Below are positions 1 to 45,423 of a DNA stretch of 45,423 bases, piece by piece. Within the stretch, counting starts at the first letter, position 1; every line of letters starts with the position of its first letter. Origin of the DNA: a virus; IMG/VR virus record IMGVR_UViG_3300042866_001888, positions 1-45,423 of that record. One strand, 5' to 3'. The position numbers were made by a program, and so were the translations under genes. The notes under the pieces were generated by a model. The model had not been told where the DNA came from, did no database searches, and worked only from the letters and a program-made list of their open reading frames with translations.

Positions 1-2
1 CT

Positions 3-1031
3 GAGAGAGGTGGTGGCTGGTTGGACGCTGATGATCCCAAGACTGGTCTCTTCATGACCCATGACCAGTTCAATGACAGTCCATGGCCTGCCAGAGACCT
101 GGTTGACGTAAGCTCCTATCACTATGATATCAGTGGCAAGAGGTCACTCTCAGTGATTGGTCAGCTGGGTTGTCCCATGGCCTGTGCATTCTGCAGTGGC
201 CGTAACTCTCCCACATTCAGACGCATTCGCCTTCGCAGTGCCACGAATGTGGTTGCTGAGATCGAACACCTTGTCAAGGAGTATGGCATTGAGGGTGTGA
301 TGTTCTATGATGATGAGCTCAACATCAACAATGCCTTTACTGAGCTCATGACCTCCCTTATCGACATGCAAGACAGGTTGGGCAAGGGTCTGGCATTTCG
401 TGGCTTTGTCAAGAGTGAGCTCTTCACTGATGCCCATGCCAAGCTTATGGCACAGGCTGGATTCAAGACCCTGCTCTCTGGCTTTGAGAGTGGCTCACCA
501 AGAATTCTCGAGAACATCAACAAGAAGGCCACTGTGGACGACAACACCAGGTGCTTGGACGTGGCCAGAAAGTACGGCATCCACATGAAGGCCCTTATGT
601 CCATCGGTCATGCTGGTGAGACTGAGGAAACTGTGGACGCCACGCGCCAGTGGATTCTCAAGGTCCAACCCGAGGACTTCGATGTGACCATCATCACAGT
701 CCTGCCTGGTTCACCTTACTTTGACGCTTCTGTCCAGGTTCCACACCCACTCGGTGAGTCTCACTGGGTTTACACGGCCAAGAATGGAGACAAGCTCTAC
801 TCAGTCGACATCGATTACTCCAAGACCATGGACTACTACAAGGGTGTTCCAGGCGAGTATGTGTCATTTGTCTACACCGACGACCTCAGTCCCAAGCAGT
901 TGGTCTCGCTTCGCGACGCCATGGAGAATGAGGTCAGGCCAAAGCTTGGTTTGAAGCCACTGCAACTGGTCTCGGCCAAGAACTACGACCACTCGATGGG
1001 TGCTATCCCGGCTCACATCATGAAGGCGTGA
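3..1031 (+). CDS. Radical SAM enzyme, probably B12-binding type (5' end outside window)
   Basis: The reading frame is open to the left edge, so the N-terminus is missing; an internal TTG at 21 is probably not the real start. Counting from that TTG, residues 51-58 are CPMACAFC, the CxxxCxxC motif that binds the [4Fe-4S] cluster of radical SAM enzymes. The preceding PWPARDLV segment and the following 'NVVAEIEHLVKEYGIEG' and 'FYDDELNIN' stretches are typical of the core of cobalamin-binding radical SAM proteins, whose B12 domain lies N-terminal, here beyond the edge. Family members carry out methylations, ring contractions or other radical chemistry; the substrate cannot be told. The neighbouring sugar genes hint at, but do not prove, a role in glycan or nucleotide modification. 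Confidence 0.85.
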   Translation, partial: ERGGGWLDADDPKTGLFMTHDQFNDSPWPARDLVDVSSYHYDISGKRSLSVIGQLGCPMACAFCSGRNSPTFRRIRLRSATNVVAEIEHLVKEYGIEGVMFYDDELNINNAFTELMTSLIDMQDRLGKGLAFRGFVKSELFTDAHAKLMAQAGFKTLLSGFESGSPRILENINKKATVDDNTRCLDVARKYGIHMKALMSIGHAGETEETVDATRQWILKVQPEDFDVTIITVLPGSPYFDASVQVPHPLGESHWVYTAKNGDKLYSVDIDYSKTMDYYKGVPGEYVSFVYTDDLSPKQLVSLRDAMENEVRPKLGLKPLQLVSAKNYDHSMGAIPAHIMKA

Positions 1032-1056
1032 TCCTTAGAAGGAGTGTAAATAAGGC

Positions 1057-1326
1057 ATGGGTAATGCCGCTAAGACACGCCGCGCTGATAGAAAAGAGGC
1101 GAGACAAACCAAGAAAGCTGACATCCAGAGTGGCGACTCCAGAAAGGAGGCCAGAGATGCAAAGCATGCCCTTAAGTCCACTGACAGAGCCCAGTGGAAG
1201 GCAGAAGGCAAGAGCATTGGCCAGTCGATAGCTTCTGATTCAGATGCTGTTGGCCAGGCCATTTCTGATGCTACCACTGATGTGGCCAAGGACATTGCTG
1301 ATAACCCAGAGGATCTTGTGGGTTAA
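1057..1326 (+). CDS. Small lysine-rich hypothetical protein
   Basis: This is an 89-residue protein. Its N-terminal half is strongly basic (many Lys and Arg, KEAR repeated), while its C-terminal half is acidic and Ala/Asp-rich. The start is supported by AGAAGGAG at 1037-1044, one of the few clear Shine-Dalgarno sequences in the window. No family is recognised. The charge layout would fit a nucleic-acid- or virion-associated protein, but that is a guess. Confidence 0.7.
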   Translation: MGNAAKTRRADRKEARQTKKADIQSGDSRKEARDAKHALKSTDRAQWKAEGKSIGQSIASDSDAVGQAISDATTDVAKDIADNPEDLVG

Positions 1327-1346
1327 ATTGCCGTGTTCTTACATCC

Positions 1347-2339
1347 ATGCGAGTACTACTGACTGGTGGGGCTGGCTTTATAGGCCACCATCTTCTTGAG
1401 CACCTGTGGAAAAACACTGACTGGGAGATAGTCGTGTTGGACCGGCTGGATTCAGCTGGCAATCTCAACAGGATCACTGACATCGAGTGCTTTGATGCAA
1501 ACAAGCATCGGCTCAAGGTGGTCTACCACAACCTCCGTGCCAGTATCAACCAGTCAGTGGCACGCAACATCGGCCCGATTGACATCATCCTTCACCTGGC
1601 TGCAGCATCCCACGTGAATCGGTCAATCAGTGACCCCATGTCCTTTGTTGAGGACAACGTGGTGGGTACAGTCAATCTCCTTCAGTATGCTCGTGGGTTG
1701 AAAAACCTCAAGACTTTTGTCAACTTCTCCACTGATGAGGTCTTTGGTCCAGCACCAGACGGCGTCTCATTCAAGGAGGACGACCGCTACAACAGCGGCA
1801 ATCCCTATGCTGCGTCCAAGGCCGCAGCTGAGGAATTCTGTGTGGCCTTTCACAACACCTATGGGTTGCCAGTCATCAACACTCACACCATGAATGTGTT
1901 TGGTGAGAGACAGGATCCTGAAAAGTTTGTGCCCATGACCATACGCAAGGTCATGGCCGGTGAGACAGTCTTCATTCACTCTGACCAAACTTGTACCAGA
2001 AGCTCCAGCCGATTCTACATCCATGCTCGCAACGTGGCTGCTGCTGTCCTTCACATCCTGAAGCATGGATCAAGAGCTGGCGAGAAGTACAACATCGCTG
2101 GTGAGATGGAACTGACCAACCTTGAAGTTGCCTTTATCATTGCTGATACTCTTGGCCAGAAGTTGAACTATGTGATGGTAAGCCCAGATAAGAGTGATCG
2201 CCCTGGTGTGGACATGCGCTACGCGTTGGACGATTCTAAGATGAAGTCGTTGGGTTGGAAGATACCAATGCCACTCAGTGAGTCGCTGAAGTCAACAATC
2301 CTTTGGACAAAAAATAACGCCGATAAGTGGCTTATCTAG
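1347..2339 (+). CDS. NAD-dependent sugar-nucleotide epimerase/dehydratase (RmlB-like, extended SDR)
   Basis: A 330-residue extended short-chain dehydrogenase. The Rossmann motif TGGAGFIG is at residues 6-13, STDE at 128-131, and the catalytic YxxxK is Y154-AAS-K158. The 'STDEVFG' and 'NPYAASKAAAEEF' segments resemble dTDP-glucose 4,6-dehydratase and GDP-mannose 4,6-dehydratase. Such enzymes oxidise and dehydrate a hexose bound to a nucleotide, the first step toward deoxysugars. The length fits the family, so the gene looks intact. A GDP-fucose synthase is encoded at 19021-19959 and could use a 4-keto-6-deoxy sugar if this enzyme acts on GDP-mannose. A strong terminator follows at 2395-2430. 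Confidence 0.88.
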   Translation: MRVLLTGGAGFIGHHLLEHLWKNTDWEIVVLDRLDSAGNLNRITDIECFDANKHRLKVVYHNLRASINQSVARNIGPIDIILHLAAASHVNRSISDPMSFVEDNVVGTVNLLQYARGLKNLKTFVNFSTDEVFGPAPDGVSFKEDDRYNSGNPYAASKAAAEEFCVAFHNTYGLPVINTHTMNVFGERQDPEKFVPMTIRKVMAGETVFIHSDQTCTRSSSRFYIHARNVAAAVLHILKHGSRAGEKYNIAGEMELTNLEVAFIIADTLGQKLNYVMVSPDKSDRPGVDMRYALDDSKMKSLGWKIPMPLSESLKSTILWTKNNADKWLI

Positions 2340-2394
2340 TTCTTTAGAACAGATGCACGCGTCCTGCATCTGGGTAGTTAGTCATCTGCAGTTA

Positions 2395-2430
2395 GTGGGT
2401 GTCAGGCTGAGTGGCCTGACACCCACTTTT
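2395..2430 (+). terminator. Rho-independent terminator
   Basis: A perfect 13-bp stem (2395-2407 with 2414-2426), a 6-base loop and TTTT. It ends the 1347-2339 transcript. A second perfect 8-bp hairpin without a T tract lies just upstream (2350-2357 with 2365-2372). Confidence 0.88.
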
Positions 2431-2441
2431 GGTATCTAGTT

Positions 2442-3314
2442 GTGGACATCAACGACTGGATTAGGACTAAACTTGAGTCATCAGAACCTTTCTCCTTGGT
2501 TCGTATAGGCAACACAGAGGGATATGTGTTGGAGTCACTTCACAACAGGATTGTGGATCCATGGCCACACATAAATGATGGTTGGTTGGCCTATGGTGGT
2601 GTTTATCCAACCACACCTGAGTATGTGTTGACCACATGGAAGTCCACCATGATAGGTGCCATACAGGCGGCTGATGTTGTGGGTTGGGTGGACATATCAG
2701 GCAACGTGTCCAGAAACGTGGCTTTTCAAGAGGAATGTGGTTGTGTGAACAAGCCCCAGTTCAGTGGGTTGGAAGGTATCAGCATACTTGACCCTGGTAC
2801 CTTGTTGAAGTATGACAGACCCTGGACCACGGCGTTGGCCAACAAGCGTGTGTTGGTGGTCTCGTCCCACTACCACAGCATAAGGAAGCAATGGCCAAAC
2901 ATGGACCAGATATGGGGCCAACACAGGGACATCATAGCGCCGTTCAATCTGGCGGATGTGATTCGATCACCTTACAATCCATCTATCGACGACAGGCAGT
3001 ACCAACCCACATGGCATGGCACAGTGGAGCACCTTTGTGAGTTGATGTCTGAGGTGGACTACGATGTGGCCTTGATAGGTGCAGGATCCATGGCCCCTGC
3101 ACTTGCTCAACATGCCAAACTTTCTGGCAAGGTTGGCATCACACTATGTGGAACCACTCAGCTGTTCTTTGGCCTTATGGGTTCAAGGTGGGCCAAACAG
3201 CCTGAACACACCGACTGTAGGAAATACTTCAACGGGGCCTGGTGTTACCCAGACCCCGTTGATCGTCCTCAAAAAGTTGAGGTTATGGATCGATTGGAGT
3301 TAGCCTACTGGTAG
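2442..3314 (+). CDS. Putative GT-D fold glycosyltransferase
   Basis: A 290-residue protein starting at GTG 2442, directly after the terminator. Near the N-terminus it has FSLVRIGNTEG, which resembles the 'RxGDGE' signature of GT-D fold (formerly DUF1792) glycosyltransferases. A later segment, 'VALIGAGSMAPALAQHAK', followed by 'GTTQLFFGLMGSRW', matches the C-terminal half of that family. Members transfer a sugar onto a glycan acceptor. It lies among sugar genes, so glycan decoration of virion, DNA or host surface is plausible. The Asp of the usual GDGE motif is replaced here (GNTE), so activity is not certain. Confidence 0.65.
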   Translation: MDINDWIRTKLESSEPFSLVRIGNTEGYVLESLHNRIVDPWPHINDGWLAYGGVYPTTPEYVLTTWKSTMIGAIQAADVVGWVDISGNVSRNVAFQEECGCVNKPQFSGLEGISILDPGTLLKYDRPWTTALANKRVLVVSSHYHSIRKQWPNMDQIWGQHRDIIAPFNLADVIRSPYNPSIDDRQYQPTWHGTVEHLCELMSEVDYDVALIGAGSMAPALAQHAKLSGKVGITLCGTTQLFFGLMGSRWAKQPEHTDCRKYFNGAWCYPDPVDRPQKVEVMDRLELAYW

Positions 3315-3351
3315 ATAAAATCAGGTTTACCTGGTCAACTCAAGTCTTACC

Positions 3352-3828
3352 ATGGCTAGCATGTCAGACATCCTCCGTGATTTCACGCCGAATGAGCTCA
3401 AGGTTTTCAAGTGCTTTGTCAATCCAAAGTACCCGTCGGCCATCAGATCACTTCCTGCTGTGGTCAAAGAGTCTGGTCTTGAAGAGAGCGAGGTCCTCAA
3501 GATCTATGCGACCTATGACCAGATCCTCTTCAGCCCAGTCGATGACACTGAGAACAAGTGGTGCTTCAACGTCACCCTCTTTGCCAAGAAGTTTGCAGAG
3601 AAGTATCCTGACATCTTCGAGAAGTTCGAAGTCTCCAACACTGCCCTTGGCGTGATTATTGTGCCCAAGAATGTTGGGCCTGAGGTTCTTGGCCAGATCA
3701 TCAGCCAGATCTCTGAGACTGACCAGACAGCACCTGGAATCAGTGAGCTGCTTACCACACTAAACAACTTGCTCAGTTCCAAGCGTGGTGACAGCACCAA
3801 CAAGGGTATCATCTCCTTCTCAGCCTAG
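3352..3828 (+). CDS. Hypothetical protein
   Basis: 158 residues. The first 70 are helical with short alternating hydrophobic positions ('LKVFKCFVNPKYPS', 'LEESEVLKIYATYDQI') and might be a winged-helix-like fold. The rest holds a hydrophobic strand ('ALGVIIVPKNVG') and an amphipathic helix. No family is recognised. The chosen start is the first ATG, with a second ATG three codons later. Its 3' end overlaps by nine bases a minus-strand gene remnant. Confidence 0.75.
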   Translation: MASMSDILRDFTPNELKVFKCFVNPKYPSAIRSLPAVVKESGLEESEVLKIYATYDQILFSPVDDTENKWCFNVTLFAKKFAEKYPDIFEKFEVSNTALGVIIVPKNVGPEVLGQIISQISETDQTAPGISELLTTLNNLLSSKRGDSTNKGIISFSA

Positions 3829-3987
3829 TCGGCCCAAGGATCTCAGTCTGTCACTGTCCACAGCAATCTGCTGGAAGAGCCAGTTGTAGTTGTGTCTCTC
3901 TGCATACTTCCTGATGTGTGGATGGGTCAGCTTGGCCATGTCGTGGAAGACTGAACCGAATGTGACCGTGTAGACTAGTCTCTTCAC
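3820..3987 (-). pseudogene. Minus-strand remnant of a glycosyltransferase N-terminus
   Basis: Read on the minus strand, GTG at 3987 opens a 55-codon frame beginning VKRLVYTVTFGSVFHDMAKL, followed by 'THPHIRKYAERHNYNW'. This has the look of the first strand and helix of a GT-A fold glycosyltransferase and aligns by eye with the N-terminus of the glycosyltransferase at 26223-27257 (MKRVIHLIAMGDALQYSHHT). The frame then ends at TGA 3820-3822, so no nucleotide-sugar-binding DxD or catalytic part remains. It is best read as a truncated gene left behind by a deletion, although expression as a micro-protein is not excluded. Confidence 0.5.
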
Positions 3988-4015
3988 TCTGACAAGAACC
4001 TCTTGTAATTAGGGT

Positions 4016-4345
4016 GTGGCTTCTATAGACGAATTGGACTTCGCTAACGGCCTTGTATTTCAAATACGGAACAAAGGCTCTCTGGTCCCTGTGCTTCTTA
4101 AGATTGAGTCACCTCGAATAGCCACACAGATCAACACAGCTCCCTCTTTCTACGAGGACCTAGGCATAGACAAGGTGGCGATTGTCCACTATGACGAGTC
4201 TGAGACCACCTATCAGATACAGCGAATCACTGACGTGGTTATGTTTAAGGATGGTGACAGCACCACTGCCAAGAAAGCTTTAGACACCATTGTCAGTGAG
4301 GGTCGTCTGCTGCACTTCATAACGGCTTCTCTAGACTTGCGTTAG
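4016..4345 (+). CDS. Hypothetical protein
   Basis: 109 residues starting at GTG 4016, preceded by TAATTAGGGT. The sequence alternates beta-like hydrophobic stretches ('LVFQIRNKGSLVPVLLKI', 'KVAIVHYDESETTYQIQRI'), suggesting a small beta-rich fold. No family is recognised. Confidence 0.65.
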   Translation: MASIDELDFANGLVFQIRNKGSLVPVLLKIESPRIATQINTAPSFYEDLGIDKVAIVHYDESETTYQIQRITDVVMFKDGDSTTAKKALDTIVSEGRLLHFITASLDLR

Positions 4346-4370
4346 TCCATAAGTCCATTGCCAGATTTTT

Positions 4371-4410
4371 TCAATGCAGAGCGCCATTCCATGTTAGTAT
4401 CTACCCCGCG
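4371..4410 (+). repeat. Composite direct repeat, copy 1
   Basis: TCAATGCAGAGCGC, then 13 variable bases, then TATCTACCCCGCG. The second copy lies at 4570-4609 with exactly the same 13-base spacing although the inner bases differ, which suggests a two-part protein-binding site or a phage promoter rather than simple duplication. Confidence 0.75.
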
Positions 4411-4569
4411 AATTATAAGACACAACCAAGTCACGCGGGGTATAAGCACTAGGTACCACAAATAAGATGAACCGGTTCATTATTTTTGTCTCTTTTAGCT
4501 AGATAGATTAGACTATTAAGACAGTTTAAGACTATAAAACGAACATAAGCGGCACACAAGGTTTTCCAT

Positions 4570-4609
4570 TCAATGCAGAGCGCTGTTTTATAACACTATC
4601 TACCCCGCG
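4570..4609 (+). repeat. Composite direct repeat, copy 2
   Basis: Same two conserved blocks and spacing as copy 1 at 4371-4410. A diverged form of the first block (TCAATGCCAGGCGC) recurs at 25182-25195. Confidence 0.75.
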
Positions 4610-4679
4610 TGTATTGTCAATAAAAACGAAATAGCCTTTTTAGTTTGTACACCGATTTTTTGCTGGATAGACTTCAGCC

Positions 4680-4901
4680 GTGAAAATAAACCTGGAGTTT
4701 AATCTTCCTGAAGAAACCAACGAATGCAAAAGAGCTGTGCAAGGTCTAAACTTGTGCTCCGTTCTGAGTGAGGTGGACAACCAGTTGAGAGACTGGCTGA
4801 AACACGGCCACAACTTTGCCACAGCCACCGAGGCCTTGGAGGCCACAAGAAACTACTTGACTCAGGCTCTTGTTGACAGAGACATAAATATCCACGAATA
4901 A
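4680..4901 (+). CDS. Small hypothetical phage protein
   Basis: 73 residues from GTG 4680. The opening MKINLEFNLPEETNE and the later 'ALEATRNYLTQAL' match a type of short helical protein often seen in phage early regions, whose function is unknown. No clear ribosome-binding site is visible. The stop is followed within three bases by a promoter for uvsE. Confidence 0.7.
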   Translation: MKINLEFNLPEETNECKRAVQGLNLCSVLSEVDNQLRDWLKHGHNFATATEALEATRNYLTQALVDRDINIHE

Positions 4902-4903
4902 TG

Positions 4904-4932
4904 TTTACAATTTCCTAGGGTCCAAGTAAGGT
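4904..4932 (+). promoter_or_regulatory. Sigma70-like phage promoter for uvsE
   Basis: TTTACA at 4904-4909, 17-base spacer containing CTAGGGTCC, and TAAGGT at 4927-4932. The uvsE ATG is 10 bases downstream, leaving a leader of only a few bases. Confidence 0.65.
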
Positions 4933-4942
4933 TCTCGTCCTG

Positions 4943-5821
4943 ATGACTGGACGCCTTGGCCTCTGCTGCATGTGGGACAACGATCGCACCTTCCCACTTC
5001 GAACCATGACCCTCGCCAGCTACAAGAAAGCTGGCTCTGACGGTCCTCAGAAACTCGCAGAGGTTGTCTTGCACAATGTCAGTCAGATCCGTGCAATGAT
5101 CAACCTCTGCGAGCAGCGTGGCTGGAACTACCGCATTCCTCAGACGGTGTTCCCTCTCATGGGCATGCCAGGTTTTGAGCTCAAGCCACACGAACTTCCG
5201 CTGTGGCCACTTATCCAAAAGGTGTTTGCTGGTATCGCGAATGAACGTGGCCGTGTTCGTCTGTCCATGCACCCCACGGCCTTCTGCATCCCTGGCTCTG
5301 ACAACCCCAAGACAGTCACAGCAGCTCTCTCAGAGTTGGAGTTGTCCTCTCAAATTCTTGACCTCTGTGGTGCTCCACGTGGCCACGAATCGCCCATCAA
5401 CATTCACATGGGCTGTTCCACCGGCGGCCTGGAAGCCACCATGGATCGTTTCAAGGCCAGTCTCGATCGTATGTCTGGCCCAGTTCGCCACCGGTTGGTT
5501 CTGGAGAATGACGACAAGGGCGAGTGGAATACGTACACTCTCTTTCAGCTCGGTTGGAAGGGCCCTATCACATTCGACTACCACCATCACATGTGCAATC
5601 CTGGACAATGGTCAGAATACCAGGCTTTCTCACTGGCCCTGTCCTCGTGGGGTGCGGTTCGTCCACTCTTTCATTACTCCGAACCTGACCCCACCAATTC
5701 TAACCATCGTGCCCACTGCGAGATGCCCACTCGCCGTGCCAACGACTATGGTGCCTTGTTCGACCTTGACATCGAGCTCAAGGGCAAGAGCAAAGCCATC
5801 GAAGCCTACGAATCCTTGTGA
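4943..5821 (+). CDS. uvsE: UV damage endonuclease UvsE/UVDE
   Basis: 292 residues with the UVDE TIM-barrel pattern. RLGLCC is at residues 4-9, FPLRTMTL follows, LSMHP ends near residue 111, LENDDKGEW begins at 187 and FDYHHHMCN lies around 211-219. The acidic and histidine residues in these motifs bind the metal ions. UVDE nicks DNA directly 5' to UV photoproducts and starts excision repair. The length fits bacterial UVDE, so it looks complete. In a phage it would protect the genome from light damage. It has its own promoter just upstream and is followed closely by a zinc-ribbon gene. Confidence 0.93.
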   Translation: MTGRLGLCCMWDNDRTFPLRTMTLASYKKAGSDGPQKLAEVVLHNVSQIRAMINLCEQRGWNYRIPQTVFPLMGMPGFELKPHELPLWPLIQKVFAGIANERGRVRLSMHPTAFCIPGSDNPKTVTAALSELELSSQILDLCGAPRGHESPINIHMGCSTGGLEATMDRFKASLDRMSGPVRHRLVLENDDKGEWNTYTLFQLGWKGPITFDYHHHMCNPGQWSEYQAFSLALSSWGAVRPLFHYSEPDPTNSNHRAHCEMPTRRANDYGALFDLDIELKGKSKAIEAYESL

Positions 5822-5825
5822 ATTT

Positions 5826-6071
5826 ATGGCAGACAACTACTATTCAAATGACTTCAGTTACCTTCGCACCAAGCAAGGTGATGACGCCTACTGGGACGAG
5901 CGGACCAAAAGACAGAGGCTTGAAAACATGACGCCTCAGCAACGGGCCAACAACCCAAATGCTGAGCCCACGGGCCACTTCACTGGCCGATGCAGCAAGT
6001 GTGGCAGCAATGATCTCTGGGATGACAACATGCACTATGGATGCAATACTTGTGGGGCCTTCCTGCTCTAA
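5826..6071 (+). CDS. Small zinc-ribbon protein
   Basis: 81 residues. The ATG at 5826 lies five bases after the uvsE stop. The C-terminal third holds C56-SK-C59 and C73-NT-C76, a classic zinc ribbon with 13 residues between the pairs. The N-terminal part is polar and charged. Zinc ribbons bind nucleic acids or proteins; nothing shows which. Co-transcription with uvsE is likely from the spacing. The same frame is open far upstream, but that part is an artefact of uvsE coding in another frame. Confidence 0.78.
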   Translation: MADNYYSNDFSYLRTKQGDDAYWDERTKRQRLENMTPQQRANNPNAEPTGHFTGRCSKCGSNDLWDDNMHYGCNTCGAFLL

Positions 6072-6162
6072 CGAACCACGGCCAAATCTGGTCGTCAGAG
6101 TACAGACTAGTTTCTACTCGCCACGTTCAGGAACTCTTGTACGTCAGACCACAGTCAGGGTC

Positions 6163-6360
6163 ATGAGACGCCTGAGCAGAGGCCACGACTTCCTGTTTGA
6201 GGATGTTTCAATGGTTGGTGCTGACGAGGTCATGCCACGAATCGTCAACCTCGACGAAGTTGAGGATGGCCTGTACAGAGTGATCACAATCAATGAACGT
6301 CTGAACTGGGAGACTGGCTACGTCGACAGCTACGACTACAGGTTGGTGCCCATCGAATAA
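6163..6360 (+). CDS. Small hypothetical phage protein
   Basis: 65 residues from ATG 6163. The pattern 'EVMPRIVNLDEVEDGLYRVITIN' followed by 'WETGYVDSYDYRLVPI' resembles short acidic proteins of unknown function found in many phages and a few bacteria. The frame continues upstream without a stop to before 6072 and an unusual start there cannot be excluded; ATG 6163 was chosen because homologous-looking proteins are of about this length. Confidence 0.65.
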   Translation: MRRLSRGHDFLFEDVSMVGADEVMPRIVNLDEVEDGLYRVITINERLNWETGYVDSYDYRLVPIE

Positions 6361-6373
6361 GTCTAGAATTTTG

Positions 6374-6402
6374 TTTACAAGTGCCTGAGGTCCAGGTATA
6401 CT
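6374..6402 (+). promoter_or_regulatory. Sigma70-like phage promoter
   Basis: TTTACA 6374-6379, 17-base spacer with CTGAGGTCC, TATACT 6397-6402. The start codon GTG 6410 follows after seven bases, so the predicted mRNA is leaderless. Confidence 0.82.
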
Positions 6403-6409
6403 CCAACCC

Positions 6410-6616
6410 GTGAATGCTAATTTTTCAAAGGGAACCATCGTCAAGTACAAGACCGGCTGGATGCAAGTTCGTGCCGTGTTCAAAAACACCGTGAATCTTG
6501 GCCCGATCTTCGGCGGCAAGACCACGGTCAAGAAGGTCAGCCAGTCAGAGGTCTATCCTGACTATGACGCCTGGAGTTCTGCCTGGTCGAAGTCAGAAAC
6601 CTACCAATCGATGTAA
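6410..6616 (+). CDS. Small hypothetical phage protein
   Basis: 68 residues from GTG 6410, the position where transcription from the upstream promoter should begin. The segment 'FSKGTIVKYKTGWMQVRAVFKNTVNLG' looks like a small beta-barrel. A repeated theme of the window is short proteins of this kind with an N-terminal 'GxxVxY/KxG' pattern. No function is assigned. Confidence 0.75.
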   Translation: MNANFSKGTIVKYKTGWMQVRAVFKNTVNLGPIFGGKTTVKKVSQSEVYPDYDAWSSAWSKSETYQSM

Positions 6617-6624
6617 GCACCCAC

Positions 6625-7056
6625 ATGAGTAGTGCTACTGTTGACGAAAAACAAGCTTACCGTAAGGCCTGGCTTAAGGCCTATCGTGAGGCCAACAAGG
6701 AAAAAATCTCAGCTAGGGAAAAGGCCTGGCGTGAGGCCAACAAGGAGAAAACATCGGCAAAGAATAGGACCTATCGTGAGGCCAACAAGGAGAAGATATT
6801 GGCAAGAGAAAAGGCCTATCGTGAGGCCAACAAGGAAAAAATCTCAGCTAGCCAGAAGGCCTATCGTGAGGCCAACAAGGAAAAAATCAGAGATAAAAAT
6901 AGAGTTCATCTGAAGACCTACTATGAGGCCAACAAAGATAAACTTAGAGCTAGACAAAGGACGAGATCTATGGACTTGTGGAATGGTTGCAAAAGAGCAA
7001 AAAATCTCATGAGAATGATGGCCCTTTCTGAATTTTGTTTATATAGCAAAACTTAA
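6625..7056 (+). CDS. Lysine/arginine-rich repeat protein (YREANKEK repeats), paralogue 1
   Basis: 143 residues, mostly five to six tandem copies of an 18-residue unit of the form KAYREANKEKISAxx, which should form one long, highly basic helix or coiled coil. The C-terminus is non-repetitive: 'CKRAKNLMRMMALSEF'. The next gene encodes a longer relative with the same tail. Such repeats occur in phage proteins of unknown function, sometimes next to nuclease domains; no nuclease motif is visible here. A nucleic-acid-binding or structural role is inferred from charge alone. Confidence 0.75.
   Translation: MSSATVDEKQAYRKAWLKAYREANKEKISAREKAWREANKEKTSAKNRTYREANKEKILAREKAYREANKEKISASQKAYREANKEKIRDKNRVHLKTYYEANKDKLRARQRTRSMDLWNGCKRAKNLMRMMALSEFCLYSKT
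6989..7050 (+). repeat. 62-base direct repeat, copy 1
   Basis: Covers the 3' end of the first repeat-protein gene. It differs from the copy at 7600-7661 at only three positions, far more alike than the rest of the two genes. Confidence 0.85.
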
Positions 7057-7079
7057 GACAGAAAGTGTCCACCTGACTT

Positions 7080-7673
7080 ATGCCTATTAAATGTCCTGAA
7101 AAACGTAAGGCCTACCATAAGGCCTATCGTGAGGCCAATAAGGAGAAGCTACGCATAAAGGACAGTGCCTTCCGTAAGATCTACTATGCGGCCAACAAAG
7201 AGAGGATTTCGGCCCAGCAAAAGGCCTATCGTGAGTCCAACAAGGAGAAAGTACGATCTCAACGTAAAGCCAATTATAGGGCCAATAAGGAGAAGCTCTT
7301 AGTGAAGAGGCGGGCCAACAAAGATAAGAGGAGATCCTATGCTAAAGCCCATTATAGGGCCAACAAGGAGAAGATATCAGCAAAGAATAGGGCCTATCGT
7401 GAGGCCAACAAGGAAAAAGTCAGAGCAAGTAAAAAGGTCTATCATAAGGTCTACAAGGACAAGATCATAGCACGGGTAAAAACCTGGCGTGAGGCCAACA
7501 TGGATAAGATCAGGGCGCGGTCACGAGTGAGGTACATGATCGACGTGGAGAAGAGCCGGGAGAAGAGCCGTAAGTGGACCTATGCCTGGTACCATGCGCG
7601 CAAAAGAGCGAAAAATCTCATGAGAATGATGGCCCTTTCTGAATTTTGTTTACACAGCAAACCCGTCGCTTGA
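7080..7673 (+). CDS. Lysine/arginine-rich repeat protein, paralogue 2
   Basis: 197 residues with about nine degenerate copies of the YREANKEK-type unit, followed by the same conserved tail (RKRAKNLMRMMALSEF) as its upstream paralogue. The start ATG 7080 has no visible Shine-Dalgarno sequence. The pair arose by tandem duplication, with repeat number then changing. Function unknown. Confidence 0.75.
   Translation: MPIKCPEKRKAYHKAYREANKEKLRIKDSAFRKIYYAANKERISAQQKAYRESNKEKVRSQRKANYRANKEKLLVKRRANKDKRRSYAKAHYRANKEKISAKNRAYREANKEKVRASKKVYHKVYKDKIIARVKTWREANMDKIRARSRVRYMIDVEKSREKSRKWTYAWYHARKRAKNLMRMMALSEFCLHSKPVA
7600..7661 (+). repeat. 62-base direct repeat, copy 2
   Basis: Near-identical to 6989-7050 (three differences). 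One of these differences creates TTTACA at 7649-7654, the -35 hexamer used elsewhere in the window, but no good -10 box follows. Confidence 0.85.
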
Positions 7674-7686
7674 AAGTACTCAAGAC

Positions 7687-8325
7687 ATGAATACGACTCT
7701 TATCAAACTGTCAGAAGAAAAAATTACTAATGGTGGCCTAGATCAATCTACGATTGATTCTGCTCGGGCTTTCACAGATGCCTTTAACAAAGGGATTGGA
7801 CTGTTCCTCCAAGCAGCCCGCATTGTGGCTGAAGCCGTGGCAAAAAATCCAAAATTCCCCGACGTGGTTGATGAACTCACTGATGGCAGATGTCCAGCAG
7901 TTCTTGTTCGACGTTTTGCACGATTGGGCCGTGGTGAGATTTATCACAGCTTCATGCACTATTGGGAAAATCCAGGAGTTCGTAAGCTTATCCACTTGCC
8001 ATTTTCCGTCCAAGAGTTGTGTGCAAAAGAAAGAATCAAACTACTTGTTGACAAAGGAGACACACTTTTGGTGGATCCTACTAAAATGACAAAGGCCCAA
8101 GAGGACCAGGTTTTTACAAAGGAAGGTGATATCCGCACGCTCGAAGAACAACGAATCTGGATTGAGGATAAAAACCGTAAGTTTCTTGAAAAGGAGCTCC
8201 TTAGAAATGCCACAAAAGTCGAATCTATTTACACGTTTTCTAACTCTAATAAAACCATCGTCTTCAATGGATCTTGTCGATTTGATGTGGACGAATTGAT
8301 GAAGATCTTGGTCAACCGCAAATAA
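7687..8325 (+). CDS. Hypothetical protein
   Basis: 212 residues, largely helical, with a conserved-looking central part (residues ~35-110: 'FNKGIGLFLQAARIVAEAV', 'PAVLVRRFARLGRGEIY') and a charged C-terminal region rich in Lys and Glu. The middle resembles a DNA-associated helical fold, but no family is recognised. Confidence 0.7.
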   Translation: MNTTLIKLSEEKITNGGLDQSTIDSARAFTDAFNKGIGLFLQAARIVAEAVAKNPKFPDVVDELTDGRCPAVLVRRFARLGRGEIYHSFMHYWENPGVRKLIHLPFSVQELCAKERIKLLVDKGDTLLVDPTKMTKAQEDQVFTKEGDIRTLEEQRIWIEDKNRKFLEKELLRNATKVESIYTFSNSNKTIVFNGSCRFDVDELMKILVNRK

Positions 8326-8330
8326 GAACT

Positions 8331-8693
8331 GTGAGCAAACTCACCTGCATCCTTATCGCTGGCAATCGCCAGATGGACTGGATCATGCATGCAGCTGATC
8401 TCTTTGAAAGCTTCAAAGCCTATGCGACCATCAACAAGATTGAGCTGACCCTCAAGCCTGACACCACCGACCAGAAAGGTATCGAGGATCTTATCAGGAT
8501 CAGCGAGGCTGGTGGTGACAGAGTGGTCGCTGCATTCATTCCTGGTCGACCTGATGGTGCATACGTTGACAAGACTGTGAGGGTCATCAGCGATGGTAAG
8601 AAGTGGTGCCTGCTTGACAAAGTCTTGGAGGCTTACAGCTTTACCCACTATGAATTTTTGGCCAAAATTGCTAAGCGAGATTATGATGTCTAA
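8331..8693 (+). CDS. Hypothetical protein, possible alpha/beta fold
   Basis: 120 residues from GTG 8331. It starts with a hydrophobic strand (SKLTCILIAGNRQ) and alternates predicted helices and strands, consistent with a small Rossmann-like fold; no catalytic motif is recognised. Its end overlaps the start of the PcfJ-like gene by 11 bases, suggesting translational coupling. Confidence 0.7.
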   Translation: MSKLTCILIAGNRQMDWIMHAADLFESFKAYATINKIELTLKPDTTDQKGIEDLIRISEAGGDRVVAAFIPGRPDGAYVDKTVRVISDGKKWCLLDKVLEAYSFTHYEFLAKIAKRDYDV

Positions 8694-9168
8694 ACACCCA
8701 AGGTTCCAAACGCCCATGCCGCTCTTTGAGAAGATCAAGCGAGCGATCTTCCGTCACGGCCACTACTTCATCATGGAGATGCCGGCTGATCCTGAGTTTC
8801 TCTATCATGAAGGCGTGGCCATGCAACATTGCCTGGAGTACTGCTATCGTGAGTATGCTGAGAGGATGAAGACTGGGGCTCAGCGACAGTTCTCACTGAT
8901 CGACCTTCGCGATGGCCTTCCTAAGGTGGACATGGAGCTGTCACTGACACAGAGTTCCTACAGTGGCAAGGTCGATAAGCCTGTCATCACCCAGATTCGT
9001 GGCATTCGAAACCAGTGTCCTCCTGACGATCGATATCTGCCTGCCATCATTGCTTTCCTTCAACAGGAGAGTTTTGACTACGTGAGTCACGGTGTCAAGA
9101 ATTTCGATGGTCAGTGTGATGGCCAGTTGGTGTTTGACCGTTGGCTTGAGATTCAAGAATCCAATTGA
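8683..9168 (+). CDS. PcfJ-like protein
   Basis: 161 residues from ATG 8683 (ATG 8686 is equally possible). 'HYFIMEMPADPEFLYHEGVAMQHCLEYCYREYAERM', 'FSLIDLRDGLPKVDMELSLT' and 'ITQIRGIRNQCPPDDRYLPAIIAFL' match in order the pattern of PcfJ-like proteins (His-Cys after a small hydrophobic stretch, then an 'R' strand, then 'Q..G..N..P'). PcfJ-type proteins occur on plasmids and phages; their biochemical role is unknown. This copy is a compact single-domain form. Confidence 0.65.
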   Translation: MMSKHPRFQTPMPLFEKIKRAIFRHGHYFIMEMPADPEFLYHEGVAMQHCLEYCYREYAERMKTGAQRQFSLIDLRDGLPKVDMELSLTQSSYSGKVDKPVITQIRGIRNQCPPDDRYLPAIIAFLQQESFDYVSHGVKNFDGQCDGQLVFDRWLEIQESN

Positions 9169-9198
9169 ATCCGAGTCCATAAGGTGCTGTTCTGATTT

Positions 9199-9627
9199 AT
9201 GGGAACAATCAGATTCCTGTCATTGAAAAACACTTCAATGACCACAGATAGTACAGCACACAGTATGGATACCACCCATAAACACACATTCTTTATCAAG
9301 AATGGATACAACCTCCCTTGGCAACCTGCACGAGAGATTAAGGTGAATGGCAGACCTCGAATGGTAGAGAATTATCTCTTCAAGGGCCACGAGAAGAACC
9401 AGGAAAACTTGATCTTCTTCTGCAAGTCCCACATGGAAAAGTTGAAGGATCTCTCCTACACATTCAGCGAGCCAACAAACCCAAATAACCTGGGATTCTA
9501 CAGGATTTCGCACTACTATGATCCTGAGACCAAAGTCCATATTACCAAGGCCGAATTGCAAAGCCTCCTTCACAACTTGTTGCTTACAACTCACCAGTTG
9601 TCTACTATGATTAGCAAGATGCAATAG
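9199..9627 (+). CDS. Hypothetical protein
   Basis: 142 residues from ATG 9199; ATG 9238 and 9265 are alternatives, and the conserved-looking part starts at 'HKHTFFIKNGYNLPWQPAREI'. The protein is polar, without membrane segments or recognised motifs. Confidence 0.65.
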   Translation: MGTIRFLSLKNTSMTTDSTAHSMDTTHKHTFFIKNGYNLPWQPAREIKVNGRPRMVENYLFKGHEKNQENLIFFCKSHMEKLKDLSYTFSEPTNPNNLGFYRISHYYDPETKVHITKAELQSLLHNLLLTTHQLSTMISKMQ

Positions 9628-9642
9628 GCCATTTGAGGAATT

Positions 9643-9658
9643 TAGTTGCTGACAACTA
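9643..9658 (+). promoter_or_regulatory. Hairpin abutting a start codon
   Basis: TAGTTG-CTGA-CAACTA, a perfect 6-bp stem with a 4-base loop that ends on the base before ATG 9659. It could be an operator or an RNA element controlling translation. Confidence 0.45.
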
Positions 9659-10009
9659 ATGAAAATCCTTCTGGAACATTCCTACAAAGTTCCTGTGACT
9701 GTTAAAATGGTCACTACAGCTGGTGGCAACAAAGAGGCCGGAAAGCGAGTTGAGATTGCCAACATGCTGAAATCGTTGATCGGCCGTGGTATAGGCGATG
9801 ACCTGCAACCACGAGACCTTATCACGGGAATTGTTGGAGAAAACAAACGTGAATTTCAATTCATTGTTCAACGGACTACACCTTACTCGATCACGGCCAT
9901 TACTCTGAAAGGCCAAGACTTTCAGGAAATGCCCACGCCCAAAGTGGGACACCCAGTTAACTGGCAATGGTATTCAATCAAGATCATGAGACTGCCTAGC
10001 GAAGCTTGA
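9659..10009 (+). CDS. Hypothetical protein
   Basis: 116 residues, mixed strands and helices, with a Lys/Arg-rich middle. No motif recognised. The gene is closed by a strong terminator at 10031-10059. Confidence 0.7.
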   Translation: MKILLEHSYKVPVTVKMVTTAGGNKEAGKRVEIANMLKSLIGRGIGDDLQPRDLITGIVGENKREFQFIVQRTTPYSITAITLKGQDFQEMPTPKVGHPVNWQWYSIKIMRLPSEA

Positions 10010-10030
10010 GTAAGTTAACACACCCAAGCA

Positions 10031-10059
10031 AAGCCCACGGAGAGATCCGTGGGCTTTTT
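10031..10059 (+). terminator. Rho-independent terminator
   Basis: Perfect 11-bp stem (10031-10041 with 10046-10056), loop GAGA, then T residues. The next promoter starts immediately after it. Confidence 0.9.
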
Positions 10060-10060
10060 G

Positions 10061-10089
10061 TTTACATTGACCTTCAAGTCAAGTATACT
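10061..10089 (+). promoter_or_regulatory. Sigma70-like phage promoter
   Basis: TTTACA 10061-10066, 17-base spacer, TATACT 10084-10089. The next start codon (ATG 10115) lies 25 bases downstream, so unlike its relatives this promoter makes an mRNA with a leader of about 19 bases. Confidence 0.8.
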
Positions 10090-10114
10090 CACGCCTGTAA
10101 TCAGACACCAACTT

Positions 10115-10735
10115 ATGAAAATTCGCTGGACAGAATCAGAGATTAAGCAAGTTGAGCAACGACTCGTGGAGTTGGCCGTTGCCAAAACACACCCAAGGAG
10201 TGATTGGACCACCCTTCTCTTTTTGGCCCAAAGGGTCTTGAGCCCAGAACGTCGTAGAGCCAAGACCAGTCTTACCCCAAACATCTGGGTATCAGAGCCA
10301 TACGGTTTGCTCAGGAACAACACCACCTACAGCATCGTGGTGAATGTCGTGTCAAGCCTGAAACTTCGTGACTGGCCGAACTCTGGTCGACCACACTACA
10401 ATCTGCCATTGTACTCGTGGGTTGTTGCCAATGTTCGGCACCAAGCAAGTCAGGAGAAAACGACTGAGGTTCAAGGCTCATTGCCACTGGAAACTGCCGT
10501 CGTACTTGAGCCAAGCAAGCCAAAGCCAAGCCAGTCTAACTTGGAGTTGATGCCAAAGCCTGACTTGGATCGCCGTCTCAAAGACTTGGAGATTAGTTTT
10601 CAGGCTCAGGCTCTGGAGAATAAAACCCTTCACTTGGGTTTGGCCCATGTGGCTGACAGGCTCAAGGAACTTAACGCTCAGGTCAACGACATTCTGGCCT
10701 TTGTGACAAGCCACGGCTACAACCCCAATAAGTAA
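10115..10735 (+). CDS. Hypothetical protein with C-terminal coiled coil
   Basis: 206 residues. The start at 10115 was preferred over the frame's upstream extension because the promoter and terminator occupy that stretch. The N-terminal half contains 'KIRWTESEIKQVEQRLVEL', which looks like a Myb/SANT-like or other short DNA-binding helix bundle. The C-terminal 60 residues form a heptad-like helix (LKDLEISFQAQALENKTLHL). A regulatory DNA-binding role is possible but unproved. The next gene starts on the base after the stop. Confidence 0.65.
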   Translation: MKIRWTESEIKQVEQRLVELAVAKTHPRSDWTTLLFLAQRVLSPERRRAKTSLTPNIWVSEPYGLLRNNTTYSIVVNVVSSLKLRDWPNSGRPHYNLPLYSWVVANVRHQASQEKTTEVQGSLPLETAVVLEPSKPKPSQSNLELMPKPDLDRRLKDLEISFQAQALENKTLHLGLAHVADRLKELNAQVNDILAFVTSHGYNPNK

Positions 10736-11134
10736 GTGACCTACAAGCTTTTTGTCTATGGCACCCTTCGTCGTGGCTTTCATAACCATGACTTGATGAG
10801 GAATGCCAAGCACATCTGTGATGGTCGAACCATCGACAACATGCGGTTGATGGTTCACCGCAGCCATGGCATTCCATTCACGTGGAAGGACGAGGGCGGC
10901 AAGCCACTGCGTGGCGAGCTCTATCAGATCGACGAGGAGGACCTTATGCCCATCCATTCCATGGAGGTTTATGCTGGCTATGAAGCTAAGTGGTTGCCAA
11001 TTGTCCTGGACAACGGTGAGACCGATCGTGCCCTTGTCTATCTCTACCCTCCGCAAGAAAGCTTATTCTGCATGGATGTAGAAAACTGTGATTACTCCAT
11101 CTTTCGCTCTCGAAAAGCATGGGGCTGGTCGTAG
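10736..11134 (+). CDS. Gamma-glutamylcyclotransferase-like (AIG2/GGCT) protein
   Basis: 132 residues from GTG 10736, which directly follows the previous stop codon. FVYGTLRRG (residues 6-14) is the hallmark glycine-rich loop of the GGCT/AIG2 fold, and 'LRGELYQIDEEDLMPIHSMEVYAGY' carries the 'GELY' strand and the region of the catalytic Glu. These enzymes release 5-oxoproline from gamma-glutamyl amines or peptides. Published genomic surveys of amidoligases noted GGCT-like proteins near amidoligases, and this window holds three amidoligases, so a shared pathway is plausible although the gene is distant. Confidence 0.83.
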   Translation: MTYKLFVYGTLRRGFHNHDLMRNAKHICDGRTIDNMRLMVHRSHGIPFTWKDEGGKPLRGELYQIDEEDLMPIHSMEVYAGYEAKWLPIVLDNGETDRALVYLYPPQESLFCMDVENCDYSIFRSRKAWGWS

Positions 11135-11146
11135 TTACCATATCCA

Positions 11147-11578
11147 ATGATCATCTGGTTTACAGGCCAACCAAAGTCAGGGAAAACTACACTAGCTCGA
11201 ATGCTTAGCACCGAGCTCAAGTGTCCTTGGATTGATGGCGACGTGGTGCGCAAGCTTGTGGGCAACAATGATTACTCAGAGTTAGGCCGCCGCGAGAACA
11301 TAGATCTCATTCAGGAAATGGCAGTGGTCTCCCACAGGCATAACAAGTACTGCGTGGTGTCGGCTGTGGCTCCATTTAGAGACCAACGTGACAGGTTCAA
11401 GACAGAGCATGATGTGCTTGAGGTCTACTTGCCCACGCCGCCCAATCACAAGACAGCCCACCATGTGACTTACTACGAACCGCCCGTCCAGTACTTTCTT
11501 GAGGTAAACACATTTTTGTTTACACCCGATGTCTGTCTTGCCAAGATCATGGACAGTCTAACCCCCATTCATGCATGA
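11147..11578 (+). CDS. APS-kinase-like P-loop kinase
   Basis: 143 residues. The Walker A motif GQPKSGKT is at residues 7-14 and DGD at 30-32, followed by Arg, as in adenylylsulfate kinases. 'VVSAVAPFRDQRDRF' matches the conserved 'SPFR' segment. At 143 residues it is shorter than usual APS kinases (about 180-200), missing part of the C-terminal region. It could phosphorylate APS or another small hydroxyl substrate such as a sugar. The gene end overlaps the lysozyme gene by four bases (ATGA). Confidence 0.75.
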   Translation: MIIWFTGQPKSGKTTLARMLSTELKCPWIDGDVVRKLVGNNDYSELGRRENIDLIQEMAVVSHRHNKYCVVSAVAPFRDQRDRFKTEHDVLEVYLPTPPNHKTAHHVTYYEPPVQYFLEVNTFLFTPDVCLAKIMDSLTPIHA

Positions 11579-11976
11579 AAACTACCCTTGCAATCTTGGT
11601 GTTGGCACTCGCCCTCAAGTCAGAGGCCAAGGACTTCCATACCTTTGTTCAAGTTTTGAACAAGGTCGAAGCCAGAGGCCAGAAGAAAGGCGTGAAGCCA
11701 GGTGATAATGGCCGAGCAATTGGGCCCTTGCAGATCCATTACAAGTACTGGCTCGATGCGCTGGAGGCAGATCCCAGCATCGGTGGCAAATACTCAGATT
11801 GCAACAAGTGGGGTTACTCAGTGAAGGTTGTGAGGGCATACCTCAGTCGCCATGTGCCAGATGCTCTGAGAAGCATGGACTACAAGAAGATGGCAAGAGT
11901 TCATAACGGTGGACCAAGTGGCCATCAGACAGTGGCTACCCTTTCGTACTGGGAGGATTTCAAGAAAAACCTATGA
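11575..11976 (+). CDS. Exported lysozyme-like muramidase (endolysin candidate)
   Basis: 133 residues. Residues 1-18 (MKTTLAILVLALALKSEA) form a signal or signal-anchor sequence. The mature part has Glu32 in 'KVEARG', GPLQIHYKYWLDA from residue 50, a Cys in 'YSDCNKW' and RVHNGGP ending at residue 114, an arrangement typical of invertebrate-type and transglycosylase-like lysozymes. It would cut peptidoglycan at the end of infection. An exported endolysin does not need a holin to cross the membrane. It overlaps both neighbours by four bases, so it sits in an operon with the kinase and the next small gene. Confidence 0.78.
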   Translation: MKTTLAILVLALALKSEAKDFHTFVQVLNKVEARGQKKGVKPGDNGRAIGPLQIHYKYWLDALEADPSIGGKYSDCNKWGYSVKVVRAYLSRHVPDALRSMDYKKMARVHNGGPSGHQTVATLSYWEDFKKNL

Positions 11977-12269
11977 ACAGAAGCAGCCCATTTCTTCTAG
12001 AGTACGGAAATTATGGCCATGGCTCAATAGGTGCTCTGAGTCTGGGTGACTTGCGTCCTGGCAGGAATAAAAAGAAGAGCCTCGAGGAGGAACTCGAAGA
12101 CAAAGCCGCTGAAGCCAAGAGAGATCAGCTTTTGTCCCGTAAAAAAGCCCACTGTCAAAAAGTTGGACACCAATTTGATTTGACCTTGTTTGACGGACGA
12201 AAGGTGTGTGTTCACTGTCGACTTTTAAGGAACTATCAGTTTGTGCCTAAATCTAGAGTAAAGGCGTAA
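11973..12269 (+). CDS. Small protein with putative zinc-binding site
   Basis: 98 residues; start overlaps the lysozyme stop by four bases. A central coiled, highly charged stretch (residues ~34-58) is followed by C61...H67 and 'CVHC' near residues 78-81, which may bind zinc. No family recognised. Confidence 0.68.
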   Translation: MNRSSPFLLEYGNYGHGSIGALSLGDLRPGRNKKKSLEEELEDKAAEAKRDQLLSRKKAHCQKVGHQFDLTLFDGRKVCVHCRLLRNYQFVPKSRVKA

Positions 12270-12276
12270 TTACCTC

Positions 12277-12729
12277 ATGAACAGAGTCGATCGAATAATC
12301 ACAGAGGTACAGGACCAAGAAGCAATGGACATTGCAACCATTGCTGAGATGGTTATCGTGGGCCCGCTCTCATCCAAGGCCAATCTGTTGGCCATGAAAA
12401 ATCGCCTGGATCAGATGCTAAGCCACGAAACATGGGTCCATAATCTCTTGGGCGGTTGTCCATTTGTTACGTCTGATCACATCCAAAAATTGTCCAAAGG
12501 CCTCGATCAACTCATCGCTATGCACCACACCCAACAAGGTGGCCATAGCAATGACAGAGAGTGGAACAGATCCGCGGCGGTTAGGTTCCCAGCTATTGAT
12601 GCTGCTCTCGTTATCTTGGACGCCTGTGACAAACTTACGGATGAGCTCAGGGAGATAGCCTTTTACGATGTTAGCCCATGGGATCGTTTTGAAGGTTTTA
12701 CAGTTGGAGGTTTCGAAGACTTCGAATAA
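12277..12729 (+). CDS. Hypothetical protein
   Basis: 150 residues, helical, with an acidic C-terminus (FEGFTVGGFEDFE). No motif recognised. The stop is followed four bases later by the promoter upstream of the tmRNA. Confidence 0.68.
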   Translation: MNRVDRIITEVQDQEAMDIATIAEMVIVGPLSSKANLLAMKNRLDQMLSHETWVHNLLGGCPFVTSDHIQKLSKGLDQLIAMHHTQQGGHSNDREWNRSAAVRFPAIDAALVILDACDKLTDELREIAFYDVSPWDRFEGFTVGGFEDFE

Positions 12730-12733
12730 GTAG

Positions 12734-12761
12734 TTTACACCTCATCTCAGGGTGTTAAACT
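12734..12761 (+). promoter_or_regulatory. Promoter upstream of the tmRNA
   Basis: TTTACA 12734-12739, 16-base spacer with CTCAGGGT, TAAACT 12756-12761. It matches the other phage promoters of the window. Transcription would start near 12768 and could reach the tmRNA at 12884. Confidence 0.65.
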
Positions 12762-12765
12762 AAGA

Positions 12766-12801
12766 ATGTCGCTGCTAACCACAGCGCTGGTGGAGGGTTA
12801 A
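12766..12801 (+). CDS. Possible 11-codon leader peptide
   Basis: ATG 12766 lies four bases after the -10 box and opens an 11-codon frame (MSLLTTALVEG). The position copies the leaderless arrangement of other genes in the window. It may be chance. Confidence 0.3.
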   Translation: MSLLTTALVEG

Positions 12802-12817
12802 CCTGTAGTTATCCCCC

Positions 12818-12854
12818 GCTGGCCAGTTGTTTTCTTCATTGCCAACTGGCCAGC
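12818..12854 (+). terminator. Long hairpin between promoter and tmRNA (terminator or attenuator)
   Basis: Perfect 12-bp stem (12818-12829 with 12843-12854) and 13-base loop, followed by CTTTAATTT, a weak T tract. It could reduce read-through or form part of a processed leader. Confidence 0.5.
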
Positions 12855-12883
12855 TTTAATTTCAGTTCGTTCTTTCAAATTTT

Positions 12884-13343
12884 GGGCCTGTACTGGTTTC
12901 GATTGGCAGATGCCGATTGTAGACCACATGCCGAGGATGATGGTTGGCCTCGTTAAAACTACCCATTAAAACATCAACTGCCAATACTGCTGTTGACGCG
13001 GAAGTCGATGCTAGCGTGGAGAGCCTCCTCGCCCAGGCGGACTACATCATCAATAATGCTGATGAGTTCCTCACTGAGGGCGGCGCTCTGGTTGCTGAGA
13101 CCGAAGCTGCTGTGGCTTAAGCCACACCGTCCACCCCTGGATGCTCGCTAAGGGGTGTGGGCGAAAATTGCGAGACACGATCAATCAGGCGTGCTGGTTG
13201 ACTTGATCACTGGGCTCAGTGGTAAAAGCACAGCCTAGCGGACATCGGCTAAGCTGTGCTAATTCACAGATGTCTAAAGCATGTGATTCACGTCTCTTTT
13301 AGTCCCTGCCAAGACGAGAGTTCGATTCTCTCCAGGTCCACCA
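12884..13343 (+). ncRNA. ssrA: tmRNA (ssrA) with very long tag frame
   Basis: The 5' end GGGCCTG pairs with CAGGTCC before the encoded ACCA end (13340-13343). GGTTTCGA follows in the D-arm position, GAGAG-TTCGATT-CTCTC forms the T-arm, and TTGGCAG near 12904 pairs with CTGCCAA near 13310 as helix P2. ATGCCGAGG...CCTCG forms pseudoknot 1 as in E. coli tmRNA. By that alignment the resume codon is GCC at 12980. The frame runs 46 codons to TAA 13118-13120, starting ANTAVDAEVD and ending ETEAAVA. Usual tags have about 8-35 residues. tmRNA rescues stalled ribosomes and tags the product for proteolysis; the hydrophobic end fits a degradation signal. Length 460 bases, about 100 more than E. coli, explained by the tag. 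Confidence 0.93.
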
Positions 13344-13348
13344 TTTAG

Positions 13349-13444
13349 TTGAGTGTGGCGGAAACGACAGACGCTAAGGATGCAGGAATGCACCGAGGAG
13401 ACCCTTAAGTGGTATCCATGCTAGGTAAAAATCCCACCACTCGA
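13349..13444 (+). ncRNA. Odd tRNA-like element (Leu-like), possibly degenerate
   Basis: The 5' part (GTGGCGGAAACGACAGACGC, then TAAGGA) looks like the D-arm side of a tRNA-Leu, and TTGAGTG can pair with CACTCGA at the end. A hairpin GGAGACC-CTTAAGT-GGTATCC places UAA (Leu) in a 7-base loop after U33. However, about 24 extra bases, including a GGAA-loop hairpin, lie between D-arm and this arm, the T-loop reads TAAAAAT, the T-stem is weak and no CCA is encoded. It may be a decayed tRNA gene or a non-canonical RNA. It lies between the tmRNA and a terminator, so it would be co-transcribed. Confidence 0.4.
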
Positions 13445-13448
13445 CTTT

Positions 13449-13476
13449 GGCCCACCTCGAGGTGGGCCTTCTTTTT
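13449..13476 (+). terminator. Rho-independent terminator after the tmRNA unit
   Basis: Perfect 8-bp stem (13449-13456 with 13461-13468), loop TCGA, then TTCTTTTT. Confidence 0.9.
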
Positions 13477-13487
13477 GTAGTTAAACC

Positions 13488-13892
13488 ATGTCAGAGGACT
13501 ACTACGACAAGACCCGAAGAGAAATGGCCGAGGTGCTTATTGGCCTGAGGGACTTGGCTGAGAATTACACCGAGGCAGACGATCTAGTTGGCCGAATCAT
13601 ACGAGGCAGCCCATTTTCAGATGTGGATGAACAACGCCTTGAAGTTTATGGCCAAGTTCAAAAGCTTAGAGAAAAGCTCTGGGAGTTGCTCATGCTTTCA
13701 GCAGTGTGGACCTACGCTGAAAGCATGAGACTCCAGAAAATTTCAGAGTACTCATTCTGGTGGATTGAAAGTCTGGAATTCGACAGCGGAGATTGGGAAA
13801 TACAGAAATACAGAAAAGATCTTGTTGATTGTATCAACGATACCTTGAGTGCTACAGAGAACCTAACCAAGACAAAACTCAGATTTGAATAA
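13488..13892 (+). CDS. Hypothetical protein, paralogue of the 14095-14547 product
   Basis: 134 residues, helical and acidic. 'ADDLVGRIIRGSPFSDVDEQR' followed by 'VQKLREKLWELL' aligns by eye with 'GNDLVGDIIHGRALQDLKDTR' and 'VRNRLRDLF' of the protein two genes downstream. The start is preceded by TAGTTA four bases before ATG. Function unknown. Confidence 0.72.
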   Translation: MSEDYYDKTRREMAEVLIGLRDLAENYTEADDLVGRIIRGSPFSDVDEQRLEVYGQVQKLREKLWELLMLSAVWTYAESMRLQKISEYSFWWIESLEFDSGDWEIQKYRKDLVDCINDTLSATENLTKTKLRFE

Positions 13893-13893
13893 G

Positions 13894-14091
13894 ATGCAAC
13901 CAGCCAGAACCGGTCATGTGCCACAGAAGAAGGCCAAGCTTAACAACCACCAGAAGCCACTGAAGATCACATCATCAGAGCTCAAGACAGTCAGCCAACT
14001 GACGGCTGACCTCCGAAGGGAAGCCCCAGAGATCTTTGCCAGAGCCATTGCCAGAGGTGACATCGTGAAGCCGTACAAGATGCGTAATTAG
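13894..14091 (+). CDS. Small basic hypothetical protein
   Basis: 65 residues from ATG 13894, one base after the previous stop. It is Lys/Arg-rich at the N-terminus (GHVPQKKAKLNNHQKPLK) and ends with 'AIARGDIVKPYKMRN'. No family recognised. Three codons further upstream a TTG is possible but less likely. Confidence 0.65.
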   Translation: MQPARTGHVPQKKAKLNNHQKPLKITSSELKTVSQLTADLRREAPEIFARAIARGDIVKPYKMRN

Positions 14092-14094
14092 ATC

Positions 14095-14547
14095 ATGAAT
14101 GGCGAAGAAACCGCAGACAATTGGTCACCTTACAGGGAAGAGTTGACCCAAGAACTCAAGTCACTGCTTCGCCACATGCTTGATGTCGAGAGGGCCGGCA
14201 ACGACCTGGTTGGTGACATCATACACGGCCGAGCTTTGCAAGACCTCAAAGACACACGTTATGAGTTGCTACAGCCCGTAGGAGGAGTAAGAAATAGGTT
14301 AAGAGATTTGTTTAACCGAAACAGAGAATACAGACTGTCGTATCTGACCCGCGAGATACACAGCTATATCTTTGATATGGTAAGTCTAGAGGACGAGCCG
14401 TTAAATGCGTATGTAATTCGGACTCGTGATGGCCTAGTGAATCTTATTGTTGAGTTGCTGGAACAACTGGGCTCCTATGACTCTGAGGCCAAAGCCTTGG
14501 TGGGCCAGTTCACACCATCTGAACCTTGGCAGCCACACACGGAGTAA
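14095..14547 (+). CDS. Hypothetical protein, paralogue of the 13488-13892 product
   Basis: 150 residues, helical. It shares the 'DLVGxIIxG' core with its upstream relative, so the two arose by duplication around the small basic gene between them. No motif or membrane segment. Confidence 0.72.
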   Translation: MNGEETADNWSPYREELTQELKSLLRHMLDVERAGNDLVGDIIHGRALQDLKDTRYELLQPVGGVRNRLRDLFNRNREYRLSYLTREIHSYIFDMVSLEDEPLNAYVIRTRDGLVNLIVELLEQLGSYDSEAKALVGQFTPSEPWQPHTE

Positions 14548-14577
14548 GTGTTTACAAATCTTACCTCTCTGCTCAAG

Positions 14578-14715
14578 ATGCACCCTGTGCTTTACGTTGT
14601 ACTATTCACCTGTGTCTTCATGTTTGGTTTTTGGTCTGGCTACCGCTGGTGCATGAGCGATGAGGCTGAGATTCAGAAGCGCCGGCTGGAGGACACCGAC
14701 TTCGACCCCAGATAG
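14578..14715 (+). CDS. Small single-pass membrane protein
   Basis: 45 residues from ATG 14578. Residues 4-22 (VLYVVLFTCVFMFGFWSGY) form one membrane helix, followed by a charged tail (DEAEIQKRRLEDTDFDPR). The topology would place the tail in the cytoplasm by the positive-inside rule. Small phage membrane proteins of this type can act in lysis or superinfection exclusion; nothing decides which. Confidence 0.6.
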   Translation: MHPVLYVVLFTCVFMFGFWSGYRWCMSDEAEIQKRRLEDTDFDPR

Positions 14716-14722
14716 CCAGTGG

Positions 14723-14842
14723 ATGCCTTGTTCTTATAGGTGGACAGACAGACGAGCGATGTGGTACACGGACTGGGAGAACCCGGTCGACTCATTGACA
14801 CACATTGACAGCTGGAAAGACAGCTTAGCTCTGTACTCTTGA
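14723..14842 (+). CDS. Possible micro-protein
   Basis: 39 codons from ATG 14723, seven bases after the previous stop; ATG 14759 is an alternative. The product is rich in Trp, Asp and Ser (MWYTDWENPVDSLTHIDSW). It fits the compact gene order, but coding is not certain. Confidence 0.4.
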   Translation: MPCSYRWTDRRAMWYTDWENPVDSLTHIDSWKDSLALYS

Positions 14843-14856
14843 CTCGTGTAACGTAA

Positions 14857-14902
14857 GTGCTTGTTGAGCTGAGGGTGACCATAGAGGCTGTGACGCAAGC
14901 AC
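14857..14902 (+). other. Inverted repeat in a 125-base gap
   Basis: GTGCTTG (14857-14863) can pair with CAAGCAC (14896-14902), and the palindrome GGTCATGACC lies at 14933-14942, 26 bases before the protease start. Candidate operator or leader structure; no gene is visible in the gap. Confidence 0.35.
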
Positions 14903-14967
14903 ACGGAAAAGGAGCAGTTAAATTGTAGTTGGGGTCATGACCAACCCATCTATCTGTCCAATCTTTT

Positions 14968-16194
14968 ATGGCCCAACTAGACTTCAACCAAATGCTAGAC
15001 CTGTGCTGGAAAACAGCGCTTGGTATCACCAAACAAGCCAAATTCTACCAGGCTTCATCGCCAAAGGGCCTTAGCTTTATCCATTGCATCTTCAGAGGTA
15101 ATGAGCAGTACGACACCATCATGGTGAACTGCACCAGCCGAGGCAAGATCAGTATCACCACGATTGATTCACCTTACATGGACGATTGTGTGATTCACCC
15201 GCCAATCAAGATGTCCCAGGTTGAGTCTGAGCAGTACCTGACTGCTGCTGGCTATGACAAGTGGACGGTCGTTCTGCTCAGAGAGCCGCTGTACTCTGTC
15301 AAGTATCCGCCTCTCTACATCTACACAGTACCCAACGCGGGCTACATCGCGGTGGATTCCACCAATGGCAGTGTTTTCCCACTGATGGGTGCCACGAAGC
15401 TACCAACACCACCAGCTCAAGTTGACCTGATTGACCAAATCACTGGCACTTTCAACGCTCTGGTTAGTGGCACAAACAGGGAGAAGCCTCTCTTCTCTGG
15501 CTATGTTCACCCACTCAAGTGGACTCGCAACCTCAACTGCTGGGCCACATCTGTGGACATGACTGGGGCTGTGGTGTCCATCCTTGGCCTGGGCGGTGTG
15601 GGTGGTGGCACTCTTATTACCAAGAAGCACTTGCTTCTGGCCAATCACGTTCCATATCCCGCAGTTCCATTCAAAGTCTACTTTGTTGACAAGGCAAACA
15701 ACGCCTATGAGTACAGTGTGATCAAGACAACTCAGGTTGCTGGATCCGACATCATGATCGGCGAGCTAAGTTCGACCGTGTCTGATGCCTTGAAGGTCTA
15801 CTCCGTCTTGCCGGCCAACTTCAGCAAGTACTTGAGCTGGAACGCGGGCTCACCCAAAGTTCCCATGCTTTGCTCTGATCAAGAGAAGAAAGCCCTGATT
15901 GGTGTCTTTGACACTCTTCAAAACTCAGATGGTGCAGTCTACGCTCAGATTTCAGCACCAACCCAATCCAATTTGTCTCCATTCTATGAGCCATGCATTG
16001 GGGGTGATTCTGGAAACCCAGTCATGACGATCATCAATGGTGAGCCAGTGCTTATGGGTGCCTGGTATCGCCTGTGGTCCTCCTCGTGTCTCTGCTCTCA
16101 CATCCCATCCAACATCCCAGCAATTAACCAGGTGTTGGCTACCTCAGGTATGAAGCTGAAGGAGGCCAACATGAGTAACTTCAAGCAATACTAA
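14968..16194 (+). CDS. Trypsin-like serine protease domain protein
   Basis: 408 residues. Residues ~195-395 have the chymotrypsin-fold signature: 'GGGTLITKKHLLLANH' with catalytic His227, 'AGSDIMIGEL' with Asp261, and 'IGGDSGNPV' with Ser348. The first ~190 residues form a separate region with beta-rich segments and no recognised family. Many phages use a ClpP- or herpesvirus-type protease for head maturation; a trypsin-fold enzyme is unusual. It could process virion proteins or attack host proteins. There is no clear signal peptide, so it is probably cytoplasmic or virion-bound. Confidence 0.82.
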   Translation: MAQLDFNQMLDLCWKTALGITKQAKFYQASSPKGLSFIHCIFRGNEQYDTIMVNCTSRGKISITTIDSPYMDDCVIHPPIKMSQVESEQYLTAAGYDKWTVVLLREPLYSVKYPPLYIYTVPNAGYIAVDSTNGSVFPLMGATKLPTPPAQVDLIDQITGTFNALVSGTNREKPLFSGYVHPLKWTRNLNCWATSVDMTGAVVSILGLGGVGGGTLITKKHLLLANHVPYPAVPFKVYFVDKANNAYEYSVIKTTQVAGSDIMIGELSSTVSDALKVYSVLPANFSKYLSWNAGSPKVPMLCSDQEKKALIGVFDTLQNSDGAVYAQISAPTQSNLSPFYEPCIGGDSGNPVMTIINGEPVLMGAWYRLWSSSCLCSHIPSNIPAINQVLATSGMKLKEANMSNFKQY

Positions 16195-16195
16195 C

Positions 16196-16387
16196 ATGGA
16201 CGCTAAATTCAATATTGGTGACAAGGTTTCAAAGGTTGGTGGTGACTACACCTTTGAAGGAACTGTCGTGGCTGTCTTTACCAAGCTGTCAGGAGCCATT
16301 CGACTGGTGGTCGAGGACAACAGAGGAGTGCTTCATGTCTACAGCGAGAAAAATCTGAAAGCAGATGAAATAGTTTCACTAAACTGA
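16196..16387 (+). CDS. Small hypothetical protein with SH3-like strand pattern
   Basis: 63 residues, starting one base after the protease stop. 'FNIGDKVSKVGGDYTFEGTVVAVFTKLSG' and 'VEDNRGVLHVYSEKNL' are typical of short phage and bacterial proteins with a small beta-barrel. Function unknown; coupling to the protease is likely. Confidence 0.75.
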   Translation: MDAKFNIGDKVSKVGGDYTFEGTVVAVFTKLSGAIRLVVEDNRGVLHVYSEKNLKADEIVSLN

Positions 16388-16425
16388 CTTGAGGTTGTAC
16401 CTTAAGAGTGTTCTTTCAATGAGAA

Positions 16426-16502
16426 CGGAATGTAGCTCAGCCCGGTAGAGCACTTGCTTTGGGAGCAAGACGTCGCAGGTTCAAATCCTGTCATTCCGAC
16501 CA
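16426..16502 (+). tRNA. tRNA-Pro(TGG)
   Basis: Complete cloverleaf: acceptor CGGAATG/CATTCCG, D-arm GCTCAGCCCGGTAGAGC, anticodon arm CTTGC-TTTGGGA-GCAAG with TGG, T-arm CAGG-TTCAAAT-CCTG region, encoded ACCA end. Confidence 0.95.
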
Positions 16503-16507
16503 CTTTT

Positions 16508-16632
16508 GCGGGGCTGGTGTAATTAGCACGCTGGTTCGTTAAACCGTTTCGTGAGTTGGTACCTAGCTCACGTTAAGCTCATCCTGATCAGATGGGTTGT
16601 AGTCCTGGTAACCAATCCAGGGCCCCGCTCCA
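16508..16632 (+). ncRNA. Unusual 125-base tRNA-like RNA with encoded CCA
   Basis: Between tRNA-Pro and tRNA-Val lies an element with a perfect 7-bp acceptor (GCGGGGC with GCCCCGC) and TCCA end. A D-arm-like GTGT-AATTA-GCAC follows the acceptor. Two possible anticodon arms are present: CTGGT-TCGTTAA-ACCGT (GTT, Asn, directly after the D-arm) and TCATC-CTGATCA-GATGG (GAT, Ile, before the T-arm). Between them is a hairpin CGTGAG/CTCACG. The T-arm CCTGG-TAACCAAT-CCAGG has an 8-base loop lacking TTC. It is some 50 bases too long for a normal tRNA, so it may hold an intron or insertion, or be a tRNA mimic. Confidence 0.6.
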
Positions 16633-16638
16633 CCTTCC

Positions 16639-16713
16639 AGGGACTTAGCTCAGTGGTAGAGCTGCACCTTTACACGGTGATGGTCACAGGTTCGAGTCCT
16701 GTAGTCCCTACCA
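16639..16713 (+). tRNA. tRNA-Val(TAC)
   Basis: Acceptor AGGGACT/AGTCCCT, D-arm GCTCAGTGGTAGAGC, anticodon arm GCACC-TTTACAC-GGTGA with TAC, T-arm ACAGG-TTCGAGT-CCTGT, encoded ACCA. Confidence 0.95.
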
Positions 16714-16720
16714 ATTTCAC

Positions 16721-17032
16721 ATGAATCACATGACCCGCAAAAGTGGTGAGAGCGTCTGGAGCATCTACATGATTGAATGCGCAGATGACACCATCTACAC
16801 TGGTGTCTCAATCAACATTGAGCGTAGACTCAAGAAGCACATCTCTGGCAAGGGGGCCAAATACCTGAGACCAGCCTGTCGCCAGCCATTCAAGTTTGTC
16901 GTTTCAGTCACATGCGACAGCAAGTCCACGGCCCTTAAGACAGAGATTAAAGTCAAGGATTTGACGCATGACCAAAAGCGTGAGCTTATGACTGTGTGGA
17001 AGTCCAATCCGGTTCATATCATAGCTCAGTGA
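16721..17032 (+). CDS. GIY-YIG domain protein (YhbQ-like)
   Basis: 103 residues from ATG 16721 (ATG 16730 possible). 'WSIYMIECADDTIYTGVSINIERRLKKH' carries the GIY (SIY) and YIG (YTG) elements with the conserved Arg (IERR), and 'GKGAKYLR' follows as in the UPF0213/YhbQ subgroup. The later Glu (KTEIKVKDL) fits the metal-binding residue. GIY-YIG enzymes cut DNA; the YhbQ subgroup has uncertain cellular function. It starts just after the tRNA cluster and could be a repair-type or recombination-type nuclease rather than a homing enzyme, since no DNA-binding extension exists. Confidence 0.85.
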   Translation: MNHMTRKSGESVWSIYMIECADDTIYTGVSINIERRLKKHISGKGAKYLRPACRQPFKFVVSVTCDSKSTALKTEIKVKDLTHDQKRELMTVWKSNPVHIIAQ

Positions 17033-17033
17033 C

Positions 17034-17924
17034 ATGCACATCACAGCCATTGTTCCCATCTACAATGAGGAGCCCATGCTCCCATTCTTTCTGGACTATT
17101 ACACTCGCATCTGCGATTACATTGTCTTCTTCGACGGCAAGTCCACAGACCGTTCCAGAGAGATCATTCTCAATTACATGGGCACAACGTCGTGCCACAT
17201 TGAGCTAAGAGTCAATCCATCTGTTGGCACTGTCGACATCTACAATCCGTCTTTCTCCCAGTGTCCCAACCAGTCACTGCACTACATTCGTACACATGGC
17301 TGGCGTAGTCTCTTTCAAGAGATTGAGGGTCTGCCAGAGTGGGTTTTCGTTGTGGACTGCGATGAGTTTGTTTGGCACCCCATGGGTGTCAGGACCAAGC
17401 TACAGAGGTACGATTCTCAAGGCATCTCGTTCCCATCACCCACCAACATTCAGATGCTGTCACGTGAGTTTCCAAAGCACGACTCGTCTGCCATGCTCCA
17501 TCGCTTGGTGCCACAGGGTTACATTGACCCCTCCATTGAAGGCGTCAAGCGACTGGCCTTCAACACCAAATACAAGAAGGATTTCCACTTCAAGGAGTTT
17601 GGCTATCGTGTCCCTGGTGAGAACACCTTTGACCACGAGCCCATCATTGACAGACTTAAAGTCCTGCATTATCCTAAATTGGGTTTCAACTTTTTCAAGA
17701 GGCGTGTTTCACAGAAAGGTGATAGAGTCTCAGACGCCAACAAACAGTTTGGCCTGAGCTACCACTATGCTGATCAGGCCGGAATGACTGAGGAACAGTT
17801 TGAGGCGCTTTATAGGCACCCTGGTTTTGTGTCTGATATCCACAACCCTCACGCATACCCAAACTTCTGTGTTCTTCCACATGAAGTAAGAGATCGCTCG
17901 CCAAACTCACCATTTATCCAATAG
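17034..17924 (+). CDS. Family 2-like glycosyltransferase
   Basis: 296 residues. The opening 'ITAIVPIYNEEPML' is the GT2 N-terminal strand with Asn11-Glu-Glu, 'DYIVFFDGKSTDRS' is the second conserved strand, and 'VFVVDCDEFVW' has the DxD motif at D108-D110. The C-terminal half, 'LKVLHYPKLGFNFFKRRV', resembles the GT92/GT2 branch acting on surface glycans. It would transfer a sugar from a nucleotide donor. The start lies one base after the GIY-YIG stop. Confidence 0.87.
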   Translation: MHITAIVPIYNEEPMLPFFLDYYTRICDYIVFFDGKSTDRSREIILNYMGTTSCHIELRVNPSVGTVDIYNPSFSQCPNQSLHYIRTHGWRSLFQEIEGLPEWVFVVDCDEFVWHPMGVRTKLQRYDSQGISFPSPTNIQMLSREFPKHDSSAMLHRLVPQGYIDPSIEGVKRLAFNTKYKKDFHFKEFGYRVPGENTFDHEPIIDRLKVLHYPKLGFNFFKRRVSQKGDRVSDANKQFGLSYHYADQAGMTEEQFEALYRHPGFVSDIHNPHAYPNFCVLPHEVRDRSPNSPFIQ

Positions 17925-17925
17925 T

Positions 17926-18165
17926 ATGCCAGTCACTAAAGAAGGAAACACGCCAGTAGATCACCCAGTCCATTACAACAGTCATCCATCTGGTGTGGAG
18001 TGCATTGACATTGTGGAGCACATGAACTTCAACTTGGGCAATGCTATGAAGTACATCTGGCGGGCTGATCTCAAGGCTGATGCCATTGAAGATCTTCAGA
18101 AGGCTGCCTTTTACATCAAGCGTGAACTTAAACGTCGTGGTGTACATGAAGACACCAAGTCGTAG
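17926..18165 (+). CDS. DUF3310 family phage protein
   Basis: 79 residues. 'DHPVHYNSHPSGVECIDIVEHMNFNLGNAMKYIWRADLK' followed by 'IEDLQKAAFYIKREL' matches DUF3310 almost residue for residue. The family is spread among phages; I recall phage T7 gp1.7, a nucleotide kinase, being linked with it, but that is from memory and the role here is open. Confidence 0.88.
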   Translation: MPVTKEGNTPVDHPVHYNSHPSGVECIDIVEHMNFNLGNAMKYIWRADLKADAIEDLQKAAFYIKRELKRRGVHEDTKS

Positions 18166-18176
18166 GGTGGTTTCAC

Positions 18177-18251
18177 GGGCTCATAGTTAAATGGACATAA
18201 CACGGACCTTCTAAGTCCGCTTTCCAGGTTCGATTCCTGGTGAGCCTGCCA
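18177..18251 (+). tRNA. tRNA-Arg(TCT)
   Basis: Acceptor GGGCTCA/TGAGCCT (first pair G-U), anticodon arm CGGAC-CTTCTAA-GTCCG with TCT, T-arm CCAGG-TTCGATT-CCTGG, encoded GCCA. Confidence 0.94.
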
Positions 18252-18259
18252 TTCATTTA

Positions 18260-18334
18260 GCCAGCTTAGCTCAGCGGCAGAGCGCTCGCTTTGTAAGCGA
18301 AGGGTCGTCGGTTCAATCCCGACAGCTGGCTCCA
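18260..18334 (+). tRNA. tRNA-Thr(TGT)
   Basis: Acceptor GCCAGCT/AGCTGGC, D-arm GCTCAGCGGCAGAGC, anticodon arm CTCGC-TTTGTAA-GCGAA with TGT, T-arm GTCGG-TTCAATC-CCGAC, encoded TCCA. Confidence 0.95.
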
Positions 18335-18340
18335 CTTTCC

Positions 18341-18385
18341 ATGAGAATCGTACAAATCGGCTGCAACAAGCAGTACGCTCCTTAA
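18341..18385 (+). pseudogene. 14-codon remnant resembling a methyltransferase N-terminus
   Basis: ATG 18341 encodes MRIVQIGCNKQYAP and stops. The first ten residues resemble the start of FkbM-type methyltransferases, where an 'IVQIGxNxG' strand begins the SAM-binding fold. Everything after it is missing; the phage promoter for the ligase gene lies ten bases beyond the stop. Probably a deletion scar; could be chance. Confidence 0.3.
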
Positions 18386-18394
18386 AAAAACTTG

Positions 18395-18423
18395 TTTACA
18401 AATTTCTTGGGTCCGGGTATACT
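18395..18423 (+). promoter_or_regulatory. Sigma70-like phage promoter for the ligase-like gene
   Basis: TTTACA 18395-18400, 17-base spacer with CTTGGGTCC, TATACT 18418-18423, then six bases to ATG 18430. Predicted leaderless mRNA. Confidence 0.83.
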
Positions 18424-18429
18424 CGGCCC

Positions 18430-18993
18430 ATGACTAAGCAAGCAATTCTCCCTGGCCTCTCAATGCCCATGTTTCCCATGCGGCCAAAGAGTGGCCGTCA
18501 AATCACCTCTAAGACAGACGTCAAGGACATTTTCACTCGCATCAAAGGTGGGTGGACAGTCCAGCTCAAGATCAACGGGGACCGTGCTCAGGTGGGTGTC
18601 AACGAGAATGGTATCCATGTGGCTAATCGCCACGGTGGGTGGTATGGCCTGACGGTGGACCTCACTGAGTGGAAGCAGTTGCCAGCTGGCACACTGCTGG
18701 ATGGCGAGGTCTTCAAGAAGAAATTCTACCCATTTGAGGTGGTGGCCTACGAAGGTCAGAGTCTGGACCGAAGCACTCCCGCTGAGCGTGAAGCCAAAGC
18801 CAAGTGGCTCTGCGATCAAGTGGGTGTTGACTGGCTGTATGAGCCCACACAATCAGTCCTGTCAAAAATGAGGGCCAACATGCCCACCATCGAGGGTGTG
18901 GTTCTCAAAATGGCCAACACACCCTACATTCCATTGTCCACGGCCACCCGTGAGAGTGATACCTGGATCAAGTGGAAGTGGCAAGGAGCCTGA
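18430..18993 (+). CDS. ATP-dependent DNA ligase-type nucleotidyltransferase (minimal)
   Basis: 187 residues. Motif I is K47-I-N-G-D-R52, where Lys47 would carry AMP. 'GTLLDGEVF' (Glu93) is the motif III/IIIa region, 'EGVVLK' (155-160) motif IV, and 'WIKWKW' near the end motif V. The protein stops there, so it has only the adenylation domain and lacks the C-terminal OB-fold of usual ligases. It may seal nicks with help from another protein, or act on RNA or another acceptor. It has its own promoter. Confidence 0.82.
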   Translation: MTKQAILPGLSMPMFPMRPKSGRQITSKTDVKDIFTRIKGGWTVQLKINGDRAQVGVNENGIHVANRHGGWYGLTVDLTEWKQLPAGTLLDGEVFKKKFYPFEVVAYEGQSLDRSTPAEREAKAKWLCDQVGVDWLYEPTQSVLSKMRANMPTIEGVVLKMANTPYIPLSTATRESDTWIKWKWQGA

Positions 18994-19020
18994 TACAAAA
19001 CCTATTTTGTTCTTAGATCC

Positions 19021-19959
19021 ATGAAGATTTTCGTGGCTGGGCACAAAGGTCTCGTGGGGTCAGCGATAATTCGCGGCCTAAATCGCACTTGGGCCAACAG
19101 AAAAAATCTGGGTGTCCTTACCTGTGATCGTCGCAATGTAGACTTGAGGGACCAAGCCTCTGTGATGGCTTGGTTCAAGGAACACTCCCCAGACGTGGTG
19201 TATCTTGCGGCTGCCACTGTGGGTGGCATTGTGGCCAACTCAACACGTCCAGGTGATTTCATACTGGACAATCTTCAGATTCAAAACAACGTCATACATG
19301 CCTCCTTGTTTTGTGACGTAAAACGTCTTGTCTTTTTTGGCTCATCCTGCATCTACCCAAAGATGGCCAAGCAACCCATCAAGGAGTCAGAGCTCCTGTC
19401 TGGGCCATTGGAACCCACCAACCAAGCCTATTCTGTGGCTAAGATTGCAGGCTACATGATGTGTGAGGCCTTTAGGGTTCAACATGGGTTCAACTATGTG
19501 GCATTAATGCCCACAAATCTGTATGGACCCAATGACAATTACTCCCCCACAGCGTCCCACGTCATTCCAGGTCTTATCGCCAAGTTGCATGCAGCCAAGA
19601 TCAAAGGTGATCCCACCTATTCTTGCTGGGGAACAGGGTCAGCTCTTAGAGAGTTTCTCTACTCAGATGACCTGGCTGATGCGGCTATTAGTCTCGCAGA
19701 GATGAGTGAGGTCAGTGGCTTGGTCAATGTTGGCTATGGTTCTGACATCTCAATCAGAGACTTGGTCTACAAAGTTGCCAAGGTTGTGGGCTACAAGGGC
19801 GAAATTGTGTGGGATCCATCTAAACCAGATGGCACACCTCGCAAGATTCTCGATTCCAGCCGCCTTAGAAACATCACCTCATGGACCCCAAAGGTGGACC
19901 TGGACAAGGGTCTGCCAATCGCCTACAGCGACTTTTTAACAAACTCAGTCCGTATTTAA
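19021..19959 (+). CDS. fcl: GDP-L-fucose synthase
   Basis: 312 residues, full family length. 'VAGHKGLVGSAI' holds the NADP-binding glycines, 'TVGGIVANSTRPGDFI' is specific for this family, 'FFGSSCIYPK' (SSC at 108-110) and YSVAK (Tyr137, Lys141) give the catalytic residues, and 'PTNLYGPNDNY', 'SHVIPGLIAKLHAAK' and 'KPDGTPRKILD' are all classic. It epimerises and reduces GDP-4-keto-6-deoxymannose to GDP-fucose. The substrate could come from the dehydratase at 1347-2339 or the host. It is preceded by TTCTTAGATCC before the ATG. Confidence 0.94.
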   Translation: MKIFVAGHKGLVGSAIIRGLNRTWANRKNLGVLTCDRRNVDLRDQASVMAWFKEHSPDVVYLAAATVGGIVANSTRPGDFILDNLQIQNNVIHASLFCDVKRLVFFGSSCIYPKMAKQPIKESELLSGPLEPTNQAYSVAKIAGYMMCEAFRVQHGFNYVALMPTNLYGPNDNYSPTASHVIPGLIAKLHAAKIKGDPTYSCWGTGSALREFLYSDDLADAAISLAEMSEVSGLVNVGYGSDISIRDLVYKVAKVVGYKGEIVWDPSKPDGTPRKILDSSRLRNITSWTPKVDLDKGLPIAYSDFLTNSVRI

Positions 19960-19962
19960 GCC

Positions 19963-20799
19963 ATGAAGTTTTCTAAGATGCTGATTGAGGTTGAGGTTGG
20001 TGGTGACAACTCTGTCATCACTGATCTTCAAAACCAAGGTTTTACGGTTGAGCCGAATGACGAGGGTTCCAATCAGTATACCGTTTCAAAAAATGGTCAA
20101 ACTGCTCTTTTGGATTTGTCCACTGAGGAGAGCATGGCTGACTCGTTGAAAACGATTCGGGCTGCTTTTGACACGGAGACAGAGGTGGACACTGACGTGT
20201 ACAGTGGTCAAAACTACCCGATCATGAGCCAAAAGAGCTCTGACCACAAGTTGGCCCAACGGGTTGCGGCGATTGGTGAAGCCGACAATCGCAACAAGAT
20301 CAAACTTCCAGTGCAGGCCACATCTGCAGCGGGTGGCAAGACTTACCACCATGACGTGTATCTGATACACCCAGATGTTGCTACTAAGCAGATGCAAATG
20401 ATGGTGGGCAAATCACCTGAGCCCATTGTCCAGATTGACAAGACACCCGGAAGCTGGTATGCCAGTGACTTCATGAAGGGAAGTGGTCCTCTTGCCATTG
20501 ACTTTGGGTCTGGCTGGGTATTGGTCAATGCTGACGAGATTCGAGACGCTGTTGCTGAGTACCAAACCAATGATTGGGAGGCCAGTGGCAAGCCGGATGA
20601 GCTTTGGAAAAAGATCCAGGCAAAGTTGAATGACTTGAAGTCCAAGAGAGATGATGAGCAGTCATTCTCTGAGTCCAACAAGGGACTCTGGCACAATATC
20701 CACCAGAAGAGAAAGCGTATGGGTAAGAACTACCGACCTGCCAAGCCTGGTGAGAAAGGTCGTCCAGAGTCTAAAGCTTGGAAAAATGCACAAAAATAA
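19963..20799 (+). CDS. Phage protein with basic 'LWxNIHxKRKR' tail
   Basis: 278 residues. The N-terminal 200 are a mixed fold without recognised motif, although 'GSWYASDFMKGSGPLAIDFGSGWVLV' looks like a compact beta-domain. The C-terminal 35 residues, 'GLWHNIHQKRKRMGKNY' with 'RPAKPGEKGRP', form a basic tail motif that recurs at the C-terminus of many phage proteins. The role is unknown; the tail probably binds DNA or RNA. Its 3' end overlaps a tiny membrane-protein gene. Confidence 0.72.
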   Translation: MKFSKMLIEVEVGGDNSVITDLQNQGFTVEPNDEGSNQYTVSKNGQTALLDLSTEESMADSLKTIRAAFDTETEVDTDVYSGQNYPIMSQKSSDHKLAQRVAAIGEADNRNKIKLPVQATSAAGGKTYHHDVYLIHPDVATKQMQMMVGKSPEPIVQIDKTPGSWYASDFMKGSGPLAIDFGSGWVLVNADEIRDAVAEYQTNDWEASGKPDELWKKIQAKLNDLKSKRDDEQSFSESNKGLWHNIHQKRKRMGKNYRPAKPGEKGRPESKAWKNAQK

Positions 20800-20884
20800 T
20801 ACCAAGATTCAGCTAGCCATGGCATTTTTGGCCCTGCTGTGGTTGGCTTTGGTCATTGAAGGTCTTCAGAAGTTGTGGGGCTAG
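20786..20884 (+). CDS. 32-residue membrane micro-protein
   Basis: ATG 20786 lies inside the end of the previous gene and opens MHKNNTKIQLAMAFLALLWL, continuing hydrophobic to 'ALVIEGLQKLWG'. It has one clear membrane helix preceded by a basic N-terminus. The 14-base overlap suggests coupling. Possible role in lysis timing or membrane association; uncertain. Confidence 0.5.
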   Translation: MHKNNTKIQLAMAFLALLWLALVIEGLQKLWG

Positions 20885-20931
20885 TCTGCCTCACTCCTCT
20901 ACCTCAACCCTATTGGCAGTAGTTAGGTTGT

Positions 20932-22065
20932 ATGTCAGACAACTTTGATGTTGAGGTACCCGATATCCCCTTACCCGAGGAGGAGAAGACCATAGAGATT
21001 GAAGATACCTTTCAAGGTGCCTTCAAGTTTGCCGTTGTAGGCGCTGGTCAAGGTGGTGGTCGTCTGGCCCAAACTTTCTGGAAGATGGGGTACAAGCGTA
21101 CCGCCGTCATAAACACCTCTGAGCAGGATCTGGCCACCATTGACATGCCAGCTGACAGAAAACTGTTGATTGGCACTGGCGGCGCTGGCAAGAATCCGGC
21201 TGTGGCGGCCTCACTCATCAAGGACAAAAAGGAAGACGTCTTGGATTTCATGCGTCGTTCCTTTGGTCCAGGCTTTGACCGCATATTCTGCTGTGCATCG
21301 GCTGCTGGCGGCACTGGATCCGGCACCTTGTTGCACCTGGTGGATGTAGCCATTGAGCTGCAACAGTCATTGAAAACCAGCAGCCAAAAAGTTGGCGTGG
21401 TACTGGCTCTGCCAAAGATCTCTGAGGGCCAGAAGCTGAATGCTAATGCCTACAACGTTCTTCGTGATGTATTTGCTTTGGTCGAGAAGGGCATCGTTTC
21501 TCCTCTGATCCTTGTAGACAATGAGAAGATTTCTACCCTCTATCCAAAACTCGCTGTGGACCCATTCTGGGACACTGCCAATCGTAGTCTTCTCTCCCTA
21601 TTCCACCTCTTCAACCTCACGGCCATTCGTGAGAGTCGTTACACATCATTCGACCCATCAGACCTTAAGACGATTCTCGATTCTGGACTGATCACCTTCG
21701 GTGCAACTCCAGTGGAGAATTGGAAGGATGCCACGGGCATCTCGTTTGCCATTAGAAACTCACTGAAGAAGAACATCCTCAGTGGTGGTGTCTCAATTGA
21801 GACTGGCAACACAGCTGGTGCAATGATCATTGGGTCAGAGGATGTCTTGAATGAGGTTCCGCAGGTCAATCTTGACACCGCATTTGAGCAGTTGACCAGA
21901 ATTCTTAAGCCTGGAAACACTGTTCATCGTGGCATCTATCGTGGCAATAAACCTGGCTTGGTGGTCTACACCATCATTGGTGGTTTGGGACGACCGACTG
22001 ACAAGTTGGCTGAACTTAGAAAGTTTGGCAATGTGATTGACTCAGCTGAACCCTGGCCAAAATGA
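20932..22065 (+). CDS. Tubulin/FtsZ-family GTPase-like protein
   Basis: 377 residues. 'VVGAGQGGGRLAQTF' (GAGQGGGR at 37-44) matches the first nucleotide-binding loop of FtsZ, and 'SAAGGTGSGT' (GGTGSG at 126-131) is the tubulin/FtsZ signature G-box. 'LALPKISEGQKLNANAYNVLRDV' is the matching downstream region. Some jumbo phages use the tubulin PhuZ to centre their DNA compartment, and FtsZ-like proteins occur in other phages. This one has an acidic 30-residue N-terminal extension. It may form filaments or act as a non-polymerising GTP-binding factor. The next gene overlaps it by four bases. Confidence 0.88.
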   Translation: MSDNFDVEVPDIPLPEEEKTIEIEDTFQGAFKFAVVGAGQGGGRLAQTFWKMGYKRTAVINTSEQDLATIDMPADRKLLIGTGGAGKNPAVAASLIKDKKEDVLDFMRRSFGPGFDRIFCCASAAGGTGSGTLLHLVDVAIELQQSLKTSSQKVGVVLALPKISEGQKLNANAYNVLRDVFALVEKGIVSPLILVDNEKISTLYPKLAVDPFWDTANRSLLSLFHLFNLTAIRESRYTSFDPSDLKTILDSGLITFGATPVENWKDATGISFAIRNSLKKNILSGGVSIETGNTAGAMIIGSEDVLNEVPQVNLDTAFEQLTRILKPGNTVHRGIYRGNKPGLVVYTIIGGLGRPTDKLAELRKFGNVIDSAEPWPK

Positions 22066-22505
22066 AAGCGTCTGTCAGCCGGATCTTGCAAGAGCAAGAA
22101 TCACAGTATTCCACTAGAGTTGAACGTGGAGCCGTAGATTTCTACGGCCACGAGCAGTGGGTTCGTCTTCAAGCCCAACTAAAGGGTCTTTGGCTTGCTG
22201 ACTTGTCCCATATTGAGACTGAGTGGGCTGTGGTTGACGTAAAGTGGAATGCCCAACTTGACGAGAGACCCTGGGGCATCAAAGACATAGACGTGAGTGT
22301 GGTGAATGTGGCTGTCCATGCCACATTCACTGTGCTTGACGAGAATGACGAAAGTGTAGAGTTAGACTTAGAATTTGACACTGCCACACAGCTCCGCGGT
22401 GAAAAGTGGGAGATTGAGATCGAAGAGGGACCCAAAGCTGTGCCATTGGCTCCAAACACTGTCGACATCCACTTAAAAGAGAAAAGAATTGTAGTGAACT
22501 TCTAG
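22062..22505 (+). CDS. Hypothetical protein coupled to the tubulin-like GTPase
   Basis: 147 residues; its ATG overlaps the stop of the tubulin-like gene (ATGA), so translation is coupled and a joint function is likely. The sequence is beta-rich and acidic ('VVNVAVHATFTVLDENDESVELDLEFDT'), compatible with a beta-sandwich. No family recognised. Confidence 0.72.
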   Translation: MKASVSRILQEQESQYSTRVERGAVDFYGHEQWVRLQAQLKGLWLADLSHIETEWAVVDVKWNAQLDERPWGIKDIDVSVVNVAVHATFTVLDENDESVELDLEFDTATQLRGEKWEIEIEEGPKAVPLAPNTVDIHLKEKRIVVNF

Positions 22506-22523
22506 TAATCTGTTCTAAGTGTC

Positions 22524-23510
22524 ATGAGTGTGCTAGGCTTCCTCAAAAACATGACACTTCTGGCCCGTAAGGTTCCGGGCTATCATTCACTGTGGACTCA
22601 ACCCATGGCCAAGGTTGAGATGCAGGACTACGAGCTTATCTCGCTTATAGCGAGCGTTCTCTACTACAAATCGCACTCAGGTCCGATGTACCTCGTAGCT
22701 GATAGACGAGGCATTGAGTACCTGAACTCTCTTCGCCTCACTGCCTTGTATGACAAAGTGGTTGAGATGAAGGTGGACACCTCCATCAACCCAAAAGTTT
22801 TCTGGGCCGCTGGCAAGATATTCGCCCACGCTCAGATGCCATGCCCATCTGTGTCAGTGGACATGGACGCAATTGTGTGGAAGCCAGTCTACAAGACTTT
22901 GGATGCTTCAGCTGCAGTGGCACTACACCCTGAACCGTCTGATTGGACACCCTACACAAACAAGTGGCCTTCAATCATGGGTCCCTGGTCTGATATAGAC
23001 ACCAATCAGGTTAGTCCAGTCAACACAGGAATTCTGGCTTTCTTGAATGATAAGTTCAAGGAGGATTACACTCAAGCATGCTTCAGTTTCATGCGTGATT
23101 TTTCTAATTCAAAGCTTTCTAGCCAGAAAGTGGATTGGACTCACAGCCCAAGCTACATCGATGAGATGGTGTTTGCTGAGCAGATGATTCTGGCCTTGAT
23201 GGCCAAGAAAACTGGCAAGAAGATAAAGACTGTCACGTCTTACGATCGATTCTCAGACCACATGGCTGAGAACTCCATGGTAACCCACCTCTGGAATTCG
23301 AAGAGAGGGTACAGAGACCATTCAAGAGCTAGAGATGCATTCATTCATGACATGATTGACATGCTTCTTCACGATTTTCCTGACTCGAGAAAATTCATTG
23401 CCAGCTCTGGTGTGGCCACCATGGCCGTGAGAGACTCCAATACTGGAGTTGTTCGCTATTCCAAGCAGGGGGAATGGGTTCTTCCAGGTGAGGAAATCGA
23501 ACATTTGTGA
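22524..23510 (+). CDS. Putative GT-A type glycosyltransferase
   Basis: 328 residues. 'SVSVDMDAIVWKPV' has the DxD metal site (DMD) at the end of a strand, and 'VNTGILAFLN' is the conserved acceptor loop that follows in GT-A enzymes. 'YLVADRRGIEYL' in the first third fits the nucleotide-binding half. The overall pattern resembles DUF6734-type glycosyltransferases. Its acceptor might be a glycan or, given the neighbouring genes, modified DNA. The stop overlaps the next gene by four bases. Confidence 0.7.
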   Translation: MSVLGFLKNMTLLARKVPGYHSLWTQPMAKVEMQDYELISLIASVLYYKSHSGPMYLVADRRGIEYLNSLRLTALYDKVVEMKVDTSINPKVFWAAGKIFAHAQMPCPSVSVDMDAIVWKPVYKTLDASAAVALHPEPSDWTPYTNKWPSIMGPWSDIDTNQVSPVNTGILAFLNDKFKEDYTQACFSFMRDFSNSKLSSQKVDWTHSPSYIDEMVFAEQMILALMAKKTGKKIKTVTSYDRFSDHMAENSMVTHLWNSKRGYRDHSRARDAFIHDMIDMLLHDFPDSRKFIASSGVATMAVRDSNTGVVRYSKQGEWVLPGEEIEHL

Positions 23511-24451
23511 AAGGCATAATCCTTCTTGGTGGTTTTGACGACCATCAGAGGTCAAAACTAGCTGAAGCCTTCAAAGAGGCTGGCGCGACAGTGATTCGTG
23601 CTCATGGACGAAAGTCCATGTACAGCAAACCTTTCGTACACTTCACCGCAGCCCTGAGGTTAGCCTCACGCTTAAGCAAGACCAAGCTGGTGGTAGTAAC
23701 CTCCAGTTGGGTCGACATTCTCAGTAGAGTTCTGGGCGCTTCTAGCATCATGGAGATGGGTACTTCCAAGCACAAGTACCAAACCAAGATGCTTAACTCT
23801 TGGATCGTGACCAGCCGAATCTTGGATCGAGTGGCCCTGAGGTATGGTGCGTTGTATTTCTTGACACAAGGAGCCACCGAACTTTCTGACGCTGCATTCA
23901 GAGGTTTTTCAAAAAGACCTGGCGTCTTGACCTGGGATCGAAATATCGCCAGCGTTGAGGACATTATCCTCACTCTCTCCATCAATCGTTGCGTCCAGCC
24001 CGACGGTCTGGACTCTATGAACCTCAATGGCAATATCGCGGACGCTGACTACTTACTCGTCGGCGACCAGATAAATCCGAAATTTAGTCATTTCAACCAC
24101 TGGCCTTTCCATGATGATAGTGCCTCGGCTTTTTTCATCACCTCGATCTTGCAAGAATTGGGTGTGCCTGAGGAGAAAATCGCCTGGTCAAACGCAAACC
24201 ACGAGAAAGATTCGTCAGTCATCAAAAAATTCCTGGGACGCAGAAACGCCCAAGTCATTGCCCTTGGAAGGGAAGCCACCAAGGGATTGCAATCCCTTGG
24301 CATAACTCCAGAGTTCTCTATACCGCACCCTTCCTGGGCCAAGAGATTTAATAAACGCGATGAGTATCTCCAATCATTATCGGCAATTTTCCAGAAAGAC
24401 AATTCATTCCGCATACAGCTATCTCCTAAAGAGTGTACTCTATCACCCTGA
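23507..24451 (+). CDS. Two-part protein with C-terminal uracil-DNA-glycosylase-like domain
   Basis: 314 residues from GTG 23507. The first ~165 residues begin with 'GIILLGGFDDHQRSKLAEAF', which looks like a nucleotide-binding fold but lacks a proper Walker A. From about residue 180 the protein resembles the UDG superfamily: 'DYLLVGDQINPK', 'VIALGREATKGLQSLG' and 'IPHPSWAKRF'. The usual catalytic 'GEAPG' is replaced by GDQIN, so base excision is doubtful. Overlaps with a glycosyltransferase upstream and a thymidylate-synthase-family gene downstream (92 bases) suggest nucleotide or base chemistry. Confidence 0.6.
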   Translation: MKGIILLGGFDDHQRSKLAEAFKEAGATVIRAHGRKSMYSKPFVHFTAALRLASRLSKTKLVVVTSSWVDILSRVLGASSIMEMGTSKHKYQTKMLNSWIVTSRILDRVALRYGALYFLTQGATELSDAAFRGFSKRPGVLTWDRNIASVEDIILTLSINRCVQPDGLDSMNLNGNIADADYLLVGDQINPKFSHFNHWPFHDDSASAFFITSILQELGVPEEKIAWSNANHEKDSSVIKKFLGRRNAQVIALGREATKGLQSLGITPEFSIPHPSWAKRFNKRDEYLQSLSAIFQKDNSFRIQLSPKECTLSP

Positions 24452-25154
24452 GTACAAAGTTGCCACGAGAGGCAAGACGGTCTATGAGATCACTGACGTC
24501 TCATTCCGTGTGGACCATCCCATCTCAGAGTCGATCATCACCTCAGACCCTGAGAGAAACAAGGTCTTGGCTGACTACTTCTCAAAGGAGAAAGTTGTCT
24601 ATGACTCGATGACGAATGACGCCAAAGAGTTTGGCAAAGCCAGCAAGTTCTGGCTTAACCTGGCCAATCCAGATGGAACAGTCAACTCAGCCTATGGCCA
24701 CTTGATCTGGCAGGTTCCTTCACTTGGTCACCCAGAATTTGAGACAGAGGTAACGGGCAGTGCGACCTTGAGAAGCCCATGGGAGTGGGTGATTCACTCA
24801 CTCAAGAAAGACATCAACAGTCGCCAAGCTGTGATGCCATTCGCCATGCCTCACCACTACTGGGACGGCAACAAAGACCAAGTCTGCACTCTTCACGGCG
24901 TATTTCAAATTCGCAACAACCAGCTGAATCTCAGCATGGTGATGCGATCCAATGATCTTGTTCGTGGTCTGGCATATGACATGCCATGGTTTGTCCACAT
25001 TCAAGACAGAATGGTCGAGGCTCTGAAGCCTGTCTACCCATCACTGACTAAAGGCCACTACACGCACACAGCTCACAGTGCCCACATCTATGAAGATGAC
25101 GTGGAAAAGGTGCTGCGCATGCTTGGCACTTCGTCAGCAGCTGACCAAGAGTAA
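24360..25154 (+). CDS. Thymidylate-synthase-family enzyme, possibly a dCMP hydroxymethylase
   Basis: 264 residues. 'SRQAVMPF' gives the phosphate-binding Arg145, 'KDQVCTLHGVFQIR' gives catalytic Cys166, and 'MRSNDLVRGLAYDMPWF' is the pyrimidine-binding block. In E. coli thymidylate synthase this block ends in Asn177; here Asp197 takes that place, the change seen in T4-type deoxycytidylate hydroxymethylases. The enzyme therefore may make 5-hydroxymethyl-dCMP rather than dTMP. ATG 24360 is inside the previous gene; no later in-frame start would keep the conserved N-terminal helix. A palindromic terminator or parS-like site follows. Confidence 0.85.
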   Translation: MSISNHYRQFSRKTIHSAYSYLLKSVLYHPEYKVATRGKTVYEITDVSFRVDHPISESIITSDPERNKVLADYFSKEKVVYDSMTNDAKEFGKASKFWLNLANPDGTVNSAYGHLIWQVPSLGHPEFETEVTGSATLRSPWEWVIHSLKKDINSRQAVMPFAMPHHYWDGNKDQVCTLHGVFQIRNNQLNLSMVMRSNDLVRGLAYDMPWFVHIQDRMVEALKPVYPSLTKGHYTHTAHSAHIYEDDVEKVLRMLGTSSAADQE

Positions 25155-25156
25155 GG

Positions 25157-25183
25157 TGTTCCACGTGGAACATCGATTTTTTC
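25157..25183 (+). terminator. Terminator-like perfect palindrome, also parS-like
   Basis: TGTTCCACGTGGAACA at 25157-25172 is a perfect 16-base palindrome followed after four bases by a T run (25177-25182), the form of a rho-independent terminator. It also differs from the bacterial parS consensus TGTTTCACGTGAAACA only by one symmetric pair of changes. Confidence 0.65.
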
Positions 25184-25201
25184 AATGCCAGGCGCATTGA
25201 A
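25181..25201 (+). repeat. Small inverted repeat
   Basis: TTCAATGC and GCATTGAA (8-bp stem) around CAGGC. Its left half resembles the TCAATGCAGAGCGC block of the repeats at 4371 and 4570. Confidence 0.5.
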
Positions 25202-25219
25202 AATAATTTTCAAAAATTG

Positions 25220-25247
25220 TTTACAAACTCCTCGCACGGAGTATACT
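25220..25247 (+). promoter_or_regulatory. Sigma70-like phage promoter for amidoligase 1
   Basis: TTTACA 25220-25225, 16-base spacer, TATACT 25242-25247, then seven bases to ATG 25255. Predicted leaderless mRNA. Confidence 0.83.
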
Positions 25248-25254
25248 CCTCCCC

Positions 25255-26226
25255 ATGCAAACGCTGCTCCGCAAGATTGGTTTCGAAGTTGAGTTTACCT
25301 GCCCAGTCAATCCTCTTCGTGAGATTGAACGTGTGCTTCGACGTATGAACTGGGAAGTCGTGCATGCTGGCCACTATCGCCACAGCACTGGATCCCACTG
25401 GGACCTTAAACTTGACAGTTCATGTGGATTTGAGATTGCCTCACCTGTCATTGAGTCCTACGAAGGTCTGGTGAAAGCTGTTAAGATTGTTGACATCATC
25501 AAGCGTGCTGGTGGCAGTGTCAACAACAAGTGTGGTCTTCATGTCCATGTTGACATGAATGGCGTCACCCCTGAGAAGTTTGAACGTGTCATGCGTTTCA
25601 TGTCCAGGTACGAAAACGCTTTCTTTCTGTTGGCTGATGAGTGCCGCCAGAACAACCAGTACTGTAAGAAACTTGATGGCCAAGCCAAGGCCATCCAAAC
25701 GGATCCTGCAAATTTCCGTAGAGCTTGGAACTACAAGCACTATTGGCTCAATGGCACTCACTTGGCAGGCCAAGGCACATTGGAGTTTCGCCTTATGGCA
25801 TCTCACCTGGAATCTGAGTACCTCGTGGGTTGGGTGCTCTTCCTCCTCCATGCAGTTGACTACCTTCTCAATGGCAAGCACGTCAGCTGGGGCCAAGCCA
25901 AGTGCGCTAGTGACAGGGATTTGCTTCAGACCATGCTCGGCCAAGCTGGTTTCTATGGGCCGTTCAATCAGAGGGACAAGCCCACTATTGTGGCTGCACG
26001 TAAGTGGGCCCTGTCAACCTACACAGCCAAAATTGGTCAGTCTGACCGTAGAATCAAGGCCCCAAGTATCCAGCAACTTGAAGCCCTAGCTGAGCAACCT
26101 GTGGCCCAGGCCATTTCACTGGATGAGGCTTTTGGCCCTGCTCCAGCTGCGGATGCAGGGTCACTCTTTCCTCAACCCACTCCTCGTCCTCGAGTCCGTC
26201 GTCCACGGGTCCACACCCTTCGCTAA
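25255..26226 (+). CDS. Amidoligase family enzyme (COOH-NH2 ligase), amidoligase 1
   Basis: 323 residues. IGFEVEF (8-14) holds the first metal-binding Glu pair, 'DLKLDSSCGFEIASPVI' (50-66) the second, CGLHVHVD is at 93-100, 'RQNNQYC' at 131-137, and 'LNGTHLAGQGTLEFRL' (165-180) carries the conserved Asn, Glu and Arg. This is the full signature of the glutamine-synthetase-like amidoligase_2 family, which joins an amine to a carboxyl group using ATP. The last 70 residues are a Pro/Arg-rich tail. Its promoter and those of two more amidoligases and an amidotransferase are of the same kind. Confidence 0.9.
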   Translation: MQTLLRKIGFEVEFTCPVNPLREIERVLRRMNWEVVHAGHYRHSTGSHWDLKLDSSCGFEIASPVIESYEGLVKAVKIVDIIKRAGGSVNNKCGLHVHVDMNGVTPEKFERVMRFMSRYENAFFLLADECRQNNQYCKKLDGQAKAIQTDPANFRRAWNYKHYWLNGTHLAGQGTLEFRLMASHLESEYLVGWVLFLLHAVDYLLNGKHVSWGQAKCASDRDLLQTMLGQAGFYGPFNQRDKPTIVAARKWALSTYTAKIGQSDRRIKAPSIQQLEALAEQPVAQAISLDEAFGPAPAADAGSLFPQPTPRPRVRRPRVHTLR

Positions 26227-27257
26227 ACCACACAGGCCACAAAAGCTTGGAGTCCAAAGAAGGACGCAAGCTTTTTGTATTTCCAACCCTTACTGGTGAT
26301 ATAGCTCTCATTTTCTGGAGTGTCTGAAGCCACAATCATAGCTTCAGAGGCCCACGGAACATTAGGAAGAGTACTCAGGTCGTCTACAAAAGCAAAGTCT
26401 AACAATGGGCCTACATTTTCCAGTATGCCTGGAGTACACGGAAAAATTTTAGCATTCATGTAGTGGCTAACAAATTGGCCAAATGGGCCCTCATTCCATT
26501 TTGTGTGGATCACTCCCACATGATAACCCATCTGATCAATGAGACGAAACACACATAGCAGCGAACCCAGCTCATCCATACGTTTAAGAAAACGTGCCTG
26601 GTATTGACGACTAACTTGGCCCAGTACTAGTTCCTTTCCATGGGCTGTCTCAATGCCATGAGCATGATGGAAATTAGCTGGTTCCAAAAATAGATTCATT
26701 GGTCCAGGTTTTCCTGGAATTGGTGTGTTCCACGTGGATGGTATAGTCTTGAAATCTGGCCACGTGCAGTACACTGCTGCATTCTCGTGGTGTTGATCAG
26801 CTGTGTAGAATGGTCCATTGATTCTTGGAAGCTCCAACCATGGCTTCAAAGCCTGTAATGAAGGCCTGTCCATTAGCATGACTCCACCATTGAAATGAGT
26901 CTTATTATCAAAATTTCCCCACGTTTTTAGCCACAGATTGAATTTGTCGTGGTCTTCCCACGTTATTACTTGGTCCTCCGCAGCATGAAATCCAACAGGG
27001 AATTCATCAAATATGGATGGTGCATCTGGGCTTACAAAAATATCAATGTCCATCATCAGCAACTGGTCCCACCTTGAGTCATTCAATGCCCTTTTTAGGA
27101 TATTAAGACGTTCCCAATTTGGCGGGTCTTCCTGTGTGCTGGTTGTGATACAGATATCAGCCTTGCATTTTACTCCATAAGCCACAATGGACTGTAGCGT
27201 GTGGTGAGAATACTGCAGTGCATCACCCATGGCAATTAAGTGTATCACTCTTTTCAT
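26223..27257 (-). CDS. Putative GT-A glycosyltransferase
   Basis: 344 residues on the minus strand from ATG 27257; the frame is open to TTG 27284, but 'MKRVIHLIAMGD' is a natural GT-A start. 'DQLLMMDIDIFVSPDAP' has the DxD motif at D70-D72 and 'FNGGVMLMDR' the conserved loop that follows. It would transfer a sugar from a nucleotide donor. Its N-terminus resembles the truncated remnant at 3820-3987. It converges on amidoligase 1, overlapping it by four bases, with a hairpin terminator within its 3' end. Confidence 0.72.
   Translation of the reverse strand: MKRVIHLIAMGDALQYSHHTLQSIVAYGVKCKADICITTSTQEDPPNWERLNILKRALNDSRWDQLLMMDIDIFVSPDAPSIFDEFPVGFHAAEDQVITWEDHDKFNLWLKTWGNFDNKTHFNGGVMLMDRPSLQALKPWLELPRINGPFYTADQHHENAAVYCTWPDFKTIPSTWNTPIPGKPGPMNLFLEPANFHHAHGIETAHGKELVLGQVSRQYQARFLKRMDELGSLLCVFRLIDQMGYHVGVIHTKWNEGPFGQFVSHYMNAKIFPCTPGILENVGPLLDFAFVDDLSTLPNVPWASEAMIVASDTPENESYITSKGWKYKKLASFFGLQAFVACVV
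26241..26276 (+). terminator. Terminator after amidoligase 1 (possibly bidirectional)
   Basis: AAAAGCTTG (26241-26249) pairs with CAAGCTTTT (26267-26275) and inner GTCC with GGAC; T run at the end. It lies inside the last codons of the opposing glycosyltransferase gene. Confidence 0.72.
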
Positions 27258-27299
27258 GTCATGAAGAACTGGCAGGTTTCCCAAGAAGGTAGTTAGGGT

Positions 27300-28997
27300 G
27301 TGAATGAGATCATCATTAAGGGCCCACGTTCGTCTAGTGATACGAACCTGTCAGCCATGCGGTTCCATGAGCTGGCTGTACAGTATTGGCTGAACAAGGT
27401 CTTCCAGGTTCAAGATGGCTACCCAGTTCCCGTTATCTTTGCGCCTGTGATGGATGCATTCTCACAGTTTCAAAATCTGTGGAAAGACCCCAACAATCCA
27501 TTCGCCTACCTGTTGGACCTGAAAGACTTTAATGGTCAGCCCCTGTATGAACCATACCCTGCCAACATAAGATACCCCCTGTTGTCAGTTCAGCGCAAGG
27601 ACTGGTCATTCCGCAACTCTCAGAATTACACATTGCATCCGGCCAGAATCTATGGCTGGGCCACTGATGTGGACAACCCCACAAAGAATGACCTGGCCTA
27701 TGTCATACAACGTCAGAGGCCCATGGCTTGGGACTTCAAATATCAGATAGACTTTCTCTGCTTGAGGCCAGACACTCAAGCCTACTTTGTTGAGTGCCTC
27801 ATGGGTGAGTTTTGGCGTTCTGGCGGACCTGAGCCTCAGACATGGATTGATGTTCCATACCCTGAATGGTTTGGCACTCGATATGTCCGTCTACGGCTGG
27901 TGGGCCAACCACAAAACATGACTATGGAGGCTCCACAAGCCAACAGCATAACAGAGTTTCGTACCTCCATAACAGTTGTGGTTGAGGGCTACAAGCTTGA
28001 TGCTGACTACGACCTTGTACCAGCTTTCTGGAAGTTGCGAGTCAACAGCACTGCACCCATGGCTCCACAAGATTTGGCCTGGATATTCGGTGGTACAGCT
28101 TTGGACTTGAGAAGCACCGAGGACAATGAGGTGCTCAACACCAGAAGCCCTCTGCCTCCACCTGGCCCTGTCATTGCTATACCCACTTTCACCACAGCCT
28201 ATGATGACTTCTCCCAGTATGAGAAAGGCTTGGCCAAAAACATGTCGAATGGTGTCTTTCTGAAGGATGAGTGGGTTATCACTCAAACTGATGGATCCAC
28301 CATTCAACCATCAATTGTTGAGATCAGCGGGAGAAAGTCATTGGCACTCTACAACTCCTCCATCGTTCGTAAACTGTCTTTGGGGTCATTCACAAAAGTT
28401 AGGGTAGCCATGCTGTGCACTATTAACTATGCCCAAAATCTTAACTCTGCTGAGCTATTCTTGGGAATGTGTGATAGTTCAGGATTGCCAGTGGGTGAGA
28501 GCCTTGCCACAAAGCTTTTCATGGGCTTTTCATGCACACAGGGTTTGACGTTCAATAACGATTACAACCCACCTATTTTTGTTTCCACCGATTCAGCACA
28601 ACCGTATGCTCTGGTTGGCGTTTGGACGGGTGGAGGTGATACTGAAAATCCCACATCTCAAAAGCCCTGCCTGGCCCCATTGTCGGGAGCATATCGGCGT
28701 TCTGTTGTTGTGGCAGACATCACGGTTGTAAACTCAACAACGTTCCAAATTCAAGCCTGGTTTCTTGACATGGATTTAGCCCGGGTGGACATTACTGATT
28801 CTAAATTTAGCTCGTTGGTGCAACAAGCCGATGCGCTCTCCCTTGACGGAGTTTTGCTTCAAAATGGCGGTTCTGTAAATATCACTAGCGGCACACCCTA
28901 TGGTACGTTGGATGCAATCAACATTTGTTGGAATGACCAGAATCAAGGGTCGTCCTCATTGTTGTTGCACTCCGTCGCCGCTGTAAAACTTCAGTAA
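27300..28997 (+). CDS. Virion-like structural protein
   Basis: 565 residues from GTG 27300, preceded by TAGTTAGGGT. The N-terminal 270 residues are rich in aromatic residues and Pro, with segments such as 'VQYWLNKVFQVQDGYPVPVIFAPVMDAF' that look like neck, tail or baseplate proteins. After a Pro linker (SPLPPPGPVIAIPT) the C-terminal 270 residues are a beta-rich module resembling a lectin- or concanavalin-like carbohydrate-binding fold. A tail or adsorption role fits but no family is recognised. Confidence 0.65.
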   Translation: MNEIIIKGPRSSSDTNLSAMRFHELAVQYWLNKVFQVQDGYPVPVIFAPVMDAFSQFQNLWKDPNNPFAYLLDLKDFNGQPLYEPYPANIRYPLLSVQRKDWSFRNSQNYTLHPARIYGWATDVDNPTKNDLAYVIQRQRPMAWDFKYQIDFLCLRPDTQAYFVECLMGEFWRSGGPEPQTWIDVPYPEWFGTRYVRLRLVGQPQNMTMEAPQANSITEFRTSITVVVEGYKLDADYDLVPAFWKLRVNSTAPMAPQDLAWIFGGTALDLRSTEDNEVLNTRSPLPPPGPVIAIPTFTTAYDDFSQYEKGLAKNMSNGVFLKDEWVITQTDGSTIQPSIVEISGRKSLALYNSSIVRKLSLGSFTKVRVAMLCTINYAQNLNSAELFLGMCDSSGLPVGESLATKLFMGFSCTQGLTFNNDYNPPIFVSTDSAQPYALVGVWTGGGDTENPTSQKPCLAPLSGAYRRSVVVADITVVNSTTFQIQAWFLDMDLARVDITDSKFSSLVQQADALSLDGVLLQNGGSVNITSGTPYGTLDAINICWNDQNQGSSSLLLHSVAAVKLQ

Positions 28998-29019
28998 TCC
29001 CCCGTCAATTCTTTCACCT

Positions 29020-31887
29020 ATGTCTACGCTGGCTATTGACCGTGTATTCTCAAACGCAACCACAAGCCCATATGATGAGATCCCTTGGAGTAAACGAACT
29101 GTTGTAATCAACGATGATAGTGGCAAGCCACTCTTCGAGCAGAAGGATGTTGAGGCCCCAGCTTCTTGGTCTGATCTCGCGGTCAAGATCGTGGCTAGCA
29201 AGTACTTCTATGGTACGCATGGAACGTCTGAACGTGAGAATTCTGTTCGTAAGCTCATCCATCGTGTAGCTAGAACGATTGCTGATTGGGGTATTGATTC
29301 TGGCTATTTCAATGCGGAAGACGGTGAGGTTTTCTATCAGGAACTTTCTGCTCTGTGCCTCAACCAGTACGGCGTTTTCAACTCGCCAGTGTGGTTCAAC
29401 GTTGGCCTGTGGCACCAATACAAGGCCGGCATCAACGGAACTTCAGGAGGTTGGGCCTACAACTACGAGACAGGCCAAGTTGAAAAGCAGACTCTGCCAT
29501 ATCTTCGTCCTCAAGGTTCGGCCTGCTTCATACAAAGTGTGGATGACAACATGGACTCGCTGATGGCTCTGGCTGCGTCTGAGGCGATGCTCTTTAAGTT
29601 TGGCTCTGGTACTGGCACTGACCTGAGCACTATTCGTTCCTCTAAGGAGCGTCTCTCTGGCGGTGGTCGTCCATCTGGTCCGATGTCGTTCCTGAAAGTG
29701 TATGACCAAGTGGCCAACACCATCAAGTCCGGTGGCAAGACACGTCGTGCTGCGAAGATGAACACACTTCGTGATTGGCACCCTGACATCGAGGAGTTTA
29801 TTGTGGCCAAGATGAAGGAGGAGAAGAAAGCCCACGCTCTTATCGATGCTGGCTATGATGGCTCCTTCAACGGTGAGGCTTACGGCACGGTGGCTTACCA
29901 GAACGAGAACCTCTCAGTTCGTGTCAGTGACGAGTTCATGAACGCGGCCATCAACGGTGAGAAGTGGCCGACACGAGCGGTGACAACTGGTAGTGTGGTT
30001 GAGGAGAAAGACGCCTCCAAACTTCTCGACCAGATCGCTGAAGGAACTTGGGTTTGTGGTGACCCTGGTTTGCAGTACGACGGAGCCATTCAACGTTGGC
30101 ACACTTGCAAGGGAACAGAGCCAATCCACTCCACCAACCCATGCTCAGAGTATATCTTCCTCAACAACACAGCCTGCAACCTGGCCTCGTTGAACCTGAT
30201 GAAGTTCCGCACTGAGGACGGTCAGTTTGACATTACTAAGTTCAAGGCTGCGGCTCGTATCTTCATTATTGCCCAAGAGATTCTGGTTGATTCGGCCTCC
30301 TATCCAACCAAGCTTATCGCTGAGAACTCTCACATCTTCCGTACACTGGGTCTTGGCTACGCAAATCTTGGCTCACTCATCATGAGCTATGGTCTGCCTT
30401 ACGATTCTAAAGAAGGCAACACAATGGCTGGTTCGTTGGCGGCCCTTATGACTGGTGTGGCTTACACCACGTCAGCTGAGATCGCCTCAGTCAAGGGACC
30501 ATTCTCTGGGTACAACGATGCCCGTTGCTCTCACATTCAGAAACCTCTGGCTCCCTCCAACAAGGAGTCAATGCTTGAAGTGATTCGTGCTCACAGCGCA
30601 GCCGCTGATAAGCTCGACTCGTCACTGAAACTTCCGGCTAATCTTAGCGATGTCATTGCAGAGGCCAAGTCTTCATGGAAGTCTGCCTATCAGGAGGGTC
30701 TGAATCACGGCTATCGTAATGCTCAAGTTACTGTGGTTGCTCCCACAGGCACCATTGCCTTCATGATGGACTGTGACACCACAGGCATTGAACCGGACAT
30801 CGCCCTGGTGAAGTACAAGACACTTGCCGGTGGCGGTCACTTGAAGATTGTCAACAACACAGTGCCGACTGCTTTGAAGCAGTTGGGTTACTCCAGTGCT
30901 GACATTGCCCGTATCACTGATTACATCTTCAAGCACGATACTATTGAAGATGTTGAAGGTGAGACAAGCGGCTTGCTGGCTTACCACCTTCCTGTGTTTG
31001 ACTGTGCTTTCAAGGCAGCCAAAGGCCAACGCTCCATTCCTTGGATGGCCCACCTCAATGTGATGGCCGCTGTTCAACCGTTCATCTCTGGAGCCATCTC
31101 CAAGACAGTCAACATGCCAGGCAATGCCACGGCAAATGACATTCGCAACGCGTACATTGAGGCCTGGAAACTTGGTCTGAAGTGTGTGGCTATCTATCGC
31201 GATGGCTCCAAGCGTTCTCAGCCTCTTAACACATCGTCAAACGCAGACACGGCTGATACCTCTGCTTTGAAAGCGCTGGAGGCCAAAGTGGCTCAGTTGG
31301 AGTCAGCCCTGCACCAGGTCACAACCAAGGGCGGACCATATCGTGAGCGTCTGCAAGACACTCGTGAGGCCCTTACCCACAAGTTCAACATCAGTGGCCA
31401 AGAGGGTTATGCCACTGTGGGTCTCTACGATGACGGACGCCCCGGTGAACTCTTCATCCAAATGGCCAAGGAGGGTTCTACTATGGGTGGCCTGATGGAC
31501 GCCATTGGAACCTTGACTTCAATCTCCTTGCAGTATGGAGTGCCTCTTCAGACGTTGGTTGACAAGTTCTCACACCAACGTTTTGAACCTCATGGTTACA
31601 CTAGTAATCCGAAGATCAGAACTGCAAGTTCAATCATCGACTACATCTTCCGTTGGATGGAAAGCGAATTTCCGGACAATGGAAAACATGAGAAAACCTT
31701 TGATGTCAGCTCGGGTTCTGCCCAGAAACCCGCGCCTGTTACAATGGTTGAAGGCGCAACCAAATCCGCCAGCACTTCCACATACAAGAGCGGCCAGTGC
31801 TGCACGACGTGCGGCAGCTCCAATGTTCAAATCAGTGGCACATGTGCAACATGCACTAACTGTGGCACCAGCCTGGGTTGCTCATAG
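29020..31887 (+). CDS. nrdJ: Class II (B12-dependent) ribonucleotide reductase
   Basis: 955 residues. 'NSPVWFNVGLW' and 'ACFIQSVDDNMDSL' (first redox Cys), 'STNPCSEYIFLNNTACNLASLNL' with catalytic Asn-x-Cys-x-Glu, and 'PTGTIAFMMDCDTTGIEPD' mark the adenosylcobalamin-dependent NrdJ class. The C-terminus holds a TSCPD-type domain ('FIQMAKEGSTMGGLMDAIG') and a Cys-rich zinc ribbon with redox cysteines. It reduces ribonucleotides to deoxyribonucleotides for phage DNA synthesis without needing a separate radical-generating subunit or oxygen. The host must supply B12. Complete by length. Confidence 0.95.
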   Translation: MSTLAIDRVFSNATTSPYDEIPWSKRTVVINDDSGKPLFEQKDVEAPASWSDLAVKIVASKYFYGTHGTSERENSVRKLIHRVARTIADWGIDSGYFNAEDGEVFYQELSALCLNQYGVFNSPVWFNVGLWHQYKAGINGTSGGWAYNYETGQVEKQTLPYLRPQGSACFIQSVDDNMDSLMALAASEAMLFKFGSGTGTDLSTIRSSKERLSGGGRPSGPMSFLKVYDQVANTIKSGGKTRRAAKMNTLRDWHPDIEEFIVAKMKEEKKAHALIDAGYDGSFNGEAYGTVAYQNENLSVRVSDEFMNAAINGEKWPTRAVTTGSVVEEKDASKLLDQIAEGTWVCGDPGLQYDGAIQRWHTCKGTEPIHSTNPCSEYIFLNNTACNLASLNLMKFRTEDGQFDITKFKAAARIFIIAQEILVDSASYPTKLIAENSHIFRTLGLGYANLGSLIMSYGLPYDSKEGNTMAGSLAALMTGVAYTTSAEIASVKGPFSGYNDARCSHIQKPLAPSNKESMLEVIRAHSAAADKLDSSLKLPANLSDVIAEAKSSWKSAYQEGLNHGYRNAQVTVVAPTGTIAFMMDCDTTGIEPDIALVKYKTLAGGGHLKIVNNTVPTALKQLGYSSADIARITDYIFKHDTIEDVEGETSGLLAYHLPVFDCAFKAAKGQRSIPWMAHLNVMAAVQPFISGAISKTVNMPGNATANDIRNAYIEAWKLGLKCVAIYRDGSKRSQPLNTSSNADTADTSALKALEAKVAQLESALHQVTTKGGPYRERLQDTREALTHKFNISGQEGYATVGLYDDGRPGELFIQMAKEGSTMGGLMDAIGTLTSISLQYGVPLQTLVDKFSHQRFEPHGYTSNPKIRTASSIIDYIFRWMESEFPDNGKHEKTFDVSSGSAQKPAPVTMVEGATKSASTSTYKSGQCCTTCGSSNVQISGTCATCTNCGTSLGCS

Positions 31888-31894
31888 TTAGTCT

Positions 31895-32227
31895 GTGCTT
31901 ATTGGTATCATAATTCAGGCCACACTTCTGTGTGAACTGGTATTCATGGCCATTACTAGTTTCCGGATAATTCTGGACACTAGTAATGTGCCATGGCTTC
32001 GTTTTGTAAAGCCACTTGTGTTTCTACACCTCCTGGTTTGCTGGTGTCAAACTGCGTTGGTGTCGCTCATCTACTGGACAACTCCCGTCAAGTGGCCATT
32101 CCTTGTGGCAGTGGGTGTGCTTGTTTTGACAGATGTGCTGTTATTATGGCTGTATAGCTTCATAAAGAAGACCTATGGGCGAGCCAAGACAAGAAAAGCT
32201 TCAACACTTTTTAAGCACCTACGGTGA
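31895..32227 (+). CDS. Membrane protein, holin candidate
   Basis: 110 residues from GTG 31895, preceded by TAGTTAGTCT. Three hydrophobic segments (about residues 2-26, 38-62 and 67-90) and a basic C-terminus fit a class I-type holin, which would permeabilise the membrane at lysis. The next gene overlaps it by 53 bases and has a membrane-anchored coiled coil. Holin is an inference from topology and neighbour only. Confidence 0.55.
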   Translation: MLIGIIIQATLLCELVFMAITSFRIILDTSNVPWLRFVKPLVFLHLLVCWCQTALVSLIYWTTPVKWPFLVAVGVLVLTDVLLLWLYSFIKKTYGRAKTRKASTLFKHLR

Positions 32228-32501
32228 GTGGGTCTACCGGTTCGCAGTCATACTGGGATTTGTGGCAGTACTGTGGTTGAACCAAAACTACGTTACAAAG
32301 TCAGACTTCTCCAATGAGATCAAGTCATTGAGACAAGACATCACACAAGGCCAGCAGCAAATAAACAGCCGCATTGACGCCCTTGTCAATAGCGTCAATG
32401 CGGCTAATACAGCCATCGCAGTTACTCAGCAGCGTCAGTCTGAGCTGGATGATCTGAAGCAGCGGATTCGAGATCTTGAGCGGGAGAATCGGCAGAAGTA
32501 G
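32175..32501 (+). CDS. Membrane-anchored coiled-coil protein (inner spanin candidate)
   Basis: 108 residues. A single membrane helix (about residues 19-35, 'VYRFAVILGFVAVLWL') is followed by a long coiled coil to the C-terminus ('EIKSLRQDITQGQQQINSRI', 'DDLKQRIRDLERENRQK'). This is the shape of phage inner-membrane spanins, which span the periplasm; no outer spanin was found. It overlaps the gene before it and, tail to tail, the minus-strand gene after it. Confidence 0.6.
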   Translation: MGEPRQEKLQHFLSTYGEWVYRFAVILGFVAVLWLNQNYVTKSDFSNEIKSLRQDITQGQQQINSRIDALVNSVNAANTAIAVTQQRQSELDDLKQRIRDLERENRQK

Positions 32502-33012
32502 TCCTGGCCAAAACTTCGGCCGATCGATAGACAGAGATAGCATTCCATGTCTCTCGTGTAAAGAATGAGTGGCCAGAAAGCCTCTTTCTGTTGGGCAATG
32601 TGCACCACTCAAACGCATTGGCCAGACGCCAAATGATGGACCTCAGTTGAGTTTCAGAGATTGAGTTTGGCAGAACTTCATTGCGTAAAATCACCTCCAC
32701 ACTTCTGTCTTCTGGAGGTGGAATCCTTATACGATTGTGAGACAACACATTTCGATATTCCGCGCCATAGTGATAAGGATTTCTTGGCACGTGCTCATTG
32801 GGGAAGACAAACTTCCATGACTTGTTCAGCACAGCACAGAAATTCTTGATGATCTCCTCTGAGACATCAAGTGGAGGTTGAGACTGACAGTGGTCCAGAA
32901 CGAATTTCAACACCAAGTGTGGATTCTCTGGAATCACCATGTTTTCCTGGCCTTGGACTGTATTTTCGATGTGTTGGCTAACACCGATTCCACTAACCAA
33001 AAAGAATTTCAC
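32422..33012 (-). CDS. Hypothetical protein
   Basis: 196 residues from GTG 33012 on the minus strand, six bases after a promoter -10 box. Middle part: 'EEIIKNFCAVLNKSWKFVFP' and 'RNPYHYGAEYRNVLSHNRIRIPP'; the C-terminal 30 residues are Ala/Ser-rich and probably unstructured. No family recognised. It converges with and overlaps the spanin-like gene by 80 bases. Confidence 0.68.
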   Translation of the reverse strand: MKFFLVSGIGVSQHIENTVQGQENMVIPENPHLVLKFVLDHCQSQPPLDVSEEIIKNFCAVLNKSWKFVFPNEHVPRNPYHYGAEYRNVLSHNRIRIPPPEDRSVEVILRNEVLPNSISETQLRSIIWRLANAFEWCTLPNRKRLSGHSFFTRETWNAISVYRSAEVLARTTSADSPAQDLESAASDHPAQTDAAE

Positions 33013-33018
33013 GGTCTG

Positions 33019-33047
33019 ACCCTACCCAACCCAGAGAAAGATGTAAA
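33019..33047 (-). promoter_or_regulatory. Sigma70-like phage promoter (minus strand)
   Basis: Read on the minus strand: TTTACA (33047-33042), 17-base spacer with CTCTGGGT, TAGGGT (33024-33019), six bases, GTG 33012. Confidence 0.75.
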
Positions 33048-33051
33048 CAAC

Positions 33052-33333
33052 TTACTCAGACTTACCGAGCCCGTTCCTTATGGTCAGGAGATCTCCCTGC
33101 AACTTCTTGATCTTCTCAATTTGCTCTGCCAAGTTGGTGTTCGAACTGTCCATAAAGACGTACTGGCCTGAAAGCTTGGTATTTTCTGGGTCTATCTGCT
33201 TTCTCAAGACCAAGTCTCCTCTGGCCCTGGCTAGGAGATAGTGGACAGTCTCCAGGGTGTTTACTGCAGCTTTGATTCCCTGCGCTGCAGACTTAACACT
33301 GAGGTCTAGCAACAATTTCTCGTTCTCTGTCAT
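33052..33333 (-). CDS. Small helical hypothetical protein
   Basis: 93 residues, two predicted long helices ('LLLDLSVKSAAQGIKAAVNTLETVHYLLA' and 'AEQIEKIKKLQGDLLTIRNGL') suggesting a helical hairpin or coiled coil. Its start is divergent from the baseplate gene 27 bases away. Confidence 0.68.
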   Translation of the reverse strand: MTENEKLLLDLSVKSAAQGIKAAVNTLETVHYLLARARGDLVLRKQIDPENTKLSGQYVFMDSSNTNLAEQIEKIKKLQGDLLTIRNGLGKSE

Positions 33334-33359
33334 GCTGTAAAGAACAGCGTATTTATTCT

Positions 33360-35717
33360 GTGAACGAAGACACGCTACGGTACGTCCAACTGGATTACTC
33401 TGCTAACAGGGATGCCCTGATTCAGCGGATAAGATCTCGTTGGCCAGGTGAGTGGAATGATTTCATGGCCAGTAACATTGGCATGACCCTGGTCGACCTG
33501 ATGGCTTGGAACCTTACAACAAGCTCATTTCTCATTAACCGCCAGGTGTCAGAGATGTTTGTGTCCACGATGACTCTGCGTGAGTCAGCCATTCGCATTG
33601 GCAGTCTAGTGGGATACAATCTGGCCAGTGCCAAGCCAGCAACTGTGCTGTGTGAGGCTTCTATTGAGTCTGCCATTGCCAATAATGTGACCATTCCAAA
33701 TGGTTCACTGATTCGAACTGTTACCAACCTACCCTTTGAGGTGGTTGGTGATTACACCATCGAAGCTGGCAACACGACTCCAGTTCAGACTGTGGCGATC
33801 TTTAGCGTGACAGCCACAGGCAATACTGTGGTTCCAAGCCAAGTCACAGCCCAAGGAGGTTCATACTACATCGACCTTGTTGACACATCTATCAACTTGC
33901 TTGAGTACCTCACAGTGGGTCAAACCATCCAGTTGATCTCTAACAGCACCCTTGTTGATACGACTCCACATATCATCCAACAGATATCCTCGTCTGAGGG
34001 AGCCATCAGCAACAATCGTATCATTCTTGCCTCGCCCTTGACTGGCACATTTGCTCTTACAACCTTTGATGCTCAAGCATACGAGAGTCGCATCCAGTTG
34101 GTTCAAGGCCAAACAGTAGTGGAGAAGTTCGTATCACCTGCTGCCATACAGGAGGGTTTCATTCTTCGTCTCAACTATCCACAAGTCATCGACGGGTCTG
34201 TTAAAGTGGTGGTCAACGACCAGACTTGGACTCAGTTTACATCCATCTATCTGGCTTCGAGTCAAGACCCAGCGTATGTTGTAAAGACTCTTCCAGATGA
34301 AGTTACCATCATTCAGTTTGGCAATGGAAAGTTTGGCCAGATAATCCCAGTGGATGCCACGATTGTTGTGACATACCGTGTGGGCGGTGGCACCATTGGC
34401 AACATTCCTACTGGAGCGATTGGTTCGTCTTTGAATGGCATCATTGATAGCACTCAAAATCCGATAACCATAAATCTGCAAAACAACACAGCCTCTGGCC
34501 AAGGTGGCCAAAACAAGGAGACTGTGGATCAAGCCAGAGATCTTATACCAGCTTACACTCAGACAAACAACAGAGCAGTCACACTCACTGACTGGCAATC
34601 GTTGGCCTCCAACTACTCTGACCCAGTGTATGGTTCAGTGTCGTATGCCCGTGCCTCCACGAAGAGCTCCAATTCCTTGCTTGAGGGCAACATTGTGGTT
34701 GTCTATGCTTGGACGACAGGTGCCTCTGGTGGTCTTACAAATCTTTCACCCCAGCTCAAAGCCTCGCTGAAGGACTACTTGTTAGAGCATGCCATTGCCA
34801 CTGATTATGTGATTGTGGGTGACGGCTCAAGTCGCCCAATACCAATCAGCCTTCAGTTTAAGACAAACCCTGGCTTTGATGTGGCGTCTGTGACTCGTTC
34901 ACTGGCTTCAGCCGTAACAGCATTTGTATCTTCACTGACTCCAGGAGCCACCGTTGTTCAGTCGAACCTGATCACCACACTGAACAGTGTCTCTGGTGTG
35001 AATCATGTGGACATGGCCACGCCCATAGCTAACCTGTCACCTTCAGGCCCAAATGAGCTGTTCACCACAATCCAAGATGACTTCATCTACTCGATCGATC
35101 GCATCTACGCAGGTGTGGTTGCCACAAGTCCTTTGGATGAGAATGCTGCGCTCACCATCTACACAGCCCAAATCCCAGTCTCTCCTGTGGCTCCTTGGTC
35201 AGTAAAGATGTATGTTGGCTCAACTGAGTTGGCCGTGATCCCTGATACGCAACCAGGCTTCGCCAGACTGTATCGTGAGGGCATCCTTTCAGTGTCAGAC
35301 CAATATCGGTCAACCATAAACCTGTTGACTGGTCTGGTTACCCTTTACGTTGTGGGCTCACCCTCTGACATGACCATGAGACTGGTATCACTGCAAGGCT
35401 ATGATCAAGAGAAAGTCACAGACATTTACATCGGCTATGTGGGTGTAAACAGCCAGGCCAAACGCCGCGAGATACGAAACGCCCTCAGAACCTGGCTGAA
35501 TGGGTTTGGTGTTGGATCAGCTCTTTACGCCAGTGAAGTCACTGGCGTGGTTCAGTCCAAAGCCAATATCACTGATGTTGTGGCCAATGTCAGTGATGTG
35601 ACTTCTGTCTCAAGAGTCTCCATTGGCACTCCTGGGAACACTAGTCTAAAACTCACTGCTGGCATCACGGAGATTATCCGTCCTGGCAACATTGTTATCA
35701 ACAACTCGATTGATTAA
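33360..35717 (+). CDS. Baseplate J-like protein
   Basis: 785 residues from GTG 33360. The N-terminal 'WNDFMASNIGMTLVDLMAWNLTTSSFLINRQVSEMFVSTMTLRESAIRIGSLVGY' is the classic opening of baseplate J-like/gp6-type proteins, and 'FGNGKFGQIIPVDATIVVTYRVGGG' is their mid-domain. The rest is beta-rich repeats. It would form part of the baseplate wedge of a contractile tail, hence the myovirus call. TATTTA four bases upstream of the start may be a late promoter element. Confidence 0.88.
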   Translation: MNEDTLRYVQLDYSANRDALIQRIRSRWPGEWNDFMASNIGMTLVDLMAWNLTTSSFLINRQVSEMFVSTMTLRESAIRIGSLVGYNLASAKPATVLCEASIESAIANNVTIPNGSLIRTVTNLPFEVVGDYTIEAGNTTPVQTVAIFSVTATGNTVVPSQVTAQGGSYYIDLVDTSINLLEYLTVGQTIQLISNSTLVDTTPHIIQQISSSEGAISNNRIILASPLTGTFALTTFDAQAYESRIQLVQGQTVVEKFVSPAAIQEGFILRLNYPQVIDGSVKVVVNDQTWTQFTSIYLASSQDPAYVVKTLPDEVTIIQFGNGKFGQIIPVDATIVVTYRVGGGTIGNIPTGAIGSSLNGIIDSTQNPITINLQNNTASGQGGQNKETVDQARDLIPAYTQTNNRAVTLTDWQSLASNYSDPVYGSVSYARASTKSSNSLLEGNIVVVYAWTTGASGGLTNLSPQLKASLKDYLLEHAIATDYVIVGDGSSRPIPISLQFKTNPGFDVASVTRSLASAVTAFVSSLTPGATVVQSNLITTLNSVSGVNHVDMATPIANLSPSGPNELFTTIQDDFIYSIDRIYAGVVATSPLDENAALTIYTAQIPVSPVAPWSVKMYVGSTELAVIPDTQPGFARLYREGILSVSDQYRSTINLLTGLVTLYVVGSPSDMTMRLVSLQGYDQEKVTDIYIGYVGVNSQAKRREIRNALRTWLNGFGVGSALYASEVTGVVQSKANITDVVANVSDVTSVSRVSIGTPGNTSLKLTAGITEIIRPGNIVINNSID

Positions 35718-36011
35718 GCACGAGGTAAACACCTTCTCAGGTCTGTGATGCCCATCACGGATGATTTCCATGGTGGGTTTGTTGACACGCTTAAAAGGCA
35801 AGCTGATAGTAAGAGGATCCGTATCCTTGATAAATGACACCATCAGCTTACTGTTTTTCACCCTCTCTTGAGATTTTGTGACTGATGGCTTGAATGGAAC
35901 GTGATCAAGAACAAAGTTTACTTTTCTGATGCAATTGGCGCACAGCGACGAGTTCAGTATGTCAGCTCGGTATTTTTCAATCTCCCTCTGACAATTCAGG
36001 CATTTTTTCAT
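35646..36011 (-). CDS. Zinc-binding hypothetical protein coupled to the glutamine amidotransferase
   Basis: 121 residues on the minus strand. 'KKCLNCQREIEKYRADILNSSLCANC' gives two CxxC pairs at the N-terminus, a small zinc knuckle. The start overlaps the stop of the amidotransferase gene by four bases, so it is translated from that transcript. Its 3' end overlaps the baseplate gene by 72 bases. Function unknown, perhaps a partner of the amidotransferase. Confidence 0.75.
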   Translation of the reverse strand: MKKCLNCQREIEKYRADILNSSLCANCIRKVNFVLDHVPFKPSVTKSQERVKNSKLMVSFIKDTDPLTISLPFKRVNKPTMEIIRDGHHRPEKVFTSCLINRVVDNNVARTDNLRDASSEF

Positions 36012-37120
36012 ACGGCCTGAGATGAGAATTCGTCTTGAGTGGGATGCTCATACACATTCACGGCTCCTTCATCGACCAGTCCATTGATGTCGAGACGATA
36101 AATGTGGCCCTCCTTGTAGTCCTCATATTCGACTGCGCACTCGATGTTATCATCCAGCTTGTTGAGTGCGTTGGAGATGATTTCACGAGTGGAAGCCACC
36201 AAGGTCAGGATCTTGATCCCTTGGTCGTTGGATTCCTCAATGAGCTTGCCTTTGGACGTGAATGACTGACACTTCCAACGCCAAGTAATCTTGGCTGACA
36301 CAGCCTCTTTGCCGTATCGCATAGTATAGACTTCAGGGCCACGACTGGTTCGGCTAATCCAGACGAGAGCCATGCACCCCTCGACCAGACGAAAATCACG
36401 TGCGTTGATAAAGGGACCCAACACCTGTGAGTCGGTGGTAATATCAGCAGCGTATTTCGTACAGTCTGCTGACTTAAGCAATTGCCTCATGGGCAAATTC
36501 AGAAAAGCCTGCTCATCAAGCCCAGTCTTAGATCCAAAAGTGGACCAGAGATAATCAGCCTGTTGAAAGTTGCCAAGTGCCCAAAAATCTCTGACTGCAA
36601 TAGACAGTGCCTTGCAATTGGCATCGATGTCATTGACAAAATCGATAAGTCCGTCAGTGATGCTGTCAACCATGGCATCAGTGCCAGCATCCTTCAAGGA
36701 TTCCTTGACTGAGTTCTTGACGATGCCTTTGAAGTGCTCAACCAGAGTCATCTTCAAAGCCTTCCAGTTTTCAACTCGACCATTGTGAGCGAAGTAGAGT
36801 CCCCAGTATCCGTAGGGATGTGCATTTCTGCTGTCAATAGGCATTCCAGGAGAGGCACGTCGAGTATGGCCAATGCCAGTGGGCGACCTGCGTGCCTGAC
36901 TAAGGATCTTCTGTACGTCTTCATCCTTGACAAACGATGATGGATCCAAAACGTCTTTGTAGGCACCAATGGCATTGTATTCCTGCTTCTCCTTCACATC
37001 CTTAAAGGACCCATAGAAAGCAATTCCAGTGGAATCTTTACCACGAGAACCACTCTCAATGAGAAGGTAGCTGAGAAAACCACGAGGCAACTGACCAGTC
37101 CAACCAATAATAGCGCACAT
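36008..37120 (-). CDS. Class II glutamine amidotransferase domain protein
   Basis: 370 residues on the minus strand. The N-terminus MCAIIGWTG exposes Cys2, the nucleophile of class II (Ntn-type) glutaminases, after Met removal. 'SGSRGKDSTGIAFYG', 'TGIGHTRRASPG', 'NAHPYGYWGLYFAHNGRVEN' are the conserved substrate-binding loops. It hydrolyses glutamine to give ammonia, usually passed to a second active site. No synthase domain follows in the chain, but an amidoligase gene lies next to it on the same strand. Amidoligases paired with class II amidotransferases have been predicted to amidate or cross-link peptides. Confidence 0.9.
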   Translation of the reverse strand: MCAIIGWTGQLPRGFLSYLLIESGSRGKDSTGIAFYGSFKDVKEKQEYNAIGAYKDVLDPSSFVKDEDVQKILSQARRSPTGIGHTRRASPGMPIDSRNAHPYGYWGLYFAHNGRVENWKALKMTLVEHFKGIVKNSVKESLKDAGTDAMVDSITDGLIDFVNDIDANCKALSIAVRDFWALGNFQQADYLWSTFGSKTGLDEQAFLNLPMRQLLKSADCTKYAADITTDSQVLGPFINARDFRLVEGCMALVWISRTSRGPEVYTMRYGKEAVSAKITWRWKCQSFTSKGKLIEESNDQGIKILTLVASTREIISNALNKLDDNIECAVEYEDYKEGHIYRLDINGLVDEGAVNVYEHPTQDEFSSQAV

Positions 37121-37126
37121 ACTCTT

Positions 37127-37154
37127 ATCCTAAGCTCAGGGTATTTAGTGTAAA
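37127..37154 (-). promoter_or_regulatory. Sigma70-like phage promoter for the amidotransferase (minus strand)
   Basis: Minus strand: TTTACA (37154-37149), 16-base spacer with CTGAG, TAGGAT (37132-37127), six bases, ATG 37120. Predicted leaderless mRNA. Confidence 0.72.
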
Positions 37155-37157
37155 CAA

Positions 37158-38177
37158 TTAAGAACGTTCACGAGTCAGAGCAGCCTCTCTGAGAATGTTC
37201 AGATCCTCGTGGGCGATCTCATCAATGACACGACATAGTCTGTAACGATTTCCTGACTGTGTGATGATTCCACGGCTGCTGGTCAAAGCCAGCAGCTTCT
37301 TGGCCATTGGGTAGTTTATGTCAAGACTGGTGGAGATTGAGAAAAGTCCAAGTGGACCAGACTGAAGCAACACCACGAGCCGTGAGATCAGTTCATCCGT
37401 GGGTTGGCCATTCATGATTTCATGACGCCACTTGATCCATTCAACCAGGTTGTGGCCACAACGTGCAAGTTGCCATTGCTCAACAACTTCCAGGAGTCCA
37501 TCTAAGGTTCGTGGACTGTGCGAGGCCAGAATAACCAATCCTGGGTCACGAGCCATGTCAGTTAGAGCCGTCACAAATGTAGACCAACCATAGATGTTAG
37601 CAAATCGTTTAGACGGTGAACCCTGACGAAACTCAACTGAACGGTGGAGCGTATTTGTGCAACGCATCATTGCGAAGTTGATCACTCGATAGGCACGTGA
37701 CCACTTGGCTCGTTCACGATTGGGAGCTGACTCCTCAAGATTAAACTCAGCAATCAGCTGCTCCTTAGACAGATCGTCAGGAAATGGTGGGCAATACCGA
37801 TTGTTTACCCTGGATTCGCCCAACAACGTGTTGATGGCTGGCTGAAAGTGGGTGTACAGCTTAGCCAGGTTAAAAGCATCGTCATGGCTGTAGTCATGGG
37901 CTTGAACGTGGACATGAAATCCACCTCGAGTTGTCAAACCAATCTTGATTTGGTCAAATTCTTCAGCGAAGCGTTGAACAAATGGCATCAGTTGGTTGTA
38001 CTCCACTGCTGGCTCGAGCACAAATTCACGACCATTTCTGAGTGAGCCGTCATGCTTGGCCACCCAATTGACAGGCAGTGGATTGGGCTCACGAAACTGA
38101 GCACTGCCACTGTCATACTCCAACTCTAGACCAACCAGGCGTGACGATTCGTAAACTGGAAGAGGCGCTTCTTGCAT
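37158..38177 (-). CDS. Amidoligase family enzyme, amidoligase 2
   Basis: 339 residues on the minus strand. GLELEY (16-21), KHDGS (41-45), GREFVLEP (49-56), GGFHVHVQ (85-92), 'VNNRYC' (124-129) and 'RSVEFRQG' repeat in order the motifs of amidoligase 1, including the metal- and ATP-binding Glu, His and Arg residues. The CGLH of amidoligase 1 is GGFH here. The C-terminal ~90 residues add a helical region. It lies directly upstream of the amidotransferase gene and has its own promoter, so the two could supply ammonia and ligase function together. Confidence 0.85.
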   Translation of the reverse strand: MQEAPLPVYESSRLVGLELEYDSGSAQFREPNPLPVNWVAKHDGSLRNGREFVLEPAVEYNQLMPFVQRFAEEFDQIKIGLTTRGGFHVHVQAHDYSHDDAFNLAKLYTHFQPAINTLLGESRVNNRYCPPFPDDLSKEQLIAEFNLEESAPNRERAKWSRAYRVINFAMMRCTNTLHRSVEFRQGSPSKRFANIYGWSTFVTALTDMARDPGLVILASHSPRTLDGLLEVVEQWQLARCGHNLVEWIKWRHEIMNGQPTDELISRLVVLLQSGPLGLFSISTSLDINYPMAKKLLALTSSRGIITQSGNRYRLCRVIDEIAHEDLNILREAALTRERS

Positions 38178-38183
38178 GGGCCA

Positions 38184-38211
38184 AGTGTATGGGTTCCTGA
38201 GATTTTGTAAA
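38184..38211 (-). promoter_or_regulatory. Sigma70-like phage promoter for amidoligase 2 (minus strand)
   Basis: Minus strand: TTTACA (38211-38206), 16-base spacer with CTCAGG, TACACT (38189-38184), six bases, ATG 38177. It begins just after the DNA polymerase stop codon. Confidence 0.82.
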
Positions 38212-38213
38212 CA

Positions 38214-41200
38214 CTATTCTTCGTCCATGCGCTTGAACACATCGGCCCAGTCATTGTCGCCATGAGACAGCTTGATCATGTCCAAGTAGTTCTTGCCAAC
38301 TTCAGAGTCACCATCGAAGGGCAACACTCGTGTCCAAGACAAATCAACGTCGTTGCCCAACCATGTCTCCAGGATGTCTGGGATGTTCGTAAAGACGCTC
38401 ATCACGATCTCATGAACCATTGGCAGCTCCTCACGGATGCAATCGACCAGGAGTGAATCGTGAACTGTTGAGATAAGGATGGATTTCAGCCCAGCATCTC
38501 GCATCAAAGTTTCAATGGCGCAGATGCAGCAAAGCATCATATCAGAGGCTGTTGCTTGGATCAGGTGATTACAACCAGCTCTCAGAGCTTTGCTCTTAAG
38601 TCCATTGTCGTCAGAGCCAGCTTCCTCAAAGATTCTAACTCGACCAAGCATTGATACAGCCACACCATTGCTCTCGATAAACCCCTTGTAGTAGGACAGG
38701 TACTCTCTCAGAGCAGGATATGAATCAAAGAATGCCTCAAGGAATGCTTCACATTCCTCAATGGTCTGATAGATACCGTCTTGGGCCAGGGTGCCCTGAA
38801 GTCCTTGAGCACCACCACCGTATCCAGTCAAGAAGTTGATCGTCTTTGAGATCTTACGCTTCAACTCGCACTCTTTGGCCTCTTTGTCTTTTCCAGCCTT
38901 TTGCAATGCACTGACATGATCTTTGATACAGTGATCATAGGGCATCTTGAAGATTCTCGACATGGTCAGTGAGTGCAAGTCAATGCCACGAACATAGGCG
39001 TCGACCATGGCCTCATCACCACAAGCTGCGGCTATGAGTCTCAACTCAATCTGAGACAAGTCACCCTGATAGAGGCAGCCGTTGTCACCAAATCTAGACG
39101 TGTAGATTCGCTTGACCTGACCACGAGCTGGGAGCTGTTGAAGATTGGGATCACGTGAGCTTAGACGTCCACTTCTCGTTCCAGTTATGAGGAACTGGGT
39201 GTGCACCATGCCGTCTCTGGCCAAATGTTGATCCTTGGTTCTGGCCTTCTTGTCAATGCCCTTGGTTGTGATGTTACGAATCGTTCTGATGTAGGACGCA
39301 TACTGCTTGAAGATTGACCTGTACTCAAGCAAGGGCCTTACCTTTGGATTTTCAGCCGACAATCCATTCAGTGAAAACTTATCGATCGCTATGACTTTCA
39401 GGAATTCCTTCCACTTGTCTTGAAAGTCTTCATCATTGTGCGATATCTTGCGAATGGCTTTCTCAGCCTTTTCAATGGGTCCAACAAGGTCCTCAACACG
39501 ATCAACAAAGAATTTCCCCTCTTTGATTCGCGATTGTCCAGCAGATGTAAGTGCCTTGATTGGCAACCTCATCTTCTCGTACAGAATGGTTCTCAGATGG
39601 TCCTTTGACTCGAGATCTAGAAACCAGCCAGGTGTCTGCGACTCCATGTACTCACACCACTCCAACACCTCTGGCGTGATCTCACGCAGCTTCTTGCGAG
39701 TCTCAAAGATGAGCTGAGGGAACATCTCCTCTTGGAACGAGAGCTCCTTGAGATCCACCTTAAGACCACGACCCATCATCTTGATGAGTGTGCCAGATGC
39801 AGGTGATACGATCTTGTCGTAGACCTGTTGACGGCTTATGGTTTGATACCACCTGAATTTGCCTCTATGGGTTGGGTGGGCCAGAGGAATCTTGTAAGTC
39901 TTGCACTCCGCATACTTCTCACGAAGTTTCTCGTGCGTCTTGTAAGTGACTTCAACGTCGCCCATCACATAGGGCTTGAGATGCGTTTCCTTGTACTCGT
40001 CTGGACACCTAGCATAGTGTCCTCCCTGTTCAGGATGAAGCAGATCACGTTCGAGCTCGATCAGTATTGAAAAGTCTTCATCATAGCCACCCAACTCAGG
40101 AACGTGCTGATAGGCCATCATGTCCAAGCCAAGTGAACCCTTGGCTTGACGAAGCACGAATGCCTCGTGCCAAGTATCATATCGACAGGCATCACCCAAT
40201 CTGTCAAGATTCGAACCCTCAAAGTTGGCTGCAGCAAATAGGGCATCAAATGTGAGATTGTGTCCAACCAGTGTGGATGATTCCAGGGCCTTATTGAGGA
40301 ATGGAGTGATTCTCCCAATGTGTGGTTTCAGTGGGCTTTCAGGGTAGTCCCAAGGAAATCCAATTGAGCGTAGTTGGTCACCATCCTTCCATCTCAACAT
40401 GACATAGACTATGGCTGCACCCTCAGCGAAAGCTTTTAGTCCTGTTGTTTCAGTGTCAAAAGCCACAAGGGTCTTTGGGTGATCGATCAGCCACTTCAAA
40501 GACTTGATGATCTCATCTGGGTTCTCTGAGATTACATAGTGGTCAAGGATGTACTTCCTAAGTGGCACTCCATCGGCAGCCATTCTCATGGCTTCAACGA
40601 TGGACTTCAACCAGGCTTCTTTCAGCTTTCTGATTTGTGTTGCATCAATGATTCCTGGTGTCTGGACCGGGAACATTGGAACACGAAAATCAGGGTCGTG
40701 TTGGCCAAAAATTGGATGGCCAGGCTTCTTGCCATCGACAGCTTTGGAGTATTTTGTCTCCATCAACCAGTCATCTGGCCACCCACGATAGGTAAGCAAC
40801 TTACCGCCCCAGTCCTGGGCATTTGACTTGTAACTGAAGAAACCCAATACCACAGATCCCACAGGCATCATGATATTGGGTGGGTACATCATCACATCTT
40901 GTACAGCATAGAGACCACACCAGTTAATCTTGGTCTTTGGGTTGATTACCTTCTTTACGCCATTGCGTGGACGATTGGCACAACGCATCATTGGAACCCA
41001 ACGAATCTTGTCGAATGGGAACTTGGCATGCTTGGCCATGTTACTCCAAATGTCTCTCAGCCTTGCAGCAATGCCACCAACACCAGGTTTGCCTTGATCG
41101 TCTTCATTACCTGAGGTAAACTCATAAAATACTGAGATTGCAGGCTCCTCAGAACCGTATGGCTTCAAGAAAGGGTTCTTGCAGTCGACGAACAGATCAC

Positions 41201-41513
41201 ACTTTTGACAGATGGGCGAGTCAGGTCCAGGCTTGAGTGCCCGGGTGTCTTCGATGAGAGTGTCCCCATTCTTGAACCAAAGTGTCAAGGGGCTGGCCAA
41301 ATCGATGATCCAACGCCGATCACCGTTCTCATCCAAGGAAATAGCTTCACGATGGTGCAACTCTAGCGTGTCACGAAAATGCTTGGTGATGTGCTTTAGA
41401 GACACCTCCTCGCCCGATGGTGAGGTGATGACCAACTTAGATTTTCTCTGTCGGGTCTTTTTTGCTGGCGTTGGCTCGACCTCGCCAACAAGATCGACAT
41501 CGTTAGTATTCAT
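38214..41513 (-). CDS. Family A DNA polymerase with N-terminal UDG-like iron-sulfur domain
   Basis: 1099 residues from ATG 41513; a GTG at 41543 would add ten. Numbering from that GTG, residues ~105-300 resemble a family 4 uracil-DNA glycosylase: C112, C115, C188 and C209 match the four [4Fe-4S] ligands, with 'GNEDDQGKPGVGGIAARL' and 'MMRCANRPRNG'. A DnaQ-like 3'-5' exonuclease follows ('LVAFDTETTGL', 'LVGHNLTFDALF', 'YVMGDVEVTY'). The polymerase part has motif A 'QGDLSQIELRLIA', motif B 'RKISKTINFLTGYGG' and motif C 'VHDSLLV', where the usual HDE is HDS. It replicates the phage genome. The glycosylase-like domain lacks the standard catalytic 'GEAPG', so it may read template bases rather than excise them. 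Confidence 0.92.
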   Translation of the reverse strand: MNTNDVDLVGEVEPTPAKKTRQRKSKLVITSPSGEEVSLKHITKHFRDTLELHHREAISLDENGDRRWIIDLASPLTLWFKNGDTLIEDTRALKPGPDSPICQKCDLFVDCKNPFLKPYGSEEPAISVFYEFTSGNEDDQGKPGVGGIAARLRDIWSNMAKHAKFPFDKIRWVPMMRCANRPRNGVKKVINPKTKINWCGLYAVQDVMMYPPNIMMPVGSVVLGFFSYKSNAQDWGGKLLTYRGWPDDWLMETKYSKAVDGKKPGHPIFGQHDPDFRVPMFPVQTPGIIDATQIRKLKEAWLKSIVEAMRMAADGVPLRKYILDHYVISENPDEIIKSLKWLIDHPKTLVAFDTETTGLKAFAEGAAIVYVMLRWKDGDQLRSIGFPWDYPESPLKPHIGRITPFLNKALESSTLVGHNLTFDALFAAANFEGSNLDRLGDACRYDTWHEAFVLRQAKGSLGLDMMAYQHVPELGGYDEDFSILIELERDLLHPEQGGHYARCPDEYKETHLKPYVMGDVEVTYKTHEKLREKYAECKTYKIPLAHPTHRGKFRWYQTISRQQVYDKIVSPASGTLIKMMGRGLKVDLKELSFQEEMFPQLIFETRKKLREITPEVLEWCEYMESQTPGWFLDLESKDHLRTILYEKMRLPIKALTSAGQSRIKEGKFFVDRVEDLVGPIEKAEKAIRKISHNDEDFQDKWKEFLKVIAIDKFSLNGLSAENPKVRPLLEYRSIFKQYASYIRTIRNITTKGIDKKARTKDQHLARDGMVHTQFLITGTRSGRLSSRDPNLQQLPARGQVKRIYTSRFGDNGCLYQGDLSQIELRLIAAACGDEAMVDAYVRGIDLHSLTMSRIFKMPYDHCIKDHVSALQKAGKDKEAKECELKRKISKTINFLTGYGGGAQGLQGTLAQDGIYQTIEECEAFLEAFFDSYPALREYLSYYKGFIESNGVAVSMLGRVRIFEEAGSDDNGLKSKALRAGCNHLIQATASDMMLCCICAIETLMRDAGLKSILISTVHDSLLVDCIREELPMVHEIVMSVFTNIPDILETWLGNDVDLSWTRVLPFDGDSEVGKNYLDMIKLSHGDNDWADVFKRMDEE

Positions 41514-41521
41514 TGTTCTGT

Positions 41522-42541
41522 ATGGTAGAAATGGAATTGACACCGCATCCTAGGCCTCTCCCTTGCTTCGGCTCTGAGTTCAAGGAGAATGATGCCATGT
41601 GCTCATCTTGCAGCTATAGAACTGACTGCATCACTGCCATGGGCTGTAGAAGAAACAAAGTTTCTCTGGCCAATGTCACATTCAATCTGGTTCCTGAAGT
41701 TTTGCAGACAAGCACAGACATTGCCAACCCAGAAACTAACGTACACACTTTGTTTTACACTTGCCACGATGCTATCTTTGGCAAGCCTTGCAAGTATCGA
41801 ATTCCGGCTGGAGGCGTAGAAAAGATTGTGGCTGCTGCTGAGCAAGCCCAGTGTGGCTTGAAGCTTTTCATCACAGCGGTGATGATGGCCCATCAGGAAT
41901 CAGCACCTTTTGACCCATTTTATCCAAACATGTTGTTTGGCCAGTCAGCCATCAAGAAAGTAAACATGTTTCGTACAGCCTGCAGAGAGAAGTTTGGCCA
42001 CTTTGACATTGGTGCGTTCAACAAGCTGAGAGGCAAAGCTGATGAGGACAACGATTTGCAGGAGAAGATGCTTAGGAGCGAGATACTCTTTGGTCAGTTG
42101 ATCATAGGATACATGCTCAAGGCTGATGAGCCACCCTACAGTCAAGTTTACAGAATTCGTGAGCTTGGGTTTGACCCAGTGTGGTTGGCCATTGAGCCCA
42201 CATACAAAGATGTACTTGAGCAGCACATCAAGTCAGAGTCACAGACCTCAGACGTTATTGCCACACTGCGCCACAACGTGTTTCAGATCAAGAAGTCATT
42301 AAAGGCTAACAGGCCCAGATTGAGAGAGACTTTTAAGATTCGTGAGAACATCATGAAGCAAGCCGTCTCTGTGGTCATGTCACACCACAACTTGTCAGCG
42401 AATGACTTCGAGATCATCAATGAACCTGTGGTTTCAGCCAGCAAGTTTTGGCTAGTTCTTGGAAAAGCCTTGAACCACTACTACTGCTGGTTGGCAGTGA
42501 ATGGTGACAAGTACGCGATGAGAAAGATCTCAAGGAGATGA
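41522..42541 (+). CDS. Cysteine-cluster hypothetical protein in the replication block
   Basis: 339 residues from ATG 41522; ATG 41531 is an alternative. The N-terminal 50 residues hold 'CFGSEFKENDAMCSSCSYRTDCITAMGC', a cysteine cluster suited to zinc or an iron-sulfur centre. The rest is helical with Lys/Arg-rich segments. Its start is only eight bases from the divergent DNA polymerase start. It ends three bases before the helicase gene, so a role in replication (primase-, loader- or recombination-like) is likely but no family is recognised. Confidence 0.72.
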   Translation: MVEMELTPHPRPLPCFGSEFKENDAMCSSCSYRTDCITAMGCRRNKVSLANVTFNLVPEVLQTSTDIANPETNVHTLFYTCHDAIFGKPCKYRIPAGGVEKIVAAAEQAQCGLKLFITAVMMAHQESAPFDPFYPNMLFGQSAIKKVNMFRTACREKFGHFDIGAFNKLRGKADEDNDLQEKMLRSEILFGQLIIGYMLKADEPPYSQVYRIRELGFDPVWLAIEPTYKDVLEQHIKSESQTSDVIATLRHNVFQIKKSLKANRPRLRETFKIRENIMKQAVSVVMSHHNLSANDFEIINEPVVSASKFWLVLGKALNHYYCWLAVNGDKYAMRKISRR

Positions 42542-42544
42542 TCA

Positions 42545-43957
42545 ATGGCTCAATTTACTGACGACTTTCAAGATTTGATTTTGGCCTGTGCTGTGGAGCA
42601 CCCAGACCAATTTGTCTGCTATGGCCCTATCATCAACTCCAAACATTATGTTGGGGTTCAAGCCACAATAGCTGCCAGAGTTATCTCTGACTACTACGAA
42701 CAACATGGAACTTTCCCATCTTGGACCATATTTGAGCAAGGTGTGGTTAGACGTGCTGGTAAAGTTGGCATAGCCGATGACGAACAAAACAAGGCCAAAG
42801 AGTATGTCGCTAAGATTCGTGAGCTGGTAAAGACTGATGTTCGTGGGCCAGCAGATGTCAAGCATGTCTCTGGACAAGTGGTTGAGTTTTGCCGCTATCA
42901 GGGCATGCTTTCAGCCATCAAGAAAAACATCGAGCGTCTCAAAGAGGGCAAGTCTCTGGACTTGGCCATTTGTGAGAATGCTATGCAAATTGGTCAGAAT
43001 CTGAACAGCATGGGTGTGCTGATGTCAGGAAATGATCCTGACTTGGCATTGGACGTTGTTGACAGAGTGACCACTCGTGGTTATGGCGTTCGCACTGGGT
43101 ACAGCTTTCTGGACAAGATTTGGAAGAATGGTTGGGCTCCAGGTTGGTTGATAGTTCCACTGGCCCCTCCAAAACGTTTCAAAACCACATTCTGCATCAA
43201 TCTGGCTCTCAACATTGCTGGACCAGCCATTGGTGAAGATGTGCTCTACTACACTTGCGAAATCTCAGACGAGCTGGCTGCAGTCAGAGCGATGTGTAAT
43301 GTGGCTCGTGTGTCCATGGATGTGATGTATGAGTCGCCTGAGAAGTTCAAGATTCAGGTCAAAGACCAGATGACAGCCCTGATGCATGGTGAGATCCTGG
43401 TAAAAGGCTTTGCCTCCAGAACGGCGACCATTGCGGATCTCAAAGCTCATGCCAAGATGGCCATTCAGCAAGGTTTGAGGCCAAAGGCCATCATTATTGA
43501 CTACGCAGACACAGTCAAACCATCGTCATCCCACAAGGAGAAGAAAGACCACCTCCTTCAAGCTGATGTCTACACTGAAGCTAGAGCGATGGGAGCTGAA
43601 CTGGGATGCTGTGTGATCATGCCTGATCGTTGTACTAGGGAAACTGTATCGATGCCAGTCCCAAGTATGCAATCATTCCAGGGCGCCTTCGAAAAAGCTG
43701 GTATCGTTGACATCTCAATTGGCCTTTGCGCGACTGAAGCAGAGTTGAAGAATAACATCATTCGACTTTTCGTCTTCCTCAATCGTCATGGCGCGGCTCT
43801 TCAACACTTCCAAGGTGCAGTTGATGCCTCAACCTATCGTATGGAAATTCTCAAGGAACTTGAGTATGATCCAGATGACACTGGTGAGACCAAGGGTAAG
43901 GGCAAAGGCAAAGACAAGAAGGGCGTCTCTCACTTGCCAGACGACATCGAAGAATGA
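42545..43957 (+). CDS. DnaB-like replicative helicase (RecA-fold ATPase)
   Basis: 470 residues. An N-terminal helical domain (1-130) resembles the DnaB N-domain. The motor has 'VRTGYSFLDKIWKNGWAPGWLIVPLAPPKRFKTTF', in which 207-215 is the Walker A region, 'VLYYTCEIS' and Walker B 'AIIIDYADTV'. The Walker A sequence APPKRFKTT lacks the canonical Gly before Lys (Phe instead), so ATP binding may be unusual. The C-terminus is a Lys/Gly-rich tail ('ETKGKGKGKDKK'). It unwinds DNA ahead of the polymerase encoded nearby. Confidence 0.82.
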   Translation: MAQFTDDFQDLILACAVEHPDQFVCYGPIINSKHYVGVQATIAARVISDYYEQHGTFPSWTIFEQGVVRRAGKVGIADDEQNKAKEYVAKIRELVKTDVRGPADVKHVSGQVVEFCRYQGMLSAIKKNIERLKEGKSLDLAICENAMQIGQNLNSMGVLMSGNDPDLALDVVDRVTTRGYGVRTGYSFLDKIWKNGWAPGWLIVPLAPPKRFKTTFCINLALNIAGPAIGEDVLYYTCEISDELAAVRAMCNVARVSMDVMYESPEKFKIQVKDQMTALMHGEILVKGFASRTATIADLKAHAKMAIQQGLRPKAIIIDYADTVKPSSSHKEKKDHLLQADVYTEARAMGAELGCCVIMPDRCTRETVSMPVPSMQSFQGAFEKAGIVDISIGLCATEAELKNNIIRLFVFLNRHGAALQHFQGAVDASTYRMEILKELEYDPDDTGETKGKGKGKDKKGVSHLPDDIEE

Positions 43958-43986
43958 TTTACACCACAATCCTCAGGTTCTAGTTT
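43958..43986 (+). promoter_or_regulatory. Sigma70-like phage promoter for amidoligase 3
   Basis: TTTACA 43958-43963 begins on the base after the helicase stop codon; 17-base spacer with CTCAGG; TAGTTT 43981-43986; six bases to ATG 43993. Confidence 0.72.
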
Positions 43987-43992
43987 ATTCCT

Positions 43993-45012
43993 ATGGGCAA
44001 AGTCAACTCGGTCCTTACATTCGGTTTGGAGCTGGAGTGTGTGAAGCTTTCCAAAACGGCTCTGTCGACTATTGAGTCACTTAGTTTTGAACGTCATCTT
44101 GATCACTCCATCAAGGGCGACAATGGCGAGACTCTTCCACGAACATGGCCAGGAGCGGGTCATGAGATCGTTACAAAGCCAATGGCCATGAATGTGTCAA
44201 TGAATGGTGATGGCACAAAATGTGAGGTTAGTCCACGAGAGAAAGTCACTGAACTCGTCAAGAAGTTGGCCAGTTGTTCTGATCATGTCAACAGCTCATG
44301 TGGCATCCATCTCCACCTGGGAAAACCCAAAATGAAGAATGGCGAGCTTGGCACCACGTCATCTTGGTCTCCAGATGAGGTGAGAACCATGCTGATCATT
44401 GGTCAGATTCTGGAACCCAGACTCATGGACTTAGTTCATGCCTCTAGACGCAACAATGATACGTGCCAGTCTATCTCCAAGAGATATCTCAAGAGTGATT
44501 TTGGGAAATTCTATCCAGTCGGCAAGGTGGACCCAAACAAGTACAGCAACACCAAGAGATATTGCTGGTTGAACCTGATTGAGACTGCGAGAAAGGGTAA
44601 TCGATCAGAAAGAGGTTACGGCAGTTCACCAGCGACTGGCACCATTGAAGTACGTTTGCTGGGAGAGACACATTGCCCCAACTACATCGATGCATGGACT
44701 CAGTTGTGGCTGAACATTGGAGCCCTTGTGGCTTGTGCATCATCCACTCTAGCCATATCCCAAATCTGCTACTCAGACATCCTCGAGCCCCTGTTCTTCG
44801 CAGTCCAGTGTGCTAAGACAGCCGATGAGAAGCAGAGATCCCTCTCGTCATCACACCAAGTCCATGTGGGTGGGCGCACACACCCCCGTCAGATGACTTC
44901 ACCCAGGCCCACAGAGCATACCACAAGCCATGTTATTAGCCGAGTGTTGAACTCATCAACCTCAGTTAGTGCAGCTTCTTCAATTATTGCAGCTGACGAA
45001 CCACCATTTTAA
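43993..45012 (+). CDS. Amidoligase family enzyme, amidoligase 3
   Basis: 339 residues. FGLELEC (10-16), 'GAGHEIVTKP' (55-63), CGIHLHLG (103-110), 'SRRNNDTCQSI' , 'NTKRYCWLNLIE' and 'TGTIEVRLLGE' repeat the amidoligase motifs in the same order as in the other two enzymes. The last 60 residues are Ser/Thr-rich and probably unstructured. The overall likeness to amidoligases 1 and 2 is limited to the motifs, so the three are old relatives, probably with different substrates. The next gene starts on the last base of its stop codon. Confidence 0.86.
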   Translation: MGKVNSVLTFGLELECVKLSKTALSTIESLSFERHLDHSIKGDNGETLPRTWPGAGHEIVTKPMAMNVSMNGDGTKCEVSPREKVTELVKKLASCSDHVNSSCGIHLHLGKPKMKNGELGTTSSWSPDEVRTMLIIGQILEPRLMDLVHASRRNNDTCQSISKRYLKSDFGKFYPVGKVDPNKYSNTKRYCWLNLIETARKGNRSERGYGSSPATGTIEVRLLGETHCPNYIDAWTQLWLNIGALVACASSTLAISQICYSDILEPLFFAVQCAKTADEKQRSLSSSHQVHVGGRTHPRQMTSPRPTEHTTSHVISRVLNSSTSVSAASSIIAADEPPF

Positions 45013-45407
45013 TGAGAGTAGGACACATCATAGAGTTCACATACCAGGGCCACAAGAAGTGGGTGGTCGTCAGCATCAATGATTGCCGGGCTTGTATAGT
45101 TCCATTGGCAAACAGAAACCCAGAAAATCCTGCTGAGGTGTTTGATGAGTCGGACTCGGGAGCCACTGGGATAAGCCCAAACAGCGATTGTCCAATACTT
45201 GGAAGGGTTGTTGGCCAGATAAAAACTAGGGTACCAATTGTCTATGGAAGGGCCATATCACCCGTTCAGACACCCACCAAGCCTCTGTCCAAATCACTTC
45301 AAAAGCACTTGGTTAAAAGTTCAGCCTTGCCACCCATACCAGATGACCCTGAGCCAATTGATCCCATAAAAGCTGTGATCAACGCCACTTCCCGGTCTCT
45401 CTTTTGA
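45012..45407 (+). CDS. Hypothetical protein coupled to amidoligase 3
   Basis: 131 residues. The ATG shares its A with the TAA stop of amidoligase 3, so translation is coupled. The first 50 residues ('GHIIEFTYQGHKKWVVVSIND') look like a small beta-barrel of SH3/KOW type. The rest is Pro-rich and ends with 'AVINATSRSLF'. It may bind the amidoligase or its substrate; unproved. Confidence 0.7.
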   Translation: MRVGHIIEFTYQGHKKWVVVSINDCRACIVPLANRNPENPAEVFDESDSGATGISPNSDCPILGRVVGQIKTRVPIVYGRAISPVQTPTKPLSKSLQKHLVKSSALPPIPDDPEPIDPIKAVINATSRSLF

Positions 45408-45423
45408 GCATATCGCTGATGGC

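Follow-up and report, generated by a model that had tools for sequence, protein, structure and literature searches.

Family A DNA polymerases with an N-terminal uracil-DNA glycosylase (UDG) domain are known and are common in phages. In 2020, gp205 of the jumbo Pseudomonas phage PaBG and all 11 phages of the Lupandier group were published with an N-terminal UDG followed by a 3′–5′ exonuclease and a family A polymerase; the UDG domain of gp205 was modelled on 1ui0 and discussed in terms of repair (PMC7412058). A literature search for this architecture returned that paper alone. The same order of domains is present in SPO1-type polymerases (SPO1 gp31, LysYB1 and SPO1L1), and Herelleviridae polymerases match the Pfam UDG family with E-values of 5e-26 (LysYB1) and 8.5e-22. 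The polymerase of Thermus phage phiLo (PDB 9QHS) is also of family A and has an N-terminal region that matches the UDG domain; it was solved with a modified template, and our literature search found no paper on it. Family 4 UDGs (TthUDG 1ui0, TM0511) and UdgX share the fold and the [4Fe-4S] cysteine pattern, but are stand-alone proteins with canonical motifs. Their kinship with a phage polymerase has long been recognised, as shown by the name 'Phage SPO1 DNA polymerase-related protein' that some UdgX chains bear in the PDB.

An iterated UDG-domain profile matched 116 of 151 polymerases in a sample made up of viral contigs fetched by exonuclease and polymerase motifs together with a few phage records; because its members were ranked by their resemblance to fused queries, the proportion is not a natural frequency. 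The four cysteines and every one of the scored active-site positions (Glu, Asn, Phe-type and His; four in all) were present in 49/133 aligned fusion domains, as scored from an automatic alignment in which single assignments may be wrong; in some fusions the cysteines, too, are gone. A fusion with a near-complete motif is that of Brevundimonas phage MaInes, which has GESPG and HPAF. On a tree built without the UDG region, parsimony required the active site to switch 16 times between the complete and the degenerate state, indicating that the UDG domain is often retained once its chemistry is gone. That complete-looking fusions are common raises the question of how such a replicase spares its own template from damage. 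The iterated profile also matched the polymerases of T5-like (L007, 1.6e-18) and Enterococcus (L006, 5.3e-25) phages, which suggests eroded UDG remnants in these proteins; linker similarity could account for part of the match. In two other contigs a separate UDG-like ORF was present (L046, 1887–2432; L062, 1672–2505) and the polymerase ORF had no match to the UDG profile.

The window polymerase and its N-terminal fold

The window, meaning the whole stretch of DNA analysed here, is an IMG/VR virus record of 45,423 bp, which had no megablast match among phages. Its polymerase ORF starts with GTG; an alternative ATG at 41513 gives the 38214–41513 gene of an earlier, sequence-only reading of this DNA. 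Pfam DNA_pol_A matched the protein at 7e-58 and the exonuclease family exo1 at 1.7e-4, just under the curated cut-off. The catalytic acids of both domains do not vary among 53 aligned related polymerases, and the enzyme should therefore proofread, as the sequence-only reading had supposed of the fusion partner. It is probably the replicase of a large tailed phage. The order of its domains is that of SPO1 gp31 and PaBG gp205, and similarity to the SPO1-type polymerases extends over most of its length (LysYB1 aligned over window residues 106–1109, 3e-44). Coordinates are given in Table 1.

Table 1. Positions in the window of the polymerase domains and motifs, and of the kinase-UDG and hydroxymethylase-like genes
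Feature	Position	Strand	Remarks
Family A DNA polymerase ORF, 1109 aa	38214..41543	minus	N-extension, UDG-like domain, 3′–5′ exonuclease, polymerase
N-terminal extension, residues 31–105	41229..41453	minus	poorly conserved, mean identity 25% in clade
Family-4-UDG-like domain, residues ~106–330	40554..41228	minus	profile matches 1l9g/1vk2/1ui0; Foldseek 1ui0
First cluster cysteine pair, C112-x2-C115	41199..41210	minus	25/25 in clade, invariant in 42 N-domains
Degenerate motif A, YEFTSGNED, residues 140–148	41100..41126	minus	family 4 is GEAPGxxED; acid 141 and D148 kept
Third cluster cysteine, C188	40980..40982	minus	25/25 in clade, invariant in 42 N-domains
Fourth cluster cysteine, C209	40917..40919	minus	25/25 in clade, invariant in 42 N-domains
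Clade-specific conserved loop RGWPDDW ... GHP, residues 245–284	40692..40811	minus	RGWPD and GH invariant, 25/25
3′–5′ exonuclease, residues ~345–545	39909..40511	minus	acids D363, E365, D456, D529 invariant in 53 polymerases
Family A polymerase core, residues ~718–1090	38274..39392	minus	D828, D1029 invariant in 53 polymerases
Nucleotide-kinase-like half of P0002, residues 1–160	23507..23986	plus	Walker A eroded; family profile vs YorR 2axp 5.8e-13
Second UDG-like domain, P0002 residues ~165–300	23999..24406	plus	hhalign and PDB profile
Thymidylate-synthase-superfamily gene, pyrimidine-hydroxymethylase-like	24360..25154	plus	PF00303 4e-13; alignment

The window protein alone gave no match to Pfam UDG, and a PDB search with the single domain sequence gave best E-values of 0.73–0.88, both matches being to one UDG, TM0511. 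This weak evidence was resolved by profiles. A PDB search with a profile of the window domain and six relatives (40–49% identity) matched 1l9g (6.2e-6), 1vk2 (6.9e-6) and 1ui0 (7e-6), and only family 4 UDGs and UdgX reached significance. One relative, L016, lies above the Pfam UDG cut-off at 4.7e-7, and Pfam UDG was matched by 47 of the 53 aligned fused polymerases. When the N-domains of the window clade were compared with the fusion alignment using hhalign, the E-value was 1.5e-11.

Structure prediction led to the same assignment. The AlphaFold2 model of the whole polymerase had a pLDDT of 90, and Foldseek matches to it were dominated by the polymerase core. Residues 31–345 were modelled separately (pLDDT 87.6), and Foldseek ranks 1–36 for this model were all family 4 UDGs or UdgX, the best being Thermus UDG 1ui0 (E 2.8e-11, TM-score on target 0.76); the phiLo polymerase 9QHS came next, at 1.1e-5. 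The UDG-like domain that the sequence-only reading had noticed on the polymerase is thus confirmed, and the predicted structure that it had called for contains that fold. The domain is best explained as a descendant of a family 4 uracil-DNA glycosylase that has kept the fold.

Active site and conserved loop in the window clade

A direct search of viral contigs with the window protein returned a single near-identical contig. A clade-specific scan yielded a window clade of 25 polymerases, including a few near-duplicates, on contigs of up to 238 kb; these proteins are about 37–51% identical to that of the window. A scan of genome contigs for hosts of the clade found none. Several of the clade polymerases (in L273 and L275–L280) are 1398–1970 aa long, compared with about 1100 aa, and insertions, for example inteins, are possible; a Pfam intein match was obtained in one of the 53 aligned polymerases.

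The earlier claims that the domain keeps the four cysteines of family 4 UDGs and has lost the catalytic GEAPG both held. C112, C115, C188 and C209 are present in every clade member, as well as in the 42 N-domains of the cysteine alignment, most of which are only 14–22% identical to that of the window, and these residues predict that a [4Fe-4S] cluster is present. Motif A, GE[AG]PG, is replaced by YEFTS in the window, with an acidic residue, E141, in register. This catalytic Glu position is acidic in 25/25 clade members (D in 19, E in 6); D148 is also kept in 25/25, and E/D at 147–148 is mostly kept. Three further positions were named by reference to TthUDG and UdgX, and we take them to be the uracil-recognising Asn, the stacking Phe and the motif B catalytic His. 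The Asn is found in 0/25 clade members, having become Pro, Ala or Thr (P184 in the window), the Phe in 0/25, having become mostly Gly or Ala (G154), and the His in 2/25, with mostly Ala or Ser elsewhere (T295).

These replacements bear on the proposal of the sequence-only reading that the domain senses uracil ahead of the polymerase and stalls it. A UDG fold joined to a proofreading polymerase, with an acid at 141 and E/D mostly kept at 147–148, would suit such a sensor, but the residues that handle uracil are lost in the clade, so that the canonical pocket is unlikely to serve in sensing uracil. Uracil read-ahead of the archaeal type is a mechanism of family B polymerases. Uracil recognition by replicative polymerases is described as limited to archaea in the title of Wardle 2008 (cited in PMC7544198). 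We therefore regard template-uracil sensing by the window domain as improbable; judging from the residues retained, sensing or excision would fit the complete fusions better than the window clade. The domain might instead be an active glycosylase of altered specificity that releases some base during replication. The acid at the catalytic Glu position throughout the clade is consistent with this, and the 49 other fusions that keep the four scored positions may be active UDGs, but replacement of the catalytic His in 23/25 members and loss of the GxAPG motif make such an activity more improbable still.

The clade has in addition a conserved loop of its own, in which RGWPD (253–257), G275 and H276 are invariant in 25/25 members, as is Q294 beyond it. 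Among the first seven members, the loop segment (246–285) averaged 57% identity, compared with 50% in the exonuclease and 44% in the domain as a whole. Conservation of the loop above the domain average, together with the invariance of RGWPD and GH, indicates that the domain is constrained and not drifting. The change in this clade looks like remodelling rather than drift. By contrast, SPO1-type polymerases have a motif A of the DNP/ENP type and no RGWPDD loop, and SPO1L1 has no cysteines. UDG-polymerase fusions were already known; the remodelled version in the window clade is new to us.

The same conservation bears on the idea that the domain is a relic without function that persists only as a folded N-terminus. 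The active site has been lost in many lineages and the cysteines have also gone in some fusions, as would be expected of a relic, but in the window clade the four cysteines and the RGWPD loop are invariant among 25 proteins that have diverged to about 37–51% identity with the window's. Of the explanations considered we find this one the least probable.

A candidate DNA-gripping role

The most likely role, to which we assign a probability of about 0.5, is that the N-terminal domain now acts as a fixed DNA-gripping module, with a part in processivity that is suggested by analogy. Such a module would keep template or duplex DNA close to the exonuclease-polymerase core, and its grip would raise processivity or steer DNA between the exonuclease and polymerase sites. 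The RGWPDD/GHP loop would take over the edge of the former base pocket, and the iron-sulfur cluster would stabilise the gripping domain. Vaccinia D4 is a UDG that acts in processivity independently of its catalysis; the analogy is with a UDG of another family, one that has no cluster. The vaccinia polymerase is described as using the processivity factor A20/D4 (PMC5682278). Counting against a gripping role, the acids retained at positions 141 and 147/148 would also be consistent with an altered function in catalysis or base reading. Having lost the chemistry but not the cysteines, the window clade provides a natural control, and comparing it with the complete class could tell a structural role apart from one in repair.

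Base modification and the second UDG-like domain

A second UDG-like domain, claimed earlier for 23507–24451, was recovered in the C-terminal half of this product (P0002, residues ~165–300), which matched the UDG domains of the polymerases (hhalign probability 97.5, E 7e-12) and, in the PDB, the family 4 UDG 1vk2 (2.4e-6). The protein is a member of a nucleotide-kinase-UDG fusion family, its N-terminal half being a P-loop kinase with YorR as the best PDB match. By pattern, 48/55 loci of this family have a Walker A, which is eroded in the window and in the copies nearly identical to it, and a hydroxymethylase-like gene lies within 1.5 kb of the kinase-UDG gene in 51/55 loci, a set that includes near-identical contigs. 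In the window the two genes overlap (23507–25154). The hydroxymethylase-like product keeps the catalytic Cys and has Asp at the thymidylate synthase (TS) Asn position in the alignment; by comparison with T4 gp42, we assume that this Asp points to a putative dCMP substrate. To our knowledge the kinase-UDG fusion has not been described. Its family, beside hydroxymethylase-like genes, represents a second phage use of the UDG fold near nucleotide modification.

The presence of these two genes in the window is one of several observations that would agree with a polymerase domain that reads modified bases, in which the pocket has been enlarged and rebuilt with the RGWPDD loop and accepts or checks a modified base in the template. 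The replacements in the clade are by small residues (Phe by Gly/Ala, Asn by Pro/Ala/Thr, His by Ala/Ser) and accompany a new conserved loop. The fusion is carried by SPO1, SP8, SP82G and CampHawk, which we take to be 5hmU or SPO1-like phages, and the PDB entry for the related polymerase 9QHS reads 'with modified template'. TS homologs, dCMP deaminase or kinases are encoded near the polymerase in several fusion phages, and in three cultured ones the fusion adjoins folE or queD/queE-type genes. Divergent TS homologs were found with 25/45 degenerate motifs and 6/31 complete ones (Fisher p 0.002), counting any PF00303 match and setting apart by eye the canonical TS in L006; motif states were again scored from an automatic alignment, and single assignments may be wrong.

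However, the association weakened to p 0.04 when the homolog was simulated on the polymerase tree, and within the clade a PF00303 (TS/hydroxymethylase) homolog was present in only 3/24 other records, and in 2/14 of those of at least 100 kb. The link to base modification is therefore suggestive across the wider family but poor in the window clade, and it was rejected as the best explanation. Reading of modified bases by the domain is accordingly possible but unlikely. It is slightly more doubtful that the glycosylase fold of the clade has been rebuilt as a non-canonical reader of template bases through which the replicase would check or tolerate the phage's own DNA chemistry.

Other genes of the window were also noted. 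A DnaB-like helicase is encoded near the polymerase (42545–43957). Between them, 41513–42541 is a divergent ORF with N-terminal CxxC-type cysteines and no significant family match, whose listed start overlaps that of the polymerase. There are three Amidoligase_2-family genes and one glutamine amidotransferase (GATase_6) gene (25255–26226, 37158–38177, 43993–45012 and 36008–37120); the amidotransferase gene and one of the amidoligase genes follow immediately downstream of the polymerase, in the same orientation. The window also encodes a Tubulin/FtsZ-family (TubZ/PhuZ-like) protein at 20932–22065 (PF00091, 1.7e-10) and a class II (B12-type) ribonucleotide reductase at 29020–31887.
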